A DNA stretch of 64,000 nt from Nocardia cyriacigeorgica (GTDB lineage Bacteria; Actinomycetota; Actinomycetes; Mycobacteriales; Mycobacteriaceae): the NCBI RefSeq assembly GCF_005863245.1, contig NZ_VBUT01000006.1, forward strand, positions 434,001-498,000, in the 5' to 3' direction. The position numbers were made by a program, and so were the translations under genes. Position 1 is the stretch's first letter. Each line of letters starts with the position of its first letter. Below are positions 1-64,000 of the stretch, piece after piece. The notes under the pieces were generated by a model. The model saw nothing but the letters and a program-made list of their open reading frames with translations, did no database searches and was not told the DNA's origin.

Positions 1-590
1 CCGACCAGAACGATCTGAGCTCGCGGCGCGCGGCGGCGGATCTCCTCGATCACCGTGCCGTAGGTCGGGGCGAACGCCGCGATGTTCTCACTGATGAGAT
101 CCCGCCCGCCCGCGGTGTTGGTGGCGGCGCAGGAGGTGCCCGCCGGTTGCGGTAGCGGGTTGATGCACGAAGCAGCCAGTTGCACCAGGCCGATGTCGTT
201 GCCGCCGATGCCGACCGTCACCAGGGTGGTGTCGGGGGTGATCGCATCGTATTGCGCCGCATGATCAGGCCCGAGGCCGGCCGGATCCGGTTGCGCGGCA
301 GCCAGATCGGCGGAGACGGCGCCACCGCAGGTGACGTCGGTGAACCGGGCGGCGTCCAGCGCCTCGGCCACCAGGCTCGGATAGTTGACCGCCGAGCGAC
401 CGCAGATGCCCGACGAGTCCGGCGATAGGGGCAGGATCGCGAAGCCCGCCGAGAACGAATCGCCGAGTGCGACATAGACCGGATTCGCCCCGGCGTCCGG
501 CTGCGCGTGCGCGACCACCGGCGTGAGAACGGCCAGGCAGGCGGAGGCGGCGAGAGCGAACGAGTAGCGGGGGAGGCTGGAACGGGCCAT
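1..590 (-). CDS. Secreted SGNH/GDSL hydrolase (lipase/esterase), 3' end outside window
   Basis: Only the first 196 codons are present; the gene runs off the left edge. Residues 1-29 form a Sec signal peptide ending AHA, so the enzyme should act outside the membrane. Block I of the SGNH family is GDSFSAG at residues 43-49, with Ser45 as nucleophile. Block III is GGND at 129-132, supplying the oxyanion-hole Asn. Cys63 and Cys88 fit the disulfide pattern of secreted actinobacterial SGNH lipases. The block V Asp and His lie beyond the window, so the full catalytic set cannot be checked. The start is the ATG directly before the basic signal-peptide n-region. The gene diverges from the TetR gene at 690, and a large palindrome sits between them, so it is a likely regulatory target. 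Substrate is unknown; acyl ester hydrolysis is inferred from the family. Confidence 0.88.
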   Translation of the reverse strand, partial: MARSSLPRYSFALAASACLAVLTPVVAHAQPDAGANPVYVALGDSFSAGFAILPLSPDSSGICGRSAVNYPSLVAEALDAARFTDVTCGGAVSADLAAAQPDPAGLGPDHAAQYDAITPDTTLVTVGIGGNDIGLVQLAASCINPLPQPAGTSCAATNTAGGRDLISENIAAFAPTYGTVIEEIRRRAPRAQIVLV

Positions 591-649
591 CGGGGTCGAA
601 TCCTTCAGTGGGGCACGGTGAGCGTGGGGCCACAGCATCGCGGCAAGCC

Positions 650-677
650 ACCAACCGGAGAGGTCTCTCCGGTTGGT
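650..677. promoter_or_regulatory. 28-bp palindrome, probable TetR operator
   Basis: Perfect inverted repeat with 13-bp arms (ACCAACCGGAGAG / CTCTCCGGTTGGT) around a 2-bp GT centre. It lies between the divergent SGNH hydrolase and TetR genes and ends 12 bases before the chosen TetR start. Length and symmetry fit a TetR-family operator controlling both genes. A transcript hairpin is the alternative, but the site is at promoters rather than at gene ends. Confidence 0.8.
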
Positions 678-689
678 ACCGTAGTGTGC

Positions 690-1289
690 GTGCCATCACA
701 ACGTCGTGTCAATAGGGGGCCCGCCGCCGCTGCCCGCAACCGTGCGGCGATCCTGGCTGCCGCCCGGACCGTGCTGGCCGAAGACGGCATCGATGCCTCG
801 CTGGCGAAAATCGCCCGCACCGCCGAGGTGGGATCGGGCAGTCTCTATCGCCACTTCCCGACCCGGGAAAGCCTCGCGATGGCTGTTTTCGCCGACCAGA
901 TCCACGAATTGGAAGAGCTGGGCGCTCGCTCCGAGTCGACGCTCGACGACGTCCTGGACCTGGTCATCGCGCAGCTGCCGGTCTCCGCTGCCCTGATCTC
1001 CAGCCTCACCCCGGCGCCCACTCTGTCGGCTACCGATCCCGATCCCGGCCTTTCCGCGATCGGTGATCGGCTCTCGGCCTTGCTTGCCGCCAAGCTCGCG
1101 ACTCCTGAGACGCGAGGCACCATTCATCCCGACACCACGGCCGAGCAGCTGTTTCTGGCGATCGCCATGGTGGCCGCACTGCTCACCACAACCGCGCCCG
1201 CGTTGCGTCCGGCGGTTGCGGTGCAGTGCCGGGAGATTCTGCTCCGAGGGCTGCGTTACCGGTCCGTCGGCGACACCCCGACGTCGTGA
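690..1289 (+). CDS. TetR/AcrR family transcriptional regulator
   Basis: A 199-residue protein. The N-terminal helix-turn-helix domain covers about residues 12-60, with a recognition region reading VGSGSLYRHFPTRESL that is typical of TetR_N. The C-terminal part is the helical ligand-binding domain and has the TTAEQLF and LLRGLR stretches common in actinobacterial members. The frame stays open further upstream, but starting earlier would put coding sequence across the palindrome at 650-677. GTG 690 gives the usual short basic lead-in; GTG 684 is an alternative. It probably represses itself and the divergent SGNH hydrolase through the palindrome. The inducer is unknown. Confidence 0.88.
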   Translation: MPSQRRVNRGPAAAARNRAAILAAARTVLAEDGIDASLAKIARTAEVGSGSLYRHFPTRESLAMAVFADQIHELEELGARSESTLDDVLDLVIAQLPVSAALISSLTPAPTLSATDPDPGLSAIGDRLSALLAAKLATPETRGTIHPDTTAEQLFLAIAMVAALLTTTAPALRPAVAVQCREILLRGLRYRSVGDTPTS

Positions 1290-1487
1290 CGGCACCCGCC
1301 TGATCCGTTCGCCCGGCCTCCCGGTGCGCAGGCGAGATCGATCCGCGCCGACAACCCGACGTAAGTGAATGGCAATTCTTTGTCGAAATCCGTGACAAGA
1401 GCCACATTGCCATGATTATGTTAATGATGATTCTGGCACAGGGAACGTGGTTGTCGTCCCTCGGTGGTAACGACAGGGCGAGCGAGA

Positions 1488-2738
1488 ATGGGTGATCGTA
1501 TGCGGATGTCTGCTCCGGTGGCCGTCGCGGCGGTGCCGAGTTCGGCCGGCGGTGGTGAACGGCCCGTGCCCGTGGCGCAGCCGCCGAAGGCGGTGGCGGC
1601 GAGCCCGGGCGACGACGATCAGGCGCGCACAGTCGGGCTGTTGCCGGTTTCCGCGCCGCCGCCCAGAATGTTCAGATCGGTGGCACCGGCCGTCGCGGAC
1701 ACCGGCGGCGGGGACACGGTGCAGCGCTACGAGGTGGCGTTGCCGGTCTCGGACGGTGCGCTCGGAATCCCGGAGACGGTGCTCGCCGCCTACCGCAATG
1801 CCGAACTGGCGCTCGCCTCGTCCACTCCGGGGTGCGGGCTGACGTGGCATCTGCTGGCCGGGATCGGGCGGATCGAGTCGGGCCACGCCGCCGGTGGCCG
1901 GGTCGATGCCGCCGGGACGACAGCGCAGCCGATCTTCGGCCCCGCCCTCGACGGCTCCCTGCCGGGCAACGAGGTGATCCCCGCCGCGGGCGGCGGCTAT
2001 GTCCGCGCGATCGGGCCGATGCAGTTCCTACCCGGAACATGGGACAAGTACGCGGCCGACGGCAACGGCGACGGCGCGGCCGACCCGCACAACATGTTCG
2101 ACGCCACCCTGGCCGCCGGTCGCTATCTGTGCTCGGGCGGACTCGACCTGCGGGATCCGGTCCAGGAAACCCGTGCGGTGTTGCGCTACAACAACTCCCG
2201 CGCGTATGCCGCCGATGTGCTGAGCTGGTCGGCCGCCTACCGCAGCGGTGGTGTGCCCGCCCAGCCCACCTACGTACTGCCGCTGCCGATGTCGCCGGAT
2301 CCCGTCACCTCACTGCCGACGGTCCAGGCCGCGGCAGGCCCCCGGCCACTGGAGCTGGAGCCGATGACGTCGGTCTCGGTCCCGCACCGGCCGACGCCGC
2401 CGCTGCTCACCGTTCCCGGCCTACCGCCGATCGACTGCGGCCTGCTCTGCGCCGGAGGTCCCGCGAACACCGAACCGCCGCCGCCCGCACCTCCGCTGCC
2501 CGGTGCACCTGATGAAGTGCCCGCGCCACCTGTCCCCGGTGACCCGGGTGCACCGCTCGCGCCCGAAGTTCCCGGCGAACCCGTCGCGCCGCCCGCGCCC
2601 ACGGTCCCCGGCGAATATGCCGAACCGCCGGTGCAAGAACCCGAGCCCGCCCCGCCCGGACCTCCTGCGGCTGTCCGGGTTCCGAGCATGACGTTGCCGT
2701 TCGGCATCGTAGTACCGCTTCCGGCTCCGCCGACGTAG
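1488..2738 (+). CDS. Lytic murein transglycosylase with proline-rich tail
   Basis: A 416-residue protein. A transglycosylase domain covers about residues 92-245: IGRIESGHA carries the catalytic Glu130, then GPMQFLPGTW at 176-185 and a RYNNSRAYA segment, as in the SLT_2/MltB-like group that cleaves the MurNAc-GlcNAc bond of peptidoglycan. From about residue 270 the protein becomes a long Pro/Gly/Glu-rich tail that probably spans or contacts the wall. The first 90 residues are Ala/Pro-rich and low complexity. No clear signal peptide is seen from ATG 1488, so secretion is inferred from function. Upstream in-frame starts exist (GTG 1464); ATG 1488 was chosen for the GAGCGAGA just before it. No operon partner is obvious. 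Confidence 0.8.
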   Translation: MGDRMRMSAPVAVAAVPSSAGGGERPVPVAQPPKAVAASPGDDDQARTVGLLPVSAPPPRMFRSVAPAVADTGGGDTVQRYEVALPVSDGALGIPETVLAAYRNAELALASSTPGCGLTWHLLAGIGRIESGHAAGGRVDAAGTTAQPIFGPALDGSLPGNEVIPAAGGGYVRAIGPMQFLPGTWDKYAADGNGDGAADPHNMFDATLAAGRYLCSGGLDLRDPVQETRAVLRYNNSRAYAADVLSWSAAYRSGGVPAQPTYVLPLPMSPDPVTSLPTVQAAAGPRPLELEPMTSVSVPHRPTPPLLTVPGLPPIDCGLLCAGGPANTEPPPPAPPLPGAPDEVPAPPVPGDPGAPLAPEVPGEPVAPPAPTVPGEYAEPPVQEPEPAPPGPPAAVRVPSMTLPFGIVVPLPAPPT

Positions 2739-2748
2739 TGGGGTGAGC

Positions 2749-3003
2749 ATGTCGTCGGGTACGCAGCACACATCGACCGCGGTGGGCGCTCCGCCGCGCG
2801 CGATCGCGATATCCGCGCCGCGCGAAGTGCTCGACTATTTCGGCAAGTGCCCGGCGTGCGGATATCCGGCGAACGCCATCGCACGCACCGTCACCTACAG
2901 CGACGGTTCGACGCGCGAACTCGCCACCGGCACCTGCGGTCTGCCCTGCGGATGGTCGGGGCCGGTGGAACTCACCACGATGACCGGTCCGCGGCATCGG
3001 TGA
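2749..3003 (+). CDS. Small cysteine-containing hypothetical protein
   Basis: An 84-residue protein of no recognised function. It has a CPACG motif near residue 34 and a later CGLPCGW motif near residue 65. Together these make four cysteines in paired spacing, which suggests a zinc ribbon or knuckle. Charged termini and lack of a membrane segment suggest a cytosolic protein. It starts 10 bases after the transglycosylase stop with a GGGGTGAGC lead, so it may be cotranscribed. A GTG six bases upstream is an alternative start. Confidence 0.6.
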   Translation: MSSGTQHTSTAVGAPPRAIAISAPREVLDYFGKCPACGYPANAIARTVTYSDGSTRELATGTCGLPCGWSGPVELTTMTGPRHR

Positions 3004-3069
3004 AACGACACACGCAGGCTCGGGCGCCCGGACCCGGGTGCCGCAACGTCGATCGGGAGGGACGCGGAA

Positions 3070-3606
3070 GTGTTCTTCCAGCACGCGACCTACGTCGACA
3101 CGCTCGTCACCGCGATCGAGACCTTCATCCGGCCACTGTCGTCCGACGACCGCGAAGAACTGTATGCCGACTGCCGCGACTGGTACCGCCGCTACGGCAT
3201 CTCGGCCCGCGCCCAACCCGACAGCTGGCCGGCCTTCGTCGACTACTTCGCCGAGGCGTGCGCCACCCAGCTACGGCCGAGCGTGCACTCCGACCTGCTG
3301 AAATCGCAAGTCCTGCGCCCGGATTCATGGCTTCCCTCGACACTGCCGGATTTCGCGGTCCGCTCACTGCTGCACCACCGAGCGGCCGAGTTGTTCGACG
3401 TGCATCCCAGCCCGGTCGACACCGCAGCGTTCCGCGTGTACGCCACCGCGGTGCGCGCGAGCATGCTGGTCGCGCCGCGCGCGGTCAAGTACCTTCCCGG
3501 CGCGCGGCTCGCCGCCAAGAACGACCAGACCTACATGGACACAACCGCAACCGCCCCCGCCGACGCACGCTCGAGCGACCATGCCCCCGGAGATCGAGCG
3601 CCATGA
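3070..3606 (+). CDS. Oxygenase MpaB-like (DUF2236) protein, N-terminal half missing
   Basis: A 178-residue product matching the C-terminal half of the MpaB/DUF2236 family. The stretch from HATYVDTLV through RPLS, DCRDWYRRYGI, a Leu-rich middle and the RSLLHHRAAELFDV region follows the usual order. Full-length members are roughly 250-300 residues and carry their haem-associated residues in the first half, which is absent. A good Shine-Dalgarno (GGGAGGGACGCGGAA) precedes GTG 3070, so translation is plausible, but the product is probably a remnant or a minimal variant. I found no missing N-terminal half in the 66 bases upstream. Confidence 0.55.
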   Translation: MFFQHATYVDTLVTAIETFIRPLSSDDREELYADCRDWYRRYGISARAQPDSWPAFVDYFAEACATQLRPSVHSDLLKSQVLRPDSWLPSTLPDFAVRSLLHHRAAELFDVHPSPVDTAAFRVYATAVRASMLVAPRAVKYLPGARLAAKNDQTYMDTTATAPADARSSDHAPGDRAP

Positions 3607-3869
3607 CGTGATGGTCACGGCGCAGCAGCGCGCGGTGCCGGAACCGTTCATCACCGAGCGACCTGTTGAAGGGAGCTGGAGCGGGTGGACTACGCGCGCG
3701 AGCCGAACCGTCGCGCTCCGCCGCCACATCGGCCCTTGCCGGTGATCCACATCCTTGCGGGGAGACGAGGCCCCCCGGTGCTCGGTAGGCGCGATAACAG
3801 CAGGTTTTCGGAAGCGCCCGGTGATCGCGCAGGTCAGGCTTGGTGGTGACTTCGATACCGAGGAGAACG

Positions 3870-4262
3870 ATGCCTGGACAGTTCTGCGGCCGGCTCATGT
3901 TGACCGCGGCCGCGATCCTGAACTTGCTTCCGGCCGTGGCGGTCGTATCCGTCGACCGTGCCGCCGGTGCCTACGGGCTCGATGCCGTCGACGGCGATCT
4001 TCGGCTCCTGCTGCGTCACCGCGGCATGCTGTTCGCGATCCTGGGTGCGGGCCTGCTGGTGGCGGTGTTCCGCCCGCGGCTGCGGACCGCCGCCATCACC
4101 GCGAACGCCGTCAGCATGGCGGGTTTCGTGGCGTTGCTTCCGTTCGAACAGCCGGTCGGGCCCGCCCTGCTGCGCGTGGCGAAGCTGGACGCGCTCGGAC
4201 TGCTCGTGCTCGCGGGTGCGGTGGCCGCCTTCTGGAAGAAGGATAAGGAGGGTCTCGGATGA
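3870..4262 (+). CDS. Small integral membrane protein
   Basis: A 130-residue protein with about four hydrophobic helices (near residues 10-27, 52-66, 72-92 and 106-120) and a short KKDKEG tail. No catalytic motif is visible. The start at 3870 has a strong GAGGAG 5 bases upstream. Its stop overlaps the start of the next membrane gene by ATGA, so the two are translationally coupled and may act together. The 263 bases before it (3607-3869) hold no gene or clear signal that I can see. Confidence 0.65.
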   Translation: MPGQFCGRLMLTAAAILNLLPAVAVVSVDRAAGAYGLDAVDGDLRLLLRHRGMLFAILGAGLLVAVFRPRLRTAAITANAVSMAGFVALLPFEQPVGPALLRVAKLDALGLLVLAGAVAAFWKKDKEGLG

Positions 4263-4624
4263 GATCGGTCGTGCTGGTCCTGTCCGCCGTATTCTTCGGC
4301 GGGATGGGGCTTTACGCGTTCGCGGCGCCCGCGCTGCTGGCTCGTCCGTTCCGCCTGGAGGTGAGTGCCCCGGAGAGCCGATACGAGATCCGGGCGGTCT
4401 ACGGCGGCTTCGGAATCGCGATGGCGCTCGTGCTCGGCTGGTCGGCTGCGGGGGAGGGCGGCGCGCATTCCGGTGCGGCGTTGGCCGTCGGCATGGCGCT
4501 GGCGGGTATGGCGGTCGGCAGGGCGGTATCGCGGTTGCTGGACGCACCGACCGCGTTCTATCCGATCTGGTTCTACTGCCTGGTCGAAGCGGTGGGTGCC
4601 GGCGCGATCTTCGCTGTCGCGTGA
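4259..4624 (+). CDS. DUF4345-like membrane protein
   Basis: A 121-residue protein with four predicted membrane helices. Its organisation resembles DUF4345: an N-terminal helix, a YEIRAVYGGFGIAMAL segment at about 42-57, then a Gly/Ala-rich helix and a C-terminal FYPIWFYCLVEAVGA helix. It has no known biochemical role. It starts inside the stop codon of the preceding membrane gene (ATGA overlap) and ends against the convergent MaoC gene with no gap. Confidence 0.65.
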   Translation: MRSVVLVLSAVFFGGMGLYAFAAPALLARPFRLEVSAPESRYEIRAVYGGFGIAMALVLGWSAAGEGGAHSGAALAVGMALAGMAVGRAVSRLLDAPTAFYPIWFYCLVEAVGAGAIFAVA

Positions 4625-5077
4625 TCAGTCGACGATGAGCACGAGTGTTTCGGCCACGCAGGCCGGTTTGCTCGCACCGCCGTCCACCACGTACTTCGTG
4701 CTCACCAGGGCGCCCGCGGGCGATTCGGTGACGTCGGTGAGGGTGACGGACGCACGTAGTTCCGAGCCCGCCGGCACCGGCGCGGGGAACCGAACCTTGT
4801 TGACCCCGTAATTGATTCGCGCGGACCCGAACGCGAACGACACCAGCGAACGGCTGAATTCCGGCAGCAATGACAGGGTCAGATAACCGTGAGCGATAGT
4901 GGTGCCGTAGGGGCCGGCGGCCGCGCGTTCGGGATCGACATGAATCCATTGCAGGTCGCCGGTGGCCTCGGCGAAGGCGGTGATCCGCGCCTGATCCACC
5001 ACGAGCGGCTCGCTGGGACCGATCTGCTCGCCCAGCGCGGCACGAACATCGTCGAGTGAGGTGAACACCTTGGTCAC
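4625..5077 (-). CDS. MaoC-family (R)-specific enoyl-CoA hydratase
   Basis: A 150-residue single hot-dog-fold protein of the MaoC dehydratase family, close in pattern to the Rv0130-type short hydratases. The hydratase motif is intact: FAEATGDLQWIH at about 35-46 supplies Asp41 and His46, followed by GPYGTTIAHGYLTLSLLP lining the acyl pocket. It would hydrate trans-2-enoyl-CoA to (R)-3-hydroxyacyl-CoA in the cytosol. It starts at GTG 5077. The intergenic region upstream, shared with the Tat protein at 5309, has two copies of a TAACGCAAGAA element that may control one or both genes. Confidence 0.85.
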   Translation of the reverse strand: MTKVFTSLDDVRAALGEQIGPSEPLVVDQARITAFAEATGDLQWIHVDPERAAAGPYGTTIAHGYLTLSLLPEFSRSLVSFAFGSARINYGVNKVRFPAPVPAGSELRASVTLTDVTESPAGALVSTKYVVDGGASKPACVAETLVLIVD

Positions 5078-5159
5078 GTGGGGCTCCTGTCTGTCGGTGC
5101 TGTGCCCGCCGACGGTAGCCCCCGGCGTCTACGCGTGCCACCGCATCCATCGTCAGCGC

Positions 5160-5255
5160 TAACGCAAGAATCTCTGTCGTTAATTTCTGGAAACCCGTTG
5201 ACTTCACCCCAGGGCCCGATGATGCTGTCTTAACGCAAGAACAAATAGCGTTAAG
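5160..5255. promoter_or_regulatory. Two repeated TAACGC-type inverted repeats in divergent promoter region
   Basis: The 11-mer TAACGCAAGAA occurs at 5160-5170 and 5231-5241. Each copy is followed by its inverse half: CGTTA at 5179-5183 and GCGTTAAG at 5248-5255. The right-hand site is an 8-bp inverted repeat (CTTAACGC / GCGTTAAG, 11-base spacer). The copies are 71 bases apart between the divergent MaoC and Tat-protein genes. They are probable repressor sites; the TetR at 6251 is the nearest candidate but is not proven. Confidence 0.55.
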
Positions 5256-5308
5256 TGGCTCCAGCGTCCCGGTGGTCGTGAACGAGTCCGCGGCGAAAGG
5301 GATGGCAG

Positions 5309-6193
5309 ATGCTGAACAGGAGAAACTTCATCATCGGTGCGACTGGGGCAACGGCTGCCCTCGCTTCGGCCGCCTATGCCGGCGCCGGGAACGGCTCCGC
5401 ATCACCTGCACACACAGAACCGCGCGCCGGCCTCCGCACATTTCTCGATGGAGCGGAGGTCGACCCCGCCAGGGTCGTCGAATGGGAACGGAGACGGCTC
5501 TCGGTGGCCGCGGCGCGACTGCGCAGGGATTATGCGGGCGTGCTCGCGGGCGAGATCGACTCGCTCCTCAGGCGTTTCGCCATCGCCGTCGATGATCTGG
5601 AGGCCGCACGTTCGGCGCTGGCCAGAGCGCGCGTGCTGATCGGGCAGGACGGCCTCCGCGAGTTGCTCGCCCCCGAACTCGCGGCCACCGACACGGCCGC
5701 CCGGGCCGCAGTCGCTGCCTCGGCCGGGCGGTGGCAGTACTCGGTCGCCGAGATCGTGAGTGACCGGGGAAGCGCGGGCGGGTTCCTGGACTGGTTCGAT
5801 CGAGCGCGCGTGAACGACGACCGCGCGGTGTGGACCGATGCCTGCCCGGATCACTACATCATCGCGACCTTGCCGGACGGTCGCCAGGAGGTCGTCGAAG
5901 TGACCGGCGGCGCGATGCTGGCCAGCCAATTCTTCGTCGACTACACCGACACGGCGAGGGTGATGGTGCCCGCCGATCCGGCCTACCCGCTGACTGTTGC
6001 CGGCGTCGCCTCCCTGACCGACGGTGTCGTCATCGGCGGTGTGCGCCACCAGTTCCGCGACGAACCAGGCGGTGGCTTCCGCGGCCGGTTCGCTGTCGCC
6101 TTCCCGGCCACGCTGCCGCGGATGCCGGTCGCCGAACATCAGTGGCATCTCGCCTGCGAATTCGGCAACTGGATCTCGGCCTATCTGCGCTGA
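5309..6193 (+). CDS. Tat-exported protein of unknown function
   Basis: A 294-residue protein. The N-terminus NRRNFI followed by an Ala/Gly-rich hydrophobic stretch to about residue 31 is a twin-arginine signal, implying export folded, possibly with a cofactor. The mature part starts with a helical Arg/Ala-rich region (40-130) and continues as a mixed region with one Cys-Pro-Asp-His stretch near 178 and several Trp. I do not recognise a family. It is divergent from MaoC and followed 57 bases later by a TetR gene in the same direction. ATG 5309 was chosen because it places the twin arginines at residues 4-5, with AGGAG close upstream of the RR region. Confidence 0.65.
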   Translation: MLNRRNFIIGATGATAALASAAYAGAGNGSASPAHTEPRAGLRTFLDGAEVDPARVVEWERRRLSVAAARLRRDYAGVLAGEIDSLLRRFAIAVDDLEAARSALARARVLIGQDGLRELLAPELAATDTAARAAVAASAGRWQYSVAEIVSDRGSAGGFLDWFDRARVNDDRAVWTDACPDHYIIATLPDGRQEVVEVTGGAMLASQFFVDYTDTARVMVPADPAYPLTVAGVASLTDGVVIGGVRHQFRDEPGGGFRGRFAVAFPATLPRMPVAEHQWHLACEFGNWISAYLR

Positions 6194-6250
6194 CCCGCAC
6201 GCGGCAGCCGACTACCGCCCGGCGGCATAAGTGTCGAGTAGAACAGGACT

Positions 6251-6895
6251 ATGAATCAGCGTCGAGATGACGATGTGCAGTCCGAAGTGCCCCAGGCGCG
6301 TAAGCGAACCGGGGGCCGCTCGGCGCGGGTGCGCGCGGCGGTGCTCACCGCGACTCTGGATCAGGTGATCGAGCACGGCATCGAGGGATTGACGATCGGC
6401 GATGTAGCCGCCCGGGCCGGCGTCGCCGAGACGACGATCTATCGGCGCTGGGGCACCCGCACGGCGTTGATCGCCGAGGCCGTCACCGAGCTCGCCACCG
6501 CCGATAACCCGATGCCCGACACCGGAGCTCTCCGCACGGATCTCTTGGTGCTGGCCGAGCAGATTTCCGAGCTGATCGCGCGCCCGGGAATCGCGCGATT
6601 GCTCGGCACGGCCATTGCGCTGTCGTCGGACCCCGAAGTCGACGCCGCCCGCCGCCGGTTCTGGCGCGACCGGTTCGAACGAACGGCCGAGGTGATCACG
6701 AGAGCGGTCGGGCGGGGTGAGCTACCCGAAGACGTGGATCCGCGGGCCGTGATCGAAACGCTTGCCGCGCCCTTGTATTTCCGCCTGATGGTGGGGGAAG
6801 AGTCCATCGACGAGGGGTTCCTGGCGCGCTGCGTCGCCGATACTCTCACCCTCCACTGCTCAGTCCGGCCGGGTGCGGAAAACGCGGTCCAGTAG
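6251..6895 (+). CDS. TetR family transcriptional regulator
   Basis: A 214-residue protein with a basic N-terminal tail (1-25) and a TetR_N helix-turn-helix at about 30-75 (GLTIGDVAARAGVAETTIYR, then a Trp-Gly-Thr turn). The C-terminal domain (residues 90-200) has the IARLLGTAIALSSDPE and LAAPLYFRLMVGEE patterns of the TetR_C_11/16 group. Its last 36 bases overlap the end of the convergent MarR gene. It may control the upstream Tat-protein gene or itself; no palindrome is obvious in the 57 bases immediately upstream. Confidence 0.85.
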   Translation: MNQRRDDDVQSEVPQARKRTGGRSARVRAAVLTATLDQVIEHGIEGLTIGDVAARAGVAETTIYRRWGTRTALIAEAVTELATADNPMPDTGALRTDLLVLAEQISELIARPGIARLLGTAIALSSDPEVDAARRRFWRDRFERTAEVITRAVGRGELPEDVDPRAVIETLAAPLYFRLMVGEESIDEGFLARCVADTLTLHCSVRPGAENAVQ

Positions 6896-7291
6896 GGTGC
6901 CGAGCTGATCGCGTTCCTCGGCGCTGAGCCGGTTCAGACCCTCCTGGGTGGTGCGCATTTTCGCGCGGATGGCGTTGGTGACGCGCTCGCCCTCGGGGGT
7001 GATGACGAGGTTGGTGACGCGTCGGTCGAGGGCGCTGGGCTCGCGGCGTACCAGGCCGCGCTTCTCCAGGCGGTTGATGATTCCGGTCACGTTGGAGGCG
7101 TCGCAGGCCAGGATGTCGGCCAGAGCGCGCATCGCGACCGGTCCCCGGCGCAGCACCGTCAATGTCTTGCCCTGGCTGGCGGTGAGATTCTCGCTCGCGG
7201 CGGCGATCGTGAAGTCCCCGTAGTAGACGCCCAGTGACACCGAGAGCAGCTCCATGAGCTGGGCCGTATCGATCGGGGGCGCTTGTGTCAT
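6860..7291 (-). CDS. MarR family transcriptional regulator
   Basis: A 143-residue winged-helix protein. The DNA-binding part spans about residues 40-105: ASQGKTLTVL, MRALADILACDASNVTGIIN as helix-turn-helix, and the wing EKRGLVRREPSALDRRVTNL with the conserved DRR of MarR proteins. It diverges from the Old Yellow Enzyme gene at 7403, with three identical-form TTGA-N5-TCAA sites in the 111 bases between them. It is therefore very likely an autorepressor that also represses the reductase, perhaps sensing an electrophile or phenolic. Confidence 0.9.
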   Translation of the reverse strand: MTQAPPIDTAQLMELLSVSLGVYYGDFTIAAASENLTASQGKTLTVLRRGPVAMRALADILACDASNVTGIINRLEKRGLVRREPSALDRRVTNLVITPEGERVTNAIRAKMRTTQEGLNRLSAEERDQLGTLLDRVFRTRPD

Positions 7292-7314
7292 GCCACCAGC
7301 CTATCCGCAGAAAC

Positions 7315-7383
7315 TTGACTATCTCAAATACTTACCTCTACCGTGGGCGATTGCTTGAAGTGCTCAACCATTGATGTTGTCAA
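7315..7383. promoter_or_regulatory. Three TTGA-N5-TCAA operators for MarR/OYE promoters
   Basis: Three copies of the palindrome TTGA-N5-TCAA: 7315-7327 (TTGACTATCTCAA), 7355-7367 (TTGAAGTGCTCAA) and 7371-7383 (TTGATGTTGTCAA). Start-to-start distances are 40 and 16 bases. All lie between the divergent MarR and reductase starts. The form matches MarR-family operators, and the arrangement would let one regulator cover both promoters. Confidence 0.85.
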
Positions 7384-7402
7384 GTAACCCCAGGAGTATC
7401 CA

Positions 7403-8530
7403 GTGACCACCACCGCGTCCGCGGCCTCCCGCACCGCCGAGGTCCTGTCACGGCCCGTCCAGCTCAACGGCCTGACCGTCCCGAACCGCATCGCGATGGC
7501 GCCGATGACGCGCATGTTCTCGCCCGACGGTATTCCCGGTGATGATGTGCGGTCCTATTACGCCCGCCGCGCCGCCGCAGGCGTGGGCCTGATCGTCACC
7601 GAAGGGACGTACGTCGGCCACGCATCGGCAGGCAACAGTGACCGGGTGCCGCGCTTCCACGGCGAGGAGCAGTTGGCCGGGTGGGCGAAGGTCGCCGAGG
7701 ACGTGCACGCGGCGGGCGGCACCATCGTGCCGCAGCTGTGGCACATCGGCATGGTCCGCAACCAGGGTGAACAGCCCTACCCCGATGCTCCCGCCGTCGG
7801 CCCGTCCGGCATCCGCGTCGACGGCACCGAGGGCGCGGGCAAGGCCATGACGCAGGCCGACCTCGACGACGTCATCGGAGCCTTCGCCGACGCGGCCGCG
7901 GCTGCCGAGCGTATCGGCTTCGACGGCGTCGAATTGCACGGTGCGCACGGCTATCTCATCGACCAGTTCCTGTGGGAGCGCACCAACCGCCGCACCGACG
8001 GCTACGGCGGTGACGCGGTGGCCCGCACCAAGTTCGCGACCGAGATCGTGGCCGCGGTGCGCGCGGCCGTCTCGCCCGAATTCCCCGTGATCCTGCGCTA
8101 TTCGCAGTGGAAGCAGGAGGCCTACGACGCGCGGCTGGCCGAGACCCCGCAGGCGCTCGAGGCGATCCTCGCCCCGCTCGTCGCGGCCGGCGTGGACGCC
8201 TTCCACGCCTCCACCCGCCGCTACTGGCTGCCGGAGTTCGAGGGCTCGGACCTGAACCTGGCGGGCTGGACCAAGAAGCTCACCGGCAAGCCTGCCATCA
8301 CCGTCGGCTCGGTCGGTCTCGACGGCGATTTCCTGCACGCGTTCCGGGGCCGGGGCGCCGAACTCGGCAGCCTCGACAACCTACTCGACCGGATGGAGCG
8401 CGACGAGTTCGACCTCGTCGCCGTCGGCCGCGCGCTGCTACAGGACCCGGAGTGGGCGTCGAAGGTGCTCGAAGGACGCCTCGATGAGCTGAAGCCGTAC
8501 GATCCGGCCGCGCTGAAGACGCTGAGCTGA
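7403..8530 (+). CDS. Old Yellow Enzyme family ene-reductase (NADH:flavin oxidoreductase)
   Basis: A 375-residue FMN-dependent TIM-barrel reductase of the length usual for the family. The FMN-binding start is NRIAMAPMTR at about 28-37. Further motifs are PQLWHIGM near 112, the active-site strand GVELHGAHGYLIDQFL near 173-188 and the phosphate-binding AVGRALLQDPEW near the C-terminus. Such enzymes reduce activated C=C bonds of enones, nitro compounds or quinones with NAD(P)H. GTG 7403 follows an AGGAG. It is controlled with the divergent MarR gene. Physiological substrate is unknown; detoxification of reactive electrophiles is the common role. Confidence 0.9.
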   Translation: MTTTASAASRTAEVLSRPVQLNGLTVPNRIAMAPMTRMFSPDGIPGDDVRSYYARRAAAGVGLIVTEGTYVGHASAGNSDRVPRFHGEEQLAGWAKVAEDVHAAGGTIVPQLWHIGMVRNQGEQPYPDAPAVGPSGIRVDGTEGAGKAMTQADLDDVIGAFADAAAAAERIGFDGVELHGAHGYLIDQFLWERTNRRTDGYGGDAVARTKFATEIVAAVRAAVSPEFPVILRYSQWKQEAYDARLAETPQALEAILAPLVAAGVDAFHASTRRYWLPEFEGSDLNLAGWTKKLTGKPAITVGSVGLDGDFLHAFRGRGAELGSLDNLLDRMERDEFDLVAVGRALLQDPEWASKVLEGRLDELKPYDPAALKTLS

Positions 8531-8604
8531 ACGAATCGCCCTGTGCGATAACAGTTCTCACTGTCACGATCCCGGACGCCGGACTGCCGATGAGTCAGGG
8601 TCCC

Positions 8605-8627
8605 GCCGACGGCGTGCTGCCGTCGGC
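8605..8627. terminator. Hairpin between convergent genes
   Basis: Perfect 8-bp inverted repeat GCCGACGG / CCGTCGGC with a 7-base loop, 75 bases after the reductase stop and before the end of the convergent EF-G-like gene. No T-run follows, as is usual for actinobacterial terminator hairpins. Confidence 0.55.
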
Positions 8628-8699
8628 GCATCGTTCGCCACGGGGCCGGTATCAGCCGTGTGATTGCGGCGCCGGACGCTACCCCACCTGCCGCGCCTG

Positions 8700-9455
8700 T
8701 CAGTAGTCGAGGGCATGTTCGGGCTGACAGACCTCCAGGGGCGACGGCAGGTATCGCACTATGGCGTTCACCAGGGGCGCGACCTCGCCGCGCGGCGTCG
8801 CATCGCACAGCACGGGCACGGCGTCGCCGACATAAGTGAGGCGGCGGACGCGGTCATGCAGCATTTCCGGTGACATCGACGGCACACCAGCATCGGCCGA
8901 AGTGGCACCGGAATTCCTGACCGCGTCCCGCAACCGGCGGTACCACTGCTCGGCGAGTTCCCACTGCCGCCCGTAATACGCGGCGGCCACCGGCGCGATC
9001 GCCCACATCGGAATCAGGTCCAGCACGCCGTCGAAGCGCGCGCCGAGTCCGTGCGGAATGTGCAGCACCAGTGGCACCGCCCCGTGGGTGCCCGCGATGG
9101 TGCGCACGCAGCGATCGAAATCGGCGCCGGGCCGATCGAGGCCGGTCACCAGGCACAGCCGCGCGACTTGGTGATCGTCGGCGACGCGCAGCGCCGCCTC
9201 GAGTCGCGGGCAGCTCGTGGTGGCGTTCATGACGGCCAGCACGCCGTCGGCCAGGCGGATGGATCGCTCGAGGGTCGCGATCGGCGCGTGGCTCGACAGT
9301 TCGGCGAGCCGGATCGTGTGGCCGGCCGTCCCCGCGAACGGCTGCGTCCTGGCCATGGCGCGGTGCAGACGGTGGACGACGCGCGTCGTATCGCCGGGTT
9401 CGCCGACGACCGTGACGTTGCGAATCGACTGCGGGTCAATGAGTTCGGTGCCCAT
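8700..9455 (-). CDS. EF-G-like GTPase-domain protein lacking GTP-binding motifs
   Basis: A 251-residue protein that aligns by eye with domain I (G plus G') of elongation factor G. The start RNVTVVGEPGDTT replaces the EF-G RNIGIMAHIDAGKTT. ERSIRLADGVLAVMNA matches the segment after the G3 motif, RLCLVTGLDRPGADFDRC matches the NKMDRxGADF region, and VPVLCDATPRGEVAPLVNAIVRYLPSPLEV corresponds to the end of the domain (quoted with breaks: VPVLCDA, then YLPSPLEV). The P-loop lacks Lys, G3 DxxG is gone, and G4 NKxD is TGLD, so GTP binding and hydrolysis should be lost. Domains II-V are absent. It may bind an EF-G partner or be a diverged regulator; function unknown. Confidence 0.7.
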   Translation of the reverse strand: MGTELIDPQSIRNVTVVGEPGDTTRVVHRLHRAMARTQPFAGTAGHTIRLAELSSHAPIATLERSIRLADGVLAVMNATTSCPRLEAALRVADDHQVARLCLVTGLDRPGADFDRCVRTIAGTHGAVPLVLHIPHGLGARFDGVLDLIPMWAIAPVAAAYYGRQWELAEQWYRRLRDAVRNSGATSADAGVPSMSPEMLHDRVRRLTYVGDAVPVLCDATPRGEVAPLVNAIVRYLPSPLEVCQPEHALDY

Positions 9456-9558
9456 CGCGTGGTGATCTCCAGGTCGACTCCAGGCGGCGATCGCCTACCC
9501 GATCCGGCCTCACCGTACCTCCGCCCGTGGTTTCCGGAAGCGGAATTCCGGCCCAAAA

Positions 9559-9577
9559 TAGAACGTGTTCCTATAAC
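9559..9577 (+). promoter_or_regulatory. KstR-like box overlapping a -10 promoter element
   Basis: TAGAACGTGTTCCT at 9559-9572 fits the KstR consensus TnnAACnnGTTnnA except for the last base (T for A). TATAAC at 9572-9577 resembles a -10 box and would place the transcript start within a few bases of GTG 9587, giving a leaderless or nearly leaderless mRNA. KstR represses cholesterol/sterol catabolic genes in mycolate actinobacteria, which suits the thiolase operon that follows. Confidence 0.6.
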
Positions 9578-9586
9578 GTCGGGTTC

Positions 9587-10033
9587 GTGCAGAAAGAACA
9601 ACGCCCCGCCGTGGCCGACTGGTTCACCGCCGATGACGGCACGGTGCGCCTGAAGGGAAGCCGCTGCACGACCTGCGGCACGCCGTACTTCCCGCGCAAC
9701 ACCCTGGCCTGCCGGAATCCGCAGTGCCCGGGCCCGAAGGACGGCTCCGAGCTCACCGAATACCTGTTCTCCACCCGTGGCCGGATCTGGTCGTATGCCG
9801 ACGCCCGGTACAAACCGCCGGCGCCCTACGTCTCGCCCGATCCCTTCGAGCCCTATGTGGTGGCGGCGGTGGAACTCGACGTCGAGCAGATGGTGATCCT
9901 CGGCCAGGTGGTGCGTGGTCTGACGGTCGACGATCTGGCGGTCGGCATGCCCGTCGAGCTGACGCTCGGCGTGCTGTACGAGGACGAGGAAGCCGAGCAC
10001 ACGGTGTGGATGTGGAGGCCGGTCGATGCCTGA
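9587..10033 (+). CDS. DUF35 zinc-ribbon/OB-fold partner of Ltp-type thiolase
   Basis: A 148-residue acyl-CoA-associated DUF35 protein. The rubredoxin-like zinc ribbon has CTTCG at about 29-33 and CRNPQC at about 45-50. An OB-fold half follows (RIWSYADARYKPPAPY through VVAAVELDVEQMVILGQ). In steroid side-chain degradation a DUF35 protein forms a complex with an Ltp aldolase. It overlaps the thiolase start by 8 bases, which supports a stoichiometric complex. The in-frame codons upstream would cross the KstR-like box and -10 element, so GTG 9587 is preferred over a start at 9527. Confidence 0.88.
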   Translation: MQKEQRPAVADWFTADDGTVRLKGSRCTTCGTPYFPRNTLACRNPQCPGPKDGSELTEYLFSTRGRIWSYADARYKPPAPYVSPDPFEPYVVAAVELDVEQMVILGQVVRGLTVDDLAVGMPVELTLGVLYEDEEAEHTVWMWRPVDA

Positions 10034-11228
10034 ATCGAATGACCGCGATATCGCCGTCCTCGGTGCGGGAATGCACCAGTGGGGCAAATGGGGACGCAAC
10101 TTCGTCGAATACGGGCTGGTCGCAGCGCGTGCCGCGCTCGCAGACGCCGGGGTGGACCACCGCGACGTCGGCTACATCGCCGGTGCCGACACGATCCGCA
10201 ACGGCTACCCCGGTTTCGTCGCCGGCGCCACCTTCGCCCAGGCGCTGGGCTGGTCGGGTGCGCGGATCTCGAGTAGCTATGCCGCCTGCGCCTCCGGCGC
10301 TCAGGCCATCGCCAACGCGCGGGCCCAGATCCTGGCCGGACTGTGCGACGTGGCCCTGGTCGTCGGCGCGGATGCCGCCCCGAAAGGCTTCTTCCAGCCG
10401 GTCGGCGGTGAACGCCGCGACGACCCCGACTGGCTGCGGTTCCACCTGCTCGGCGCGACCAACCCCATCTACTTCGCGCTGTATGCCCGCCGCCGGATGG
10501 CGCTGCACGGCGCCACCCTCGACGACTTCGCCGCCGTCAAGGTGAAGAACGCCCGGCACGGCCTGAACAACCCGTACGCCCGCTACCGCAAGGAGGTCTC
10601 GGCCGAGGAGGTCGCCGCCTCGGCCATCGTCTCCGACCCATTGCGCCTGCTCGACATCTGCGCCACCAGCGACGGCGGCGCCGCGCTGGTACTGACGTCG
10701 ATGGACTACGCCCGCCGCCACGGCGTCACCGACCCCGTCCGCATCCGCGCCCTGTCGACGGTCACCCCGACCTTCCCGAAAACCGTGCTCGACCTACCCG
10801 ATTTCGCGACGGACTCCGCCGTGGCCGTCGAACCCCCACCCCGCGAATTCCGCTCCGCGGTCGCACACGCCGCCTACGAAGAAGCCGGCCTCGGCCCCGA
10901 CGACCTGTCCCTCGCGGAGGTCTACGACCTGTCGACCGCACTGGAACTGGACTGGTACGAGGACATCGGCCTCTGCGAGAAGGGTGGTGCCGAAGCCCTG
11001 TTACGCAGCGGCGCAACCACATTGGGTGGACGCATCCCCGTCAACCCGAGCGGCGGCCTGGCCTGCTTCGGCGAAGCGATCCCCGCGCAGGCCATCGCCC
11101 AGGTCTGCGAACTGACCTGGCAGTTGCGTGGCCAGGCCGACGGGCGTCAAGTGGACGATGCCCGCGCGGGTATCGCGGTGAATCAGGGTCTGTTCGGCCA
11201 CGGTTCGGCGATCATCGCGACCCGCTGA
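10026..11228 (+). CDS. Thiolase-superfamily lipid-transfer protein (Ltp-type thiolase/aldolase)
   Basis: A 400-residue SCP-x/Ltp-type thiolase. Cys88 in SYAACASG occupies the nucleophile position. The C-terminal half has an EVYDLSTALELDWYEDIG segment near residue 300, then NPSGGLACFGEAIPAQA, where classical thiolases have a His-Pro, and ends with the QLRG-x-GRQV signature of the Ltp group. Ltp2-type members perform retro-aldol cleavage of steroid side-chain CoA thioesters with DUF35 help; true thiolysis is the other option. The DUF35 partner and KstR-like box favour a sterol-linked role, but the substrate is inferred. It is the last gene of the two-gene operon. Confidence 0.85.
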   Translation: MPESNDRDIAVLGAGMHQWGKWGRNFVEYGLVAARAALADAGVDHRDVGYIAGADTIRNGYPGFVAGATFAQALGWSGARISSSYAACASGAQAIANARAQILAGLCDVALVVGADAAPKGFFQPVGGERRDDPDWLRFHLLGATNPIYFALYARRRMALHGATLDDFAAVKVKNARHGLNNPYARYRKEVSAEEVAASAIVSDPLRLLDICATSDGGAALVLTSMDYARRHGVTDPVRIRALSTVTPTFPKTVLDLPDFATDSAVAVEPPPREFRSAVAHAAYEEAGLGPDDLSLAEVYDLSTALELDWYEDIGLCEKGGAEALLRSGATTLGGRIPVNPSGGLACFGEAIPAQAIAQVCELTWQLRGQADGRQVDDARAGIAVNQGLFGHGSAIIATR

Positions 11229-11299
11229 ACTCGGGGCGGCCACGTCGCTCCGCCCGCACGGGACCGCGACGGCGAGGGTTTGTCCGCTCCCGAAACAAA

Positions 11300-11343
11300 C
11301 CACCGAACCCTTCACCCGATGGACCGGGTGGGAGGTTCGGTGG
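11300..11343. terminator. Nested inverted repeat after thiolase operon
   Basis: Outer 10-bp perfect arms CCACCGAACC (11300-11309) and GGTTCGGTGG (11334-11343) enclose a second inverted repeat CACCCG / CGGGTG (11313-11318, 11325-11330). It stands 72 bases after the thiolase stop in the 305-base gap before the convergent SDR gene and is probably its terminator; a protein site is possible. The rest of that gap holds only the hairpin at 11483. Confidence 0.55.
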
Positions 11344-11482
11344 CTGTGGTCATACGGAGCAGCCAGGCCGGTACCGGCGGTACAAGCTCCCGCCCCGCAC
11401 CACAACGTCGGCCCGGCGCGGCGCGGCCGTCGTGGTCACGCGGGCCGATCGCGCGCCGGTGTGCTATTTGCCGAGATTCTGC

Positions 11483-11511
11483 GCAGGTGCAGGTAGGAAG
11501 CCTGCACCTGC
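11483..11511 (-). terminator. Hairpin after SDR gene
   Basis: Perfect 11-bp inverted repeat GCAGGTGCAGG / CCTGCACCTGC with a 7-base loop, 23 bases beyond the SDR stop on the minus strand. A strong GC-rich stem without a T-run. Confidence 0.6.
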
Positions 11512-11533
11512 GGCGGGTCGGATGCTTACCGGG

Positions 11534-12289
11534 TTATCGATTGGCGACCGATCCCACCAGCCCGCCGTCGACGACGAGGTCCTGGCCGGTGATGTAGGAG
11601 GCGTCGTCGGAGGCGAGGAAGGCCACGGCGGCGGCGACTTCCGCGGCGTGGCCGATGGTGCCCAGCGGTACCTGTGCGGCGTTGTGTGCGTCGGCGTCGG
11701 GGTCGCTGTTCGCGTCGCGATACATCTCGGTGTCGATGTAGCCGGGGCTGACCGAGTTGACGCGGATTCCTCGGGGTGCGAGATCGGAGCCGAGGGTGCG
11801 CGCCAAGTTGTGCACCGCGGCCTTGGTCGCGGAGTAGATCGAGGCGACCGGCAGGCCGCGGTGCAGCGTCCACGAGGCGTTGAGGACAATCGCGCTACCC
11901 TCCTTCAGCAGCGGCACGGCCTTCTGCACGGTGAAGAACACGCCCTTGAAGTTGACGTCGAGGGATTGGTCGACGTCGGCCTCGGTGAGCTCGGTGCTGG
12001 GTTTGAAAAGGCCGACGCCGGCATTGGCGAAGACAGCGTCGAGGTGGCCGCGCCAGGTCTGGATGGCGCGCATCAGCGCATCGAGGTCGTCGAGGTTCGC
12101 CACGTCGGCGCGCACGGTGAGCACCCGTGGTCCGGCATCGAGTTCGGCGGCGGCGCGCTGCAAACGGGCGTCGTCGCGTCCGGTGATGATGACGTAGGCG
12201 CCTTCGTCGAGCAGACGACGGGCCGTCGCCAGGCCCATGCCCGAGGTGCCGCCGGTGATCAGGACAGTGCGGTTGGTGAATCGTTGCAT
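11534..12289 (-). CDS. Short-chain dehydrogenase/reductase (SDR)
   Basis: A 251-residue classical SDR. The Rossmann cofactor motif is TGGTSGMG at 12-19. Further motifs are the NAG motif in FANAGVG, YSATKAA with the catalytic Tyr/Lys, and the PGYIDTEM segment after the active site. The Arg-containing GRDDARL after beta-2 suggests NADP(H) preference. It oxidises or reduces a hydroxyl/carbonyl, substrate unknown. The frame stays open upstream, but MQRFTNRTVLITGG at 12289 is the family-like start. It lies 169 bases downstream of the XRE regulator gene in the same direction, a pairing seen often in actinobacteria, so that regulator probably controls it. Confidence 0.88.
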   Translation of the reverse strand: MQRFTNRTVLITGGTSGMGLATARRLLDEGAYVIITGRDDARLQRAAAELDAGPRVLTVRADVANLDDLDALMRAIQTWRGHLDAVFANAGVGLFKPSTELTEADVDQSLDVNFKGVFFTVQKAVPLLKEGSAIVLNASWTLHRGLPVASIYSATKAAVHNLARTLGSDLAPRGIRVNSVSPGYIDTEMYRDANSDPDADAHNAAQVPLGTIGHAAEVAAAVAFLASDDASYITGQDLVVDGGLVGSVANR

Positions 12290-12458
12290 GGGAACGATCC
12301 TGCGGGCGGCACGGGGATTCGAGCAGTGCGCAACGAACCTGGGTCTGCCACCACCACCCTCGCCGGTACCGCCTTCAGCCACATCGCGTGCACGACGCCT
12401 TCGTACTCGTCGCGGCACCAGTGCCACCGTCGCTCGCACGTGCCGCACCGGCGACCGG

Positions 12459-13313
12459 CTATCCGACTGTCGCTGCGAGCAGGGTGGTCAGCCGCTGCTC
12501 GGTTTCAGTATCCGCCGACGGCGTGTGCAGCAGCAGCCGATGGCCGGGCAGATCGGGCAATAGCAAGGTGGTGTAGTCGAAGACCAGCTCGCCGGCCTCC
12601 GGATGGTCGAGAACCTTCGTGCCCGTCGTCGTGTCGCGCACCTCGTGCTCGGCCCAGATCTCGGCGAATTCGGCGCTCACCGAACACATATCGTCGGCGA
12701 GCCGGCCGAACTCCGGATCGTCCGGATAGCGTGCGGCGTCCGCCCGGAACTGGGCGACGATGGCCCGAGCGGCATCATGCCAATGGCACAGCGACGATCG
12801 ATAGCGGCTGCTGGTGAAGAAGGTGACCAGGCAGTTGTGGTCCTCTTCGCCGTATCCGAACACCAACTCGGCCGCCCGGTTCACCGCCGCCAGATTCCAA
12901 TGCCGATCCAGCACGTAGGCCGGGCGCGGCAGCCAGGAGTCGATGACGCGCCGCAACTCCTCCGGAACCGGGCGACTCGCGGACGCCGGTGGCGGCGGAT
13001 TCAGCCCGGCCAGCAGGTAGAGGTGCTCACGCTCGGCCGCATCCAGACGCAGCACCCGGGCGATCGCATCCAGCACCTCACCGGAGACGTTGATATCGCG
13101 CCCTTGCTCCAGCCACGTGTACCACGACACGCCGACACCAGCCAGGACCGCCACTTCTTCGCGGCGCAGCCCCGGGGTGCGACGGCCACGAGTATCACCT
13201 ACGGCCATGCCCGCATCAGCCGGAGACACCCTGGCTCGCCGGGACCGGAGAAATTCCTTCATCTCGGCGCTCCGTCGGGCCCGCGCGTCGGCGGGAAGTG
13301 TGGTCAACCGCAT
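12459..13313 (-). CDS. XRE-family regulator with MmyB-like ligand-binding domain
   Basis: A 284-residue protein. Residues about 18-90 hold an XRE helix-turn-helix that includes RRTPGLRREEVAVLAGV and the highly conserved VSWYTWLEQGRDINVS. Residues 110-280 form the PAS-like MmyB ligand-binding domain (PAYVLDRHWNLAAVNRAAE, AEHEVRDTTTGTKVLDHPEAG quoted in parts, LLLHTP near the end). This family senses small hydrophobic ligands and usually controls an adjacent oxidoreductase. The SDR gene directly downstream is the obvious target. No clear palindrome was found in the 169 bases between them. Confidence 0.88.
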   Translation of the reverse strand: MRLTTLPADARARRSAEMKEFLRSRRARVSPADAGMAVGDTRGRRTPGLRREEVAVLAGVGVSWYTWLEQGRDINVSGEVLDAIARVLRLDAAEREHLYLLAGLNPPPPASASRPVPEELRRVIDSWLPRPAYVLDRHWNLAAVNRAAELVFGYGEEDHNCLVTFFTSSRYRSSLCHWHDAARAIVAQFRADAARYPDDPEFGRLADDMCSVSAEFAEIWAEHEVRDTTTGTKVLDHPEAGELVFDYTTLLLPDLPGHRLLLHTPSADTETEQRLTTLLAATVG

Positions 13314-13393
13314 GCAGAAGATCGTAAGTGCCGGGATCCAGGTCGCTCTGGGTTGTCTCGGACCCGCCTTGCGGCGGGTCGCAAGGCAGCCGG

Positions 13394-13681
13394 TCAGTGT
13401 GTTCCGCGCAGTACAGCTTCGTAGAAGCGGATCCCACCGGCGAGCGCTTCGACGGTGAGCTGTTCATCGGTGGAGTGGATACGACCGCGTGCTTCGGCGT
13501 CGAGTTCGACGGGGTAGAAGCGGTAGACGTAATCGCTGATCTGGGCGAGGTGCGGGCGTATGTAGCGAGTCGACGTCGTCTCACTCGCATACGTCACCTC
13601 TGAGTAGGGCCGGCTATCGCGCAGGCTCCAGGTGGCCGGCGCATGCCGACTCCCGTTCTCGGCCACCGCCGGCCTCGCCAC
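13394..13681 (-). pseudogene. C-terminal remnant of an M20-family metallopeptidase
   Basis: A 95-codon open stretch. Its last 60 residues resemble the C-terminus of M20/carboxypeptidase S-like enzymes: a degenerate TDSRHY motif (TTSTRY), then ISDYVYRFYPVEL, GRIHSTDEQLTVEAL and GIRFYEAVLRG. The metal-binding N-terminal domain and dimerisation domain, normally about 350 residues, are missing, and the first 35 residues match nothing I know. A + strand frame across the same bases looks less protein-like. The piece is most likely a decayed gene end left by deletion. Confidence 0.6.
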
Positions 13682-13770
13682 GATCAGGTGAAGACCTGCG
13701 TCGCCCGCCGTCTTGGCGGACGGTCAAGATAGCATCGGGTGGGTCGGGCAGTGAGCGATCGGAGTCGGTG

Positions 13771-14328
13771 ATGCCTCGTAACAGACGTCCACGGGATCGC
13801 GAGGAGAAGCGCGGGGAGATCGTTGCCGCGGCGCGGCGGCTGTTCGTCGAGCAGGGGTACGAGGCGGTGTCGGTTGCGCGGATCGCGCAGGAGGCCGGGG
13901 TGGTGTCCAACACCGTGTACTGGTACTTCCAGGACAAGGATGCGGTGCTGATCGCGGTGCTGGACGAGGTGCTGGCCGATTCGATGAAGCGATACAACGC
14001 TCGCGCGCACACCGATCTGACAGATCAGCTGGAGTGGGTCGTCGCCGAACTCGAGCAGGTGAGCCGGCTGGTGACCACGGTTCATGCGCGGTCCAAGGAG
14101 TCGGTGCCGGTCCGCGAGTGGCATGAGCGGTTCCATGCGCTGGCCGAGGGGCTGTTCCGGCTCGAGCTGGCCGAACTCGGGTTCACCACTGACGACCTCG
14201 ACGCGGTGGTGACCATGGGGGTATTCGTCATCGAGGGTCTGCTGATGCATTCGGCGGAGGTGGCCGACAAGCAGGCGGTCCTGTCGGCCTTCGTCCGCGG
14301 CGCCCGAGGACTGGCACTGGCCTCGTGA
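13771..14328 (+). CDS. TetR family transcriptional regulator
   Basis: A 185-residue protein. TetR_N spans about residues 12-58, with the helix-turn-helix VARIAQEAGVVSNTVYWYF and the usual YFxDKD turn. The ligand domain (70-180) is short and helical. GGAG precedes ATG 13771 by 6 bases; a GTG three bases earlier is possible. The gene is convergent with the alpha/beta hydrolase at 14360-15442, 31 bases apart. The hydrolase promoter carries two matching 19-bp palindromes, so this TetR is the prime candidate to bind them. Confidence 0.87.
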   Translation: MPRNRRPRDREEKRGEIVAAARRLFVEQGYEAVSVARIAQEAGVVSNTVYWYFQDKDAVLIAVLDEVLADSMKRYNARAHTDLTDQLEWVVAELEQVSRLVTTVHARSKESVPVREWHERFHALAEGLFRLELAELGFTTDDLDAVVTMGVFVIEGLLMHSAEVADKQAVLSAFVRGARGLALAS

Positions 14329-14359
14329 ACCGCGGACTGAGCTTCGAAACCTTTGGGGC

Positions 14360-15442
14360 CTAACGGAATTGGTCGGTCAGGAAGGCAACCTGGTCGCGGA
14401 TCGCTCGTTCGAACTCGGTACCGACATAGATGTCGAAGTGCTCGCACGGGTAGCTCCGCACATCGACGTGGGGGAGTCCGGAGGCGTGCGCGATGGTCGT
14501 GGCCGCCGGGGCGACGGCGTCGCGGTCGCACACGCACACCAGGGTGGGAGCCTGGATGCGCGCCATCGCCCGGCCCGGCCGATAGAACGGCAGCCGCAAC
14601 ACCAGTCGCGCCGCGAGCGCGTTCACGGCGGTGAAACTGTCGTCGGGGCCGGTGAACATGCCCCATATGCTGTCGGTGCCCGACGCGGTCGCGGTGTCCT
14701 GGTCGGAGAGTTCGATATTCGTTGACAGCTGCGCGCGCACCTTGGGCAGGCGGCGCAGCGCGGCACTGGCCTTCGCCGACAGCCGGGTGCCCGCGGGAAC
14801 GAGCTCCGAGGCGCCGGAGACGGTGTCGGGCGACACCAGGAAGGCGGGCATCCACCACGCGCCGGCCATCGGCGCGAGCACCGGCTTCGCACCGAACCAC
14901 GATCCGGCGGTATCCAGCAGCCCGGCCGCGGTGAGCGCGAGCGCGCTGAGCGCTCCGGCACGCAGCCGCGCCAGCAACGACGCGGGCCCGTCGGTGAACG
15001 GGCACTGCGCCACTACCGCAGCGACCCGCCCGTCGTCAGCGGCCACCTGCAACACATGCCCGCCGCCGAACGAGCTGCCCCACACCGCGATTCGCTCGGT
15101 GTCGACATCGGGTAGCGTGCGCGCGAAAGCGAGCGCGGCATGCCAATCGGCGAGCTGCTCGCCGATATCGATCAGCTGGCGCGGCGTCCCGCCACTGGCC
15201 CCGAGATACCGGTAGTCGAACACCAGCACCGACCACCCGGCCGCGGCGAACCGCTCGGCGAACGCATCCAGGCGCAGCTGCCGCACCGCACCGAGCCCAT
15301 GCCCCATCACGACCATCGGCCGCGGCCCCGGCGTCGCGGGGGTGTACAGCCACGCCGCACACTCCTGCGCGCCGGAGGGGAACCGCACCTCCCGCCTGTT
15401 CGTCGCGGTGTCCTCGGCGGGTAGCTGTTCGGTTGTGCCCAT
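14360..15442 (-). CDS. Alpha/beta hydrolase
   Basis: A 360-residue serine hydrolase. Motifs in order are MGHGLGAVR near 46-54 (oxyanion loop), FDYRYLGASGG near 75-85, GSSFGG at 122-127 with nucleophile Ser124, CDRDAVAP near 310 with the acid, and CEHFDIY near 334 with the His. No signal peptide or membrane segment is seen, so it is cytosolic. The pattern is that of dienelactone-hydrolase-like or acetyl-esterase-like proteins; the substrate is not predictable. Its promoter region holds two strong operators (15470 and 15514), so expression is probably induced by a ligand of the neighbouring TetR. Confidence 0.85.
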   Translation of the reverse strand: MGTTEQLPAEDTATNRREVRFPSGAQECAAWLYTPATPGPRPMVVMGHGLGAVRQLRLDAFAERFAAAGWSVLVFDYRYLGASGGTPRQLIDIGEQLADWHAALAFARTLPDVDTERIAVWGSSFGGGHVLQVAADDGRVAAVVAQCPFTDGPASLLARLRAGALSALALTAAGLLDTAGSWFGAKPVLAPMAGAWWMPAFLVSPDTVSGASELVPAGTRLSAKASAALRRLPKVRAQLSTNIELSDQDTATASGTDSIWGMFTGPDDSFTAVNALAARLVLRLPFYRPGRAMARIQAPTLVCVCDRDAVAPAATTIAHASGLPHVDVRSYPCEHFDIYVGTEFERAIRDQVAFLTDQFR

Positions 15443-15469
15443 GGCGTGCCCTCTCGCGCAATCGTCACA

Positions 15470-15532
15470 TCTTGATCGTCAATCAAGAAAATATTGCCGC
15501 AACGGTAGAACTGTCTTGATCGACAGTCAAGA
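15470..15532. promoter_or_regulatory. Two TCTTGAT-type palindromic operators
   Basis: Site 1 at 15470-15488 has 7-bp arms TCTTGAT / ATCAAGA with CGTCA between. Site 2 at 15514-15532 has TCTTGA / TCAAGA around TCGACAG. Their centres are 44 bases apart, about four helical turns. They lie 28-90 bases upstream of the hydrolase start. Size and symmetry fit TetR operators. The rest of the gap to the IclR end (15533-15636) shows nothing. Confidence 0.8.
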
Positions 15533-15636
15533 AGGTGAGCTGTTACACGCGCCTCACCGTGCGCCGGCAGTGGCTCCATCCCCGCTCACCGCGCGGCTTC
15601 CGCTGCCAGCCGAGGTTGGCGCGGCGCCGCCGTCGG

Positions 15637-16383
15637 TCAGTACAACAGCGGACCGAGGGCTTTCGCGCACCGCCCCGCCGCGTCCACATGCGCCAGGATC
15701 GCGTCGGCGCGGGTGGATGGTCCCGCCAGGCACAGGGCGCCGCGCACCTGTCCCTCCGCGTCGGTGATCGGCAGCGCGGCGCAGCTCAGGCCGGGCTCCA
15801 GTTCGTCGACCTGGGTGGCGACGCCGTCGCGGCGTACCGCGTCGAGCTGGGCCGAGAGGGCGGCGTGGTGGGTGACGGTGGCGGGCGTGAGCCGGGGGAG
15901 CCGAGAGGGGAGCACCTCGCGCGCATCGGGGTGGTGGGCGAGCAACAGTTTGCCGGCTGCCGAGGCGTGCGGGTACCGGACGAGTTCGCGTTCGGCCCGC
16001 ACCGGATGGTCGGGATCGGCGTCGATGACGTGCACGGTGCTCGCCCGGAATCCCATCACGTGCACGCCGAATCGCACGGACGCGCGCAGTTCCTCGATCG
16101 CCGCGCGGGCCGCGAACGGCACGATCGGCCGAGTGGCCGCGCTGATCAGACCGTCCAGCCGCGCACCGAGTCCGAAACCGCGCAGGTCGGAGGTGCGCAC
16201 CAGGTACTCCTCGGCGACCAGGGCGTTGAGCAGCCGGTAGGCGGTGGCGGCGGGCAGATGCAGGGCTGCGGCGATCTCTTTCGCGGTCACGCCGAGTCCG
16301 AGGGTGGCGACGACTTCGAGGATGCGCAGCGAGTTGGAGACGGTGCTCGGGTGATGCCGGGAGGGATCGCGCAGCGGGCTCAT
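15637..16383 (-). CDS. IclR family transcriptional regulator
   Basis: A 248-residue protein of standard IclR length. The winged helix is at about 12-75 (SLRILEVVATLGLGVTAKEI, then LHLPAATAYRLLNALVAEEY). The effector domain (90-245) has HPVRAERELVRYPHASAAGK, the ELEPGLSCAALPI segment and DAEGQVRGALCLAGP, all family hallmarks. It starts inside the stop codon of the upstream permease gene (ATGA), so permease and regulator are one operon. The divergent partner is the ethanolamine permease-eutBC operon. Control of ethanolamine genes or of the cognate permease is inferred from position. Confidence 0.88.
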   Translation of the reverse strand: MSPLRDPSRHHPSTVSNSLRILEVVATLGLGVTAKEIAAALHLPAATAYRLLNALVAEEYLVRTSDLRGFGLGARLDGLISAATRPIVPFAARAAIEELRASVRFGVHVMGFRASTVHVIDADPDHPVRAERELVRYPHASAAGKLLLAHHPDAREVLPSRLPRLTPATVTHHAALSAQLDAVRRDGVATQVDELEPGLSCAALPITDAEGQVRGALCLAGPSTRADAILAHVDAAGRCAKALGPLLY

Positions 16384-17840
16384 CGGAACGTGGCCGCCCG
16401 TGCGAGGTCGGAGCGCTGCGTCTCGTCGTAGATGCCGACCGCCGCGAGCCGCGCGGGCCGGACGACGGCCAGATAGCCGGTGTAGAGCACCGCGGCCGCC
16501 ATGATGAGGCCGTACACCAGGATCACCCGGTTGCCGTCGCGCACCGTCGAGATCGCCGCATTGCCGGCGAGGAACAGCAGCAGCGTCGCGGTGAGCCCGC
16601 CGAGCACCCACACCCGCGCGCTGTTCTCCCCGATGCGCCGCAACAGCACCGGCGCCGACACGCAGACCGCGAAATAGCTGCCCAGATACCCGCAGGCGCT
16701 CAAGGTAAGGAACGCGCGCAACCCGTCTTCCGGCGTCGCCCCCACCGCCAGCACCACCACCGGCACCACCGCCACCACCATGAGGGCGGCGAGCGCGGCG
16801 TGCGAGGGCGTGCGGAAACGGGGATGCACATGGCCGAAGGTGCGCGGTGCGACCCCTTCGCGGCCCATGCAGAACAGCACCCGCACCAGCGCGTTCATCG
16901 ACGCCAGCGTGCAGGCGAAGAACGAGGCGGCGATGCCGAGATCCAGGAACGCGGCCAGCGTGCGGGAACCATCGAAGACGAGCAGTTCGACCAGCGGTGT
17001 GGAGCTGTCCGATGCCGGCGCGTGCCGCAGCGCGATGGCCAGGATCGGCACCGCGGTGAGATAGATCGCCGCCGAGAGTCCGGGCGTCCACGCCAGCGCG
17101 CGCGGGATCGAGCGAAACGGTTGCTGCGCTTCGCCGCTGAGCGTGGTGGAGCTCTCGAACCCGACGAACGCGCTCACCGCGACGACCACGCCGACGGCCA
17201 GCAGCTGGAGATCACCGTCGAAGGTGAACACCGAACTCGCCGGGGCGTCGCTGTGATGGGTCGTGATCAGCACCAACAGTACCGCCGCGACGATCACGAT
17301 CGACACGCACTCCACCCCGAGCGTGGTCCACGCCGACATCCGGATGCCGCGGATGAGGATCACGCCGACGGCCAGCGCCGCCACCACCGCGACCGCCCCC
17401 ACGGCCACGGCGGGTGTCCCGCGCGCGAGGCCGACGCTCGCCGCGACATGCGCGAGGTAGGCGCCAACGGCGATCAGGCCCGCGATGGACACCGCCCCGT
17501 AGCCGACGATCGCCGACCATCCGGTCGGCACCGCGGCCTTCGGTCCGAGCCCGCGCGCGACGTAGGTGTAGAGCCCACCCACCGACGCCATCCGCTGGGC
17601 CATCGGCCGGATACAGGCCGCGACCAGCACGGTGAGGATCGCCGCGCACACGAAGGCTACCAGCGCGCCGCCGCCGCCGGCCGTCGCGAGCACCAGCGCG
17701 GGGGTGACGCCCGCGGTTCCGGCGGGCGCCACCGCTGCCACCGACTGGGCCAGCACGGGTGCGAACGGCAACCGCCGCCGGTCCAGGCCGCCGACCGGCG
17801 ACGTCTCGGCGATCAGTCGCCGCCCCTGCGCCTCGGGCAT
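16380..17840 (-). CDS. APC-superfamily amino acid/amine permease
   Basis: A 486-residue membrane protein with about twelve hydrophobic helices. APC features are the FAPVLAQSVAAVAPAGTAG first helix, GGLYTYVARGLGPKAAVPTGW (helix 3 region), GFESSTTLSGEAQQPFRSIPRAL near residue 235 and CMGREGVAPRTFGHVHPRFRTP near 350. Substrate is probably an amino acid or amine. ATG 17840 has GGAG just upstream; ATG 17897 would add 19 residues. Coupled to the IclR gene and divergent from the eut operon, it may import ethanolamine or a related amine, but a separate role cannot be excluded. Confidence 0.85.
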   Translation of the reverse strand: MPEAQGRRLIAETSPVGGLDRRRLPFAPVLAQSVAAVAPAGTAGVTPALVLATAGGGGALVAFVCAAILTVLVAACIRPMAQRMASVGGLYTYVARGLGPKAAVPTGWSAIVGYGAVSIAGLIAVGAYLAHVAASVGLARGTPAVAVGAVAVVAALAVGVILIRGIRMSAWTTLGVECVSIVIVAAVLLVLITTHHSDAPASSVFTFDGDLQLLAVGVVVAVSAFVGFESSTTLSGEAQQPFRSIPRALAWTPGLSAAIYLTAVPILAIALRHAPASDSSTPLVELLVFDGSRTLAAFLDLGIAASFFACTLASMNALVRVLFCMGREGVAPRTFGHVHPRFRTPSHAALAALMVVAVVPVVVLAVGATPEDGLRAFLTLSACGYLGSYFAVCVSAPVLLRRIGENSARVWVLGGLTATLLLFLAGNAAISTVRDGNRVILVYGLIMAAAVLYTGYLAVVRPARLAAVGIYDETQRSDLARAATFR

Positions 17841-18091
17841 CGCGCTCCGTCCTGTCCGCACGACGCCGCCGGCCGGCGCCGTATCGACGATTATCACAAG
17901 CGCGCCGAAGTAAATGTTTCCGGCGTGTTACGCGGGGTGGGAATTTCCGGCGCTCGATTTCTCACAGGAGATTCGACAAACGTAGGCGGCCCGTCATATC
18001 CGCTCAGTACGTTGTGCCGACGTGAGCATTTCCGGTTGCGCCCGCGATCGCTGCTCGCCGCCGAATATCCGATGCCCGTATGGAGCCGCAG
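17841..18091. promoter_or_regulatory. Divergent promoter region with repeated ATTTCCGG-like elements
   Basis: A 251-base gap between the divergent permease-IclR and eat-eutBC operons. The element TTTCCGG occurs three times: 17917-17923, 17944-17950 and 18029-18035. The first two extend to TTTCCGGCG and are 27 bases apart. These are possible activator or IclR sites, but the element is short and I cannot exclude chance. I see no cobalamin riboswitch although EutBC needs adenosylcobalamin. Confidence 0.35.
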
Positions 18092-19531
18092 ATGTCTGTT
18101 CTCGACGCCGACAAATCCCGGAATCAGGGAAGTGAATCGCATGCAGAATCCAGCGATTACCTGGCCAGACGCCAGCTGAAGCGAGGCAGCGCCGGCTGGC
18201 TGCTGCTGGCCGGGCTCGGTGTGAGTTATGTGATCTCCGGCGACTATTCCGGCTGGAACTTCGGCCTGGAACAAGGCGGTTTCGGCGGCCTGGCCATCGC
18301 CGCGGTGATCATCGCCGCCATGTATCTGGCGATGGTGCTCGGAATGGCCGAGATGAGTTCGGCGCTGCCCGCCGCGGGCGGTGGATATACCTTCGCCCGG
18401 CGCGCGCTCGGCCCCTGGGGCGGATTCGCCACCGGCACCGCCATTCTCATCGAATACGCCATCGCACCGGCCGCGATCGCCACCTTCATCGGCGCCTACG
18501 TCGAGTCGCTCGGATTGTTCGGCATCCAGGACGGCTGGTGGGTGTATCTGGCCGTCTACGCGGTATTCATCGGCATCCACCTCAGCGGTGTCGGTGAGGC
18601 GCTGAAGGTGATGTTCGTGATCACCGCCATCGCACTGGTCGGCTTGGTCGTGTTCGTCGTCGCCGCGATCGGGCACTTCGATGTGGCCAACCTGACGAAC
18701 ATCCCGGTGAGCGACGCCGCGGGCGCCTCCAGCGTGCTACCCCACGGTTACATCGGCATCTGGGCGGCGATCCCGTTCGCGATCTGGTTCTTCCTCGCCG
18801 TGGAGGGGGTGCCGCTGGCGGCGGAGGAGACGAAGGATCCCGAGCGCAACGTCCCGCGCGGCATCGTGGCGGCCATGGGTGTGCTGCTGGTGACCTGCGC
18901 GCTCGTGCTGGTGCTCACCACCGGCGCCGGCGGTGCCGAGGCCATGCAGTCCTCGGGCAACCCGCTGGTCGAGGCGCTCGGTGACAGCGGGGCGGCCAAG
19001 ATCGTCAACTACATCGGCCTGGCCGGACTGATCGCCAGCTTCTTCTCCATCATCTACGCCTACTCCCGCCAGCTGTTCGCGCTCTCGCGGGCAGGCTATC
19101 TGCCGAAGTCGTTGTCGGTCACCAATTCTCGCAAGGCGCCGGTGCTCGCGCTGATCGTGCCGGGCGTGATCGGCTTCGGGCTCACCTTCACCGGCCAGGG
19201 CGCCATGCTGCTGAATATGGCCGTGTTCGGCGCCGCGGTCAGCTATGTGTTGATGATGACCAGCCACATCGTGCTGCGCCGCCGTGAGCCGGGGATGGCG
19301 CGGCCCTACCGCACGCCCGGTGGCATCGTCACCACCGGCTTCGCCTTGGTCGTCGCCGCGTTCGCGGTGGTCGCGACCTTCCTGGTGGACACCAAGGCCG
19401 CGCTGTGCTGCCTGGCGGTGTTCGCCGCGTTCCTGGCCTACTTCGGTCTCTACAGCCGCCACCGGCTGGTCGCGAACTCGCCCGATGAGGAGTTCGCGGT
19501 GCTGGCCCGCGCGGAGGAGGAACTCGAATGA
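18092..19531 (+). CDS. eat: Ethanolamine permease
   Basis: A 479-residue APC-family transporter with about twelve membrane helices. The start AGLGVSYVISGDYSGWNFGL, then AEMSSALPAAGGGYTFARRALG, EGVPLAAEETKDPERNVPRG and YAYSRQLFALSRAGYLPKSL follow the pattern of ethanolamine permeases (quoted in part). It brings ethanolamine into the cytosol. The stop overlaps the eutB start (ATGA), so transport and breakdown are coupled. ATG 18092 follows GGAG by 6 bases; ATG 18080 would add four residues. Confidence 0.9.
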   Translation: MSVLDADKSRNQGSESHAESSDYLARRQLKRGSAGWLLLAGLGVSYVISGDYSGWNFGLEQGGFGGLAIAAVIIAAMYLAMVLGMAEMSSALPAAGGGYTFARRALGPWGGFATGTAILIEYAIAPAAIATFIGAYVESLGLFGIQDGWWVYLAVYAVFIGIHLSGVGEALKVMFVITAIALVGLVVFVVAAIGHFDVANLTNIPVSDAAGASSVLPHGYIGIWAAIPFAIWFFLAVEGVPLAAEETKDPERNVPRGIVAAMGVLLVTCALVLVLTTGAGGAEAMQSSGNPLVEALGDSGAAKIVNYIGLAGLIASFFSIIYAYSRQLFALSRAGYLPKSLSVTNSRKAPVLALIVPGVIGFGLTFTGQGAMLLNMAVFGAAVSYVLMMTSHIVLRRREPGMARPYRTPGGIVTTGFALVVAAFAVVATFLVDTKAALCCLAVFAAFLAYFGLYSRHRLVANSPDEEFAVLARAEEELE

Positions 19532-20934
19532 CCTACCACCAGAGCGTTTCCGGCCGGAATTTCAGTTTCGGTTCGCTGGTGGAAGTGCTGGCCAAGGCCA
19601 CGCCGCTGCGCTCGGGTGATCAGCTCGCCGGCTGCGCGGCCGAGTCCGACGCCGAACGCGCCGCGGCCTGCTGGGTGCTGGCCGATCTGCCGCTGACCAC
19701 GTTTCTCGACGAGCAGGTGGTGCCGTACGAAACCGACGAGGTGACCCGGCTGATCGTCGACGGCCACGACCGGGCGGCCTTCGCGCCGATCGCGCATCTC
19801 ACCGTCGGCGGGTTTCGCGACTGGCTGCTGGCCACCGCGGCCACGCCGGACGCCGCGGCGACCCTGTCCGGGATCGCCGCGGGCCTGACACCGGAAATGG
19901 TGGCGGCGGTGTCGAAGCTCATGCGCAACCAGGACCTGATCGCCGTCGCCAAGGCGATCACGGTGACCTCGGCCTTCCGCACCACGATCGGTCTGCCCGG
20001 CCGGATCTCCACGCGCCTGCAACCCAATCATCCCACCGACGATCCGCGCGGGATCGCCGCCGCCACCCTCGACGGGCTGCTGATGGGCTGCGGTGACGCC
20101 GTCATCGGCATCAACCCGGCGACCGATTCACCCAGGGCCACAGCGGATCTGCTGCATCTACTGGATGACGTGCGCACCCGTTTCGACATCCCGATGCAGT
20201 CCTGCGTGCTCTCCCACGTAACCACGACGATGGAACTCATCGACAAGAACGTCCCCGTCGACCTGGTGTTCCAGTCCATCGCGGGCACCGAGGGCGCCAA
20301 CGCGAGCTTCGGCGTCACCCTGCCCATGCTGGCCGAGGCCAACGAGGCGGCGCGCTCGCTGGGGCGGGGGACGGTCGGCGACAACGTGATGTACCTGGAA
20401 ACCGGGCAGGGATCGGCGCTGTCGGCCGGAGCGCATCTGGGCACCGGCGGCCATCCGGTCGATCAGCAGACCCTGGAGGCGCGCGCCTACGCGGTGGCGC
20501 GCGTACTCGACCCGCTGCTGGTGAACACCGTCGTCGGTTTCATCGGTCCGGAATACCTCTACGACGGCAAGCAGATCATCCGCGCCGGCCTCGAAGATCA
20601 CTTCTGCGGCAAACTGCTCGGGCTGCCGATGGGCGTGGACGTCTGCTATACCAATCACGCCGAGGCCGACCAGGACGATATGGACACCTTGCTCACGCTG
20701 CTCGGTGTGGCGGGGGCGGCGTTCGTGATCGCGGTGCCCGGCGCCGACGACGTCATGCTCGGCTACCAGAGCCTGTCGTTTCACGACGCGCTGTATGTGC
20801 GTCAGGTGCTCGGGCTGCGGGCCGCCCCCGAGTTCGAGACCTGGCTGCGCGGGCTCGGGATGGCCGACGAATCGGGGCGCATCCTGCCGGTGGACGCGGC
20901 CACGTCACCGCTACTCGCCCTCACCGCCCGCTGA
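19528..20934 (+). CDS. eutB: Ethanolamine ammonia-lyase large subunit
   Basis: A 468-residue catalytic subunit of adenosylcobalamin-dependent ethanolamine ammonia-lyase, which splits ethanolamine into acetaldehyde and ammonia. Family signatures are LMRNQDLIAVAKAITV near 131-146, LPGRISTRLQPNHPTDDPRG, GDAVIGINPATDSP near 190, FQSIAGTEGANASFGVTLPM, YLETGQGSALSAGAHLG near 291 and VCYTNHAEADQDDMD near 372 (quoted in parts). Length is as expected. It is translated in an overlap with the permease gene and followed 15 bases later by eutC. No eutA reactivase or carboxysome-like shell genes are seen, so this is a minimal cytosolic ethanolamine route. Confidence 0.96.
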   Translation: MTYHQSVSGRNFSFGSLVEVLAKATPLRSGDQLAGCAAESDAERAAACWVLADLPLTTFLDEQVVPYETDEVTRLIVDGHDRAAFAPIAHLTVGGFRDWLLATAATPDAAATLSGIAAGLTPEMVAAVSKLMRNQDLIAVAKAITVTSAFRTTIGLPGRISTRLQPNHPTDDPRGIAAATLDGLLMGCGDAVIGINPATDSPRATADLLHLLDDVRTRFDIPMQSCVLSHVTTTMELIDKNVPVDLVFQSIAGTEGANASFGVTLPMLAEANEAARSLGRGTVGDNVMYLETGQGSALSAGAHLGTGGHPVDQQTLEARAYAVARVLDPLLVNTVVGFIGPEYLYDGKQIIRAGLEDHFCGKLLGLPMGVDVCYTNHAEADQDDMDTLLTLLGVAGAAFVIAVPGADDVMLGYQSLSFHDALYVRQVLGLRAAPEFETWLRGLGMADESGRILPVDAATSPLLALTAR

Positions 20935-20949
20935 CCAGGAGGATCTCTC

Positions 20950-21726
20950 GTGGACATCGACAACGCCGCCGATTCCCCGCACGACGTGTGGGCGCCGTTG
21001 CGCCGCACCACCCAGGCCAGGATCGGGCTCGGCCGCGCCGGCGACGCGCTGCCGACCCAGCGGGTGCTGGAATTCCGTGCCGCGCACGCCGCCGCCCGTG
21101 ACGCCGTGCACCTGCCGTTCGACGCCGCCGGATTCGCCGAGCGGATCGCGGGCCTCGGCCTCGGCACCCCGGCCGTCGTGCGTAGCAAGGCGAGCGACCG
21201 CGGCGAGTACCTGCGCCGCCCCGATCTCGGCCGCACCCCCGCCGACCTGTCGCCGCTGTCGCACACCGGTGCCGATATCGGCATCGTGCTGGCCGACGGC
21301 CTGTCCCCGCGCGCCCTCGACGCACACGGCCCAGGCCTGCTGGAAGCGCTGGTCGAGCAGCTGCGCCCGCACTACAGCCTGGCTCCGCCGGTGCTGGCCG
21401 TGCAGGCCCGCGTCGCGCTGGGCGACCACATCGGCGCCGCCCTCGGCGTGCGCACCCTGATCATGCTCATCGGTGAACGCCCCGGCCTCTCGGTCGCCGA
21501 CAGCCTCGGCATCTACCTCACCCACCTGCCCACGCCCGGCCGCACCGACGCCGACCGCAACTGCGTCTCCAACATCCACCCGCCCGAAGGACTCGGCTAC
21601 CGCCGCGCCGCGACCATCACCGCGGGCCTGGTCGCGGGCGCCCGCGCCCTCGGCCGCTCCGGCGTCGCGCTCAAGGACACCTCAGGTGAGGCGTTGTCGG
21701 GGACGGAATCGCTGGTGTTGGAATAG
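20950..21726 (+). CDS. eutC: Ethanolamine ammonia-lyase small subunit
   Basis: A 258-residue small subunit that binds the cobalamin cofactor together with EutB. Signatures are TQARIGLGRAGDALPTQ near 20-36, FRAAHAAARDAVH, GLSPRALDAHGP, VALGDHIGAALG near 156, LIGERPGLSVADSLGIYLTH near 175 and DADRNCVSNIHPPEGL near 203 (quoted in part). AGGAGG 5-10 bases before GTG 20950 sets the start. It is the last gene of the operon. The 195 bases after it (21727-21921), up to the convergent MarR end, contain nothing I can identify. Confidence 0.96.
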   Translation: MDIDNAADSPHDVWAPLRRTTQARIGLGRAGDALPTQRVLEFRAAHAAARDAVHLPFDAAGFAERIAGLGLGTPAVVRSKASDRGEYLRRPDLGRTPADLSPLSHTGADIGIVLADGLSPRALDAHGPGLLEALVEQLRPHYSLAPPVLAVQARVALGDHIGAALGVRTLIMLIGERPGLSVADSLGIYLTHLPTPGRTDADRNCVSNIHPPEGLGYRRAATITAGLVAGARALGRSGVALKDTSGEALSGTESLVLE

Positions 21727-21921
21727 TTGTCGGTCCACGAATTGACGCTCGAGTCGATGCCGAGGCACAACAACCGACCGGCGGCATGATCAGTCTGCCC
21801 ATGATCGCGTGGTCGAGGAGCTCGATGCGAACGCGCTGGGAGTGCTGCCCTGACCAATTCCGTCGGACGCGGCGCACGACGCCAAATTGTCGGACCGCGA
21901 GCGGAGGAGCGCGCGCCTGGA

Positions 21922-22350
21922 TTAGGCTCGCTGTCTCCGCCCGGCATCGCCGATGACCAGGAGGTTGTCTTCGTTCTCGATGGTCCAGTCCTGTTCGGCG
22001 GCCTGGATCACGGGATTGAGCTTCCGATACAGCTCGGTCCCGCGTTTGCTGAGGTGCAGGCGGACGCGCCGACGGTCGGCCGCGTCGACCTCACGGAAGA
22101 CCAGCGCCCTCGACACCAAGCGGTCGGTGACGCGCGAAAGCGTGGGCGCGGAGATGTGGGTTCTGGCGCGCAATTCGGTCATCGTGAGTTCGGGTGCGGT
22201 CGCCAATGTGGCGATGACCAGCCAGTCATCGATGCCGAGGCCGGTGTCGGAGAGGTGGCCTTCGATGGCGGCGGTCAGCTCGCGGGCGGTGGTGAGGAGC
22301 AGCCTGGTCAGCGAACGATCGCTGCCGGACGTTGCGACGTTGTGCTCCAT
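21922..22350 (-). CDS. MarR family regulator, probable amidase-operon repressor
   Basis: A 142-residue MarR protein. Winged-helix motifs are LTMTELRARTHISAPTLSRV at about 62-81 and the wing FREVDAADRRRVRLHLSKRG with the conserved DRR. An open extension upstream of ATG 22350 is not MarR-like and crosses the operator. It diverges from amiC, and the intergenic region carries TTTCA-N2-TGAAA. The same element lies at the amiS start 4 kb away, so this protein is the best candidate to repress both its own gene and amiS-amiE-amiB. The effector may be a short amide, perhaps relayed by AmiC; this is inferred. Confidence 0.85.
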   Translation of the reverse strand: MEHNVATSGSDRSLTRLLLTTARELTAAIEGHLSDTGLGIDDWLVIATLATAPELTMTELRARTHISAPTLSRVTDRLVSRALVFREVDAADRRRVRLHLSKRGTELYRKLNPVIQAAEQDWTIENEDNLLVIGDAGRRQRA

Positions 22351-22395
22351 CGAATCCTCTCGAACCGTTGCGGGCGGGTCGATCGACCTGAATAC

Positions 22396-22415
22396 TTTCA
22401 CCTGAAATGATATCA
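22396..22415. promoter_or_regulatory. TTTCA-N2-TGAAA operator between marR and amiC
   Basis: TTTCACCTGAAA at 22396-22407 is directly followed by the palindrome TGATATCA (22408-22415). The 20-base block differs at only three positions from the block at 26376-26395 in the amiS promoter. It is positioned to act on both divergent promoters. Confidence 0.75.
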
Positions 22416-22459
22416 GCGTCGGTCGTGACCTTACGCCTGTCGGCCCGCCGGAGTAGTCG

Positions 22460-23533
22460 ATGAACGGCAATCCGGTGCTCAGGCGTGCCCGCGCCGATGT
22501 CTGGCGGCTGGCCCTGGTGATTCCCTTACAAGGCCCCGCGGGGTTGTTCGGTGCTTCCTGTGAGGCGGTCGGCGAACTGCTCGCCCATGATCTGAACGTG
22601 GTCGGAGGCGTACTCGGCCGCGAGGTGGTGCTCGAGATCGTCGACGGTGGTGCGCCGCCGGCGCGGGTCGCGGCGGAGGTCGCCCGGCTGGCCGATGCCG
22701 GCCAGATCGATGCGGTGAGCGGATGGCACATTTCATCGGTGCGCAATGCGCTGGCTCCGGTGCTGGCCGGGCGGATTCCCTATGCGTACAGCTCACTGTA
22801 TGAGGGCGGGGAGAACCGGCCGGGCGTGTACTGCTGTGGTGAGACGCCGCGTCAGCAGATCGCGCCGGCGCTGCGGTGGTTGCGTGACAATACCGGGACA
22901 CGCAAGTGGTTCGTCGTCGGCGACGATTATGTGTGGCCGAAGCAATCGCTGAGTGCGGTCCGGCGATTCGCGGGCGAACTCGGGCTGGATCTCGTCGGAG
23001 GCGCGTTCGTGAAGCTCGGCGGCGGCAATATGCGCACCGTGGTCGAGCGGGTCGCGCGTTCGGGCTGTGAGTCGGTGCTCATGCTGCTGGTCGGTCAGGA
23101 CGCTGTGCAATTCAATCGAGCGTTCGCGCGACGTGGACTCCAGGACTCGATTCTGCGGTTCAGTCCGCTGATGGACGAGAACATGCTGCTGGCCAGTGGC
23201 GCGGACGCGACTCGCGGACTTGTGGTGGCCTCTGGGTACTTTCGTTCACTGACCGACGGCAATGCGATGGAATTGGTGCGCGGATACACCGGATTGCACG
23301 GTCCGGTCGCTCCCGCCATCGGTGCGGCCGCCGAATCCTGTTATGAGGGAGGGCAATTGCTGGCCGCGATGGCCCGGCGGGCGGGACGGCTCGACGACCT
23401 GGGGGCCGTACCGCACGGAATCGCCTACGAGGGTCCGCGGGGGACGGTCGAGTTCCTCGGGAACGAGGCCCGTCAGCGCATACACCTGGCAGTGGCGAAC
23501 GGATTCGATTTCGACATCGTGACCTGCCTCTGA
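22460..23533 (+). CDS. amiC: AmiC-like amide sensor (type I periplasmic-binding fold, cytosolic)
   Basis: A 357-residue protein related to AmiC/UrtA-type binding proteins (Peripla_BP family). Features are PLQGPAGLFGASCEAVGEL near 22-40, the VGGVLGREVVLEIVDGG strand, DAVSGWHISSVRNALAPVL, PYAYSSLYEGGE near 107, YVWPKQSLSAVRRF near 154, and the C-terminal SCYEGGQLLAAMARRAG helix (quoted in parts). No signal peptide precedes the domain, so it works inside the cell as a sensor like Pseudomonas AmiC rather than as a transporter component. No amiR antiterminator is found nearby. It therefore probably signals through the MarR protein or another route. ATG 22460 begins the basic lead-in. Confidence 0.85.
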   Translation: MNGNPVLRRARADVWRLALVIPLQGPAGLFGASCEAVGELLAHDLNVVGGVLGREVVLEIVDGGAPPARVAAEVARLADAGQIDAVSGWHISSVRNALAPVLAGRIPYAYSSLYEGGENRPGVYCCGETPRQQIAPALRWLRDNTGTRKWFVVGDDYVWPKQSLSAVRRFAGELGLDLVGGAFVKLGGGNMRTVVERVARSGCESVLMLLVGQDAVQFNRAFARRGLQDSILRFSPLMDENMLLASGADATRGLVVASGYFRSLTDGNAMELVRGYTGLHGPVAPAIGAAAESCYEGGQLLAAMARRAGRLDDLGAVPHGIAYEGPRGTVEFLGNEARQRIHLAVANGFDFDIVTCL

Positions 23534-23572
23534 TCGGCGTGCCTCGACCACTCGGAGCAGGGCACGCCGATC
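23532..23572. terminator. Bidirectional terminator hairpin between amiC and amiB
   Basis: Perfect 12-bp inverted repeat GATCGGCGTGCC / GGCACGCCGATC with a 17-base loop. It starts inside the amiC stop codon and ends 26 bases before the end of convergent amiB, so it can serve both transcripts. Confidence 0.75.
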
Positions 23573-23597
23573 CGCGGACGGTGGGTAGCGCCGCGGC

Positions 23598-24647
23598 TCA
23601 GTCGACCTCGTCGATGCGATAGACCAGAACGCGGCCATCGCGAACGGCCGCCGACAAGCTCAGCGGTTCGCCGCCCGTGCGATGGTGCACGATCGCATCG
23701 GCGATCGGGGCAGCGACCCGGCATCGTATCCGCCGCCGCATGGATCGAGCACCGTACTGGGCATCGAACCCTTCCACGGCCAGCATGTCGATCACCGAAT
23801 CCGCACAGGTGAGATGCACGCCGCGGCGCCGGAGCCGGGCGGCGAGCCGGTCGATTTCCAGCCGCGCGATGCGACGCGCGGTGTCGGCGGTGATCGGATT
23901 CAACACGACGATTTCGTCGATCCGGTTGAAGAACTCCGGATCGAGGAACCGCTGCACCGCCTCGAGTGTGAGCTCTCGCTGCCGCGCGCCGTTATCGGCG
24001 CGCACACGCGGCATCGAAGGCCACCATCGGCGGGTCCGCCGGTGCACCCACTGAGCGGAGCCGAGATTCGAGGTCATGAAGACATAGCAATTGCGAAAGG
24101 AGATGCGTTCCTTGCCGTTCGCCAAGCGCAGCTCCCCGGTGTCGAGCACATGCAGCAGCGCCCGCAGCACGGTGACGTCGGCCTTCTCGATCTCATCGAA
24201 CAGCACGATGCCCGGCCGATAGGTCGTGCCTTCGACAGTGTCCCGGTCGAACAGGGTCAGCGACTCCTTGCTGCCGGCATATCCGGGCGGTGCGCCGCTG
24301 AACGACGCGGCGTAGTGCTCCTGCGCCAACGCATTCATATCGACTCGGCACAAATCGTCCGGGCCGCTGCGCAATTCGGCGGCCAGCCGGCGGACCAGTT
24401 CGGTTTTGCCGACACCGGTGGGGCCCGCGAGCAGCACGCTGGCCAACGGGCCGTGCGGGTCCGTGGCGCCGACGTGCGCGAGGGTTACCGCGCGCACGAC
24501 GGCGTCGATGGCGTCGGCTTGTCCGAGGACGGATTCGCCGAGTCGAGCTGCCAGCGCCTGCCGATCGAATCCGGTGGCCGAATCGGGGCGCGCCGGCGCG
24601 GCGGGCGCCCGGTTCTGGTCCTGGAGCATGTCGGTCAGGAACGGCAT
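23598..24647 (-). CDS. amiB: AmiB-like AAA+ ATPase (ClpB C-terminal type)
   Basis: A 349-residue AAA+ protein. Walker A is GPTGVGKT at 75-82 and Walker B is IVLFDE at 147-152. Pore-loop-like GAPPGYAGSKES at 118-129 and sensor FMTSNLGSAQW follow, then a ClpB D2-small-domain end (RFLDPEFFNRIDEIVVLNP, AVEGFDAQYGARSMRRRI, quoted in part). It lacks the ClpB N-terminal domain and first ATPase. Pseudomonas amidase operons carry the same kind of protein (AmiB), thought to work with the AmiS transporter. AGGAGG sits 5 bases before ATG 24647. Only 8 bases separate it from amiE, so it is the third gene of amiS-amiE-amiB. Confidence 0.87.
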   Translation of the reverse strand: MPFLTDMLQDQNRAPAAPARPDSATGFDRQALAARLGESVLGQADAIDAVVRAVTLAHVGATDPHGPLASVLLAGPTGVGKTELVRRLAAELRSGPDDLCRVDMNALAQEHYAASFSGAPPGYAGSKESLTLFDRDTVEGTTYRPGIVLFDEIEKADVTVLRALLHVLDTGELRLANGKERISFRNCYVFMTSNLGSAQWVHRRTRRWWPSMPRVRADNGARQRELTLEAVQRFLDPEFFNRIDEIVVLNPITADTARRIARLEIDRLAARLRRRGVHLTCADSVIDMLAVEGFDAQYGARSMRRRIRCRVAAPIADAIVHHRTGGEPLSLSAAVRDGRVLVYRIDEVD

Positions 24648-24655
24648 GGTGCCTC

Positions 24656-25693
24656 CTAGGCCTCGGTGGTCTGCTCGACGGGTAGCGCACCGACCCGGCA
24701 CTCGGCGACCCCGACGGTGTCGCGGGTCAACTCCTCGACCTGTTGCTGGGCCTTGACCGCATCGGTCACCCACAGCTTGTAGAACTCGAAGGGGCAGTCG
24801 GCGACCCCGCGATCGCCGTCGCCGGCGGCGTGCACACCGGAGTAGCCGCGGTGCAACAGTTTGAACAGGTGGTTCTGGGATTGGTCGTTCGCCCGCGCGT
24901 CGCGAATCGCGGCGACCGACAGCTGGGCGTACTGGATTCCGTATTCCTCCTCACCGGTTTCGCCGAGGGTGCGCCCATCGAACCCGATGATCGCCGAATG
25001 CCCGAAGTAGGAGTACACGCCGTCGAACCCGGCGGCATTCGCCACGGCGACATAGCAATTGTTGGCCCAGGCCATGGCTTTGGCCATGAGCACCTGCTGA
25101 TCTTTGGCCGGATACATGTAGCCCTGGCAGCGCACGATCAACTCCGCGCCCTTCATCGCGCAGTCGCGCCAGATCTCCGGATAGTTGCCGTCATCGCAGA
25201 TGATCAGCGACACCTTCAGGCCTTTGGGCCCCTCGGTGACATAGGTGGTGTCGCCCGGATACCACCCCTCGATCGGGCACCACGGCAGGATCTTTCGATA
25301 CTTCTGCACGATCTCGCCGCGATCGTTGATCAGGACCAGCGTGTTGTAGGGCGGCTTGTTCGGGTGATCCTCGTGCTGCTCGCCGGTGATCGAGAAGACG
25401 CCCCACACACCGGCCTGCCGGCATGCGGCCGAGAAGATCTCGGTCTCCTCGCCCGGCACGGTCGCGGCGGTCGCGTACATCTCCTGTTCGTCGTACATGA
25501 TTCCCTGGGTCGAGTACTCCGGGAAGATCACCAGATCCATTCCGGGCAAACCGGTTTTCATCCCGACCAGCATCTCCGCGATCTTGCGCGCGTTGGCGAC
25601 GACCTCGGCTTCGGTGTGCAGTCGCGGCATCTTGTAATTGACCACCGCCACCCCGACGGTGTCGGGGCTGGATGAAATATCGCCGTGTCGCAT
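24656..25693 (-). CDS. amiE: Aliphatic amidase
   Basis: A 345-residue nitrilase-superfamily amidase. It hydrolyses short aliphatic amides such as acetamide to acid and ammonia in the cytosol. The catalytic triad falls at the canonical numbers: Glu59 in FPEYSTQG, Lys134 in YRKILPW and Cys166 in [10 protein letters not shown]. The long C-terminal arm (residues 280-345) typical of the hexameric AmiE group is present. AGGAG precedes ATG 25693. It lies 44 bases after the amiS stop and is expected to be induced with it through the operator at 26373. Confidence 0.97.
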
Positions 25694-25737
25694 TCGGTTT
25701 CTCCTTTATCGGACCCGTGTCGGGCGGTTGGTGCGGT

Positions 25738-26358
25738 TCAGGGAGCCGCGGGAACATTCGTGGTCGCGAGGCGGTAGCGGCCGGCGAGCAACCAGGAAGC
25801 GCCGAGCGCCGCGACGACTCCGGCGGCCCAGACCGCCGCCATGCCGGCCGTGGGGTGGTAGTTGCCGGTCAGCGCCAGCAGTGCGGGAACGGTGCACGTC
25901 GGCTGGCTCAGCAGTACGACGGCCCAGCCGGTGAACCGCGTCAGTCCATCCATGCCCAGGCCGAGGACCAGGAAGAACAAGCCCCACAGCACTGCCCAGG
26001 CGATCCAGATGACGCCGAAGACCGGATCCGCCATCCGCCCGAAGGAGATCCAGGCGTAGACGAGGGCCGCGGCGGCGACGAAGGCGGAGAACCAGCCGAT
26101 TCCCTGTGGCTCACATCCGGCGAGAGTGCTGATGCCGACGTAGAGATAGGTGAAACCGAACAGGTACACACCGGACGCGGCCAGGATCGTCGCCGGGTCA
26201 CCGGCCGACTGCGCGAGCATGACCGTCGGCACGACGCACTGCAACGCCCCGACGAACAGATTGAGCAGGGCAGCCGAGCGCGGCGGGACGACCCCGAGCA
26301 GCATGAGCCCGTTGACCAGGAGAACGGCTCCGACGTACAGCAGACCGACATTGGCCAT
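25738..26358 (-). CDS. amiS: AmiS/UreI-family amide channel
   Basis: A 206-residue membrane protein with six or seven hydrophobic helices. The start ANVGLLYVGAVLLVNGLMLLG, GVYLFGFTYLYVGISTL near 72-88, GWFSAFVAAAALVYAW, FGVIWIAWAVLWGLFFLVLG and the C-terminal Gly/Ala helices follow AmiS/UreI (quoted in part). It would let small amides or urea across the membrane, feeding amiE. The start is uncertain: ATG 26358 has GGTGGTGG before it, while ATG 26370 would add four residues and begins three bases from the operator. First gene of amiS-amiE-amiB. Confidence 0.9.
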   Translation of the reverse strand: MANVGLLYVGAVLLVNGLMLLGVVPPRSAALLNLFVGALQCVVPTVMLAQSAGDPATILAASGVYLFGFTYLYVGISTLAGCEPQGIGWFSAFVAAAALVYAWISFGRMADPVFGVIWIAWAVLWGLFFLVLGLGMDGLTRFTGWAVVLLSQPTCTVPALLALTGNYHPTAGMAAVWAAGVVAALGASWLLAGRYRLATTNVPAAP

Positions 26359-26372
26359 GACCACCACCATTG

Positions 26373-26402
26373 ATTTCATATGAAATGATTTCAGATGAAA
26401 AT
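26373..26402 (-). promoter_or_regulatory. Paired TTTCA-N2-TGAAA operators at the amiS start
   Basis: ATTTCATATGAAAT at 26373-26386 is a perfect 14-bp palindrome. TTTCAGATGAAA follows at 26389-26400. The two sites are 15 bases apart and abut the amiS start, so a bound repressor would block initiation. The arrangement repeats the element at 22396 between marR and amiC. Confidence 0.82.
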
Positions 26403-26452
26403 ACGTGTGGTGGGTCACAGAGTCAAGGGGTCCGGGCCGGGCACGTGCAGGG

Positions 26453-27946
26453 TCAGCGGATGACCGGATCCACGGCGATCGGCGGAATGGATTCGACGCA
26501 GGTGGTCGGGCCGGTGGTGCCGGTACGGATGAATCGGTCGACGATCCCGGTGACGCAGCCGCTGGGTTCGAGGTCGGGGACGTGGCCGGTGTTCGGCACG
26601 GAGAGGAATGTGGCGTCGGCGAACCGGGCCGCGACCTGCTCGCCGTGTGCGTCCGGGGTGATGGCGTCGAGGTCGCCCGACAGGACGAGCACCGGGACAT
26701 TCGGCAGCGCACCACTCGGCCGCGCCGGGTGCGCCGCAGTGATGTTGGGCCACCGGATGCACGCGTCGCCGCCGTCGCGCACCGCGGCGTTGAATCCCGC
26801 GAGACTGAACGCGCTGGCGGAGGGTTCGGCGGCGTCGAGTGCTCGCCGGTACTGCCGCTCTCGCTCGGTCACCGTCGCCGCACGGGACCAGACGGTGGGG
26901 TAGTCGTTGCAGGCGACGGTCATGTAGAGGTCGATGTTCTCGGTGGGCGGTGCACCGACCGCGTGTTCGGCGAAATGCCGCAGACCGGTGTCGTCGCCGG
27001 CCGCGGCAGCGTGCAGCGCCGCGGGCAGGCTGCCGAGCGGGGTGGGTGCGCTGGGGTCGGCGCCGACGTTGCTGGTGGCGACCTCGAAGATGAGGGTGGC
27101 GAGTTTGGCCTCGGTGAGCAGCATCGGGTTCGCGCCGCCGATCTCGAGCGGCTGGGCGGCCAATCGCCGGGCGACGGTGCGCAGGTCGGCGACCGCGGTC
27201 GCGCCATCGCAGGCGCCGCTGCGTTCGCAGATGCGGTGCAGGGCCAGCGAGACCGCGTCGGCGTTCGGTCGGTTCAGCAGGTCGAAGTCGGGGAGGAATG
27301 CGCCGGTCAGGACCATGGATTGGACGTGGTCGGGGTGGCGTTCGGCGTAGACGGGCATCAGGAAGGTGCCGTAGGAGATGCCGTAGAGCACCAGCCGGGG
27401 GATGCCGAGCCGTTCGCGCACCGCGTCGATATCGTCGGCGGTCGCGGCCGAGGTGTAGCCGGCCGCGCGGGGGCCGAGCCGCTCACCGCAGCGGGCGACG
27501 ACCTGTCTCTGCTGTTCGCGGGTGCCGAGTTCGAATTCTCGTTCGTCGGCGCCGCAGTCGAGCGGGCTGGACTGGCCGGTGCCGCGCGGATCGATCAGCA
27601 GCAGATCGTGGTCGTCGAGCAGAGCGGAAGCCAGCTGGGTGGCTTGGGCGGCGTGTGCGATGAGCGGGACCCCGGGCCCGCCCGGGTTGGGCGCGACTGT
27701 GCCGACGGCGGGTGCGTCGAGGTTGTTGCGCCGGATCAGCGCGTAGCTCACGTCCACCGAGCCCAGCTGTGGGTCGTCGGCGACCAGAGGCCGCTGCTCG
27801 ATGCCGCATTCGACCTGGTGGCCGGGAACGGTGGGGCACCAATCGGGTGACTGCGCCGCCCGTGTGGCGTCGCATGCGGTAATCAGCGGTACGACGGCCA
27901 GCGCGGCAAGTGCCGCGACGAGCGCGGCCCGCGGGGCTTTCTTCAT
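26453..27946 (-). CDS. Exported lipoprotein alpha/beta hydrolase, S33/TAP family
   Basis: A 497-residue protein. Residues 1-25 are a lipoprotein signal with lipobox LITAC (Cys25). The catalytic domain has NPGGPG at 87-92, LLIDPRGTGQSSPLDC at 116-131, nucleophile Ser191 in GISYGT and a Gly-Asp-Leu-Asp acid site near 435 in LSGDLDAITP. His lies in NTGHVPDLEPSGC near 463, within the TAP-like C-terminal domain. Such proteins are tripeptidyl aminopeptidases or related proline-releasing hydrolases at the cell surface. The open frame continues upstream of ATG 27946 but is not protein-like. Divergent from the response-regulator gene at 28211. Confidence 0.88.
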   Translation of the reverse strand: MKKAPRAALVAALAALAVVPLITACDATRAAQSPDWCPTVPGHQVECGIEQRPLVADDPQLGSVDVSYALIRRNNLDAPAVGTVAPNPGGPGVPLIAHAAQATQLASALLDDHDLLLIDPRGTGQSSPLDCGADEREFELGTREQQRQVVARCGERLGPRAAGYTSAATADDIDAVRERLGIPRLVLYGISYGTFLMPVYAERHPDHVQSMVLTGAFLPDFDLLNRPNADAVSLALHRICERSGACDGATAVADLRTVARRLAAQPLEIGGANPMLLTEAKLATLIFEVATSNVGADPSAPTPLGSLPAALHAAAAGDDTGLRHFAEHAVGAPPTENIDLYMTVACNDYPTVWSRAATVTERERQYRRALDAAEPSASAFSLAGFNAAVRDGGDACIRWPNITAAHPARPSGALPNVPVLVLSGDLDAITPDAHGEQVAARFADATFLSVPNTGHVPDLEPSGCVTGIVDRFIRTGTTGPTTCVESIPPIAVDPVIR

Positions 27947-28037
27947 GGTGGGAAATCCTGTTCTGGTGAATACTTTCGCGCCGAACGCGAGGTCGACGAC
28001 GATCGTGCGTAGCGCCGGGCAAGGCAGTGCAAACCGC

Positions 28038-28059
28038 ACGCAAGAACCACGTAAGAATT
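28038..28059 (+). promoter_or_regulatory. 11-bp tandem repeat, candidate OmpR-type response-regulator site
   Basis: ACGCAAGAACC and ACGTAAGAATT are adjacent 11-base direct repeats (8 of 11 identical). OmpR-family regulators bind tandem repeats with this spacing. The site is 152 bases before the response-regulator start in the 264-base divergent gap. The rest of that gap holds no other clear signal. Autoregulation is inferred. Confidence 0.45.
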
Positions 28060-28210
28060 CGCGGGCCGGTGCCGGATCGCGTCGCGGTGCCGGGCCGGGC
28101 CGGCGGGCGGCGGGTGGACGATTCGGCGGTCGATCTCGGCTCGGGTAACGGCGATCACGAACCGCTCGGCCCGCGTCGGGTGCCTGTGGTTGCCCCGCCA
28201 CAATGGCACC

Positions 28211-28906
28211 GTGACCACTACGAACTCGATGGCGTCGGTGCTGGTCGTCGAAGACGATCCGCATGTGCGCAGCACTCTGGACCAGCTGCTGCGGTTCGAG
28301 GGCTACCGGGTTCACCTGGCCGCCGACGGACGCCAGGCCCTCGAGCTACTGGAGCGGAGCAGGCCGGATCTGGCCGTGGTCGACGTCGTCATGCCGGAGC
28401 TGGACGGGCTGTCGCTGTGCCGGATGCTGCGCAGGCGCGGCGACCGCTTGCCGATCCTGGTGCTCACCGCGCGCCATCAAGTCGGAGACCGGGTCGCCGG
28501 TCTGGACGCCGGCGCCGACGACTACCTGGCCAAGCCGTTCGCGATCGACGAACTGCTGGCCAGGTTGCGGGCGTTGCTCCGGCGCAGCACGTTCGACGAA
28601 GAAACCACGGAGCTGTCGGTCGCCGACTTGACCCTGAACCCGCAGACCCGCGAGGTCTACCGCGGCCTGCGGGAGATCGAGCTCACCAGAACCGAGTTCG
28701 ACGTGCTGGAGCTGCTGATGCGCAACACCCCGATCGTGCTGACCCGCGGCCAGATCTACGAACACATCTGGGGTTTCGACTTCGACACCGACTCCCGCTC
28801 GCTCGATGTCTACATCGGCTATCTGCGGCGCAAGACCGAAGAAGGCGGGGAACCGCGGCTGATCCAGACCGTCCGCAATGTCGGCTACACGATCCGGCCC
28901 GCATGA
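28211..28906 (+). CDS. OmpR-family response regulator, MprA-like
   Basis: A 231-residue response regulator. The receiver domain (8-120) has acidic pair EDD at 14-16, phosphoacceptor Asp58 in [11 protein letters not shown], and Lys near 107 in DDYLAKPF. The C-terminal winged helix (135-228) includes [26 protein letters not shown] and the [10 protein letters not shown] recognition helix. The pattern [32 protein letters not shown] resembles MprA/PrrA (quoted in part). It overlaps the sensor-kinase start by 4 bases. GTG 28211 is chosen; ATG 28190 is possible. The divergent S33 hydrolase and the downstream lipase are possible targets. Confidence 0.92.
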
Positions 28907-30216
28907 TGCTGCGCACCCGGCTCACCGTGCTCGTCGTCGGCGCTGTCGTCGCCGCAATCGCTGCCACGCTGATGCTGTCCTATCCCGGCGTCGTCGAGCT
29001 GGTCGACGACCAATTCGATCGCAGTCTCAACGACCGCGCCGATGCCGTGATCGCGGTGCTGCCCGCGAGGTTGCCGGAACGGCCGGACACGACCGAACAG
29101 CTGCTGCTTCCCGACGGCACCGTCAGCGCGCTGGTTCCTCGTCGTCCCGAACTGCCGGTGACCGACGCCGATCGCGTCGTCGCCCGCACCGCGACGGGGA
29201 CCACCACACACGACGCCGAGATCGGCGGCGCCACGTACGAGATCCTGACCAAACCAAGGCCCGGTGGTGGTGCGGTCATGGTGGGCCAGCGTGTCGACGG
29301 CCCGGAACTGGTCGACAACGAATTCCGTTGGCGCACGGTGCTCATCACGGCGGTCGCGGTGGCGGTCTCGGCCGTCCTGAGCTGGCTGGCGATCGGAAGG
29401 ATCCTGCGTCCGGTCCGGCGGCTGCTCGCCGCCACCGAGCACATCAGCGGTTCCGGTGACCTCGCGGTGCCACTGCCGGAGGCCGGCCGCGACGAAATAG
29501 GCAGGCTCACCGCCAGTTTCGACACCATGCTCGGTGCGTTGCGGCGCTCCCGTGCGCAGCAGCAGCGGCTGGTGCACGATGCCGGCCATGAGCTGCGGAC
29601 ACCGTTGACCTCCATCCGTGCCAGCGCCGAACTGCTCCAGCGGGCCAAGGGCAGGCTCGATCCCGCCGACGAGGCCACGGTGCTCGACACGCTGGTCCAA
29701 GAGTCGGTCGCCCTGGATGCCCTGGTCGCCGAGCTCGTCGAACTCGCCACCGACCAGCACACCGCCGAAGAAGCGGTGCGGCTCGACCTACCGGCACTGG
29801 CCGAGGACTGCGCCGAACGATTCCGGCACCGCGGTGGCCGCACCATCACCGTCACCGCCGATGACCCGGCCCCGGTATGTGTGCGCCCCAAGGCACTGGC
29901 CCGCTGCGTGGACAACCTGATCGGCAATGCGATCAAATTCAGTCCGGCCGGCACGCCGATCGCGGTGCGCATTCACGGCACCGAACTCGCGGTACACGAC
30001 CAGGGGCCCGGTATCGACCCGTCCGAGACCACCGCCATCTTCGACCGGTTCTACCGCGCCGAGGGCACCCAGGCCATCCCCGGATCCGGCCTCGGCCTGG
30101 CCATCGTCGACGACATCATCACCGCCCACCACGGCACCGTCTTCGCGGAATCCGGGCCCGGCGCCGGCATCGGCTTCCGCCTGCCGCCGATCTCGCCCGT
30201 AGACAGGCGGGCTTGA
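28903..30216 (+). CDS. Sensor histidine kinase, MprB-like
   Basis: A 437-residue membrane kinase. Helix 1 is at about 7-27 and helix 2 at about 145-165; the 115 residues between are extracellular. HAMP follows at about 165-220 ([16 protein letters not shown]). The dimerisation box has His229 in [13 protein letters not shown]. The ATPase part has N-box [15 protein letters not shown]1 VHDQGPGI, F-box FDRFYRAEG and G2 GSGLGLAIV. The start is ATG 28903 overlapping the regulator stop; the frame is open far upstream, but that part is the regulator gene in another frame. It pairs with the preceding regulator. Confidence 0.92.
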
Positions 30217-30232
30217 TATTCACGCGACGCTC

Positions 30233-30248
30233 TTGTGCACATGCACAA
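30233..30248. promoter_or_regulatory. 16-bp palindrome upstream of lipase
   Basis: TTGTGCA / TGCACAA, 7-bp perfect arms around CA, 16 bases after the kinase stop and 149 bases before the lipase start. It could be a regulator site for the lipase or a short terminator (followed by AAATT). Nothing else stands out in the 180-base gap. Confidence 0.45.
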
Positions 30249-30396
30249 AATTCGGGGGCACCGCTCTGCATCATGTCAATGGCGCCCGGCGCCGCCGTGC
30301 TGTGAACTCATTCCACTGGATCATTGCTGATCCAGCACGATGTCACGGTCGCTGACGGCGGCCGGGGTGAATCAACGACGATTCGGAGGACCTCAG

Positions 30397-31722
30397 GTGA
30401 GAACACGACGGCTGGCGTCGGTGGCGGTGGCGGCGTGTGTCGCATGGGCCGGTGGTGGCGTCGCGGCGGCCGATCCGGCGTTCCCGCCGAGCTTCCCGCC
30501 CGAGCAGAATCAGTTGCCGAGGTTGCCGTCGGAGCCGCAACTGTATGACATGCTGCCGATCCCGACACCGGCCGAAGATCTGTGGTACGACGATCCGCCG
30601 AACCTGGCCTCGTATGCCCCGGGTGCGATCGTGCGCAGCCGGGAAGTGCAGACGCGACTGCTGGGAATCCCGTTCCCGGTCTACACCAAGCAACTGCTGT
30701 ACCGGTCCAGCGATGTGCACGACAATCCGATCGTCACCGCGACCACCGTCATCGTGCCGGGGATTCCGTGGCATGGCAGCCCGCGCCCGGTGGTCTCCTT
30801 TCAGGAGGCGATCGATTCGACGAACTCCGCGTGCAATCCGTCCTACACCTTGCAAACCGGCACCATGAAGGAGTCGACGCTGCTGGCCGGGTGGCTGGCG
30901 CAGGGATTCGCGATCAACGTGCCCGACTTCGACGGCAAATTCAACACCTTCAACACCTACGACGAGGGCAAGATGGTCCTCGACAGCCTGCGTGCGATGA
31001 AGAACGATCCGGCCCTGGGGCTCACCGATTCCGGTATCGCCCTCTACGGGTATTCCGGCGGCGGGTCGGGGTCCATCCGCGCGGCCGAACTGCGCCAGAG
31101 CTACGCGCCCGATGTGCGGCTGCTCGGCACCGCCATCGGCGGCACGCCCGGTGACCTGGTCGCGCAGGCGAAGTACGCCACGCAGGAACAGCCGGGGCTG
31201 ACCGGGATCAGCAACTTCACCATGTGGCTCGGCCTGGCGAGTTTGTCGCGCGAATACCCCGACGTGTTCGACCCCGAGGAATTGCTCACCCCGGAAGGGC
31301 AGCAGATCGTCGCCGACATCGCGAGCCGTTGCGTGCTGACGATCGCGCCGACCGGCATGTACCGCCCCATCAGCGCGTACTACCAGCCCGGTAAATCGCT
31401 CGAAGGCTCACCGGAGATCATCGAGGTACTGCGCGACAACAGCCTCGGCAAGTACGTCCCCGACAGCCCGGTGCTGTGGTGGCACGGAGTGTGGGATGAG
31501 CTGATCCCGCCGTCGGTCGTGCTGCCGACCGTCGACAGCCTCTGGCAACGCGGCGCCGACCTGCGCTTCGTCACGGTTCCGATCCCCGAGCACGTCGTCA
31601 ACGCGGGCGTCGGCTGGGCACCGGCCACGGCCTGGATCAGTCATGTGCTGCGGGGCGGTTCGCCGGGCCCGAAGTTCAACGCCCCCTTCCAGCCGCTGCC
31701 GCCGGGCTTCCCGGGCAGTTGA
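30397..31722 (+). CDS. Secreted LIP-family lipase
   Basis: A 441-residue exported triacylglycerol lipase of the LIP (secretory lipase) family. The signal peptide covers residues 1-25 with cleavage after AAA. The mature start has a Pro-rich linker (PAFPPSFPPEQNQLPRLPSE). Nucleophile Ser220 lies in YGYSGGG; the late WWHGVWDELIPPS segment supplies the acid and PIPEHVVNAG the His. It would release fatty acids from host or environmental lipids. GTG 30397 is chosen because GGAGGA stands 6 bases before it and the signal peptide starts immediately. The frame opens 57 bases earlier, but that lead-in is not signal-like. Confidence 0.9.
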   Translation: MRTRRLASVAVAACVAWAGGGVAAADPAFPPSFPPEQNQLPRLPSEPQLYDMLPIPTPAEDLWYDDPPNLASYAPGAIVRSREVQTRLLGIPFPVYTKQLLYRSSDVHDNPIVTATTVIVPGIPWHGSPRPVVSFQEAIDSTNSACNPSYTLQTGTMKESTLLAGWLAQGFAINVPDFDGKFNTFNTYDEGKMVLDSLRAMKNDPALGLTDSGIALYGYSGGGSGSIRAAELRQSYAPDVRLLGTAIGGTPGDLVAQAKYATQEQPGLTGISNFTMWLGLASLSREYPDVFDPEELLTPEGQQIVADIASRCVLTIAPTGMYRPISAYYQPGKSLEGSPEIIEVLRDNSLGKYVPDSPVLWWHGVWDELIPPSVVLPTVDSLWQRGADLRFVTVPIPEHVVNAGVGWAPATAWISHVLRGGSPGPKFNAPFQPLPPGFPGS

Positions 31723-31730
31723 GCCCAGGA

Positions 31731-31777
31731 AACCGCCGTGCCCGAGTCCGCCTTTCGCCGGCGCGGGCATGGCGGTT
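31731..31777. terminator. Hairpin between lipase and DoxX-like gene
   Basis: Inverted repeat AACCGCC-G-TGCCCG (31731-31744) and CGGGCA-T-GGCGGTT (31764-31777), 13 of 14 pairs matched, 19-base loop. It lies between convergent genes and can serve both. Confidence 0.65.
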
Positions 31778-31792
31778 CGCGCCGAAAACCCT

Positions 31793-33133
31793 TCAGCGGA
31801 GGTACGGGTAGTCCTGTACCCAGTGGAATCCGCGGCTGCGCAGGGTGAAGGTGGCGGGATCGACGCGGTCGAGGGTGATCGCGACCGGACGGTCGTGCAG
31901 TGTGCCGCGCAGGATCAGGCGGTCCGGGGCGGGCTGTTCGGCTGACAAAGTGGCGAATGGTGCGCGGTAGTCGGCCTGCCCGTCCATCGAAAGCACGGTG
32001 AGTTCCAGGAGGCCGTCGGTGCGGAAGAGGGCGTGTGCCGGTACCAGATCACCGTTCATCCGCTGGTAGGTCGCTTCTTCTGGTCCTTCGAAAACCACTC
32101 GCTGCCAACGGTTCTCGTCGGTCGTCAGCGGCGGCACGGCCTGACCGTCGAGGCCGAAATCCCGCACCTCCCATATCCCGTACAGCGGAGATCGCGGACT
32201 CGCGGCACTGTACTGTTCCTGCCAGACGCGCCAGTTGTCGTGCACGCCGCTCACCGTGACCCAGAGGGCGAGAGCCACCTGAATCCACGTCGCGATGCGA
32301 TTCCTCCTGGCGTCGGTGAACAGCGCGGGCGGTGTCAACGGCGCGCAGGCGCGTTGCCGCACGAACACGTCGAACAGCCGCCGCAGGTACGGTGCGAGCA
32401 GGACCAGGCTCATCATCAGCAGATGCGCCGACAACAGCTTCTCCGGCACATCGAAGGTCATATTCAGGACCAGGATCTGCGCCGTGCTCGCCAGGCTCAC
32501 CACCGCGCCCAATACCGCGGTCCTCGGCAGGAACAGCAGCAGCCCGGCGACGACTTCCACTGCGCCCAAAGTCATCTCGTAGGCAGGCGAGCTGCCGACC
32601 TGTAACCACAGCACCGACATGGGACTGAAGCTGCCGTACGGCTGCAACAGTTGCGCGAGTCCGGGACCGGGCATCTGGTTGGGGATCAGCTTGGCGAGCC
32701 CGAACGACAGCATCTGCCCGGCCAGGCACAGCCGCAGAAACAGCGTGAACCACGCCAGGAGTCGCGGATGCGAGCCGCGGCGATCGACGGCCGTCCATGC
32801 CGCGGTGCCGACCGCCGCGGCGACCAGCAGGCAGAACACCAGCACCCACATCGCCGTCTGGTCGCCGGCTCCGGAGTCCTTGTGCAGCAGCGCGTCGACC
32901 CCGAACACGGTCGTGCCGACCCAACCGGTCACGGGGTCGGTGAGGGAGGTGGCCCACAGCCCGGCATGCCCGTGAACCCAGCGGCCGAAGGCGCCGAGCA
33001 GCGCGAAGTGGATGTAGGGGATGAGCAGGCAGAACAAGCCGAAGTAGAGGACGCAGAAACGGAACGCGATCCGCGTTGCCGGATGCCAGGCGGTCCGCGC
33101 GGCGGTGGTGGAGGCTTCGCGCGTGCTGGTCAC
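31793..33133 (-). CDS. DoxX-like integral membrane protein
   Basis: A 446-residue protein with about eight hydrophobic helices in the first 310 residues, resembling DoxX/HTTM-type proteins (FGLAKLIPNQMPGPGL, GAVEVVAGLLLFLPRTAVLG, SAHLLMMSLVLLAPYLRRLF). The last 120 residues are soluble and contain a beta-rich region, probably extracytoplasmic. Its role is not known; DoxX relatives often affect redox or envelope functions. GTG 33133 overlaps the VanY-like stop by 4 bases (GTGA), so both are made together. That suggests a joint envelope function. Confidence 0.75.
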   Translation of the reverse strand: MTSTREASTTAARTAWHPATRIAFRFCVLYFGLFCLLIPYIHFALLGAFGRWVHGHAGLWATSLTDPVTGWVGTTVFGVDALLHKDSGAGDQTAMWVLVFCLLVAAAVGTAAWTAVDRRGSHPRLLAWFTLFLRLCLAGQMLSFGLAKLIPNQMPGPGLAQLLQPYGSFSPMSVLWLQVGSSPAYEMTLGAVEVVAGLLLFLPRTAVLGAVVSLASTAQILVLNMTFDVPEKLLSAHLLMMSLVLLAPYLRRLFDVFVRQRACAPLTPPALFTDARRNRIATWIQVALALWVTVSGVHDNWRVWQEQYSAASPRSPLYGIWEVRDFGLDGQAVPPLTTDENRWQRVVFEGPEEATYQRMNGDLVPAHALFRTDGLLELTVLSMDGQADYRAPFATLSAEQPAPDRLILRGTLHDRPVAITLDRVDPATFTLRSRGFHWVQDYPYLR

Positions 33134-33735
33134 CGGTGCATCCTCGGGTCCTCGGTGGGGTCGGCGAACTGGGCCGGGCAGCCGTCGCCGATGGCGTCGG
33201 GACGGAGTTCGAAATGCCACGGTTCGTTGCGGTAGATCTGGCACAGCCCGTACCCGGCGCCGTGCGCCGACAACCAGGCCGCCGCCTCGGTGGGTCCGAT
33301 GTCGACCGCCTCACCGGACACATGCGCGGACGTGTCCGCAGTGGCCACCCACCGGGCGGCCTCGGCTTCCGAGCCGTACGTCGCGACCGCCTCACGCAAC
33401 AGCTGATCCTGGTACTCCGGGGAACGGCGGCCGCTGGTGACGACCAGCTCGACGCCCTCGCCCGCCGCATCCGCCGACGCCCGGCGCAGCGCGTCGAGCA
33501 AGGCGGGGTCGAGGTCGGACACCGACGGAACCCCGTCACCGAACACCGCGCCACCGGGCGGACCATCGTGGTCGCCTCGAACGGAATCGATGGCCCCCGC
33601 GACCGAGGAGGACAGCGTGCCCGGTGACTGGCAGCCGACGCCGCCGGCAACCGCCGCGCCGACGACGATGCAGGCCGCGAGGATGGCGGATCGGCTACGG
33701 TGAGGCGCTGTTCGTGCTGGTTCGCTGTGCTTCAT
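33130..33735 (-). CDS. VanY-like D-Ala-D-Ala carboxypeptidase lipoprotein (M15)
   Basis: A 201-residue exported M15 peptidase. The lipobox GVGC puts the lipid Cys at 35. The zinc site reads SAHVSGEAVDIG with His138 and Asp145, and EPWHFE supplies the catalytic Glu171 and third ligand His174. SGRRSPEYQ near 101-109 is the usual substrate-binding start. It would remove the terminal D-Ala from peptidoglycan stems or precursors on the outer face. It is cotranslated with the DoxX-like membrane protein and divergent from a VanRS-like two-component system 90 bases away. Regulation by that system is likely but inferred. Confidence 0.87.
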   Translation of the reverse strand: MKHSEPARTAPHRSRSAILAACIVVGAAVAGGVGCQSPGTLSSSVAGAIDSVRGDHDGPPGGAVFGDGVPSVSDLDPALLDALRRASADAAGEGVELVVTSGRRSPEYQDQLLREAVATYGSEAEAARWVATADTSAHVSGEAVDIGPTEAAAWLSAHGAGYGLCQIYRNEPWHFELRPDAIGDGCPAQFADPTEDPRMHR

Positions 33736-33768
33736 GTCTTCAGTGAAGCCAGCGTGGTGTTGTCGGCA

Positions 33769-33788
33769 CGTATGCGATTTCGGATACG
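33769..33788. promoter_or_regulatory. Near-palindrome between vanY-like and vanR-like genes
   Basis: CGTATGCG-ATTT-CGGATACG: 8-bp arms with one mismatch, in the 89-base divergent gap. It is a candidate regulator site controlling both directions. Confidence 0.45.
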
Positions 33789-33824
33789 CCGACGATATGC
33801 CCGGCCTGGGAAGATCGAGGGTCT

Positions 33825-34514
33825 ATGCGTGTACTGATCGTCGAGGACGAACCGTATCTGGCCGAAGCCGTCCGCGATGGGCTGCGCCTGGAAGCGATCG
33901 CCGCCGATATCGCCGGTGACGGTGAGACGGCGCTCGAGTTGCTCAGCGTCAACGCCTACGACATCGCCGTCCTCGACCGTGACATCCCCGGGCCCTCCGG
34001 CGACGAGATCGCCCGGCGGATCGTCGCCTCCGGCAGCGGCCTGCCGATCCTGATGCTCACCGCCGCCGACCGGCTCGACGACAAGGCGAGCGGGTTCGGC
34101 CTCGGCGCCGACGACTACCTCACCAAGCCGTTCGAACTGCGAGAGCTGGTGCTGCGCCTGCGGGCTCTGGACCGCAGGCGCGCCCACAGCCGGCCGCCCG
34201 TGCGGGAGATCGCCGGGCTGCGGGTGGATCCGTTCCGGCGCGAGGTCTACCGCGACGGCCGCTACGTCGCGCTGACTCGCAAGCAGTTCGCGGTGCTCGA
34301 GGTCCTCGTCGCCGCCGAGGGCGGTGTGGTCAGTGCCGAAGAGTTGCTGGAACATGCCTGGGATGAGAACGCGGACCCGTTCACCAACGCCGTGCGCATC
34401 ACCGTCTCGGCGTTGCGTAAACGTCTCGGCGAGCCGTGGATCATCGCGACCGTCGCCGGTGTCGGGTATCGCATCGACACCCAACCGGACAACGGGGGAG
34501 GGGAGCGTGGATAG
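33825..34514 (+). CDS. OmpR-family response regulator, VanR-like
   Basis: A 229-residue response regulator. The receiver domain has EDE at 7-9 and phosphoacceptor Asp51 in AVLDRDIPGPSGD, the form common in VanR/CutR-like regulators. Lys is in DDYLTKPFELREL near 104. The DNA-binding wing (130-222) has LTRKQFAVLEVLVAAEGG and FTNAVRITVSALRKRLGEP. It overlaps the kinase start by 8 bases. It diverges from the VanY-like/DoxX-like operon, a probable target. Confidence 0.92.
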   Translation: MRVLIVEDEPYLAEAVRDGLRLEAIAADIAGDGETALELLSVNAYDIAVLDRDIPGPSGDEIARRIVASGSGLPILMLTAADRLDDKASGFGLGADDYLTKPFELRELVLRLRALDRRRAHSRPPVREIAGLRVDPFRREVYRDGRYVALTRKQFAVLEVLVAAEGGVVSAEELLEHAWDENADPFTNAVRITVSALRKRLGEPWIIATVAGVGYRIDTQPDNGGGERG

Positions 34515-35583
34515 GCCGCCCGGCCTGAGTGTTCGCCTCAAGCTCACCCTCAGCTACGCGGGCTTCCTCATGCTCGCGGGTGTGCTGCTGCTGGCGGCCG
34601 TGCTGGTGTTCTACCTGTACCTGCTCCCGGCCGGTTGGATCAACGCCAGCGGTAACTTCTGGATCGACCGTTCGCTGCTGCTGCGGGCCTTCGCACCATT
34701 CATGGCTCTGGTGCTCGTCTTCCTTCTCGTGTTCGGTCTGCTGGGCGGGTGGTTGCTCGCCGGCCGCATGCTCGCCCCGCTCACGCACATCACGGCCGCG
34801 ACCCGCCTGGCCGCGAATGGTTCACTGTCGCACCGCATCCGGCTTCCGGGTCGCAGTGACGAGTTCCGCGAACTCGCCGACGCCTTCGACACCATGCTCG
34901 CGCGGCTGGAAGCGCACGTCGGGGAACAGCAACGATTCGCGGCGAACGCCTCCCACGAGTTGCGCACACCGCTGGCGATCACCCAGACCCTCCTCGACGT
35001 CGCCCGCAACGATCGCGACACCGACACCGGCGAACTGGTCGACCGCCTGCACGCCGTCAACGCCAGGGCCATCGACCTCACCGAAGCGCTACTGGTGCTC
35101 AGCCGGGCCGACCGAGGTTCGTTCACCCGGGAGCCGGTGGACCTGTCCCTGCTCGCCGAACAAGCCGCGGAAACCTTGCTCCCGCTGGCGGAGCGCCACG
35201 GCGTCGTCGTCGAGACCTCCGGCGAGATCGCACCCACGCACGGTTCGGCTGCGCTTTTGCAGCAGATGACGACCAACCTCGTGCACAACGCCATCGTCCA
35301 CAACCTGCCCGAGCGCGGCGCGGTGTGGGTCACGACCGGAGTCCACGGTGGCGGTGTGGTGCTCACGGTGGAGAACACGGGTGAAACGCTCACCCCGCAG
35401 GTGGTTTCGACCCTGGCCGAGCCGTTTCAGCGGGGTACCGAACGCGTCCGCACCCATCACGCGGGCGTCGGCCTCGGCCTCGCCATCGTCGACAGTATCG
35501 TTCGCGCGCACGGCGGGATCCTCACTCTCGCAGCGCGTCCCGCCGGCGGACTCCGGGTGACAGTGCGACTACCCGGGCCGTAG
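34507..35583 (+). CDS. Sensor histidine kinase, VanS-like
   Basis: A 358-residue kinase with two membrane helices (about 16-40 and 58-84) and a very short external loop of about 17 residues, so it may sense a signal within the membrane. HAMP lies at about 85-135. His150 is in ANASHELRTPLAI. The ATPase part has N-box TNLVHNAIVHNLP, G1 VENTGE and G2 [14 protein letters not shown] 34507 overlaps the regulator end; an earlier frame overlapping the regulator is rejected. It pairs with the preceding regulator. The small loop is typical of envelope-stress kinases. Confidence 0.92.
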   Translation: MDRPPGLSVRLKLTLSYAGFLMLAGVLLLAAVLVFYLYLLPAGWINASGNFWIDRSLLLRAFAPFMALVLVFLLVFGLLGGWLLAGRMLAPLTHITAATRLAANGSLSHRIRLPGRSDEFRELADAFDTMLARLEAHVGEQQRFAANASHELRTPLAITQTLLDVARNDRDTDTGELVDRLHAVNARAIDLTEALLVLSRADRGSFTREPVDLSLLAEQAAETLLPLAERHGVVVETSGEIAPTHGSAALLQQMTTNLVHNAIVHNLPERGAVWVTTGVHGGGVVLTVENTGETLTPQVVSTLAEPFQRGTERVRTHHAGVGLGLAIVDSIVRAHGGILTLAARPAGGLRVTVRLPGP

Positions 35584-35594
35584 GGTGCGCACGT

Positions 35595-35975
35595 TCAGAG
35601 GAACAGGCCGAGCACGGCACCACTGACGATCAGCTTGAGCACCCAGTCGGTCATATGCACCAGGGCGGTCGGGATCGGGACGTTCTCGTGCACGATGGCG
35701 CCTGCGAGGATGGTGACCGGAAGTACCGCAACGATCGCGCCGAGCGCCGCTCCGGCGGCGACGCCGTGCCGATCACCGGCGAGCAAAAGCGCTGCCAGCA
35801 CGGCGGCCGCAACGAGACCGCGCAGCAGCACGAACGCCATCTGGACCGGCACACCGACCCCTGGCCGTGGGGTACTCGTTTTCGCCACCTGGACGGCGAC
35901 CGGGGGTACCGCGTACAGCACCGCACTGAGGACGAACGAGACGACGGCCGCGACGACGACACCTATGACAACCAT
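35595..35975 (-). CDS. DUF1761-like small membrane protein
   Basis: A 126-residue protein with four predicted helices (about 3-25, 48-66, 72-92 and 106-125). The layout and the C-terminal THMTDWVLK-type segment (ALVHMTDWVLKLIVSGAVLG) resemble DUF1761. It has no known biochemical role. It is divergent from the TetR gene at 36052 and its promoter contains one of two matching 20-bp operators, so it is probably the main target of that TetR. Confidence 0.7.
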   Translation of the reverse strand: MVVIGVVVAAVVSFVLSAVLYAVPPVAVQVAKTSTPRPGVGVPVQMAFVLLRGLVAAAVLAALLLAGDRHGVAAGAALGAIVAVLPVTILAGAIVHENVPIPTALVHMTDWVLKLIVSGAVLGLFL

Positions 35976-35984
35976 GGCCAGCTC

Positions 35985-36043
35985 CTTTAGTACGGTCTAG
36001 TACTCAATTTAGGGCGACGTATAAGTACTGTCAAGTACTAAAG
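35985..36043. promoter_or_regulatory. Duplicated CTTTAGTAC-N5-AGTACT operator
   Basis: Site 1 at 35985-36004 reads CTTTAGTAC-GGTCT-AGTACT. Site 2 at 36024-36043 is the same sequence on the other strand, CTTTAGTAC-TTGAC-AGTACT. Within each site the GTAC cores are 10 bases apart, one helical turn. Site 1 abuts the membrane-protein gene, site 2 the TetR start, so each promoter has its own copy. Confidence 0.85.
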
Positions 36044-36051
36044 TGGGCGGC

Positions 36052-36669
36052 ATGAACTCTGGAGGTGTGCGTCGTGGCCGGCCGCCGGGCAAGACCGGCG
36101 CCGAACTGCTGGCCGTCGCTCGCGAGCTGTTCCTCGAGCGCGGTTTCGCGGCGTCGACGATGGACGAAATCGCCGCGCGGGCACGAATTTCCAAAGCCTC
36201 GCTCTATCGCGAGCATCCCTCGAAGGCCGGCCTGTTCGCCGCCGTCGTCGAGCAGTGGGCCGACGCCGGCCGCGACGCCGTGCGACCGGCCCTGGACAGA
36301 CTCGAAGCCGCCGAGGACGTCCGCGACGGGTTGCAGACCTGGGCGCAGACCCTGCGGGCCGCCATCCTCGCTGCGCCCGTGATGGAGATGCGCCGACTGG
36401 TCACCGCCGAGGCGGCCCGCCTGCCCGAGGTCGGGGCCACCTATCTGCACAAGAGCTGGATCAGGAACATCGGCGACCTCGCCGCCACACTCCGGACCCT
36501 CGAGGCCCGCGGCCTGCTGCGAGTCCCGGACCCCGCGGCCGCCGCTGAACAACTGACCTGGCTGGTCGTCGGCGCCCCGCTGAACGCCCGGATGCTCGAT
36601 GCGACGGCAGAGATCCCGGATACCGTGGACGGGGCGGTGGAGGTTTTTCTGGCGGCCTACGGGAGATGA
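36052..36669 (+). CDS. TetR family transcriptional regulator
   Basis: A 205-residue protein. The AcrR-like TetR_N domain is at about 10-60 (RRGRPPGKTGAELLAVAREL, then MDEIAARARISKASLYREHP, quoted in part). The ligand domain has the TetR_C_7-like MEMRRLVTAEAARLPEVGATY segment and WLVVGAPLNARMLD near the end. It divides from the DUF1761-like gene across a duplicated operator and probably represses both. ATG 36052 is chosen (GTG-rich region upstream). Its last 13 bases overlap the end of the convergent glycosyltransferase gene. Confidence 0.87.
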   Translation: MNSGGVRRGRPPGKTGAELLAVARELFLERGFAASTMDEIAARARISKASLYREHPSKAGLFAAVVEQWADAGRDAVRPALDRLEAAEDVRDGLQTWAQTLRAAILAAPVMEMRRLVTAEAARLPEVGATYLHKSWIRNIGDLAATLRTLEARGLLRVPDPAAAAEQLTWLVVGAPLNARMLDATAEIPDTVDGAVEVFLAAYGR

Positions 36670-37832
36670 CCATGCGCGGCGGTGACCGCCGCTGATATCC
36701 GTGCCCGGAAGATCTCGGGGGAGAAGTTCATCGCGTGGGCTCTGATCGCCGGCGGGTCGTAGCGTGCCGGGTCGAAATCGCGCATGGCCCGCGCGAGCCG
36801 GGCGATGACGGCGGTATCCGGGCCGACATCCAGATGTTCACCGGTGATTCCCGCGACGACGGTATCGAGGGCGCCGCCGGCGCCGAGGGCGAGAACGGGA
36901 GTGCCGCATGCCATTGCTTCTACGGGGACGATGCCGAAGTCTTCGACTCCCGGCATGACGAGTGCCCGGCAGCGGCGATACATGTCGAGCAGAATGTCGT
37001 CGGGTGCGGCGCCGAGGAAGGTCGTTTCGGCGCCTGCGAGGGTCGCGAGGTGGCGGCGCGCGCGGCCGTCGCCGAGGATGACGAGCCGGCAGCCGGCGTG
37101 CTTGGCGGCGTGGACGGCGAGGTCGGGGCGTTTGTAGGGAACCAATCGGCCTGCGAAGAGGAAGAAGTCTTCGCGAGAGACGTCGTCGGCGGGGGAGAAG
37201 CGGTCGAGCCGGACCGGTGGGTTGATGACCGTCGCGGGTACGCCCCACCAGTCGCGGACGCGATCGGCGACCGCGCGTGAATTGGCGATGACCCGGGTCA
37301 GTCGCGGCGCGGCGCGCGTCTCCGCGTGCCGGGCCAGTCTGCCGAGCGCGGCCAACGCCACCTGGCCCGCGCGGCCGCCTGATTCCTGGGCACGGAACGC
37401 GCGGTCCCACGCCCAGCGGGCCGGGCTGTGCACGTAGGCGATCACCGGGGCGTCGGTCGCGAAAACCGCCTGGGTGGCGAAGGAATGGTGACTGACGAGC
37501 ACAGCGTCGTAGCCATTGCGTAGCGGCAATGTACGCAGAACCCGCGGCGTGAACGGGAGCAGCGGCGCGTGGGTGCGGCCACCGGTCGCGGCGTAGACGC
37601 GATCGAGCCAACTGCCGTGGACGGGACTTCGCTGGTGGCCGTCACCGGCGTCGCTCGAGTGGTCCCGGGCGGCACGACATACGGCCCGGGCACCATCGGG
37701 TGTGACGATGGGCGCGTACACCTGCGCGTCCGGCCACGTCTGCATGAACTCGGCGACCACTGCCTCGGACCCGCCGTACTCGGTGAATCGCTCGTGCACG
37801 ATGGCGATTCGGGGATCGGTCATCCTGGTCAC
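36657..37832 (-). CDS. GT4 family glycosyltransferase (WbaZ-like)
   Basis: A 391-residue GT-B glycosyltransferase. N-terminal acceptor domain: ERFTEYGGSEAVVAEFMQTW near 14-33, SHHSFATQAV and AYVHSPARWAWDRAF (mannosyltransferase WbaZ-type signature). C-terminal donor domain: FLFAGRLVPYKRPDLAV near 223, VILGDGRARRHL and the E-x7-E motif in EDFGIVPVEAMACGTPVLA near 301-319. It transfers a sugar, plausibly mannose from GDP-mannose, to the lipid-linked repeat unit in the cytosol. It is the last gene of the ten-gene operon, 52 bases after the aminotransferase stop. Confidence 0.86.
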   Translation of the reverse strand: MTRMTDPRIAIVHERFTEYGGSEAVVAEFMQTWPDAQVYAPIVTPDGARAVCRAARDHSSDAGDGHQRSPVHGSWLDRVYAATGGRTHAPLLPFTPRVLRTLPLRNGYDAVLVSHHSFATQAVFATDAPVIAYVHSPARWAWDRAFRAQESGGRAGQVALAALGRLARHAETRAAPRLTRVIANSRAVADRVRDWWGVPATVINPPVRLDRFSPADDVSREDFFLFAGRLVPYKRPDLAVHAAKHAGCRLVILGDGRARRHLATLAGAETTFLGAAPDDILLDMYRRCRALVMPGVEDFGIVPVEAMACGTPVLALGAGGALDTVVAGITGEHLDVGPDTAVIARLARAMRDFDPARYDPPAIRAHAMNFSPEIFRARISAAVTAAHGHLP

Positions 37833-37884
37833 CTACTTGTGCGGGCCGAGCTGGTGGGTGGATGCGGGCGAAGCCGGACCCGGA

Positions 37885-39255
37885 CTAGACGGCAGAGCGT
37901 GGGACGCCGGCCGCTGTGTCCGCCCGATCCGTGAACGGGGCGACCCGGCGAGGTGCCGCGCGGCTTCGCAGGGCGGGTGCGACGGGACGACCTTCGAGCA
38001 GCCCCGCCACGCTGCCCTGCTCCAGTGCCCTGCGGTACACCACCGCCGCATGCAGGCACGCCTCGACCGTCTCGTCGATCGCGGCATCATCGTGAGCGGC
38101 GGACACGACCAGCGACTGCCCGAGCACACCGTGGCGCAGCAACTCCTGGATGAACAGCGTCCGAAACGCCTGCGACGGTGCGCCGGTCAGATCGGCCGTC
38201 TGGTAGAGCAGGCACGACGGCCGGCCGAGAACCCGGAGATGGTCGGCGATTCCGAGATCGGCGGCGACAGCGTTCACCGCCGCGGCCAGGCGGTGGCCGG
38301 ACCGCTCCATTCTCCCGACCGGGTCGGCGGTGGCGTAGGCATGGACCACGGCGCGGAAGGCGGCGAGCGAACCGGATTCGGGACCGTGCGTCGTGGACAG
38401 CAGGAACACCCGGTCGCGGTCGGTGCGCAACCCGCCGAGTTCCATGAACTCCCGCTTGCCCGCGAGCGCCGCGATCGGAAACCCATTGCCCATCGCCTTA
38501 CCCCAGCACGACAGGTCGGGGCGCACACCGTACACCTCCTGGGCGCCGCCGGCGGCCCACCGGAAACCGGTGATCATTTCGTCGAGGACCAGCAACGTGT
38601 CGTACCGATCACACAGGGCGCGAACACCCTTCAGATATCCCGGCTCCGGTTCGGCGAGCGCCGTCGCCGCCTCCATGACGACGCATGCGACCGGTTGCCC
38701 GGCCAGGACTTCGGCCAGCGAGCCGAGATCGTTGTACCGGAATCGCACCGTGGTCCGTGCGCCGGGAACGCCGCGGTCCATCGCAGTCGTGCCGATGAAC
38801 CAGTCGTCGACCGAGAAGAAGGGCTGATCGCACACCGCGACGACCTCGCGCCCGGTGGCACCGCGCGCCAACCGCACCGCCGCGGTGGTGGCGTCGGAGC
38901 CGTTCTTGGCGAATTTCACCATGTCCGCGCCGGGCACCAGAGACAGGAAGTCCTCGGCTGCGAGGAGTTCCAGCTCGGTGGGCCGGGTGAAGTTCACCCC
39001 CTGCGCGATGGTTCGGCAGACGGCCTCGACCACCGGCCGGTAGCCGTGCCCGAGGGTCACCGAGCGTAGCCCCATTCCGTACTCGACGTATTCGTTGTCG
39101 TCGCAGTCCCATACCCGACAGCCATTGCCGCGCACCAGGACCGGCGCCATGTTCTCCGGATACTGGTCCGGGCCACGGGCGTAGGTGTGTGCGCCGCCCG
39201 GCACCAGATCGTGCAGTCGCGCCTGTGCGGCGTTACTGCGGGTGAACTCGCGCAT
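37885..39255 (-). CDS. PLP aminotransferase of the glutamate-1-semialdehyde aminomutase type
   Basis: A 456-residue class III aminotransferase. VPGGAHTYARGPDQYPE at about 18-34 starts the GSA-like domain, and YGMGLRSVTLGHGY follows. NGSDATTAAVRLARG near 117 is the cofactor phosphate site, LDEMITGFR near 223 supplies the PLP-ring Asp, and the PLP Lys sits in CWGKAMGNGFPIAAL near 252. The true HemL is a housekeeping gene; within this polysaccharide operon the protein more likely transaminates a sugar or makes a polyol/amino substituent. A Pro/Arg-rich 35-residue tail is unusual. The start overlaps the GNAT gene by 23 bases. Confidence 0.82.
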   Translation of the reverse strand: MREFTRSNAAQARLHDLVPGGAHTYARGPDQYPENMAPVLVRGNGCRVWDCDDNEYVEYGMGLRSVTLGHGYRPVVEAVCRTIAQGVNFTRPTELELLAAEDFLSLVPGADMVKFAKNGSDATTAAVRLARGATGREVVAVCDQPFFSVDDWFIGTTAMDRGVPGARTTVRFRYNDLGSLAEVLAGQPVACVVMEAATALAEPEPGYLKGVRALCDRYDTLLVLDEMITGFRWAAGGAQEVYGVRPDLSCWGKAMGNGFPIAALAGKREFMELGGLRTDRDRVFLLSTTHGPESGSLAAFRAVVHAYATADPVGRMERSGHRLAAAVNAVAADLGIADHLRVLGRPSCLLYQTADLTGAPSQAFRTLFIQELLRHGVLGQSLVVSAAHDDAAIDETVEACLHAAVVYRRALEQGSVAGLLEGRPVAPALRSRAAPRRVAPFTDRADTAAGVPRSAV

Positions 39256-40564
39256 CGGCTACCTCCTGTCCGACGGTCACCGCCCATAGGCCGTGATCGG
39301 CGCGCCTGCCGCGTGGGCCGGCATAGGCGCGCATGGTTCCTTCCTTCACCAATCCGGACCGGGCAGTGGCGACGGCGGATTCGGTGTCGTCTTCCTCGAC
39401 GGCCATGGCGATCCGATACAGTCCGAGCTGCTCGAACCCGTACTCCAGCAGCCGCCGCGTGACGGTGACCCGCAGTTCGCGGTCGGCGACGTCCGGATCG
39501 ATCCAGAGGTGGATCCAGGCATTGCGGTCGAACATGTCCAGACCGAACAGCGTGGCCTCGCCCGCATAGGAATCGTTGTGCACGATCGCGAACACCAGTC
39601 CATGGCTGGTACGCAAACCGGTTCTGCTACACCACCACTCGTACGCCCATCGGCCGTAGGAGGGTGTCGATGCGGGCCGGGCGGCAGTGGGCGAGTGCTC
39701 CTGGCCGTCTCGCCTGGCCCGCCGCCAGGCCGCGCCGTCGGATAACCGCAGGCTGCGCACCACGACTCCCGGACCCGCCGCCAGCGACACGACGCCGGGG
39801 CTACGGACGGCCTGGAAACGTCGTCGGAGCCGTCCCAGCGTGTATCGCGCAGACACAGCGACAACCGTGATCGCATCGGGGCCGTCATACGACGGTGGCT
39901 CCGCGGTGGTGCGCACCCGGCGGGCGGGATGACGGGCCTGCGCGCGCTGGATCCACTGCCCGGTGAACCCCTGCCGCGGAATGTCGGCTCTGGTCAGCGC
40001 CCACAGCTCGTGGTCACGCCGTGCGCCGCCGGCGTCGAAGTACTGCGCCATGCGTGCCTCGCGGCAGAATCCGAGATCGGCGGCCCCGCGGACCGCGGCG
40101 ACGTTCTGTGGTGCGACGGGTGCCACGATGCGTTCCAGCCCGATCCGGTCGAAACCGAAGTCGAGCACGAGGGAGGCGGCCAGGCCGCCGAATCCGTGCC
40201 GGGCCAGGGTGGCGTCGATCCAGATGCTCAATTCGGCGCTGCCGGTGCGTCGATCGACCGAGACCAGATCGCATTGGCCCGCGAGCCTGCCGTTGATCTC
40301 GATGACGCAGGCGAGGCGGCGGCCAGTACACGCCTCGGCGCGGGCGGTGACGAGTTCGCGGGCCCACTGAACATCGGAATGCCTCGCTGCCCAGTCCAGC
40401 TCGCTGGTATGCCAGAACGGCTCGATGAGCAGGCGATCACGCAGCCGGATCCGGCGCCACGCGGCCGCATCGCCGACCCGGGGCGGCCGCAACACCACGG
40501 TCGCGCCGAACAGTCGCACCGGGCCCAACTCGACAGCGGACAGATCGCTGAGGCGGCGGTTCAT
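39233..40564 (-). CDS. Two-domain GNAT acetyltransferase
   Basis: A 443-residue fusion of two GNAT domains. Domain 1 (about 15-190) is RimJ-like with FGATVVLRPPRVGDAAAW, LACVIEINGRLAGQCDL and an acetyl-CoA loop RHGFGGLAASLVLDFGF. Domain 2 (about 260-435) has VVVRSLRLSDGAAWRRAR, LVFAIVHNDSYAGEATL and LLEYGFEQLGLYRIAMAVEE, but its CoA loop (VADRELRVTVTRR) lacks the G-x-G pattern, so it may be inactive or bind substrate only. It probably acetylates an amino or hydroxyl group of the glycan or its precursor. ATGA overlap with the beta-helix gene upstream; an open extension before ATG 40564 is rejected for that reason. Confidence 0.8.
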   Translation of the reverse strand: MNRRLSDLSAVELGPVRLFGATVVLRPPRVGDAAAWRRIRLRDRLLIEPFWHTSELDWAARHSDVQWARELVTARAEACTGRRLACVIEINGRLAGQCDLVSVDRRTGSAELSIWIDATLARHGFGGLAASLVLDFGFDRIGLERIVAPVAPQNVAAVRGAADLGFCREARMAQYFDAGGARRDHELWALTRADIPRQGFTGQWIQRAQARHPARRVRTTAEPPSYDGPDAITVVAVSARYTLGRLRRRFQAVRSPGVVSLAAGPGVVVRSLRLSDGAAWRRARRDGQEHSPTAARPASTPSYGRWAYEWWCSRTGLRTSHGLVFAIVHNDSYAGEATLFGLDMFDRNAWIHLWIDPDVADRELRVTVTRRLLEYGFEQLGLYRIAMAVEEDDTESAVATARSGLVKEGTMRAYAGPRGRRADHGLWAVTVGQEVADARVHPQ

Positions 40565-41907
40565 CGGCGTGGTCGCTGTGTACCCAGCGATGCGGTCGTC
40601 ACGGCGCCGTCGGTCCCCACCGATAGCCGCCAGTAGGTGCCCTGTTCGTCTTTCAACACGATTCCCCCGTCCGTCCGCTCCGAGAGCCACGCACCGCTGG
40701 GCAGCACCGCCGCGAGCACCTGCCGTTGCGGGTTCCTGGCTTGGAAGAGATCACCATCGCCCTCACCTCCCTGCGCGACGACGGTCGTGCTGAACCGCGC
40801 GCCCGTGCCACGTCCGATCACGTTCCAGCCGACGGGGAAGACCGCGGGGTCGATGTCCTCGCGGGTACCCGAGATGAGGTTCACCGCGGTGCCCTCGGGG
40901 CAGCCGGCCGCATCGATCCGTAGCTCGACCGGGGGTGTGTCGTCGTCGGCGTCGAACTCGACATTGGCCAGGTAGGGCTGACGGCAGTACACGAGGTCGA
41001 GGCAGACCGCGCGCGCGGCGACCTTGCAGTTGACCATCCCGAACTGCGCGGGCCCGCCCTGTCCGGCCGCGCCGACCGACAGTGCGGTATCGGCACCTTC
41101 GAACCAGACATTGGTGAACCACCAGTCGTTCGCGGCGCCGTCGACGACCACATGCCGATCGGTGGTTCGCGGGTCCTTGTCGGCGACGAATTCGACATTG
41201 GTCAAGGACAATCCGGCATTGTGGTCGCCGCCGGTGCCGAGCACACCGATGCGGTTGTCGGCGAACTTGGAGGCGGTCACGTAGTTCTGGATGCACGAGG
41301 TGACCACGCCGTAGCCGAAATTGTTGATATCGCAGTCGATGAACGTCGTGCCGCCGGTATTGCGGTCCAGGACGACTCCGCGTTGTTCGGCGTAACGCGG
41401 ATGATTCTCGCTCTGATGGTTGCCGCGCAGCACCACCGATTCGAACGAGCATCGGAAGCATTCGGAGAGCGCGACCGCGGTCGAGCGGGGGCCGCTGGTG
41501 AAGATTCCCATGCGCGCGAACCGCACGCGCTGTCGCCGGGTCAAGGCGATGAGCGTGCCGTCGCCTTCGTAGACGATGGTGGTGGCATCGCCACCATCGC
41601 CGAGTACCGCGGTGTAGTCGGGCAGCGCCGGCCACGATGTGACCAGGTAGTGCCCGGCGGGCAGATACAACACCAGCGGGCCGTCGCCGGGCGCGGCGGC
41701 CCTGGCCAGGGCCTCGGTGTCGTCGGCGTGCCCGTCGCCGACCGCGCCGAAGTCACGGACGTTGCGTGCCGCGGGCGCATCGGTGACCCGAGGTGAGCGC
41801 GGTGCCGGCTCCGAGGGCGCGGCACACGACGCCAGCGCGCCCGCCGCGGTCGCGCCGAGCGACGCCGCGAGCATGTGCCGGCGTGGTACCGCTGGGTTAT
41901 CGGTCAT
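40561..41907 (-). CDS. Tat-dependent lipoprotein with pectate-lyase-like beta-helix
   Basis: A 448-residue exported protein. Residues 1-28 read as a twin-arginine lipoprotein signal: RRHMLA at 9-14 and lipobox LASC with Cys28. RNVRDFGAVGDGHADDTEAL at about 51-70 is the hallmark entry of the Pectate_lyase_3/GH28-like right-handed beta-helix. Repeated Val/Asn/Ser-rich coils follow to about 380 and end in a short beta cap (GGIVLKDEQGTYWRLSVGTD). It may cut, trim, bind or epimerise the polymer at the outer membrane face. Catalytic residues cannot be assigned. It sits between the chain-length gene (11-base overlap) and the GNAT gene (ATGA overlap). ATG 41907 is the signal-peptide start. Confidence 0.82.
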   Translation of the reverse strand: MTDNPAVPRRHMLAASLGATAAGALASCAAPSEPAPRSPRVTDAPAARNVRDFGAVGDGHADDTEALARAAAPGDGPLVLYLPAGHYLVTSWPALPDYTAVLGDGGDATTIVYEGDGTLIALTRRQRVRFARMGIFTSGPRSTAVALSECFRCSFESVVLRGNHQSENHPRYAEQRGVVLDRNTGGTTFIDCDINNFGYGVVTSCIQNYVTASKFADNRIGVLGTGGDHNAGLSLTNVEFVADKDPRTTDRHVVVDGAANDWWFTNVWFEGADTALSVGAAGQGGPAQFGMVNCKVAARAVCLDLVYCRQPYLANVEFDADDDTPPVELRIDAAGCPEGTAVNLISGTREDIDPAVFPVGWNVIGRGTGARFSTTVVAQGGEGDGDLFQARNPQRQVLAAVLPSGAWLSERTDGGIVLKDEQGTYWRLSVGTDGAVTTASLGTQRPRR

Positions 41908-43198
41908 TCGAGCGCCTCTTCCACAACCTCGGCGCTCGCCGGGCCGCCGCGGAGTACACCACGACGCCGTCGAGACCTGTGCCGCCGTCCCCGAGGGTGG
42001 CCAGCGCACCGCGCACCTGCGTGGCGGTGGTGGTGCCGAGCTCGATCACGCCGACCGCCGCCTCGGCGCGGCGGGTGAGCGCGATGGCGTCGGCGGCCCC
42101 GGTCACCGGGGCAGCGTCCACGACGATGTGATCGAATTCGGCGCCGAGCTTGGCCATGATCTCGGTGAACCGCTCGGAGGCGAGCAGATCCGGGGTGCGC
42201 GCGTCGGCCTCGCCGAGCGGGAGGAGATCGACGCCGGAGTCCGGCCAGGACACGATCGCCTCGCCAGGCGGGCCACGGTGGCGCAGCAGTTCGGCGAGAC
42301 CGCGTCGGGTTTCCGGCGGGAGCAACCGCGTTGAACTGCCTCGTCCGGTGGTGTCGGCGTCCAGCAGCAGCACCGAGTGTCCGGCGTCGGCGAACGAGCG
42401 CGCCAGCCCGATCGCCACCTCGGGGCGCGACCGCGGCGACAGGCTCGCCAGAACGATTGCTGCCGGATCGCGGTCGTCTCTGGTGAGGCGGGCCCGCAGC
42501 CGCCGCAGCTCCCCGGCTTCACCCGGTCTGCCGTCGTCGACGATGCCGAGGACCGGCACCGCGACCACGGCTTCGACATCGGCGGAGCTGCGCAGCCGCC
42601 GGTCGAGCCGGTCGCGCAAGACCGCGGCGGCACCACCGAGCACCAGCCCGGCCAGCAGGCCGAGCCCGAGCAGCCGCGTCTGCTGCGGCCCCGACGGGGC
42701 CGAGGGCAGTTGCGCCTTGTCGACGACCTCCGCGCGGGCCGCGGGTGCGGCGTCGCGCTGTATCGACTCCAATTCGGCGACGAGACGGCGGAACTGGGAC
42801 ACCACCTGGTCGGCGAGCACACGCGCACCCTCCGCGCTCGAATCGGTGACGCTGACGAAGATGAGTGTGGTGGCCGGCGGTGCGGTGGCCGTGATCTTGT
42901 CACGCAGTTCGTCGACCGACATCGCCAGTCCCAGTTGATCTTTCACTCGCTGGGCAACAGTGACGCTGGTCGCGAGGTCGACATAGGAGCGCACCCGCTG
43001 CTGGGCTGCCAGCCCGCCCTGATAGGAGTCGTTGACCGAGGTGCCGGTGGCCATGGAGACATACACGCTGCTCGACGCGGTGTAGGTGACGGGAAGCGAT
43101 CTCGCGTAGGCGAAGGACGCGGCCAGGCACAGCGCCGTCACGCCGAGCACGATCAGCCACCGCCGCCGCAGGATATGCCAGAAATCTCGTAAATTCAT
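41897..43198 (-). CDS. Wzz/CpsC-CpsD-type chain-length protein with degenerate ATPase domain
   Basis: A 433-residue fusion of a Wzz-type membrane domain and a BY-kinase-like domain. Helix 1 is at 13-33 and helix 2 at about 174-192, enclosing a coiled periplasmic-like region with SVYVSMATGTSVND. The cytosolic part keeps Walker A' (VLLLDADT) and Walker B-like FDHIVVDAAPV. The Walker A loop, however, reads LSPRSRPEVAIGL instead of the Gly-Lys-Thr form, and there is no terminal tyrosine cluster. It should set polymer length but probably cannot autophosphorylate. ATGA overlap with the polymerase gene. Confidence 0.85.
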   Translation of the reverse strand: MNLRDFWHILRRRWLIVLGVTALCLAASFAYARSLPVTYTASSSVYVSMATGTSVNDSYQGGLAAQQRVRSYVDLATSVTVAQRVKDQLGLAMSVDELRDKITATAPPATTLIFVSVTDSSAEGARVLADQVVSQFRRLVAELESIQRDAAPAARAEVVDKAQLPSAPSGPQQTRLLGLGLLAGLVLGGAAAVLRDRLDRRLRSSADVEAVVAVPVLGIVDDGRPGEAGELRRLRARLTRDDRDPAAIVLASLSPRSRPEVAIGLARSFADAGHSVLLLDADTTGRGSSTRLLPPETRRGLAELLRHRGPPGEAIVSWPDSGVDLLPLGEADARTPDLLASERFTEIMAKLGAEFDHIVVDAAPVTGAADAIALTRRAEAAVGVIELGTTTATQVRGALATLGDGGTGLDGVVVYSAAARRAPRLWKRRSNDR

Positions 43199-44568
43199 CG
43201 TAGTGCCCTCGCTTTTCCTACAGCGGTCGGCCGGGTTGGTGCCGGCCGGCTTTCGGTCCTTCTCCGGTATTCCCCGACCGCCAGGTAGATGAGCGCGACG
43301 AGCACCGCGGCCTGCAGATACTTGCCGAGCATCTCGACGCTGCCCAGCATGCCGCGCTCATAGGCGACCGGAACCTCGATCACCGCGAGCGCGAGCACGA
43401 CGGCCACGAGACTGCGCGAATACATCGCCCGCGCCCACAGCACCACGAGCACGAATGTCCATGTCACCGCGATAGCGACCCCGGTGTATCCGCCGAGAAC
43501 GAAGCCCTCGTTGACATTTCCCTCGGCGAGCGACACCTGGACCGTTGTCATGTCGACCGAGGAGCCGCGCACGTTCTCGGCCCACGCCGCACCCGCGCGA
43601 TATTTCTCCGTGCCGAGCAGCTGGGCGGGCACCAGGCTGTGCAGCATGTGCACGACCACCTCGTCCAGGGAGAGCCAGGAACCCGGTCCCGCGTAGTAGG
43701 CGTCGGTGGCGCCCTCGAGGAGATCGAACCGGCGCAATATGCTCAGGAACGGACGCACCGGTCCCGGATAGGCGGAATCGGGCAGGGCAGACTCGGATGC
43801 GGCGTACGTGGTGGCCTTCAATGCCTGGAGCCTGCCGAACGCGGCAAGGCCGAGCGCCGAGAGTGCGCATACCGCCAGCACCTTCCGCCGCGTCCAGCCG
43901 GTCAGCGCGAATCGCACCGCTACCGCTAGTGCCGCGCCGATGACCGGTGTCTTGGACTGGACCTGCATTGTCCACAGCAGTTCCCCGAGCATCACCAGAC
44001 CGATGACGAGGATGGTGATGCGGTTGTGTCGCGGCCGCAGGAAGACGATGAGACCGACGGCGCCGAGCGTGGCCAGCAGGGTGACGAGATTGATGACCGG
44101 ATTCGGGCTCTCCAGTTCCCCGGCGCGTCCGGTGCCGCCGGTGGCGACCGCGGCGAGACGGCCGACAGTGCCGACCACATACAGCGCCCACAGGGTGGGC
44201 ACGAGGTGGGGATCCCGGGTGGAGTACGGCGTCGGCGGTCTGCCGGCGGGCCGATTGCGCGCCCAGATCGCATAGCAGACGACCAGCGCGGCGTAGAGGC
44301 ACAGGCCGAACACGACATGCCGCAGCACCGCGGCGATGCCGTCGTCGTAACCGAATTCGGCCAGCCGCGGATCGGGGATATTGTCGCCGAAGTGGGGCTG
44401 CGGATGGGTCAGCAGCAGCACCGCCGGGCGCGCGACATAGGACAGGGCCCAGTGCGCGGCCTGGACGATGAGGACGATGCGGATGACTCCGCGCCGATAG
44501 CAGGCCGCGACGACGATCGCCACCAGCGCGCCCGTGGCGATGAGTACTTCCGTTGCCGCTGCGCTCAT
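43195..44568 (-). CDS. Wzy-type polysaccharide polymerase candidate
   Basis: A 457-residue membrane protein with about eleven hydrophobic helices and a large loop (about 240-345) containing conserved-looking SLDEVVVHMLHSLVPAQLLG and NVRGSSVDMTTVQVS segments (quoted in part). No sequence motif is diagnostic for Wzy, so the call rests on topology and position between the flippase/glycosyltransferases and the chain-length gene. It would join repeat units on the outer face of the membrane. Its stop overlaps the chain-length gene start. A ligase role is the alternative. Confidence 0.7.
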   Translation of the reverse strand: MSAAATEVLIATGALVAIVVAACYRRGVIRIVLIVQAAHWALSYVARPAVLLLTHPQPHFGDNIPDPRLAEFGYDDGIAAVLRHVVFGLCLYAALVVCYAIWARNRPAGRPPTPYSTRDPHLVPTLWALYVVGTVGRLAAVATGGTGRAGELESPNPVINLVTLLATLGAVGLIVFLRPRHNRITILVIGLVMLGELLWTMQVQSKTPVIGAALAVAVRFALTGWTRRKVLAVCALSALGLAAFGRLQALKATTYAASESALPDSAYPGPVRPFLSILRRFDLLEGATDAYYAGPGSWLSLDEVVVHMLHSLVPAQLLGTEKYRAGAAWAENVRGSSVDMTTVQVSLAEGNVNEGFVLGGYTGVAIAVTWTFVLVVLWARAMYSRSLVAVVLALAVIEVPVAYERGMLGSVEMLGKYLQAAVLVALIYLAVGEYRRRTESRPAPTRPTAVGKARALR

Positions 44569-44598
44569 CTCGGTGTGCTTTCGTGCCGTCGCGCGGTC

Positions 44599-45603
44599 TC
44601 ATCCCAGTGCATCGACGATGTCCCTCGCGCGATCGACATAGCGGTGGCGGCCCGCGACGATGCGGCGATGTCCGGCCGCGGCGATCTTCGCGACACGGTC
44701 GGGCTCGCGGGCGCAGCGATCCAGGATGTCGCGCAGCTCGACGCGGCTGGAGAACAGGAAGCACTCGGTGCCTTCGTCGAGTAATTCGCCGTGCTCGGTA
44801 CTGCGTTCGCCGACGAACAACCCGCCCGCCGCGGGTACCTCGAAGGTGCGGCAGGTGTGGGTATCGCGATTGGCGGAATTGAGCAGCACGAGATTCGCGG
44901 TCACCGTGGCGACGGCGTGCGAGAAGTCTTCACCGTAGGCCGGGCCGGCCACGCAGGCGCCGGTGCTGCGTAACGCGGGCACCCGCCACCAGTCGGGTCC
45001 GCGGAGCATGAACCGGCCGCCGTGTTCGCGGGCCAGCGTCAGCAGCAGATCGTTGCGGTCCGGGCGGCGGGCGCCGATGAATCCGGCCAGGAATCGACGG
45101 GTGCCGCGGAGTGCGCACGGATGGTGCCAGGCGGGATCGTATGCACTGCGGACCAGGCGCACCTGCCGGGCGCCGCGTGTGCCGAGTTCACTCACGTTGT
45201 GGCGCTTGGTTGTGACGATCAGATCCCAGTAGCGCTCATGGGCGAGGTACTCGGCGGTGATGTTGTCCGGGTTGGCGATGTCATCGGGGCTGTAGTGGAC
45301 GTGCAGGGCCGCTGGTGTGCCGAGCAGTCGCTGCTGATCGAGGTGGACCGCCTTGAAGGCGAACAGCATCTGCGGCTCGAAATCCACAGCGATCCTGTCG
45401 ATTTCGCGATGCACGGCGGCGACCTGCCGCGGCGACCGCCGCCGGAGGGCTTTGGCGTGCCACCAGGACGGCGACAGCCGAGCGGGCAGCGTCACGGCGG
45501 TGCTGTCGACCACGATCACGTCGTGGCCGGCTTGCCGGAACCCCTCGGCGAGCGAGCGGGCATTGCTGCCCACCCAGTCGTCGCCGACGAACAAGATCCT
45601 CAC
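44599..45603 (-). CDS. CgeB-like GT-B glycosyltransferase
   Basis: A 334-residue protein starting MRILFVGDDWVGSNARSLAE in the form of CgeB/DUF3880-type transferases. The middle has HVHYSPDDIANPDNIT near 118 and a DLIVTTKRHN segment. The end has THTCRTFEVPAAGGLFVGE near 268, the nucleotide-sugar-binding E-x-P-A-x-G-G motif, and a GTECFLFSS and EL segment typical of Glyco_trans_1_2. Sugar and linkage are unknown. GTG 45603 overlaps the flippase stop by 4 bases. The frame is open farther upstream, but that is the flippase gene in another frame. Confidence 0.82.
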   Translation of the reverse strand: MRILFVGDDWVGSNARSLAEGFRQAGHDVIVVDSTAVTLPARLSPSWWHAKALRRRSPRQVAAVHREIDRIAVDFEPQMLFAFKAVHLDQQRLLGTPAALHVHYSPDDIANPDNITAEYLAHERYWDLIVTTKRHNVSELGTRGARQVRLVRSAYDPAWHHPCALRGTRRFLAGFIGARRPDRNDLLLTLAREHGGRFMLRGPDWWRVPALRSTGACVAGPAYGEDFSHAVATVTANLVLLNSANRDTHTCRTFEVPAAGGLFVGERSTEHGELLDEGTECFLFSSRVELRDILDRCAREPDRVAKIAAAGHRRIVAGRHRYVDRARDIVDALG

Positions 45604-46949
45604 GGCGACCCACCGTCCAGGATCAGGTCGGCAGCGGGTGCCGGGCGAAGCGCGGCAGCGCGATCCCGGAGCACCAGCCAGCGCATGCGGACCAGGCACC
45701 ACAGCGCGACGGCGACTTCCGCGGCGAGGCTGCCGAAGACGAGCGTCCACACCGAGCGGGTGTGCAGCGCGATGCCCAGCGCGATCAGCGCGACACAGGT
45801 GCCGACAATCGCCCCGATCAGCACGCCGGCGGTGTCCTGGCGCACCGGGAGCACCGCGGTGGTCACGAAGGAGGTCACCGTGGTGGCGGGCAGGATGAAG
45901 ACTTCGACCCGCAGCAACGCGACAGCACCGGTGAACTGGTCGCCGAAGATCACATGGATGAGCAGCGGGGCGAGCAGCCACACCCCGGCCACCGCGAGCA
46001 CCGCGGCGCAAACGCACACCAGCAAGGACCGCACCGAGCTGCGCCAGAACGTGCCCTGGGTGCTGCGGCGCGCCATCCTCGGCAGTAGCGCGAAACCGAT
46101 GGGGTCGAGCAGGGATTGGATGGCACGCACCAGCCGGTCGCCCGCCGAGTACAGGCCGAGCGAGACCGCGTCGAGCACTGCGGCGTAAATCGCCACCGAC
46201 CCCTGCCCGTAGCTGGACACCAGCGCGCGGGAGGTGAGGATCGGGCCGCCGATCCGCAAGACCGCCCGCACGTTGCGCGGCCGGGGCGGAGTTCCGAAGG
46301 TGCGCACCGAATCCCACCAGGTCAACGCGACCGTCAGCACGGAGGACACCAACATGCACAGCAATACCACCGGCGCACTGGGGAAACGGGGGAGCAGCAG
46401 GATCAGCAGCACGAGATACCCGATGCGGCCCGCGCCCTGGTAGACGGTCGATGTTCCGAATCTGCCCTGGCCGATCAGCAGCCAGTCCTCCGAGATCGAC
46501 CAGAAACCCCCGGTGAACAAGCCGAGCAGGATCATCTGCACCGGGGCAGGCACCTGCACTGCTGTGCCCGCTACGAGCATGGCGGCCAGCGCGGCGAGCG
46601 TCGTCGCGCGGATCGCGAGATAGGCGCCGCGCAGTTCGCCCAGATCGGCGCGCGTGGTCCGGATGTCGTGCACACGGGCCGCGAGGAAGGGGGTGATCCC
46701 CAGGTCGACCAGCAAGCTGCCGATGAAGTACGACGACATCCCGATGGCCAGTAGTCCGACGCCGTCGGCGCCGAGTATCCGCGCGATGAGCGGCAGCGTC
46801 AGCAGCGTGATGAGGTACTGCCCGTACTTGCCGAAGCTGACGTAGCCGATGTCGCGCATGATCGCGCCGAGTCCGTGCGAGACGGACCGGGGGGCGAGTG
46901 CGGTCTCCGAATCCTTCGTGTGGCTGCCGTGCACAGCGGGATCAGGCAC
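45600..46949 (-). CDS. Wzx-type lipid-linked oligosaccharide flippase
   Basis: A 449-residue MOP-superfamily protein with about twelve to fourteen membrane helices. The start region YVSFGKYGQYLITLLTLPLIARILGADGVG (quoted in two parts: YVSFGKYGQYL and ARILGADGVG) and the later GGFWSISEDWLLIGQGRFG, YSAGDRLVRAIQSLLDPIGF match polysaccharide flippases. It moves the undecaprenyl-linked repeat unit across the membrane. It overlaps the neighbouring GT4 stop by 8 bases and the CgeB-like gene by 4. Confidence 0.88.
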   Translation of the reverse strand: MPDPAVHGSHTKDSETALAPRSVSHGLGAIMRDIGYVSFGKYGQYLITLLTLPLIARILGADGVGLLAIGMSSYFIGSLLVDLGITPFLAARVHDIRTTRADLGELRGAYLAIRATTLAALAAMLVAGTAVQVPAPVQMILLGLFTGGFWSISEDWLLIGQGRFGTSTVYQGAGRIGYLVLLILLLPRFPSAPVVLLCMLVSSVLTVALTWWDSVRTFGTPPRPRNVRAVLRIGGPILTSRALVSSYGQGSVAIYAAVLDAVSLGLYSAGDRLVRAIQSLLDPIGFALLPRMARRSTQGTFWRSSVRSLLVCVCAAVLAVAGVWLLAPLLIHVIFGDQFTGAVALLRVEVFILPATTVTSFVTTAVLPVRQDTAGVLIGAIVGTCVALIALGIALHTRSVWTLVFGSLAAEVAVALWCLVRMRWLVLRDRAAALRPAPAADLILDGGSP

Positions 46950-48084
46950 GGCCGTGTCGCTTCCGGGGCACGGCCGCGAGGAAATCGGCGACCACGCGGG
47001 CGGATTCGGCGACGTCGAACCGGCGCGCCCGCACGCGGGCGGCGGCGGCGAGCCGCACGCGCAAGGCGCGATCCTCGATGAGGGTGTTCAGCGCTTCGGT
47101 GAGCTGCCCGCGATCGCCGCCGTCGACGAGCAGGCCGTCGATCCCCGGCTCCACGATCTCGGTCGGGCCGCCGGGGCGGGTGGCGATCACCGCGCAGCCC
47201 GCCCGCATGCCCTCGACGACCACCTGCCCGAACGGCTCGGCGAGCAACGTGCAGTGCACCAGGACATCCGAGCGGTACATATAGGAGTCGGGATCGTCGA
47301 CGTGACCGGTGAACGTGACGGGCAGGTCGTACTCCGTGGTGAGCTGTTCGAGTTCTGCGCGGAACGCCTCCTCGCCGAAGAGCGCACCGCCGACCAGGAA
47401 TACCCGCCGCGGACGGGTGCGTACCTCGGCGAGCGCGCGCAGGAACAGGTCCTGCCCCTTCCATGGTGCGAGCCTGCCGACGACGGTGACGATCGTGTCC
47501 GAGGGTGGACGCTGGTCCTCGCGGCGGTCGGGCGGGCGCGCCTCGAGGCCTGGATAGGCGACGACGGCGGGGCGGCGCCAGGTGATCAGCGACCCGAGAG
47601 TCGAACGACTGTTGGCGATGTACCCGCGGGCGACGAGCCAGCCGAACACCCTGATCACGGGAGCCAATGTGCGGCCGAAGTATTCGGCCGAGATCCGATC
47701 GTGCACCTGCCAGACCAGTGGTATGCGCGCCCGCCCTGCCGCTGCGGCTCCGATGACGAGCGCCTTCGCGCTCTGGGCGACAACGACCGAGGCCTCCAGA
47801 TCGCGCATCACGCGGCCCAGCGTCCAGCCGAGGCGTATCAGCCGCACGACACCAGCGGCCAGGCGCGGCAGGCCGGCGTTCGCGATCGTCAATGTGGCGC
47901 TGTCGGTGTCATTGGCGACGAGGTGGGTCTCGATGGCGCGAGCCCTGGTCTTGGCGACCATGGGTCCGTCGGCGGTGTACACCACGGCGGTGTCGAGGTG
48001 GCCGGGCAGCGCGGTGACCAATCGCAGCGTGGCGAGTTCAGCGCCCGAGGGCGCGGCGGTGTGGGTGAGGAAGACCGCTTTCAT
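46942..48084 (-). CDS. GT4 family glycosyltransferase
   Basis: A 380-residue GT-B enzyme. The N-terminal Gly-rich turn is in THTAAPSGAELATLRL near 7-22. The donor domain begins near 195 (IVTVVGRLAPWKGQDLFLRA) and has VHCTLLAEPFGQVVVEGMRA near 280-300 with the E-x7-E catalytic motif and CAVIATRPGGPTEIVEPG after it. It adds a sugar to the lipid-linked repeat. ATG 48084 shares its A with the stop of the preceding glycosyltransferase gene; an earlier open start inside that gene is rejected. Confidence 0.88.
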   Translation of the reverse strand: MKAVFLTHTAAPSGAELATLRLVTALPGHLDTAVVYTADGPMVAKTRARAIETHLVANDTDSATLTIANAGLPRLAAGVVRLIRLGWTLGRVMRDLEASVVVAQSAKALVIGAAAAGRARIPLVWQVHDRISAEYFGRTLAPVIRVFGWLVARGYIANSRSTLGSLITWRRPAVVAYPGLEARPPDRREDQRPPSDTIVTVVGRLAPWKGQDLFLRALAEVRTRPRRVFLVGGALFGEEAFRAELEQLTTEYDLPVTFTGHVDDPDSYMYRSDVLVHCTLLAEPFGQVVVEGMRAGCAVIATRPGGPTEIVEPGIDGLLVDGGDRGQLTEALNTLIEDRALRVRLAAAARVRARRFDVAESARVVADFLAAVPRKRHGRA

Positions 48085-49181
48085 CAGGACCCCAAGGATC
48101 GGTAGAGCTCGACGTGCCGCTGCGCGACCGCGTCCCAGGTGAATGTTTCGGCATGCGCCCTGCACTGTCGCGGCGTGGGCCGGGCGCCGTCGAGGGCGCA
48201 GACGATGCGGGCGGCGAGCGCGTCCGCGTCGCCGGCCGGCACGATCAACGTGTCGTCGAGTGCGCGAACGGTTTCGGGCAGGCCACCGCAGTCGGTGACG
48301 ATGGGCGGGCAACCAGCGGCCAGGGACTCCAATGCGGCGAGGCCGAATCCTTCCAGCGCACGCGACGGCACCACGTCGAGTTCGGCCGCGCGATGTAGCC
48401 GGGTCAGTCGTGCCTCATCAACCGCGCCCAGGAAGGAGATCGAGTCCGAGCCGGCGGCGAGGTCGCGAAGTTCCCGTTCGGCAGTCCCGGTCCCGACGAT
48501 GACCAGCCGGGCCGCCGGGTGCGCCGCGACCACCGACGGCCATGCCCTCAGGAGCACATCGATGCCCATCCGGCGCTCGAGCCGCCGTACGCAGAGCACG
48601 GTGCGAGTTTCCGCTGAGCTGTGATCGGTTTCCGCCCGTGAATCGACCCGGGAAAAACGGCTCGTGTCGACACCGGGCGAAATAACATGAATTTGTTTCT
48701 CTGAAATCTTGTAGTCGGATACCAGAATCTCTCGGAAATGATTCGATAGCACAACTAATATGTCGGCACCGGCATAGCGAATGCGCTCGACGAGGTATTT
48801 CACGTGCGCGGTGATCTTGTTTTCTCCTGCGGCCCTGCTCTCCGCGGACCATGGGCCGTGGAAATGCACGACGAGCGGCGATCGTCCGAATCGTCCCACT
48901 GGTGAGGGTCCGTACAGTCCGAAATGCCTGTCCAGTACCGCACCGCGGGTGAGGTCGGCCCGGTCCAGAAATGCGATGCGTGCGCGGCGCAGGGTGGATC
49001 CGCCGGTAGGGCCCCAGGTTCGGGCCCCGATAGGGGGTTCGCCGAACGCGGCTGCCGCCACGTCGAGGCCGGGGCGGCGCGTGAGGGCCGAGTACAGTTC
49101 GGTGAAGTATCGATTCAATCCGCCGGGTGCCGAGGGGAGCCACTCGGAGCCGGTCATATATATCCGGAGCTCGCCCGTCAC
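48084..49181 (-). CDS. GT4 family glycosyltransferase, first gene of the polysaccharide operon
   Basis: A GT-B enzyme of about 365 residues. IYMTGSEWLPSAPGGLNRYF opens the acceptor domain. The donor domain has VLCVRRLERRMGIDVLLRAW, IVGTGTAERELRDLA and PSRALEGFGLAALESLAAGC with the E-x7-E motif. It heads the ten-gene minus-strand operon and diverges from the pyruvyltransferase gene. The start is uncertain: GTG 49181 has AGAGG close upstream and removes a poor lead-in; ATG 49247 would add 22 residues. A stretch inside the gene around 48650-48780 is only about 45% GC, far below its surroundings, which hints at a mosaic origin. Confidence 0.85.
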   Translation of the reverse strand: MTGELRIYMTGSEWLPSAPGGLNRYFTELYSALTRRPGLDVAAAAFGEPPIGARTWGPTGGSTLRRARIAFLDRADLTRGAVLDRHFGLYGPSPVGRFGRSPLVVHFHGPWSAESRAAGENKITAHVKYLVERIRYAGADILVVLSNHFREILVSDYKISEKQIHVISPGVDTSRFSRVDSRAETDHSSAETRTVLCVRRLERRMGIDVLLRAWPSVVAAHPAARLVIVGTGTAERELRDLAAGSDSISFLGAVDEARLTRLHRAAELDVVPSRALEGFGLAALESLAAGCPPIVTDCGGLPETVRALDDTLIVPAGDADALAARIVCALDGARPTPRQCRAHAETFTWDAVAQRHVELYRSLGS

Positions 49182-49424
49182 GGTCACCTCTGGGTCTTGC
49201 AAGTACTGCTTCGGTGTGCGACGTCGAACACCTGTATCGAGGAGCATATCTACATTTCCCTGATCACGTCAGCAATTTCGTCGCAAATGAGACTCGCATC
49301 GGCGATAATTCTCTGGAGGTAACAGGTCGGCGATCGCGTGCGATATATGTCCGTTGGATTCGCGTAGCGTCACCATCCGTTACCGGTATCTACTGTCGGG
49401 GGTGCTGACGGAAGGAAGCCGCGC

Positions 49425-50762
49425 GTGCGGAAATCCGAAGTCCTTGCGGGCCGCGATCGGCTCCGTGTGCTGATCGACAACGGTGAGTACTGGCTGCGCA
49501 ACCGCGGCGACATCGCGATGATGGCGGTGACCGTGGAGCGACTGCGGCAGCACTGGCCGCAGGCGCGTATCGGGATGCTGACCAGCGAGCCGGCCATCCT
49601 GCGCGCCATGATGCCCGCGGCGGAGCCGATCGATGCGGCTCGGCCGTGGGGCCGCCGCGGCCGGCTACCGGGGCGATGGGGCAGCGACCTCGCCGGGCCC
49701 GTGGCACTACGGTGGCGCGCGGCAACGGAAGCGCCGAAGTCCCGCCTGCGCACGCTGCGCGCCGCCGTGGCCGATGAGCAGGAAATTCCGCCGACAGCGC
49801 CACGGGGCGAGCCGGCCTCACCCATTCCCGTCGCGGCGGATTCCGCCTCGCTCGTACTCGCCTTGGGCGGCGGATATATGACCGATGTCGATCTGTACCA
49901 AGCGCATCGGACCCTCGACTTGCTGGAATACGCGCAGCGGCGCGGGGTGCCGACCGCCATGATCGGACAGGGTCTCGGGCCGCTGCGCGATCATCGGCTG
50001 TTCGACCGTGCCGCGACGGTGTTGCCCCAGGTGGATTTCATCGCGCTCCGAGAAGGCCGGCGCGGCCCCGACCTGCTCCGGCAGCTCGGTGTCGCGCGGG
50101 AGCGGGTGATGGTCACCGGCGACGACGCCGTGGAACTCGGCTATCGGATGCGCCGTGACGACCTCGGCGCCGACATCGGACTGTGTCTGCGTGCGGCGGA
50201 CTATATGCAGATCAGCGACCGGTCACGCGACATCCTCGGGACCGTCGTCCGCGCGCGTGCGGCGGATCTCGGCGCGGCCATCACGCCATTGATCATCTCG
50301 GAATACGACGACGAGGATCGACGGTGGACACTACCGCTGCTGCGCGGCGCCGCCCGGGTACGGCGCCCGATCGGACGCGCGGGATCGGCACAGGACGTGG
50401 CCGGGCAGGTCGGGCGCTGCCGCATCCTGGTGACCAGCGTGTACCACCTCGCGGTTTTCGCGCTGGCCCAGGGCGTTCCCGCGGTCTGTGTCACCGCATC
50501 GCGGTATTACGACGACAAGTTCTACGGGCTGGCCGATATGTTCGGCGCCGGGACCAGAATCGTGCACCTCGACGACGAGGCGCTCGCCGAGGTGCTGACC
50601 GAGGCGATCGATGACCTGTGGCGGACCGCGGTGGGATCGCGGGAGACGTTGTGGTGTAGCGCATCGAAGCAGATCGAGGCGAGTCGCGCCGGCCTCGACC
50701 GGGTCTTCGAGCTGGTGGACACGAGCGCACCCGGGGCGTGGCAGCGGCAGGGAAACCCATGA
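49425..50762 (+). CDS. Polysaccharide pyruvyltransferase
   Basis: A 445-residue PS_pyruv_trans family protein. RVLIDNGEYWLRNRGDIAMMAVTV near 14-37 (quoted in parts as IDNGEYW and NRGDIAMM) gives the N-terminal strand with the conserved Gly-Asp. LVLALGGGYMTDVDLYQAHR near 143-162, GQGLGPL, FIALREG, GDDAVEL and the later ILVTSVYHLAVFALAQGVPAV match the family. It transfers pyruvate from PEP to a sugar hydroxyl pair, giving a ketal that adds negative charge. It diverges from the GT4 operon; the 243-base gap between them (49182-49424) is AT-rich and contains no clear repeat. Confidence 0.88.
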   Translation: MRKSEVLAGRDRLRVLIDNGEYWLRNRGDIAMMAVTVERLRQHWPQARIGMLTSEPAILRAMMPAAEPIDAARPWGRRGRLPGRWGSDLAGPVALRWRAATEAPKSRLRTLRAAVADEQEIPPTAPRGEPASPIPVAADSASLVLALGGGYMTDVDLYQAHRTLDLLEYAQRRGVPTAMIGQGLGPLRDHRLFDRAATVLPQVDFIALREGRRGPDLLRQLGVARERVMVTGDDAVELGYRMRRDDLGADIGLCLRAADYMQISDRSRDILGTVVRARAADLGAAITPLIISEYDDEDRRWTLPLLRGAARVRRPIGRAGSAQDVAGQVGRCRILVTSVYHLAVFALAQGVPAVCVTASRYYDDKFYGLADMFGAGTRIVHLDDEALAEVLTEAIDDLWRTAVGSRETLWCSASKQIEASRAGLDRVFELVDTSAPGAWQRQGNP

Positions 50763-51589
50763 ACACGCTGTCGGTGTGCGTGCCCTCCTACAACGCGGGC
50801 CGCACCTTGGCGACCACGATGCGGTCGATCCTGAGCCAAGACGCCGACTTCGAACTCATCGTTGTCGACAACGCCAGTACCGATGCCACCGCAGACATCG
50901 CGGCGTCATTCGATGACAAGCGAATTCGGATCTTCCACAACGACGAGACACTGCCGATCGGTGACAACTGGAACAGGGCTGTCGCGTTGACCACCGGGCG
51001 ACTGGTGAAAATCGTCTGCGCCGATGACGTCTTGCGCCCCGACGCGCTCGCGTGCCAGCTCGAGGTGATGCGCGACGAGCGGGTGGCGATCTGTTCGGCC
51101 AGGTTCGACGTGATCGACGAGCAGGACGGCGTGCAGGAGAGTGGCCTCGGGCTGCCCGGGCTGGACGGAGTGCGGACACCGCGGGAGGTGATGCGGACCA
51201 TCGTCCGGCGCGGGCCCGCCGAATTCGGGCCGACCGCCGCCGCGATGTTCTACCGGGAGCATTTCGACCGGGTCGGCGGATTCCGGGGCGACCTGGTGTT
51301 CCCGATGGATGTCGATCTCTTCGCCAGGGTGTGCACGTTCGGCGCCTTCTTCGGGATGACAGATATCGTTGCGGCGTGGCGCAATTCCTCGTTCAACCTG
51401 TGCAGCAATAGCTCGACGGTCAGCAAGCTGACCGAGATGCTGCGCTTTCATCACCGGCTGCGCGGTGAGTTCCCTGGCCGTGTCGCGCGCGCCGACGTCG
51501 TCGCGGGCGATGCCCGCTTGGTGCGTGCCGGCTTCGAGCGGGTACGGGTCCGGGCGTCGATGGCGAGACGACGCCCGGAACTGCCGTAG
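50759..51589 (+). CDS. GT2 family glycosyltransferase
   Basis: A 276-residue GT-A enzyme. LSVCVPSYNAGRTL near 4-17 and VVDNASTDAT near 42-51 are the classic GT2 start. NWNRAVALTTGRLVKIVCADD near 74-94 (quoted in part as LVKIVCADD) ends in the metal-binding DxD-like Asp pair. FPMDVDLFARV near 180 is the acceptor-binding region. It adds a sugar to the lipid-linked repeat in the cytosol. ATG 50759 overlaps the pyruvyltransferase stop (ATGA); an earlier start is unnecessary. Confidence 0.88.
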   Translation: MNTLSVCVPSYNAGRTLATTMRSILSQDADFELIVVDNASTDATADIAASFDDKRIRIFHNDETLPIGDNWNRAVALTTGRLVKIVCADDVLRPDALACQLEVMRDERVAICSARFDVIDEQDGVQESGLGLPGLDGVRTPREVMRTIVRRGPAEFGPTAAAMFYREHFDRVGGFRGDLVFPMDVDLFARVCTFGAFFGMTDIVAAWRNSSFNLCSNSSTVSKLTEMLRFHHRLRGEFPGRVARADVVAGDARLVRAGFERVRVRASMARRRPELP

Positions 51590-51600
51590 CCGCGTGCCGC

Positions 51601-52242
51601 TCAATTCGTGATGAGCCTGCCGTAGGCGATCGCGGTGTCGCCGCTGGGGCCGGTGACCGCGACATAGGGCCGGATGGTGGTGGGGCCGACTACGCCGGTG
51701 ACACTGCCGTGGCCCCCCGATACCTGAACGCAACCGCCGGCGCCCGAGATCGAGCCGCTGGCGAGCTCGGCCTCCTGGATTCCGGGGCCGAAGCCGACCT
51801 CGAGCTCCATGCCGAGCTTGGGGATGACATCGGTGAGGCCCACCGCCACGTCGGGAAACACCTCTACGTCGAGTCCGGGCGTGGACCAGCTGAACTTGAT
51901 CCGTCCGGTGAGGGTGGCCGGGTAGCCGACCTGGTAGCCGATGGCGATGCCACCGTCCCAGCCGTCCACATCGGGTCCGGTGATCCGGTAGCAGTACCGG
52001 CCGCTGTGAAACCACTCGCGGGTCAACGGGTTTCCGTCGAGCGGCGGAAGGAAATGAATGTTGGTCTCGGCCGACACCGCCTCGATCGTGCGGCCGTGCC
52101 GATCGACAACGGAATTGCTGCTTTCTATCGCGCCGGCGGAGCCCGGTCCGAGGGCTGCGCCGATGGCGAACCAGACGGTGAGTGCACCGATGACTCCGGT
52201 GCGGAGCGTGCGGCGTTTCGGCCGCTGAGCTGTACCTTTCAT
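51601..52242 (-). CDS. MspA-family mycomembrane porin
   Basis: A 213-residue exported protein. The signal peptide covers about residues 1-38 with cleavage after SAGA. The mature protein of about 175 residues follows the MspA order: VDRHGRTIEAVSAETNIHFLPPLDGNPLTREWF, then RYCYRITGPDVDGWDGGIAIGYQVGYP, a Gly-rich strand pair and SISGAGGCVQVSGGHGS near the end (each quoted in part). MspA octamers are the outer-membrane pores of mycolate actinobacteria. ATG 52242 is the signal-peptide start. It lies inside the polysaccharide locus, between glycosyltransferase genes and the sugar-activation cassette, convergent with the GT2. The role could be general uptake or polymer passage; the sequence does not tell. 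Confidence 0.9.
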   Translation of the reverse strand: MKGTAQRPKRRTLRTGVIGALTVWFAIGAALGPGSAGAIESSNSVVDRHGRTIEAVSAETNIHFLPPLDGNPLTREWFHSGRYCYRITGPDVDGWDGGIAIGYQVGYPATLTGRIKFSWSTPGLDVEVFPDVAVGLTDVIPKLGMELEVGFGPGIQEAELASGSISGAGGCVQVSGGHGSVTGVVGPTTIRPYVAVTGPSGDTAIAYGRLITN

Positions 52243-52352
52243 CAGATCCCCAAACTGGTCGGGCACGCGCGATCGCACGCATGCAGAACGGGATACCCCC
52301 GGAGTTCTTCAGGTCACGGCGCCGGGTGCGAGCCCGGCTTCGTCGAGCTCGG

Positions 52353-53489
52353 TCAGACGGCTGCACCTCCTTGTCGCTGTTCGGCCTCGGTGTCCGGTGC
52401 ACCGGGCTCGTCGACGTCGACGACCCACGTGCCGTCGAGTTCTGGACAGGACACGCTGACCTCGGGCAGCAGGTCCGGCAGCGTGAGCAGCACCCGATCG
52501 GGTCGCATGGCGACCAGTTCGGCCGGAGCGATGATCGGTATTGCGGTCCCTGGCATCCGCCTGCCCTGTTTGGCCGGCGCCGCATCCGCTACCGCGTGCA
52601 CGAGTCCGCGGTGTGCGCCCGCCAGGCTGAACAGCGCGACCGCGCGCGAGGCGGCCCCATAGGCGCAGACGGTGCTGCCGGCCGCGGATTCGGCCTCCAA
52701 CCACCCACGCAATGATCTGGCCTGCCGATCTGCCGCCTTTTGCAGGTCCGCGACCCGGACCGCGCCGAGGGTGTGCGCCTCGGCCGACAGGACGCGGCGC
52801 AGGGATTGCTGCGGTTGCGTGAACCCGTGTACCGCCGCGACGAGTACCGTCCCGCCGTACAGGTCGAACTCCCAGGCCGCCACCGGGCTCATGCCCGCGG
52901 AATAGAGCAGCGTCCACAGCGCCGACATCGAGTAGTAGGCGAAATGACCGTGCCGTAGGCAATTCCATTGACCACCGGCGACGATGGCGCGCAGCGAATG
53001 GAACTGCACCAGCAGCACACCTCCTGGGCGAGTGGCGATGGCCCGCTGCGCGAACGCCGAGCGCTGGTCGGGCTCGTGCATGAGCCCGAAGCAGTCGACG
53101 ACGACGTCGGCGGCACCCTCGACCGGAGTGAACCCCCGCGCGGTGATCAGGGGGAGCCAGCTGCCGCCGTGCGGGCTGGCGAACTCGCGGACGGTACCGC
53201 CACGCAGCCATCCGGCCGCTGCGGCGTGGGCGACGGCGTCGGCCGCCTGCTTGCGCAGCGCCAGTGATTCCACCGCCTTCGGTTCCGCCGGGGTGGTGCC
53301 GTCCTCGGCCAATTGGGCGAGCCCGCACCGGCCGCACAGCTCCATTGCCAGTGGATACACGGCGTCGGTATCCACGGGCGTGGTGACCAGCGGGAAGTCG
53401 TCGGCTGCGGGCATTCTGCCGAGGTCGAGCACTCGGTGGAGCGGTCCGCGGCCGCAGCCCCGGCAGGCTCGCCTGGTGTCGGTATTCAT
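52353..53489 (-). CDS. C-methyltransferase-family protein with altered SAM site
   Basis: A 378-residue protein with the TylC3/NovU sugar C-methyltransferase layout. The zinc part has CRGCG at about 9-13 and CGRCG near 52. A Rossmann domain follows, and then the C-terminal Methyltransf_14 part (VCAYGAASRAVALFSLAG near 278). The SAM loop reads EFASPHGGSWLPLI instead of the E-x-ASNDG form in the paralogue at 56513, and the GIEPA strand is missing. The active-site His pair survives as RHGHFAYY. It may be inactive or use a changed cofactor mode. It starts only 14 bases from the divergent epimerase start. Confidence 0.75.
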   Translation of the reverse strand: MNTDTRRACRGCGRGPLHRVLDLGRMPAADDFPLVTTPVDTDAVYPLAMELCGRCGLAQLAEDGTTPAEPKAVESLALRKQAADAVAHAAAAGWLRGGTVREFASPHGGSWLPLITARGFTPVEGAADVVVDCFGLMHEPDQRSAFAQRAIATRPGGVLLVQFHSLRAIVAGGQWNCLRHGHFAYYSMSALWTLLYSAGMSPVAAWEFDLYGGTVLVAAVHGFTQPQQSLRRVLSAEAHTLGAVRVADLQKAADRQARSLRGWLEAESAAGSTVCAYGAASRAVALFSLAGAHRGLVHAVADAAPAKQGRRMPGTAIPIIAPAELVAMRPDRVLLTLPDLLPEVSVSCPELDGTWVVDVDEPGAPDTEAEQRQGGAAV

Positions 53490-53503
53490 GCGACGATGAC
53501 CCG

Positions 53504-54067
53504 ATGCTCATAGAACAGGCCGAGCTGGCCGACGTTCTGGTGCTGGTCCCGCAGCCGCATCGCGACGAGCGGGGCTTGTTCACGCGGACCTTCGACGCCG
53601 CACAGTTCGATGGGCACCTCGGCGCGCCGGGCGCCGCGGCCTCGTTCGTGCAGGACTCCCAGTCCCGGTCGGTACGGGGTGTGATCCGCGGACTGCACGG
53701 CCGATCCGGCCGCGGTGAGGCGAAGCTGGTCCGATGCGCGCACGGCGCGGTGCACGATGTACTCGTCGATATCCGGCCGCAGTCGCCGACCTTCGGACGA
53801 CACCAGGCCTTCCGGCTCGACGACACCGAGTTCTGGCAGCTGTACGTGCCGCCGGGTTTCCTGCACGGCTTCCAAGCGCTCACCGAGACCGCCGACGTCT
53901 GCTACCGCATCGACCGGCCGCACGATCCGGCCGAAGACCTCGCGGTCGCCTACGACGATCCCGACCTCGCCATCGAGTGGCCGCAACCGGTCACGATCGT
54001 CTCGGCCCGCGACGCGGCGGCGGGCAGTTGGCGCGCACTGCTCACCCATCTCGGGCACCCTTGGTGA
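53504..54067 (+). CDS. RmlC-like NDP-4-keto-6-deoxysugar 3,5-epimerase
   Basis: A 187-residue cupin epimerase of the length usual for RmlC. Active-site features are IRGLHG with His65, AKLVRC with Lys74 and LYVPPGFLHGFQALTET near 122-138. DDPDLAIEWP near 158 is the conserved end. It would epimerise C3/C5 of a nucleotide-linked 4-ketosugar. No 4,6-dehydratase gene is present in the window to make that substrate, so it must come from elsewhere. It diverges head-to-head from the methyltransferase-like gene, and its last 26 bases overlap the end of the convergent epimerase gene. Confidence 0.85.
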   Translation: MLIEQAELADVLVLVPQPHRDERGLFTRTFDAAQFDGHLGAPGAAASFVQDSQSRSVRGVIRGLHGRSGRGEAKLVRCAHGAVHDVLVDIRPQSPTFGRHQAFRLDDTEFWQLYVPPGFLHGFQALTETADVCYRIDRPHDPAEDLAVAYDDPDLAIEWPQPVTIVSARDAAAGSWRALLTHLGHPW

Positions 54068-55085
54068 TCCGGCGCAGTGCGCCATCGAGCACCCCGGTGT
54101 CTCTGAGCATGCGCAGGCGGGCCAGCCGGGTGAACTTCTCGGTGAAGTCGGCGTCGGTCAACGCGCGCGCGATGTACTCGGTGGACAGTTCGGCGGCGCC
54201 GTCGGCGACGCTCCATTGTGCGTGGAAGCCCAGAATCGTTCGCGCCGCGGTGAAGTCGACACGGTAGGAGCGCGGGTCGGGCCCGGTCTCGCCGGTGACG
54301 ACCAGTGTCGAGCCGGGAACCGCCGCGACGACGGCGTCGGCGATATCGGCGACGGTGAGATTGTTGTCCTCGGTGCCGATGTTGTAGGCCCGGCAGTGCA
54401 CGGTGTCGATGGGAGCCACCAGGCAGCGTGCGAACGCCGCGGCGATGTCACGGGCGTGGACCAGCGGTCGCCACGGGGTGCCGTCGGAGAGCACTCGCAC
54501 CGTGCCGGTGAGCACCGCGAAGCCCACCAGATTGTTCAGGACGATGTCGGCGCGCAGCCGGGGTGAGAAACCGAAGGCCGTGGCATTTCGGAGAAATACC
54601 GGCGAGAAGCCCGAATCGGCGAGTGCGGCTACCTCGTCTTCGACCAGGACTTTGCTCTCCGCGTACGGCGTCAGCGGGCACAGCGGCGCGTTCTCGGCGA
54701 CGAGATCATCGCCGGCCGCGCCGTACACCGAGCAGGTCGAGGCGTACAGGAAGCGCCGGACCCCGGCGGCTTTCGCGAGTCGAGCCAGTCGTACCGAGGC
54801 GCGATGGTTGATGTCGTAGGTGATCTCGGGGGCGAGCGCGCCGAGTGGGTCGTTCGACAAGGCCGCGAGATGGATGACGGCCTCGAAGCCGGCCAGCTGC
54901 GCCGCGGTCACATCGCGGAGGTCGACGGTGAGGGTCGGTGGATCCTCGGGCGCGGCGCCGAGCACGCAGTCGGCGTAGTAGCCGATGTCGAGGCCCGTCA
55001 CATCATGCCCTGCTGCGCCGAGGATCGGTGTCAGCACCGAACCGAGATACCCCTGATGACCGGTCACCAGTACCCGCATGATCAT
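54042..55085 (-). CDS. NAD-dependent sugar epimerase/dehydratase (extended SDR)
   Basis: A 347-residue extended SDR. VLVTGHQGYLGS at 5-16 is the GxxGxxG cofactor loop, VIHLAALSNDP follows, and the Thr-Cys-Ser plus YAESK active site is at about 128-150. NATAFGFSPRLR and VHARDIAAAF follow the family pattern. It probably epimerises or reduces the nucleotide-activated sugar made in this cassette. ATGA overlap with the PIG-L stop supports start 55085; ATG 55079 is close and possible. An open frame further upstream is the PIG-L gene in another frame. Confidence 0.86.
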   Translation of the reverse strand: MIMRVLVTGHQGYLGSVLTPILGAAGHDVTGLDIGYYADCVLGAAPEDPPTLTVDLRDVTAAQLAGFEAVIHLAALSNDPLGALAPEITYDINHRASVRLARLAKAAGVRRFLYASTCSVYGAAGDDLVAENAPLCPLTPYAESKVLVEDEVAALADSGFSPVFLRNATAFGFSPRLRADIVLNNLVGFAVLTGTVRVLSDGTPWRPLVHARDIAAAFARCLVAPIDTVHCRAYNIGTEDNNLTVADIADAVVAAVPGSTLVVTGETGPDPRSYRVDFTAARTILGFHAQWSVADGAAELSTEYIARALTDADFTEKFTRLARLRMLRDTGVLDGALRRITKGARDG

Positions 55086-55732
55086 CGACCTCCGACGGTG
55101 ACGACGGCCTTGTCGACGACAAATGCCTCGGCGTACTCGGCGTGGCAGTGCACACCGCGGATCGTGCTCAGCCCGAGGAAGACTCGTTCGTCGTACCAGT
55201 CGTGGTGGTGTTGGGACGGATAGTGCCGGGCCAGCAGCCGCGCCTTCCGCTCGGCGATGTCGGCGGTGAGCGGAAGGAACAGCGTGGGATGCGGAGTGTC
55301 GGCTTCCCACTTGAGGATTTCGTAGCCGAGGATCAGATGGTCGCGGAATTCGGTCGGCACCAGTTCGGCGAGCAGCCGGTGATCCTGGTGCGCATCGTGA
55401 CGCTGTGGCGCGAAGACCAGGTCGGGGTCGGCGCGGCGACGGAAGAGGCCGAGCTGCTGTTTGATCCGGTCCCAGTGCGCAGGCGCGCGCCCGTCGGGAA
55501 CGTCGAGCACCTCGAGGTCGAGTTCGGCGCCGGAACAGAATTCCCCGAGCGCGGCCGCTTCCTCTGCTGCCCGGGGTGTCCCACCGCCGGAAAGTACCAG
55601 TGCCCGGACCCGGAGGGTGGCAGCGGATTTCACCAGCGACAGCAGTGTGCCACCCGCGCCGATGGCGATATCGTCGCAGTGTGCGCCGAGCACCGCGATC
55701 TCCCGCACGTCCCCGGTAGCCAGGGAAATCAT
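55082..55732 (-). CDS. PIG-L family (LmbE-like) deacetylase
   Basis: A 216-residue zinc deacetylase. GAHCDD at 16-21 gives the AHxDD motif with His18, Asp20 and Asp21, and RHDAHQDHRLL near 108-118 gives the HxxH ligand. Family members remove acetyl from N-acetylglucosamine-type sugars; here it may deacetylate an activated or lipid-linked aminosugar. ATGA overlap with the nucleotidyltransferase upstream and with the epimerase downstream sets the start and makes it a middle gene of a four-gene minus-strand cassette (56513 down to 54042). Confidence 0.88.
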   Translation of the reverse strand: MISLATGDVREIAVLGAHCDDIAIGAGGTLLSLVKSAATLRVRALVLSGGGTPRAAEEAAALGEFCSGAELDLEVLDVPDGRAPAHWDRIKQQLGLFRRRADPDLVFAPQRHDAHQDHRLLAELVPTEFRDHLILGYEILKWEADTPHPTLFLPLTADIAERKARLLARHYPSQHHHDWYDERVFLGLSTIRGVHCHAEYAEAFVVDKAVVTVGGR

Positions 55733-56511
55733 CGGATCGCCTTCTCCCACACCATCCACGGCCGTTCGCCGCGGCTGTAGCATTCATCGAGTTCCGCGCG
55801 TTCTTTGAACGTATCGGCGGGTTTCCAGAATCCGTCGTGCTGATAGCCGAACAGCCTGCCCTGCGCCGCGAGCGCTCCGCAGGCGTCCTCGACCAAATCA
55901 CCGCCGGGCGGCAGCAATTCGAAGATCTCCGGCGTCAGCACGAAATAACCGCCGTTCTCCCAGATCGGTAATCGCGACACCGGGATGATGTTCTTGATCT
56001 CACCGAGAGAATTCACGTCGACACAATGGAAGGACGACTGCGGCGGCACGATCATCATCGAGGCCGCCGCGCCGGAAGCGATGAAACGCTCCACCATCAC
56101 ATCCAGCGGCGCGTCGGTGAGGACGTCTGCGTAATTCGCCAGGAAGTACCGCTCACCCACGAGGTGCTCGCGCACCCGGCGCAACCGCTCGCCGATCGCC
56201 GATTCGACGCCGGTATCGACGAAGGTGATCGTCCAGTCGCTGATGTCGGAGTGCAGCAATTCCACCTTGCCGCCGTGGATCACGAAATCGTTGGACACCG
56301 ACTCCTGGTAGGTCAGGAAGAAGTTCTTGATGTGGGCGGCGCCGTAGCCCAGGCACAGGATGAACTCGTGATGCCCGAAATGGGCGTAATAGCGCATGAC
56401 ATGCCAGATCAGCGGACGCGGACCGACCAACTGCATCGGCTTGGGCAGGATGTCGTTGGTGCCGTTACGCATACGCATGCCATAACCACCGCAGAACAGG
56501 ACCACTTTCAT
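55729..56511 (-). CDS. rfbF: Glucose-1-phosphate cytidylyltransferase-like sugar nucleotidyltransferase
   Basis: A 260-residue nucleotidyltransferase. VVLFCGGYGMRMRNGTNDILPKPM (quoted in parts as FCGGYGMRM and ILPKPM) is the nucleotide-binding start. LIWHVMRYYAHFGHHEFILC near 33-52, the TFVDTGVESAIGERLRRV segment, ENGGYFVLTPEIFELL and FWKPADTFKER follow the glucose-1-phosphate cytidylyltransferase pattern. The usual YGDGV metal-site motif reads NYADVL, so specificity or metal use may differ. It probably makes the NDP-sugar that the adjacent methyltransferase, deacetylase and epimerase modify. One base separates it from the methyltransferase stop. Confidence 0.82.
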   Translation of the reverse strand: MKVVLFCGGYGMRMRNGTNDILPKPMQLVGPRPLIWHVMRYYAHFGHHEFILCLGYGAAHIKNFFLTYQESVSNDFVIHGGKVELLHSDISDWTITFVDTGVESAIGERLRRVREHLVGERYFLANYADVLTDAPLDVMVERFIASGAAASMMIVPPQSSFHCVDVNSLGEIKNIIPVSRLPIWENGGYFVLTPEIFELLPPGGDLVEDACGALAAQGRLFGYQHDGFWKPADTFKERAELDECYSRGERPWMVWEKAIR

Positions 56512-56512
56512 C

Positions 56513-57730
56513 TCAGAACTCCGCACGGTGCAAGGTGGGTAGCGGAAAATACAGCTCGCCACCCCAGTCCGCGATGTGGCGGAGTTGGGCGGTGATCTCG
56601 GGTTCGAGATTCCACGGCAGCACCAGCACGACGTCGGGCCGGTCGGCGTCGATCCGCTCGGGATCGTGGATAGGAACCCGCGTGCCGGGGGTGTAGCGTC
56701 CCTGCTTGTACGGGTTGCGGTCCACGGTGTACTCGAGCAGATCCGTCCGGATGCCGCAGTAGTTGAGCAACGTGTTGCCCTTACCCGGTGCGCCGTATCC
56801 GACGACGCGTTTGCCCTTGTCCCGGCAGTCCAGCAGGAAACGCAGCAGGCCATGCCGGATGGCTTCGGCGCGCGCTCGCAGTTCCAGATAGCCGCCGACG
56901 TCATGGAGGTCGGACTCGACCCGGAGCGCGTCGGCCACGCGCCGGCCCGGTGTCGCGACCGCCTCCGGCCGGGCCCACAGCCGTAGCGATCCGCCGTGGG
57001 TCGGGAGGAACTCCACGTCGACCAGCGTCAGACCCCCGGTCGCGAGCGCGCGTTGCGCCGACGCGACCGTGTAGTACTGGAAGTGCTCGTGATAGATGGT
57101 GTCGAATTGGCCGAGCCGTACCAGATTCAGCGCGTGGTGCACCTCGATCGACAGCCAGCCGTGGTCATCGAGCAGCGCACGCAGCGACCGGTTGAAGCCG
57201 AGCAGATCGGGTACGTGCGCGTAGACGTTATTGGCGATCACCAGATCGGCGGGCCGGTACACGGTGCGGATCTGCCTGGCCAGTTCCTCGTCCAGGAATG
57301 CCGTCACTGTCGGCACGCCCTTCGCACGTGCCGCGGCGCCGACGTTCACCGCAGGCTCGATGCCGAGACACGAGTAGCCGGCGGCCACCGCGTGCTGGAG
57401 CAAGTAGCCGTCGTTGCTCGCCACCTCGACGATCAGCGCGGAGCTGTCCAGACCGAGACGCGGAATCGCAGTCGTGACAAAAGATTTGGCGTGGCGCACC
57501 CAGCTGTCGGAGTACGAGGCGTAGTAGGCGTACTCGGTGAAGGTTTCCTCCGGGGTGATGAGCGCAGGGATTTGCAGCAGCAGGCACTCCGCACACAGCC
57601 GCAAGTGCAGGGGGTAGGTCATCTCCGGGTGATCGAGCTCGGCGCCGGACAGGAACCTCTCGCACGGCGGTGTCGCACCGAGATCGAGAATGCTGATCAT
57701 CCGATCGGATTCACACAGTCGGCACAACAT
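56513..57730 (-). CDS. Sugar C-methyltransferase (TylC3/NovU family)
   Basis: A 405-residue SAM-dependent methyltransferase. Zinc part: CRLCES at 3-8 and CAECLLLQIPA near 52-62. SAM site: VEVASNDGYLLQHAVAAGY near 110-128 and GIEPAVNVG after it. DTIYHEHFQYYTV near 217 has the His-x-His general-base region and Tyr pair. The C-terminal Methyltransf_14 domain includes VGYGAPGKGNTLLNYCG near 317. It would place a methyl on C3 of a nucleotide-linked 4-ketosugar, giving a branched sugar. The frame is open 62 codons upstream of ATG 57730, but that part is AT-rich and lacks family similarity. Confidence 0.87.
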   Translation of the reverse strand: MLCRLCESDRMISILDLGATPPCERFLSGAELDHPEMTYPLHLRLCAECLLLQIPALITPEETFTEYAYYASYSDSWVRHAKSFVTTAIPRLGLDSSALIVEVASNDGYLLQHAVAAGYSCLGIEPAVNVGAAARAKGVPTVTAFLDEELARQIRTVYRPADLVIANNVYAHVPDLLGFNRSLRALLDDHGWLSIEVHHALNLVRLGQFDTIYHEHFQYYTVASAQRALATGGLTLVDVEFLPTHGGSLRLWARPEAVATPGRRVADALRVESDLHDVGGYLELRARAEAIRHGLLRFLLDCRDKGKRVVGYGAPGKGNTLLNYCGIRTDLLEYTVDRNPYKQGRYTPGTRVPIHDPERIDADRPDVVLVLPWNLEPEITAQLRHIADWGGELYFPLPTLHRAEF

Positions 57731-58216
57731 GCGGGCACCAAAACCTTCCGCGGCGGACCTTGTGTCGATATTTCCGAACGCGTCCGCAACGCGGCTCACG
57801 TTACAACAAATTCCATCGAAAAACACCTGTCCGGCGATGAACTCGGATTTTCTGTCGCCGATGAAGTTGATCTTCGATTCGAGAAATCGGACGAGCGGGA
57901 CAATGTTTTCGATCATGAATTCACGGGCATTTCACAATTATTGAAGCTTCAGTTGGGCCTGCCTATAGGTAGGCCGGCGACCGAAATGGCCGGGGGAAAG
58001 TGCATACCAAAGGTCTTTTTCGGCCCCGGTTATTGCTACGTAGCCATGCAATGGGCCATACTTCGCAGACAAGAAGGTCGCCCGGCACCGCCGAACCGAC
58101 TCAGGGTTGCGTCAGATCGGCAGTTCCAATCACAGGGTATTTTTTACTATAAATCTTCGGGAAATTCGACCACTGAGGATCGGATTGAATTTTCCTGTCG
58201 AAAAGTGTGTTTTCCC
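57731..58216. promoter_or_regulatory. AT-rich divergent control region with 20-bp palindrome
   Basis: A 486-base gap between the methyltransferase cassette and the priming transferase. Parts count about 38-40% GC against roughly 68% around it. At 57956-57975 GGCCT-G-CCTATAGG-T-AGGCC is palindromic except for one pair (G-U in RNA). No open frame here is convincing. It probably holds both promoters and may attract an AT-binding silencer such as Lsr2. Confidence 0.5.
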
Positions 58217-59728
58217 ATGCATCTTACGATTCGTGCACGGCGAGATATACGTGCCGCGCGGATCTCGCAACAGCTCAATTCTTCCGAAAGACAGCGGTGG
58301 CAGGTCGAATACGCGCGCCGATTGGCGGTTGCCGACCTCGCCGTGGTGTGTTCAGCGGTGGGCGCCGCGCAGTTCATCCGTTTCGGCGGTCCGGTGGATC
58401 CGCCGCTGGCCGGCCAACTTCCCTACACGGTCGGCTACAGTTTCGTCTCCGCCGTCCTGGCCATCGCATGGGCAGCCATCCTGGCCGGATCACTCAGCCA
58501 TTCGCTGCGGGTGATCGGCTGTGGCATCGAGGAATACCGGCGGCTGGTCTCGTCGACGGTGTGGCTGTTCGGGCTGATCGCCATCGTGTCGCTGATCCTG
58601 CGGGTGGATATCGCGCGTGGCTATCTCGCCATCGCGCTGCCCATCGGCCTGCTCGGCCTCGTCGTGGAGCGCAGGCTGTGGCGCGGCTGGATAGGCGCCC
58701 AGCGCGCCCGCGACCGCTACGGCACCACGGTGCTGGTCGTCGGCAGCCGCAATTCCGCACGAGCAATGGTGCAGGCTTTCGGGCGCGACCTGACCACCGG
58801 ATACAAGGTGGTCGGCGTGTGTATTCCCCGCGACGACCGGATGATCGCCGACCCCTGGATCGCGGTCGGGGACCGGTTCGTTCCCGTCGTCGGCGACGAC
58901 GCCGCGGTGCTCGACGCGGTGTGCAGAATCGGGGTGGACGCCGTCGCGGTGACCGCCACCGACAAACTCGGCCCCGCCGACTTCCGCTGGATGGCATGGG
59001 AGTTCGACGCGATCGGGGTGGAGTTGATCGTGGCGCCAGGACTGGTGGGTGTCGCGGGCGCGCGGCTGACCAACTGCCTGATCGCCGACATGCCGATGGT
59101 GCATGTGGAACGGCCGCAGTACGACCGCGCCAAGTGCGTGCGCAAGAGCCTGTTCGACTTCGGCTTCGCGCTGTTCGCGGTGCTGGCGCTGGCGCCGGTA
59201 CTCCTCGCGGTAGCGGCCGCGGTGAAGTCGACCAGCGTGGGACCGGTGTTCTATCGGTCGGAGCGGATCGGGCGCGATGGCCGACCCTTCCGGATGATCA
59301 AGTTCCGCAGCATGTACGCCGACGCCGACGCGCAGGCCGACGACCTCATCGCCGGAAGCGGCGGCAACCCGCTGTTCTTCAAACTCGAGAACGACCCGCG
59401 GATCACCCCGGTGGGCAAGGTGATCCGCAAGTACAGCCTCGACGAGCTGCCGCAGTTCTTCAATGTGCTGCGCGGTGAGATGAGCGTGGTCGGTCCGCGG
59501 CCGCAGGTCCGCCGCGAAGTCGACAGCTACGACGGCGTGATGCGCAGGCGGCTATTGGTCAAGCCGGGCGTGACCGGGTTGTGGCAGGTGAGCGGGCGCT
59601 CGGATCTGTCCCTGGAGGACGCCATTCGGCTCGACCAGTCCTACCTGGAGAACTGGTCGATGGTGCTCGACTTGCTGCTGATCGCGAAGACCGTCAGCGT
59701 CGTCGCCCGCGGCAACGGGGCATATTGA
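58217..59728 (+). CDS. Polyprenyl-phosphate sugar-1-phosphate transferase (WcaJ/CpsE type)
   Basis: A 503-residue priming enzyme. Five membrane helices are expected: four in residues 35-155, then a Rossmann-like soluble middle (GTTVLVVGSRNSARAMVQAF near 174), then the entry helix of the transferase domain (near 318-340). The catalytic part includes YRSERIGRDGRPFRMIKFRS near 351-370, the PRITPVGKVIRKYSLDELPQF segment, NVLRGEMSVVGPRP and the KPGVTGLWQVSGRS end (each quoted in part). It transfers a sugar-1-phosphate to undecaprenyl phosphate and starts the repeat unit. ATG 58217 is the first start after the AT-rich gap; an open frame reaching back to 56996 is antisense to the methyltransferase gene and is rejected. 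Confidence 0.93.
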   Translation: MHLTIRARRDIRAARISQQLNSSERQRWQVEYARRLAVADLAVVCSAVGAAQFIRFGGPVDPPLAGQLPYTVGYSFVSAVLAIAWAAILAGSLSHSLRVIGCGIEEYRRLVSSTVWLFGLIAIVSLILRVDIARGYLAIALPIGLLGLVVERRLWRGWIGAQRARDRYGTTVLVVGSRNSARAMVQAFGRDLTTGYKVVGVCIPRDDRMIADPWIAVGDRFVPVVGDDAAVLDAVCRIGVDAVAVTATDKLGPADFRWMAWEFDAIGVELIVAPGLVGVAGARLTNCLIADMPMVHVERPQYDRAKCVRKSLFDFGFALFAVLALAPVLLAVAAAVKSTSVGPVFYRSERIGRDGRPFRMIKFRSMYADADAQADDLIAGSGGNPLFFKLENDPRITPVGKVIRKYSLDELPQFFNVLRGEMSVVGPRPQVRREVDSYDGVMRRRLLVKPGVTGLWQVSGRSDLSLEDAIRLDQSYLENWSMVLDLLLIAKTVSVVARGNGAY

Positions 59729-59744
59729 GCAGGGCGGGCGAGGA

Positions 59745-60299
59745 TCAGGTTCCCGTGGGTGCGGTAGTGCTCGTGGGTGCGACCACACCCGCACGCACCA
59801 CCCGGATCACCGGCGGGTGCAGGAGGCTGCGGCCGACCACGCAGTACCGCTCGGTGAGCTCGGCGAGCTTGGTCAACGCGGCCGCGTCCACGTCGGAGGA
59901 GGTCGTGACGGTGATCGTCACCGTTATCGTCGACACCCCGACGTCGGCGCTCCGGTCGATGCCCAGGGTGCCGGTGGCGTCGAAGGATCCGGTCGCCTCG
60001 ACCTCGGCGCCGGTGATCGGCAGCGCCATGGCGGTGGCGACGCTGCGGCAGGTCACCCCGGCGCAGGCGGCGAGCGCCTCGAGCAGCATGTCGCCGGAGC
60101 AGGCATCCGAACCGTCACCGCCGGTGGCCGGGTGCAGGCCGGCGCGCACCGGACCCGCGAACGTGCGCACCGTGCAGGTGATGCCGGGGTCGGCGAACGA
60201 ACCCACAGCACGCAGCGCCGTGACCGCGGCGGCCGGATCGTCCCGGTAGCGCTGCTTCACCGCAGCTTGCTGGGCTTTCAACTGCGCCGGAGTGGTCAT
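59745..60299 (-). CDS. OsmC/Ohr family peroxide-reducing protein
   Basis: A 184-residue OsmC-like protein. The two redox cysteines stand in ACAGVTCRSVA near 78-88 and RYCVVGRSLL near 152. ACSGDMLLEALAA lies just before the first. The family reduces organic hydroperoxides with thiol cofactors such as lipoyl or mycothiol-linked systems. An extra Cys in each motif is worth noting. It is convergent with the priming transferase. Confidence 0.85.
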   Translation of the reverse strand: MTTPAQLKAQQAAVKQRYRDDPAAAVTALRAVGSFADPGITCTVRTFAGPVRAGLHPATGGDGSDACSGDMLLEALAACAGVTCRSVATAMALPITGAEVEATGSFDATGTLGIDRSADVGVSTITVTITVTTSSDVDAAALTKLAELTERYCVVGRSLLHPPVIRVVRAGVVAPTSTTAPTGT

Positions 60300-60431
60300 C
60301 TGTCAAGCGTAGTCCGAGGTCCTGCCGGCTTCGCGGGACGTTGAACAGCGGGTACCGTGAAAGCCGGGGACCGCCGTTCGGACCGGTGCACCGTGTGGGC
60401 CGCGTCCGAGCACAACCAAGGGGTACACCCG

Positions 60432-60728
60432 ATGCCGGTATTCATGGTGGAGCGGCAATTCGCCGAACAGCTCGAGGTGGCCCCGGACACCGCCGCGGAG
60501 ATCAACCGGATCAACGACGAGTTCGGTGTGCGATGGCTCGAGTCGTTTCTGTCGCTGGATAAACGCAAGACGTTCTGCCTCTACGAGGCCGATAACGTCG
60601 ACGCGATCCGTGCCGCCGCGGTCCGGGCCGGAATCCCGGCCGACGCCATCATGGAACTGTCCGGCACGCTCACCCCGGACGGCGCTTTCGCGCCGCTGTC
60701 GACAGCGGGCGGGCCGGTCACCGGCTAG
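60432..60728 (+). CDS. DUF4242 (SCO4226-like) small protein
   Basis: A 98-residue protein. PVFMVERQFAEQL at the start, VRWLESFLSLDKRKTFCLYEAD in the middle (quoted in part: KRKTFCLYEAD) and AAVRAGIPADAIMEL follow DUF4242, whose structurally studied member binds nickel. Ferredoxin-like fold, cytosolic, role unknown. ATG 60432 is chosen because the homologous part begins there; codons upstream are not protein-like. Its last 4 bases overlap the end of the convergent LuxR gene. Confidence 0.82.
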   Translation: MPVFMVERQFAEQLEVAPDTAAEINRINDEFGVRWLESFLSLDKRKTFCLYEADNVDAIRAAAVRAGIPADAIMELSGTLTPDGAFAPLSTAGGPVTG

Positions 60729-63607
60729 AGCAGTCCGTGCTCGGTGGCGAAGACAGCGGCCCTGGTCCGATTGGGTGCTGCGGTTTTGATCAGGATGCTG
60801 CGCACATGGTTGGCGGCGGTATTGGCGCTGATGAACAAGCGCTCGCCGATCTCGCGATTGGACAGGCCGTCGGCCACCAGGCGCAGCACCTCCACCTCGC
60901 GGTCGGTCAGCCCGTTCGGCAGGGGCACGTGCTCGCGACGCGGCGCCGGGTCCGCGTCCAGGTCCCGCAGAATGCGGCGATGTCCGATCCGCCGTGCCAG
61001 CGCGCGTGCCTCGGTGGCGAGGTCGGCGGCCGCGGGCCCGGGCACGGCGTCGGGGTGGCGGATCCGGTGCCGATACCACGCCGCCAATGTCTCGGCCTGG
61101 TGGGTCACCGCGCCCATCCGGCGGTCCATCGCCAGCGCGCGCCCGAAATGCGCGTCGGCGCTGGCCGTGCCGAGCACCGAATCGAGCTCGGCGAGATACC
61201 GATCCGCGCTGCCGAACACCGCCACGCTCGCACCGGCCATCAGATTGGCCCCGGCGTACTCGGCCATCAACGGGCGCAGCATCGCCGCCACCGCGGTGTC
61301 GTCGAGCCCGACCGCCGCCTCGGTGGCGAACGCCAGCACCCCCGCCCATTGCGCGCCGAAACGGTGATCGTCGAGCCGGTCGCACAGGTAGGTCAGCAGG
61401 CGCGCGGCCGGCTGCCACATCCCCAGCTCCGTGTACAAGGCCAGCAGGCCGGGCAACCAGTGGTCGTCGTAGCTCTCACGTCCGGAGACGAGGGGACGAA
61501 CCTGCTCCAGGCCGCCGGTGACCCGCCGGAGCATGAACTGCTGCACACCCCACGACCCCTCGGTGGCGCCGCCGAACTCCTGGGTGAATTGGTCGTCGAG
61601 CCATTCGATGATCCGCTCGGTGCCCGCGAAGTCGCCGACCGCGAACCGGTGCGCGCATCGCGAGCATCCGGCGACATACCGGAAGAACGGCTGTCCCCGT
61701 GCCAGCGCCAACTCGGTCAGATCGCGCTGGGCACTGCTCCATGCCACCGCGTCGCCGAGCAGGTAGGCGAACACCGCGCGGTGGAAGGCGGCCGGACCCC
61801 GGTAGTCGTCGTCGCCGAGGCGCGCGCCGATGTCGTTGAGCTCGACCGCCCTCGCCAGCAGCTCCGGCGCCAGGTCCGGGCGCAGACCCTGCCACAGCGT
61901 CGTGCACAGGGCATGCGCGAGAAGCTCCGGATCGCCGATGGCCCTGGCCCGCGCCAAGGCATCCTCACCGATCCGGCGAGCCCGCCGGGAATCGCCGGTG
62001 AACGACGCCGCACGCCCCATACTCGCGTGAGCGCGTACCGACAGCGGGTCATCAGGATCCAGCGCGGCGGCGTCCAGTGCCTCGCTCAGTAGCGCCAGCG
62101 AGCGCTGACCACTGGCGGAGGGCCGCCACGACGCGTTCTCGTGCCCGATCGCGGCGGACAGCCGGACGCGCGGGTCGCCCTCCGTGGCGAGATCCTCGTA
62201 GAGCCGGCGGGCGGTGTGGAAGTCGCCACCGTGCAGGTGGCAGCGCGCCGCCGCCGAGAGGAGCTCGACCCGGGTCGGTCCGCGCGCGGCGTGCGCCTGC
62301 GCGGCACGCTCGTACAGCACCGCCGCCTCGCGGTGGGCGATGCCGCGCTCGGCCTGGCGGGCCGCGAGCACCAGGTAGTGCACCGCCTTGTCCGCGTATC
62401 CGAGGGCGCGGGCGCGGAAATAGTGATGCGCCAGCGCGGCCACCCGGGTCGGGTCCCGTTTCTCGAGGGCGAGCGCGACCCGGGCGTGCGCGGCCGCCAG
62501 ATCGCCCGCCGACATCCGGTCGAGGACGGCCTGGCGGGCAAGGGCGTGCGCGAATCGATACTCGCCGTCCGCGGTCCCCGCGACGAGAAGCCCGGCGCGC
62601 ACACCGAAGTCGATCCCCGCGAGGACCTGGTTCGAGTCGAGTCCATCGGCCAGGATCTCGGGGTCGACGACATCACCGGCGGCCGCCGCCAGTTCGATCA
62701 CCCGCGCGTGGTCCACATCGAAGGCCGCCAGCCGGCGGGCCAGCGCGTCCTGGACCGATCGCGGTGCGGCGACAGCGGACCGCACCGCGGTCAGGCCGCC
62801 GCGGGTCGCCAGGTCGTGCCAGTACTCCTGGAGGAAGAACGGATTTCCGCCGGTGTGGTCACGCAGTACCGGCGCCGCCGACCGCGCCGACCCCCGCGAC
62901 ACCCCGGCCGCCCGGACGAGATACTCGGCCACCTCCTCGGTGCTCAGCCCGGCGAGGTCGATCCGGGCGACACCGTCGAGACGATGCAGATCGGCGAGGG
63001 CGAAGCTCACCGCATCCGTGCGGTCCGGCGCGGTGGTCCGCAGGGTCGCCAGCACGAGTAGCCGCTCACCGGCCGTGGACTCGACCAGATGCGACAGCAT
63101 CGCCAACGTCGGTTCCGAGGCCCAGTGCACATCCTCGAGGACGATCACCAGGGGGCAGCGCTCGGCGGCCGCCAGCAATACCCGCATGAAGGCGTCGAAG
63201 AGAGCGGGTCGCGAGTCCCGGTCACCCGGATTCGGTTGCGCCGACGGCCAGTACCGCGACACGGTCGTGGTGAGCCGCAGCAGCGGGGCAGCCGCAGTCG
63301 GCGCGATGGCGCGAAGGGCTTCCGGCGGGGCCTGCTCGAGCGCCTGCTCGAGAATCGCGACGAAGGGCCGGTACGGGATGTCGAGGTCTTCGCGGCACGC
63401 GCCCCACAGCACCGTGGCGCCGTGCGCGCGCAACGCGGTGGCCGCCTCGCTCACCAACCGGGTCTTACCGATGCCGGGCTCGCCGCCGACGACAACGACC
63501 TGCCGCCGATCACTCTCGACCGCCGCCCACACGGCCTCGAGCCGCGCGACTTCCGCGCCGCGACCGACAAAGGCCGTACCGCTGCTCGGCGACGCCGATT
63601 CGGTCAC
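60725..63607 (-). CDS. LuxR-family large ATP-binding (LAL) transcriptional regulator
   Basis: A 960-residue regulator. The AAA-type ATPase starts at about residue 12 (TAFVGRGAEVARLEAVW), with Walker A GGEPGIGKT at 41-49 and Walker B-like CPLVIVLEDVHWASE near 150-165. Helical TPR-like repeats fill about 350-880. The C-terminal LuxR helix-turn-helix (about 893-955) has LTDREVEVLRLVADGLSNRE and IGERLFISANTAANHVRSIL. MalT-like proteins of this type are activated by a ligand and ATP. GTG 63607 precedes the P-loop domain closely. It diverges from the cupin gene at 63751, a likely target through the inverted repeat between them. Confidence 0.92.
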   Translation of the reverse strand: MTESASPSSGTAFVGRGAEVARLEAVWAAVESDRRQVVVVGGEPGIGKTRLVSEAATALRAHGATVLWGACREDLDIPYRPFVAILEQALEQAPPEALRAIAPTAAAPLLRLTTTVSRYWPSAQPNPGDRDSRPALFDAFMRVLLAAAERCPLVIVLEDVHWASEPTLAMLSHLVESTAGERLLVLATLRTTAPDRTDAVSFALADLHRLDGVARIDLAGLSTEEVAEYLVRAAGVSRGSARSAAPVLRDHTGGNPFFLQEYWHDLATRGGLTAVRSAVAAPRSVQDALARRLAAFDVDHARVIELAAAAGDVVDPEILADGLDSNQVLAGIDFGVRAGLLVAGTADGEYRFAHALARQAVLDRMSAGDLAAAHARVALALEKRDPTRVAALAHHYFRARALGYADKAVHYLVLAARQAERGIAHREAAVLYERAAQAHAARGPTRVELLSAAARCHLHGGDFHTARRLYEDLATEGDPRVRLSAAIGHENASWRPSASGQRSLALLSEALDAAALDPDDPLSVRAHASMGRAASFTGDSRRARRIGEDALARARAIGDPELLAHALCTTLWQGLRPDLAPELLARAVELNDIGARLGDDDYRGPAAFHRAVFAYLLGDAVAWSSAQRDLTELALARGQPFFRYVAGCSRCAHRFAVGDFAGTERIIEWLDDQFTQEFGGATEGSWGVQQFMLRRVTGGLEQVRPLVSGRESYDDHWLPGLLALYTELGMWQPAARLLTYLCDRLDDHRFGAQWAGVLAFATEAAVGLDDTAVAAMLRPLMAEYAGANLMAGASVAVFGSADRYLAELDSVLGTASADAHFGRALAMDRRMGAVTHQAETLAAWYRHRIRHPDAVPGPAAADLATEARALARRIGHRRILRDLDADPAPRREHVPLPNGLTDREVEVLRLVADGLSNREIGERLFISANTAANHVRSILIKTAAPNRTRAAVFATEHGLL

Positions 63608-63648
63608 CCCTCGACCTTAGCCGGATTCGACGACCACCGAGATAGTCC

Positions 63649-63687
63649 GATCTGACCCCCTCGCGACCACGCCGATTCGGTCAGATC
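63649..63687. promoter_or_regulatory. 9-bp inverted repeat between LAL regulator and cupin gene
   Basis: GATCTGACC at 63649-63657 and GGTCAGATC at 63679-63687 are exact inverse copies with a 21-base spacer; a further GGTCAGG follows at 63689. It is a plausible binding site for the divergent LuxR regulator. Confidence 0.6.
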
Positions 63688-63750
63688 AGGTCAGGTGCGC
63701 GGCACCGGCTCTCCGTAGCGTCACAGATAACGCCAACCGAGGAGCACACC

Positions 63751-64000
63751 ATGGCGACGAGGATCGAAGACCTGCCCATCGAGGTCGCCCAAGGCGAGTT
63801 GACCACCCGGTACATCGAGTGGGGCGACATGGCCGTCCGGTACGCCAGCGTGCCACCCGAGACCGACTTCGGCCCGGTCCTGCAAGGCCTGCCCGGCGAC
63901 CGCTGCCCCAGCCCGCACTGGGGAATCGTGCTGGAAGGGTCGCTACGGCTCGAACACGCCGACGGCACGGTGGAGACCGCCGGCGCCGGCGAGGTCTACC
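63751..64000 (+). CDS. Cupin-domain protein, 3' end outside window
   Basis: The first 83 codons are present. Residues about 35-83 look like a cupin beta-barrel entry: GPVLQGLPGDRCPSPHWGIV, then LEGSLRLEHADGTVETAGAG (motif 1-like with His at about 56 and the Glu of VLEGSL). GAGGAG lies 6-11 bases before ATG 63751. The protein may be a small dioxygenase-like or binding protein; too little is visible to decide. Probable target of the divergent LAL regulator. Confidence 0.7.
   Translation, partial: MATRIEDLPIEVAQGELTTRYIEWGDMAVRYASVPPETDFGPVLQGLPGDRCPSPHWGIVLEGSLRLEHADGTVETAGAGEVY

Follow-up and report, generated by a model that had tools for sequence, protein, structure and literature searches.

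The amidase locus of Nocardia cyriacigeorgica probably constitutes an amide-inducible regulon in which a MarR-type repressor is paired with an AmiC-like sensor. What can be read from the DNA directly are the genes, the palindromic sites and their overlap with the promoter, the conservation of this layout in relatives and the close linkage of the MarR and AmiC genes. All positions refer to the window, which is the whole 64,000-nucleotide stretch of DNA that was analysed.

Results

The proposed repressor gene, marR (21922-22350, minus strand), encodes a 142-aa MarR-family regulator (PF12802, 2e-13; PF01047, 9.1e-9) whose recognition-helix stretch SAPTLSRVTDRL belongs to the class that accompanies TTTCANNTGAAA sites. 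Divergent from it lies an amiC-like gene (22460-23533, plus strand) for the proposed amide sensor, a 357-aa periplasmic-binding-type protein (Peripla_BP_6, PF13458, 1.5e-63). In the PDB the latter matches AmiC (1pea/1qo0, 1.3e-19), a urea-binding protein (7s6f, 1.5e-19) and 8tg1 (1.1e-28), and since urea-binding proteins score as well as AmiC, the assignment of an amide ligand is based on context. No signal peptide is evident at its N-terminus, as judged by eye from the alignment, and the protein is therefore taken to be cytosolic. A role as binding protein of an ABC transporter was rejected because no signal peptide is evident and because Pfam detected no ABC transporter genes in the 18 open reading frames scanned between 13.7 and 34.5 kb of the window.

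The amidase operon, on the minus strand, begins with amiS (25738-26358, with an alternative in-frame start at 26370), which encodes a transporter of the AmiS/UreI family (PF02293, 1.1e-58). It continues with amiE (24656-25693) for the 345-aa aliphatic amidase, the single match to NF009802 in the whole genome (704 bits, cut-off 427), and with an amiB-like gene (23598-24647) for a 349-aa ClpB/ClpA-type single AAA ATPase (PF07724, 2.3e-37; PF10431, 4.5e-16). The AAA protein matches positions 559-834 of the TIGR03346 profile with a score under the cut-off; its ClpB-like gene was absent from the initial annotation. The three genes are tightly packed, with neither amiD nor any other gene between them.

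The palindrome TTTCA-N2-TGAAA is present in three exact copies in the window as compared to 0.01 expected (none of 100 shuffles contained three), and a search of the 6,520,205-base assembly returned the same three and no exact copy beyond this locus. One of them, the predicted operator O1 (22396-22407, TTTCACCTGAAA), lies in the divergent gap between marR and amiC, where relatives have sites too, and is followed 15 bp further on by a degenerate half alone (TATCA, 22411-22415). The other two, the predicted operators O2 (26374-26385, TTTCATATGAAA) and O3 (26389-26400, TTTCAGATGAAA; TTTCATCTGAAA in amiS sense), stand in tandem ahead of amiS with their starts 15 bp apart; no strand is assigned to any of the three. 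When one mismatch is allowed the genome contains 28 sites, of which just the three exact ones are at this locus, and the two sites with two mismatches in the window are at chance level (five matches in all at up to two mismatches versus 3.0 expected). From their sequence, the common sites at the marR/amiC gap and at amiS look like operators. The initial annotation had described them as nearly identical 20-base blocks in both promoter regions. The blocks are real, with 17 of 20 bases alike by eye between 22396-22415 and 26374-26393, but the amiS block had been placed at 26376-26395, off by two, and the second complete palindrome that overlaps its end had been missed. The idea that the palindrome is exclusive to such regulons holds in this genome but fails in the genus, where 104 of 118 genomes carry between one and seven exact copies, some of them on contigs without AmiC among the matches listed. 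As far as the literature searched goes, the operator and its breadth are new.

The promoter of amiS-amiE-amiB is predicted at 26398-26426 on the minus strand (TTGACT-17-TATTTT; -35 at 26426-26421, -10 at 26403-26398), where the pattern scan gave one match versus 0.1 expected. Its -10 hexamer TATTTT overlaps O3, the first TTT of which forms the end of the hexamer, and relatives show the same promoter/operator geometry. A search of the marR/amiC gap for a promoter-like match found none. The predicted amiS leader of about 30 nt is largely operator, no terminator-like site was found in 26340-26470, and Rfam gave no match in 21800-26600.

Among 138 unique AmiC modules, 130 have a MarR gene within 700 bp of AmiC, divergent in 120 and otherwise arranged in 10, and eight have none within that distance. 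The enzyme encoded within 4.5 kb of the 130 pairs varies: amiE in 74, FmdA in 32, both in three, nitrile hydratase in one (looked for in one subset of loci only) and none of these in 20. The MarR-AmiC neighbourhood likewise persists in loci without a match to the AAA protein, AmiS or AmiE, or with FmdA or nitrile-hydratase-like genes. Since the pair is kept while the target enzyme varies, AmiC is the likely partner of MarR, one of the options that the initial annotation had raised.

The sites are conserved along with the pair. A site with at most one mismatch is found in 44 of the 120 divergent marR/amiC gaps, as compared to 0.08% of 2400 shuffled gaps. Gap sites with up to two mismatches occur in 75 of the 100 divergent modules whose MarR recognition helix is of the PTL/ASL class, as opposed to 2 of 20 in the other classes; in 36 divergent pairs, of PTL/ASL and other classes, the best gap site has three to four mismatches. 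TTGAC stands 26-27 bp upstream of 44 of the 82 target-promoter sites (at most one mismatch, distinct upstream context); without exception, these 44 are immediately preceded by TA[N]. The composite pattern TTGAC-(17-19)-TA.TTTC has 63 matches in 170 unique regions of relatives; all but one lie within 500 bp before a target gene (amiS 49, amiE 12, FmdA 1), and 49 of these 62 are followed 15 bp on by a second site with at most three mismatches.

A first mirror-tree run on 48 modules was favourable to MarR-AmiC contact (r 0.889, versus 0.569 for MarR-AmiE and 0.613 for AmiC-AmiE). With faster-evolving controls in 25 modules the MarR-AmiC value (0.833) still lay above those of MarR-AmiS (0.738) and MarR-AmiE (0.713), but MarR-AmiB reached 0.841 and AmiC-AmiB 0.914, so that the MarR-AmiC pair is not singled out. 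Co-divergence was thus dropped as proof of contact, being unspecific.

Discussion

We suggest that in the absence of amide MarR dimers would sit on the tandem sites at the amiS-amiE-amiB promoter, where they would cover the -10 region and the start, and also on the single marR/amiC site, an occupancy that would keep the amidase operon off and limit the synthesis of MarR itself. Amide entering the cell, probably via AmiS, would then be bound by cytosolic AmiC, and the loaded AmiC may act as an anti-repressor which removes MarR from the DNA or weakens its hold, allowing transcription of the operon. That MarR is the protein which binds the sites, and that AmiC binds amides and relays the signal to MarR, we infer from the evidence presented above. 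The positive sign given to AmiC is adopted by analogy with M. smegmatis, where it is reportedly a positive regulator, to go by the title of Venkatesan 2018.

But would MarR need AmiC to respond to amides? MarR proteins commonly bind small ligands by themselves, and the regulator might itself detect the amide or the products of its breakdown (acid or ammonia), in which case AmiC would have some other role, such as acting on the AAA ATPase or buffering amide. AmiC shows its strongest co-divergence with the AAA protein, which would be in line with this. However, AmiC stays near MarR even where the AAA protein, AmiS and AmiE are not found or are replaced by FmdA or nitrile-hydratase-like genes, and we consider direct sensing unlikely. 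Much the same estimate applies to the idea that AmiC without ligand is a co-repressor which holds MarR on the DNA until amide binding frees both. The anatomy of the locus fits either sign of AmiC; free AmiC keeps AmiR silent in Pseudomonas, and passages of one paper (PMC13209695) describe AmiC, with AmiR, as a negative regulator. Then again, passages of a review (PMC12719403) on the M. smegmatis acetamidase regulon amiCADSE give AmiA as a negative and AmiC and AmiD as positive regulators.

It is highly improbable that an AmiR-type antiterminator encoded elsewhere runs the operon, with the MarR sites exerting secondary control. As the initial annotation had noted, AmiR is missing from the locus: none is linked, and the window contains no ANTAR protein. 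The genome encodes three such proteins beyond the window, the nearest of which shares the contig with marR at a distance of about 58 kb. One, a REC-ANTAR protein, has an AmiR-like domain order, but it is located on another contig and resembles the widespread response regulator PdtaR, while the other two combine ANTAR with PAS or GAF domains. Domain make-up, linkage and the absence of a terminator from the short, mostly operator-occupied leader led us to reject AmiR or any other ANTAR antiterminator.

The M. smegmatis acetamidase promoter is a much-used mycobacterial expression tool, and in passages of the literature on it the relay of the acetamide signal from AmiC to the repressor is left unexplained. 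The clean operator, the promoter geometry and the 130 naturally occurring pairs make this step directly testable, and further amide-inducible promoters may be a possible yield. We see an even chance that such pairs represent a two-protein sensor found across actinomycetes: the MarR repressor would have ceded ligand sensing to a cytosolic periplasmic-binding-type protein, which would dock on it physically when loaded, with one pair per pathway (amides, nitriles) and a tandem operator shared by all of them within the target -10 region.

The wiring itself, which had been suggested to be new, is not: two Mycobacterium-genus loci (L250 and L252) with the M. smegmatis amiCADSE gene order share the MarR-AmiC pair, and passages of the review have AmiA as negative and AmiC as positive regulator (PMC12719403). 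On these comparisons the arrangement appears to match that already described for M. smegmatis. The gene in the amiA position matches MarR seeds in both loci, with a Pfam MarR match for that of L252. The gap between amiA and amiD contains TTGAC as well as a pair of 12-mers at a 15-bp distance, both of which differ from TTTCANNTGAAA by two mismatches; the composite pattern missed both loci because TTGAC is only about 9 bp ahead of the first 12-mer. Common to both types of locus are AmiS, an inducible amidase, an AmiC-type sensor whose gene diverges from that of a MarR regulator, and candidate repressor sites at the enzyme-operon promoter, tandem over the -10 region here and degenerate tandem in L250 and L252. 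They differ in that the enzyme there is of the FmdA type, whereas the operon described here has AmiE and the AAA gene without amiD, whose place in L252 is taken by a 96-aa zinc-ribbon gene.

In Rhodococcus nitrile hydratase clusters MarR similarly adjoins an AmiC relative, as on the plasmid of Rhodococcus sp. M8, but the target is nitrile hydratase. In M8 the two genes are convergent and a single one-mismatch site lies upstream of marR. Mycobacterium-genus loci contain comparable nitrile hydratase gene sets, with the pair mostly in tandem. MarR and AmiC-like genes, nhhC and nhhD, were reportedly also described in the nitrile hydratase cluster of R. rhodochrous J1 (Komeda 1996).

The Pseudomonas aeruginosa operon has the gene order amiEBCRS and is controlled by AmiC-AmiR antitermination. 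AmiE, the AmiB-like AAA protein, AmiC and AmiS all have counterparts here. In contrast to that operon, however, the present locus combines the lack of a linked AmiR and of a leader terminator with a MarR regulator and predicted operators over the promoter, and from its gene content MarR appears to occupy the place that AmiR holds in Pseudomonas.

The ami locus and its candidate operator sites

The locus comprises marR (21922-22350, minus strand), the divergent amiC (22460-23533, plus strand) and, convergent with amiC, a minus-strand operon of amiS, amiE and an amiB-like AAA gene running from 26358 down to 23598. The nearest named AmiC among the matches listed is from N. cyriacigeorgica (95% identity). 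In Pseudomonas the gene order is amiEBCRS; four of these five genes have counterparts here and AmiR is the one that has none, as the initial annotation had stated. On the other side of marR, window 18080-21726 carries the gene for a permease of the amino-acid type and then those for the ethanolamine ammonia-lyase proteins EutB and EutC. Of the relatives, the two closest, L038 and L039, likewise have EutB and EutC beside marR; the region fetched from genome G020 (L040) had no match to either.

Three exact copies of the palindrome TTTCA-N2-TGAAA are present in the window, compared to 0.01 expected. One lies in the marR/amiC gap (22396-22407) and two stand in tandem immediately upstream of amiS (26374-26385 and 26389-26400), their starts 15 bp apart. 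The two 20-base blocks earlier described as nearly identical indeed have 17 of 20 bases in common, and the genome-wide search proposed at the time finds exact copies in the 6,520,205-base assembly at these three positions only. A promoter is predicted upstream of amiS (TTGACT-17-TATTTT), and the final three T of its -10 element are the first three bases of the site at 26389-26400. The marR/amiC gap contained no promoter-like match.

Conservation of the sites in relatives

Sixty regions around AmiC relatives, selected from genome-search matches (890,236 bases), contain 28 exact sites, none of them within the module genes; all map to the marR/amiC gap or upstream of genes for amidase or acetamidase. 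A second set of 85 more loci, which partly repeats the first and combines 80 named loci (the best 80 of at least 588 relatives) with five plasmid loci picked out of 91 records, spans 926,474 bases and contains 39 exact sites, again none within module genes. Once duplicates had been taken out, 82 sites at target promoters remained, each carrying no more than one mismatch and differing from the others in its upstream context. TTGAC lies 26-27 bp upstream of 44 of these, in every case with TA[N] immediately before the site; it was counted 20 times at 41-42 bp, the distance that a second tandem site should have, and is otherwise found at a different distance or is absent within 60 bp. A composite search (TTGAC, 17-19 bases, TA.TTTC) of 170 unique regions, including Mycobacterium-genus regions, gave 63 matches. 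Of these, 62 fall within 500 bp upstream of amiS, amiE or FmdA, and a second site (up to three mismatches) lies 15 bp further on in 49 of those 62. Judged from sequence, such spacing is what a repressor covering the -10 element would show.

Two results run the other way. The exact palindrome occurs in one to seven copies in 104 of 118 genus genomes, in some cases at MarR-AmiC modules (e.g. contig C14 of G037 and contig C49 of G091) and elsewhere on contigs for which no AmiC match is listed (e.g. contig C1 of G082), so that similar sites probably serve additional regulators too. In addition, six MarR-AmiC pairs (L097-L102) have no gap site with up to two mismatches.

Linkage of marR and amiC

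A MarR gene lies within 700 bp of AmiC in 130 of 138 unique modules and is divergent in 120 of these, which are not independent observations since the modules are related to one another. Loci L119 (6067-8696) and L120 (5706-8273) are each counted twice, as a single MarR gene is flanked there by two different AmiC relatives, which suggests one repressor with two sensors. The eight modules with no MarR within 700 bp are L042, L043, L048, L055, L123, L124, L150 and L205, and in L150 a MarR gene is present beyond that distance. The AmiC relatives of L042 (8209-9249) and L043 (7795-8847), with MarR, amidase and AmiS unmatched in the 16-kb region, may be orphan sensors or have other partners. Where MarR belongs to the PTL/ASL class, as defined by recognition-helix stretches, a gap site with up to two mismatches is found in 75 of 100 divergent modules, as opposed to 2 of the 20 whose MarR is of another class; the rate in shuffled gaps is about 2%.

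The enzymes within 4.5 kb of the 130 pairs are AmiE (74), FmdA (32), both (3), nitrile hydratase (at least one, a lower bound because it was sought in the second set only) or none of these (20). In Rhodococcus sp. M8 the pair adjoins nthBA. On three Rhodococcus plasmids (L129, L131, L132) genes annotated as encoding tubulin-like domain proteins adjoin the MarR-AmiC-amidase module. Among 29 Mycobacterium-genus regions, selected from search matches and separate from the 138 modules, the gene map places MarR near AmiC in 27, and in 11 of those nthB-nthA-like genes lie upstream of a co-directional marR-amiC pair. The products in these 11 loci (L246-L249, L251, L253-L255, L257-L259; identities 54-58% for nthA-like and 30-33% for nthB-like) may be nitrile hydratase or a related enzyme, for example thiocyanate hydrolase. 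That AmiC works through MarR is proposed mainly because the pair stays constant while the target enzyme changes.

Co-divergence in 25 modules counts against this reading: the MarR-AmiC correlation (r 0.833) exceeds MarR-AmiS (0.738) and MarR-AmiE (0.713), but does not surpass the value for MarR and the AAA protein (0.841) and lies below AmiC-AAA (0.914), the tightest pair among the five genes tested. The AAA protein concerned is of the ClpB/ClpA-like single-AAA type (window 23598-24647).

Proposed mechanism

The genes, sites, promoter overlap, conservation and linkage, established at the sequence level, can be joined into a chain in which MarR would bind the operator sites and repress, AmiC would bind amide in the cytosol, and amide-loaded AmiC would lift MarR. 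Repression by MarR through these sites is very likely, and the chain as a whole we consider probable. A cytosolic AmiC is suggested by its N-terminus, which in the alignment has no evident signal peptide. The window's AmiC relative matches 8tg1, an unassigned receptor (1.1e-28), better than the urea-binding protein 7s6f (1.5e-19) and AmiC 1pea (1.3e-19); as the latter two match equally well, amide is assigned as the ligand from the neighbouring enzymes. The sign of AmiC action, relief of MarR, is taken from M. smegmatis.

Relation to known ami systems

Where AmiC occurs with AmiR, it is described as sensor and negative regulator (PMC13209695). The M. smegmatis system is described as five genes with AmiC and AmiD acting positively and AmiA negatively (PMC12719403), in agreement with the titles of cited works that name amiA a negative and AmiC a positive regulator. 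Its amiCADSE locus corresponds to MSMEG_5335 to MSMEG_5339 (PMC5974015), and the promoter system comprises amiC, amiA, amiD and amiS (PMC11005228, PMC5861769). The passages cited give no operator sequence and nowhere name AmiA a MarR protein, and relatives with the amiCADSE order were therefore examined; the literature searched, which stopped short of primary papers, likewise does not describe this operator.

Two such loci, L250 and L252, are placed in the genus holding Mycolicibacterium, partly through genome G375, whose AmiC shares 89% identity with its M. senegalense counterpart. In both loci amiC is divergent from a 142-aa gene, which is followed by a 96-aa gene, amiS and FmdA. Pfam identifies the amiA-position gene of L252 as MarR, the amiD-position gene as a zinc ribbon (PF09723) and the enzyme as FmdA_AmdA. 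The amiA-amiD gap of L252 contains TTGAC and the 12-mers TTTCATCTGGAT and TTTCGGGTGAAT, 15 bp apart and each two mismatches from the operator, and that of L250 contains TTGAC with a similar pair of the same spacing and mismatch number. The composite pattern misses both loci because TTGAC lies closer to the 12-mers there. AmiA of M. smegmatis reportedly binds between amiA and amiD, which fits the position of these pairs.

The initial annotation had proposed a new wiring of the ami system. Given a MarR-AmiC pair with degenerate tandem sites in relatives of amiCADSE order, that wiring is most likely already known, and the value of the present locus is that it makes the step from AmiC to the repressor testable. 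Compared with the M. smegmatis-type regulon, as seen through L250 and L252, the present locus most likely represents the same wiring in a branch in which AmiE takes the place of FmdA.
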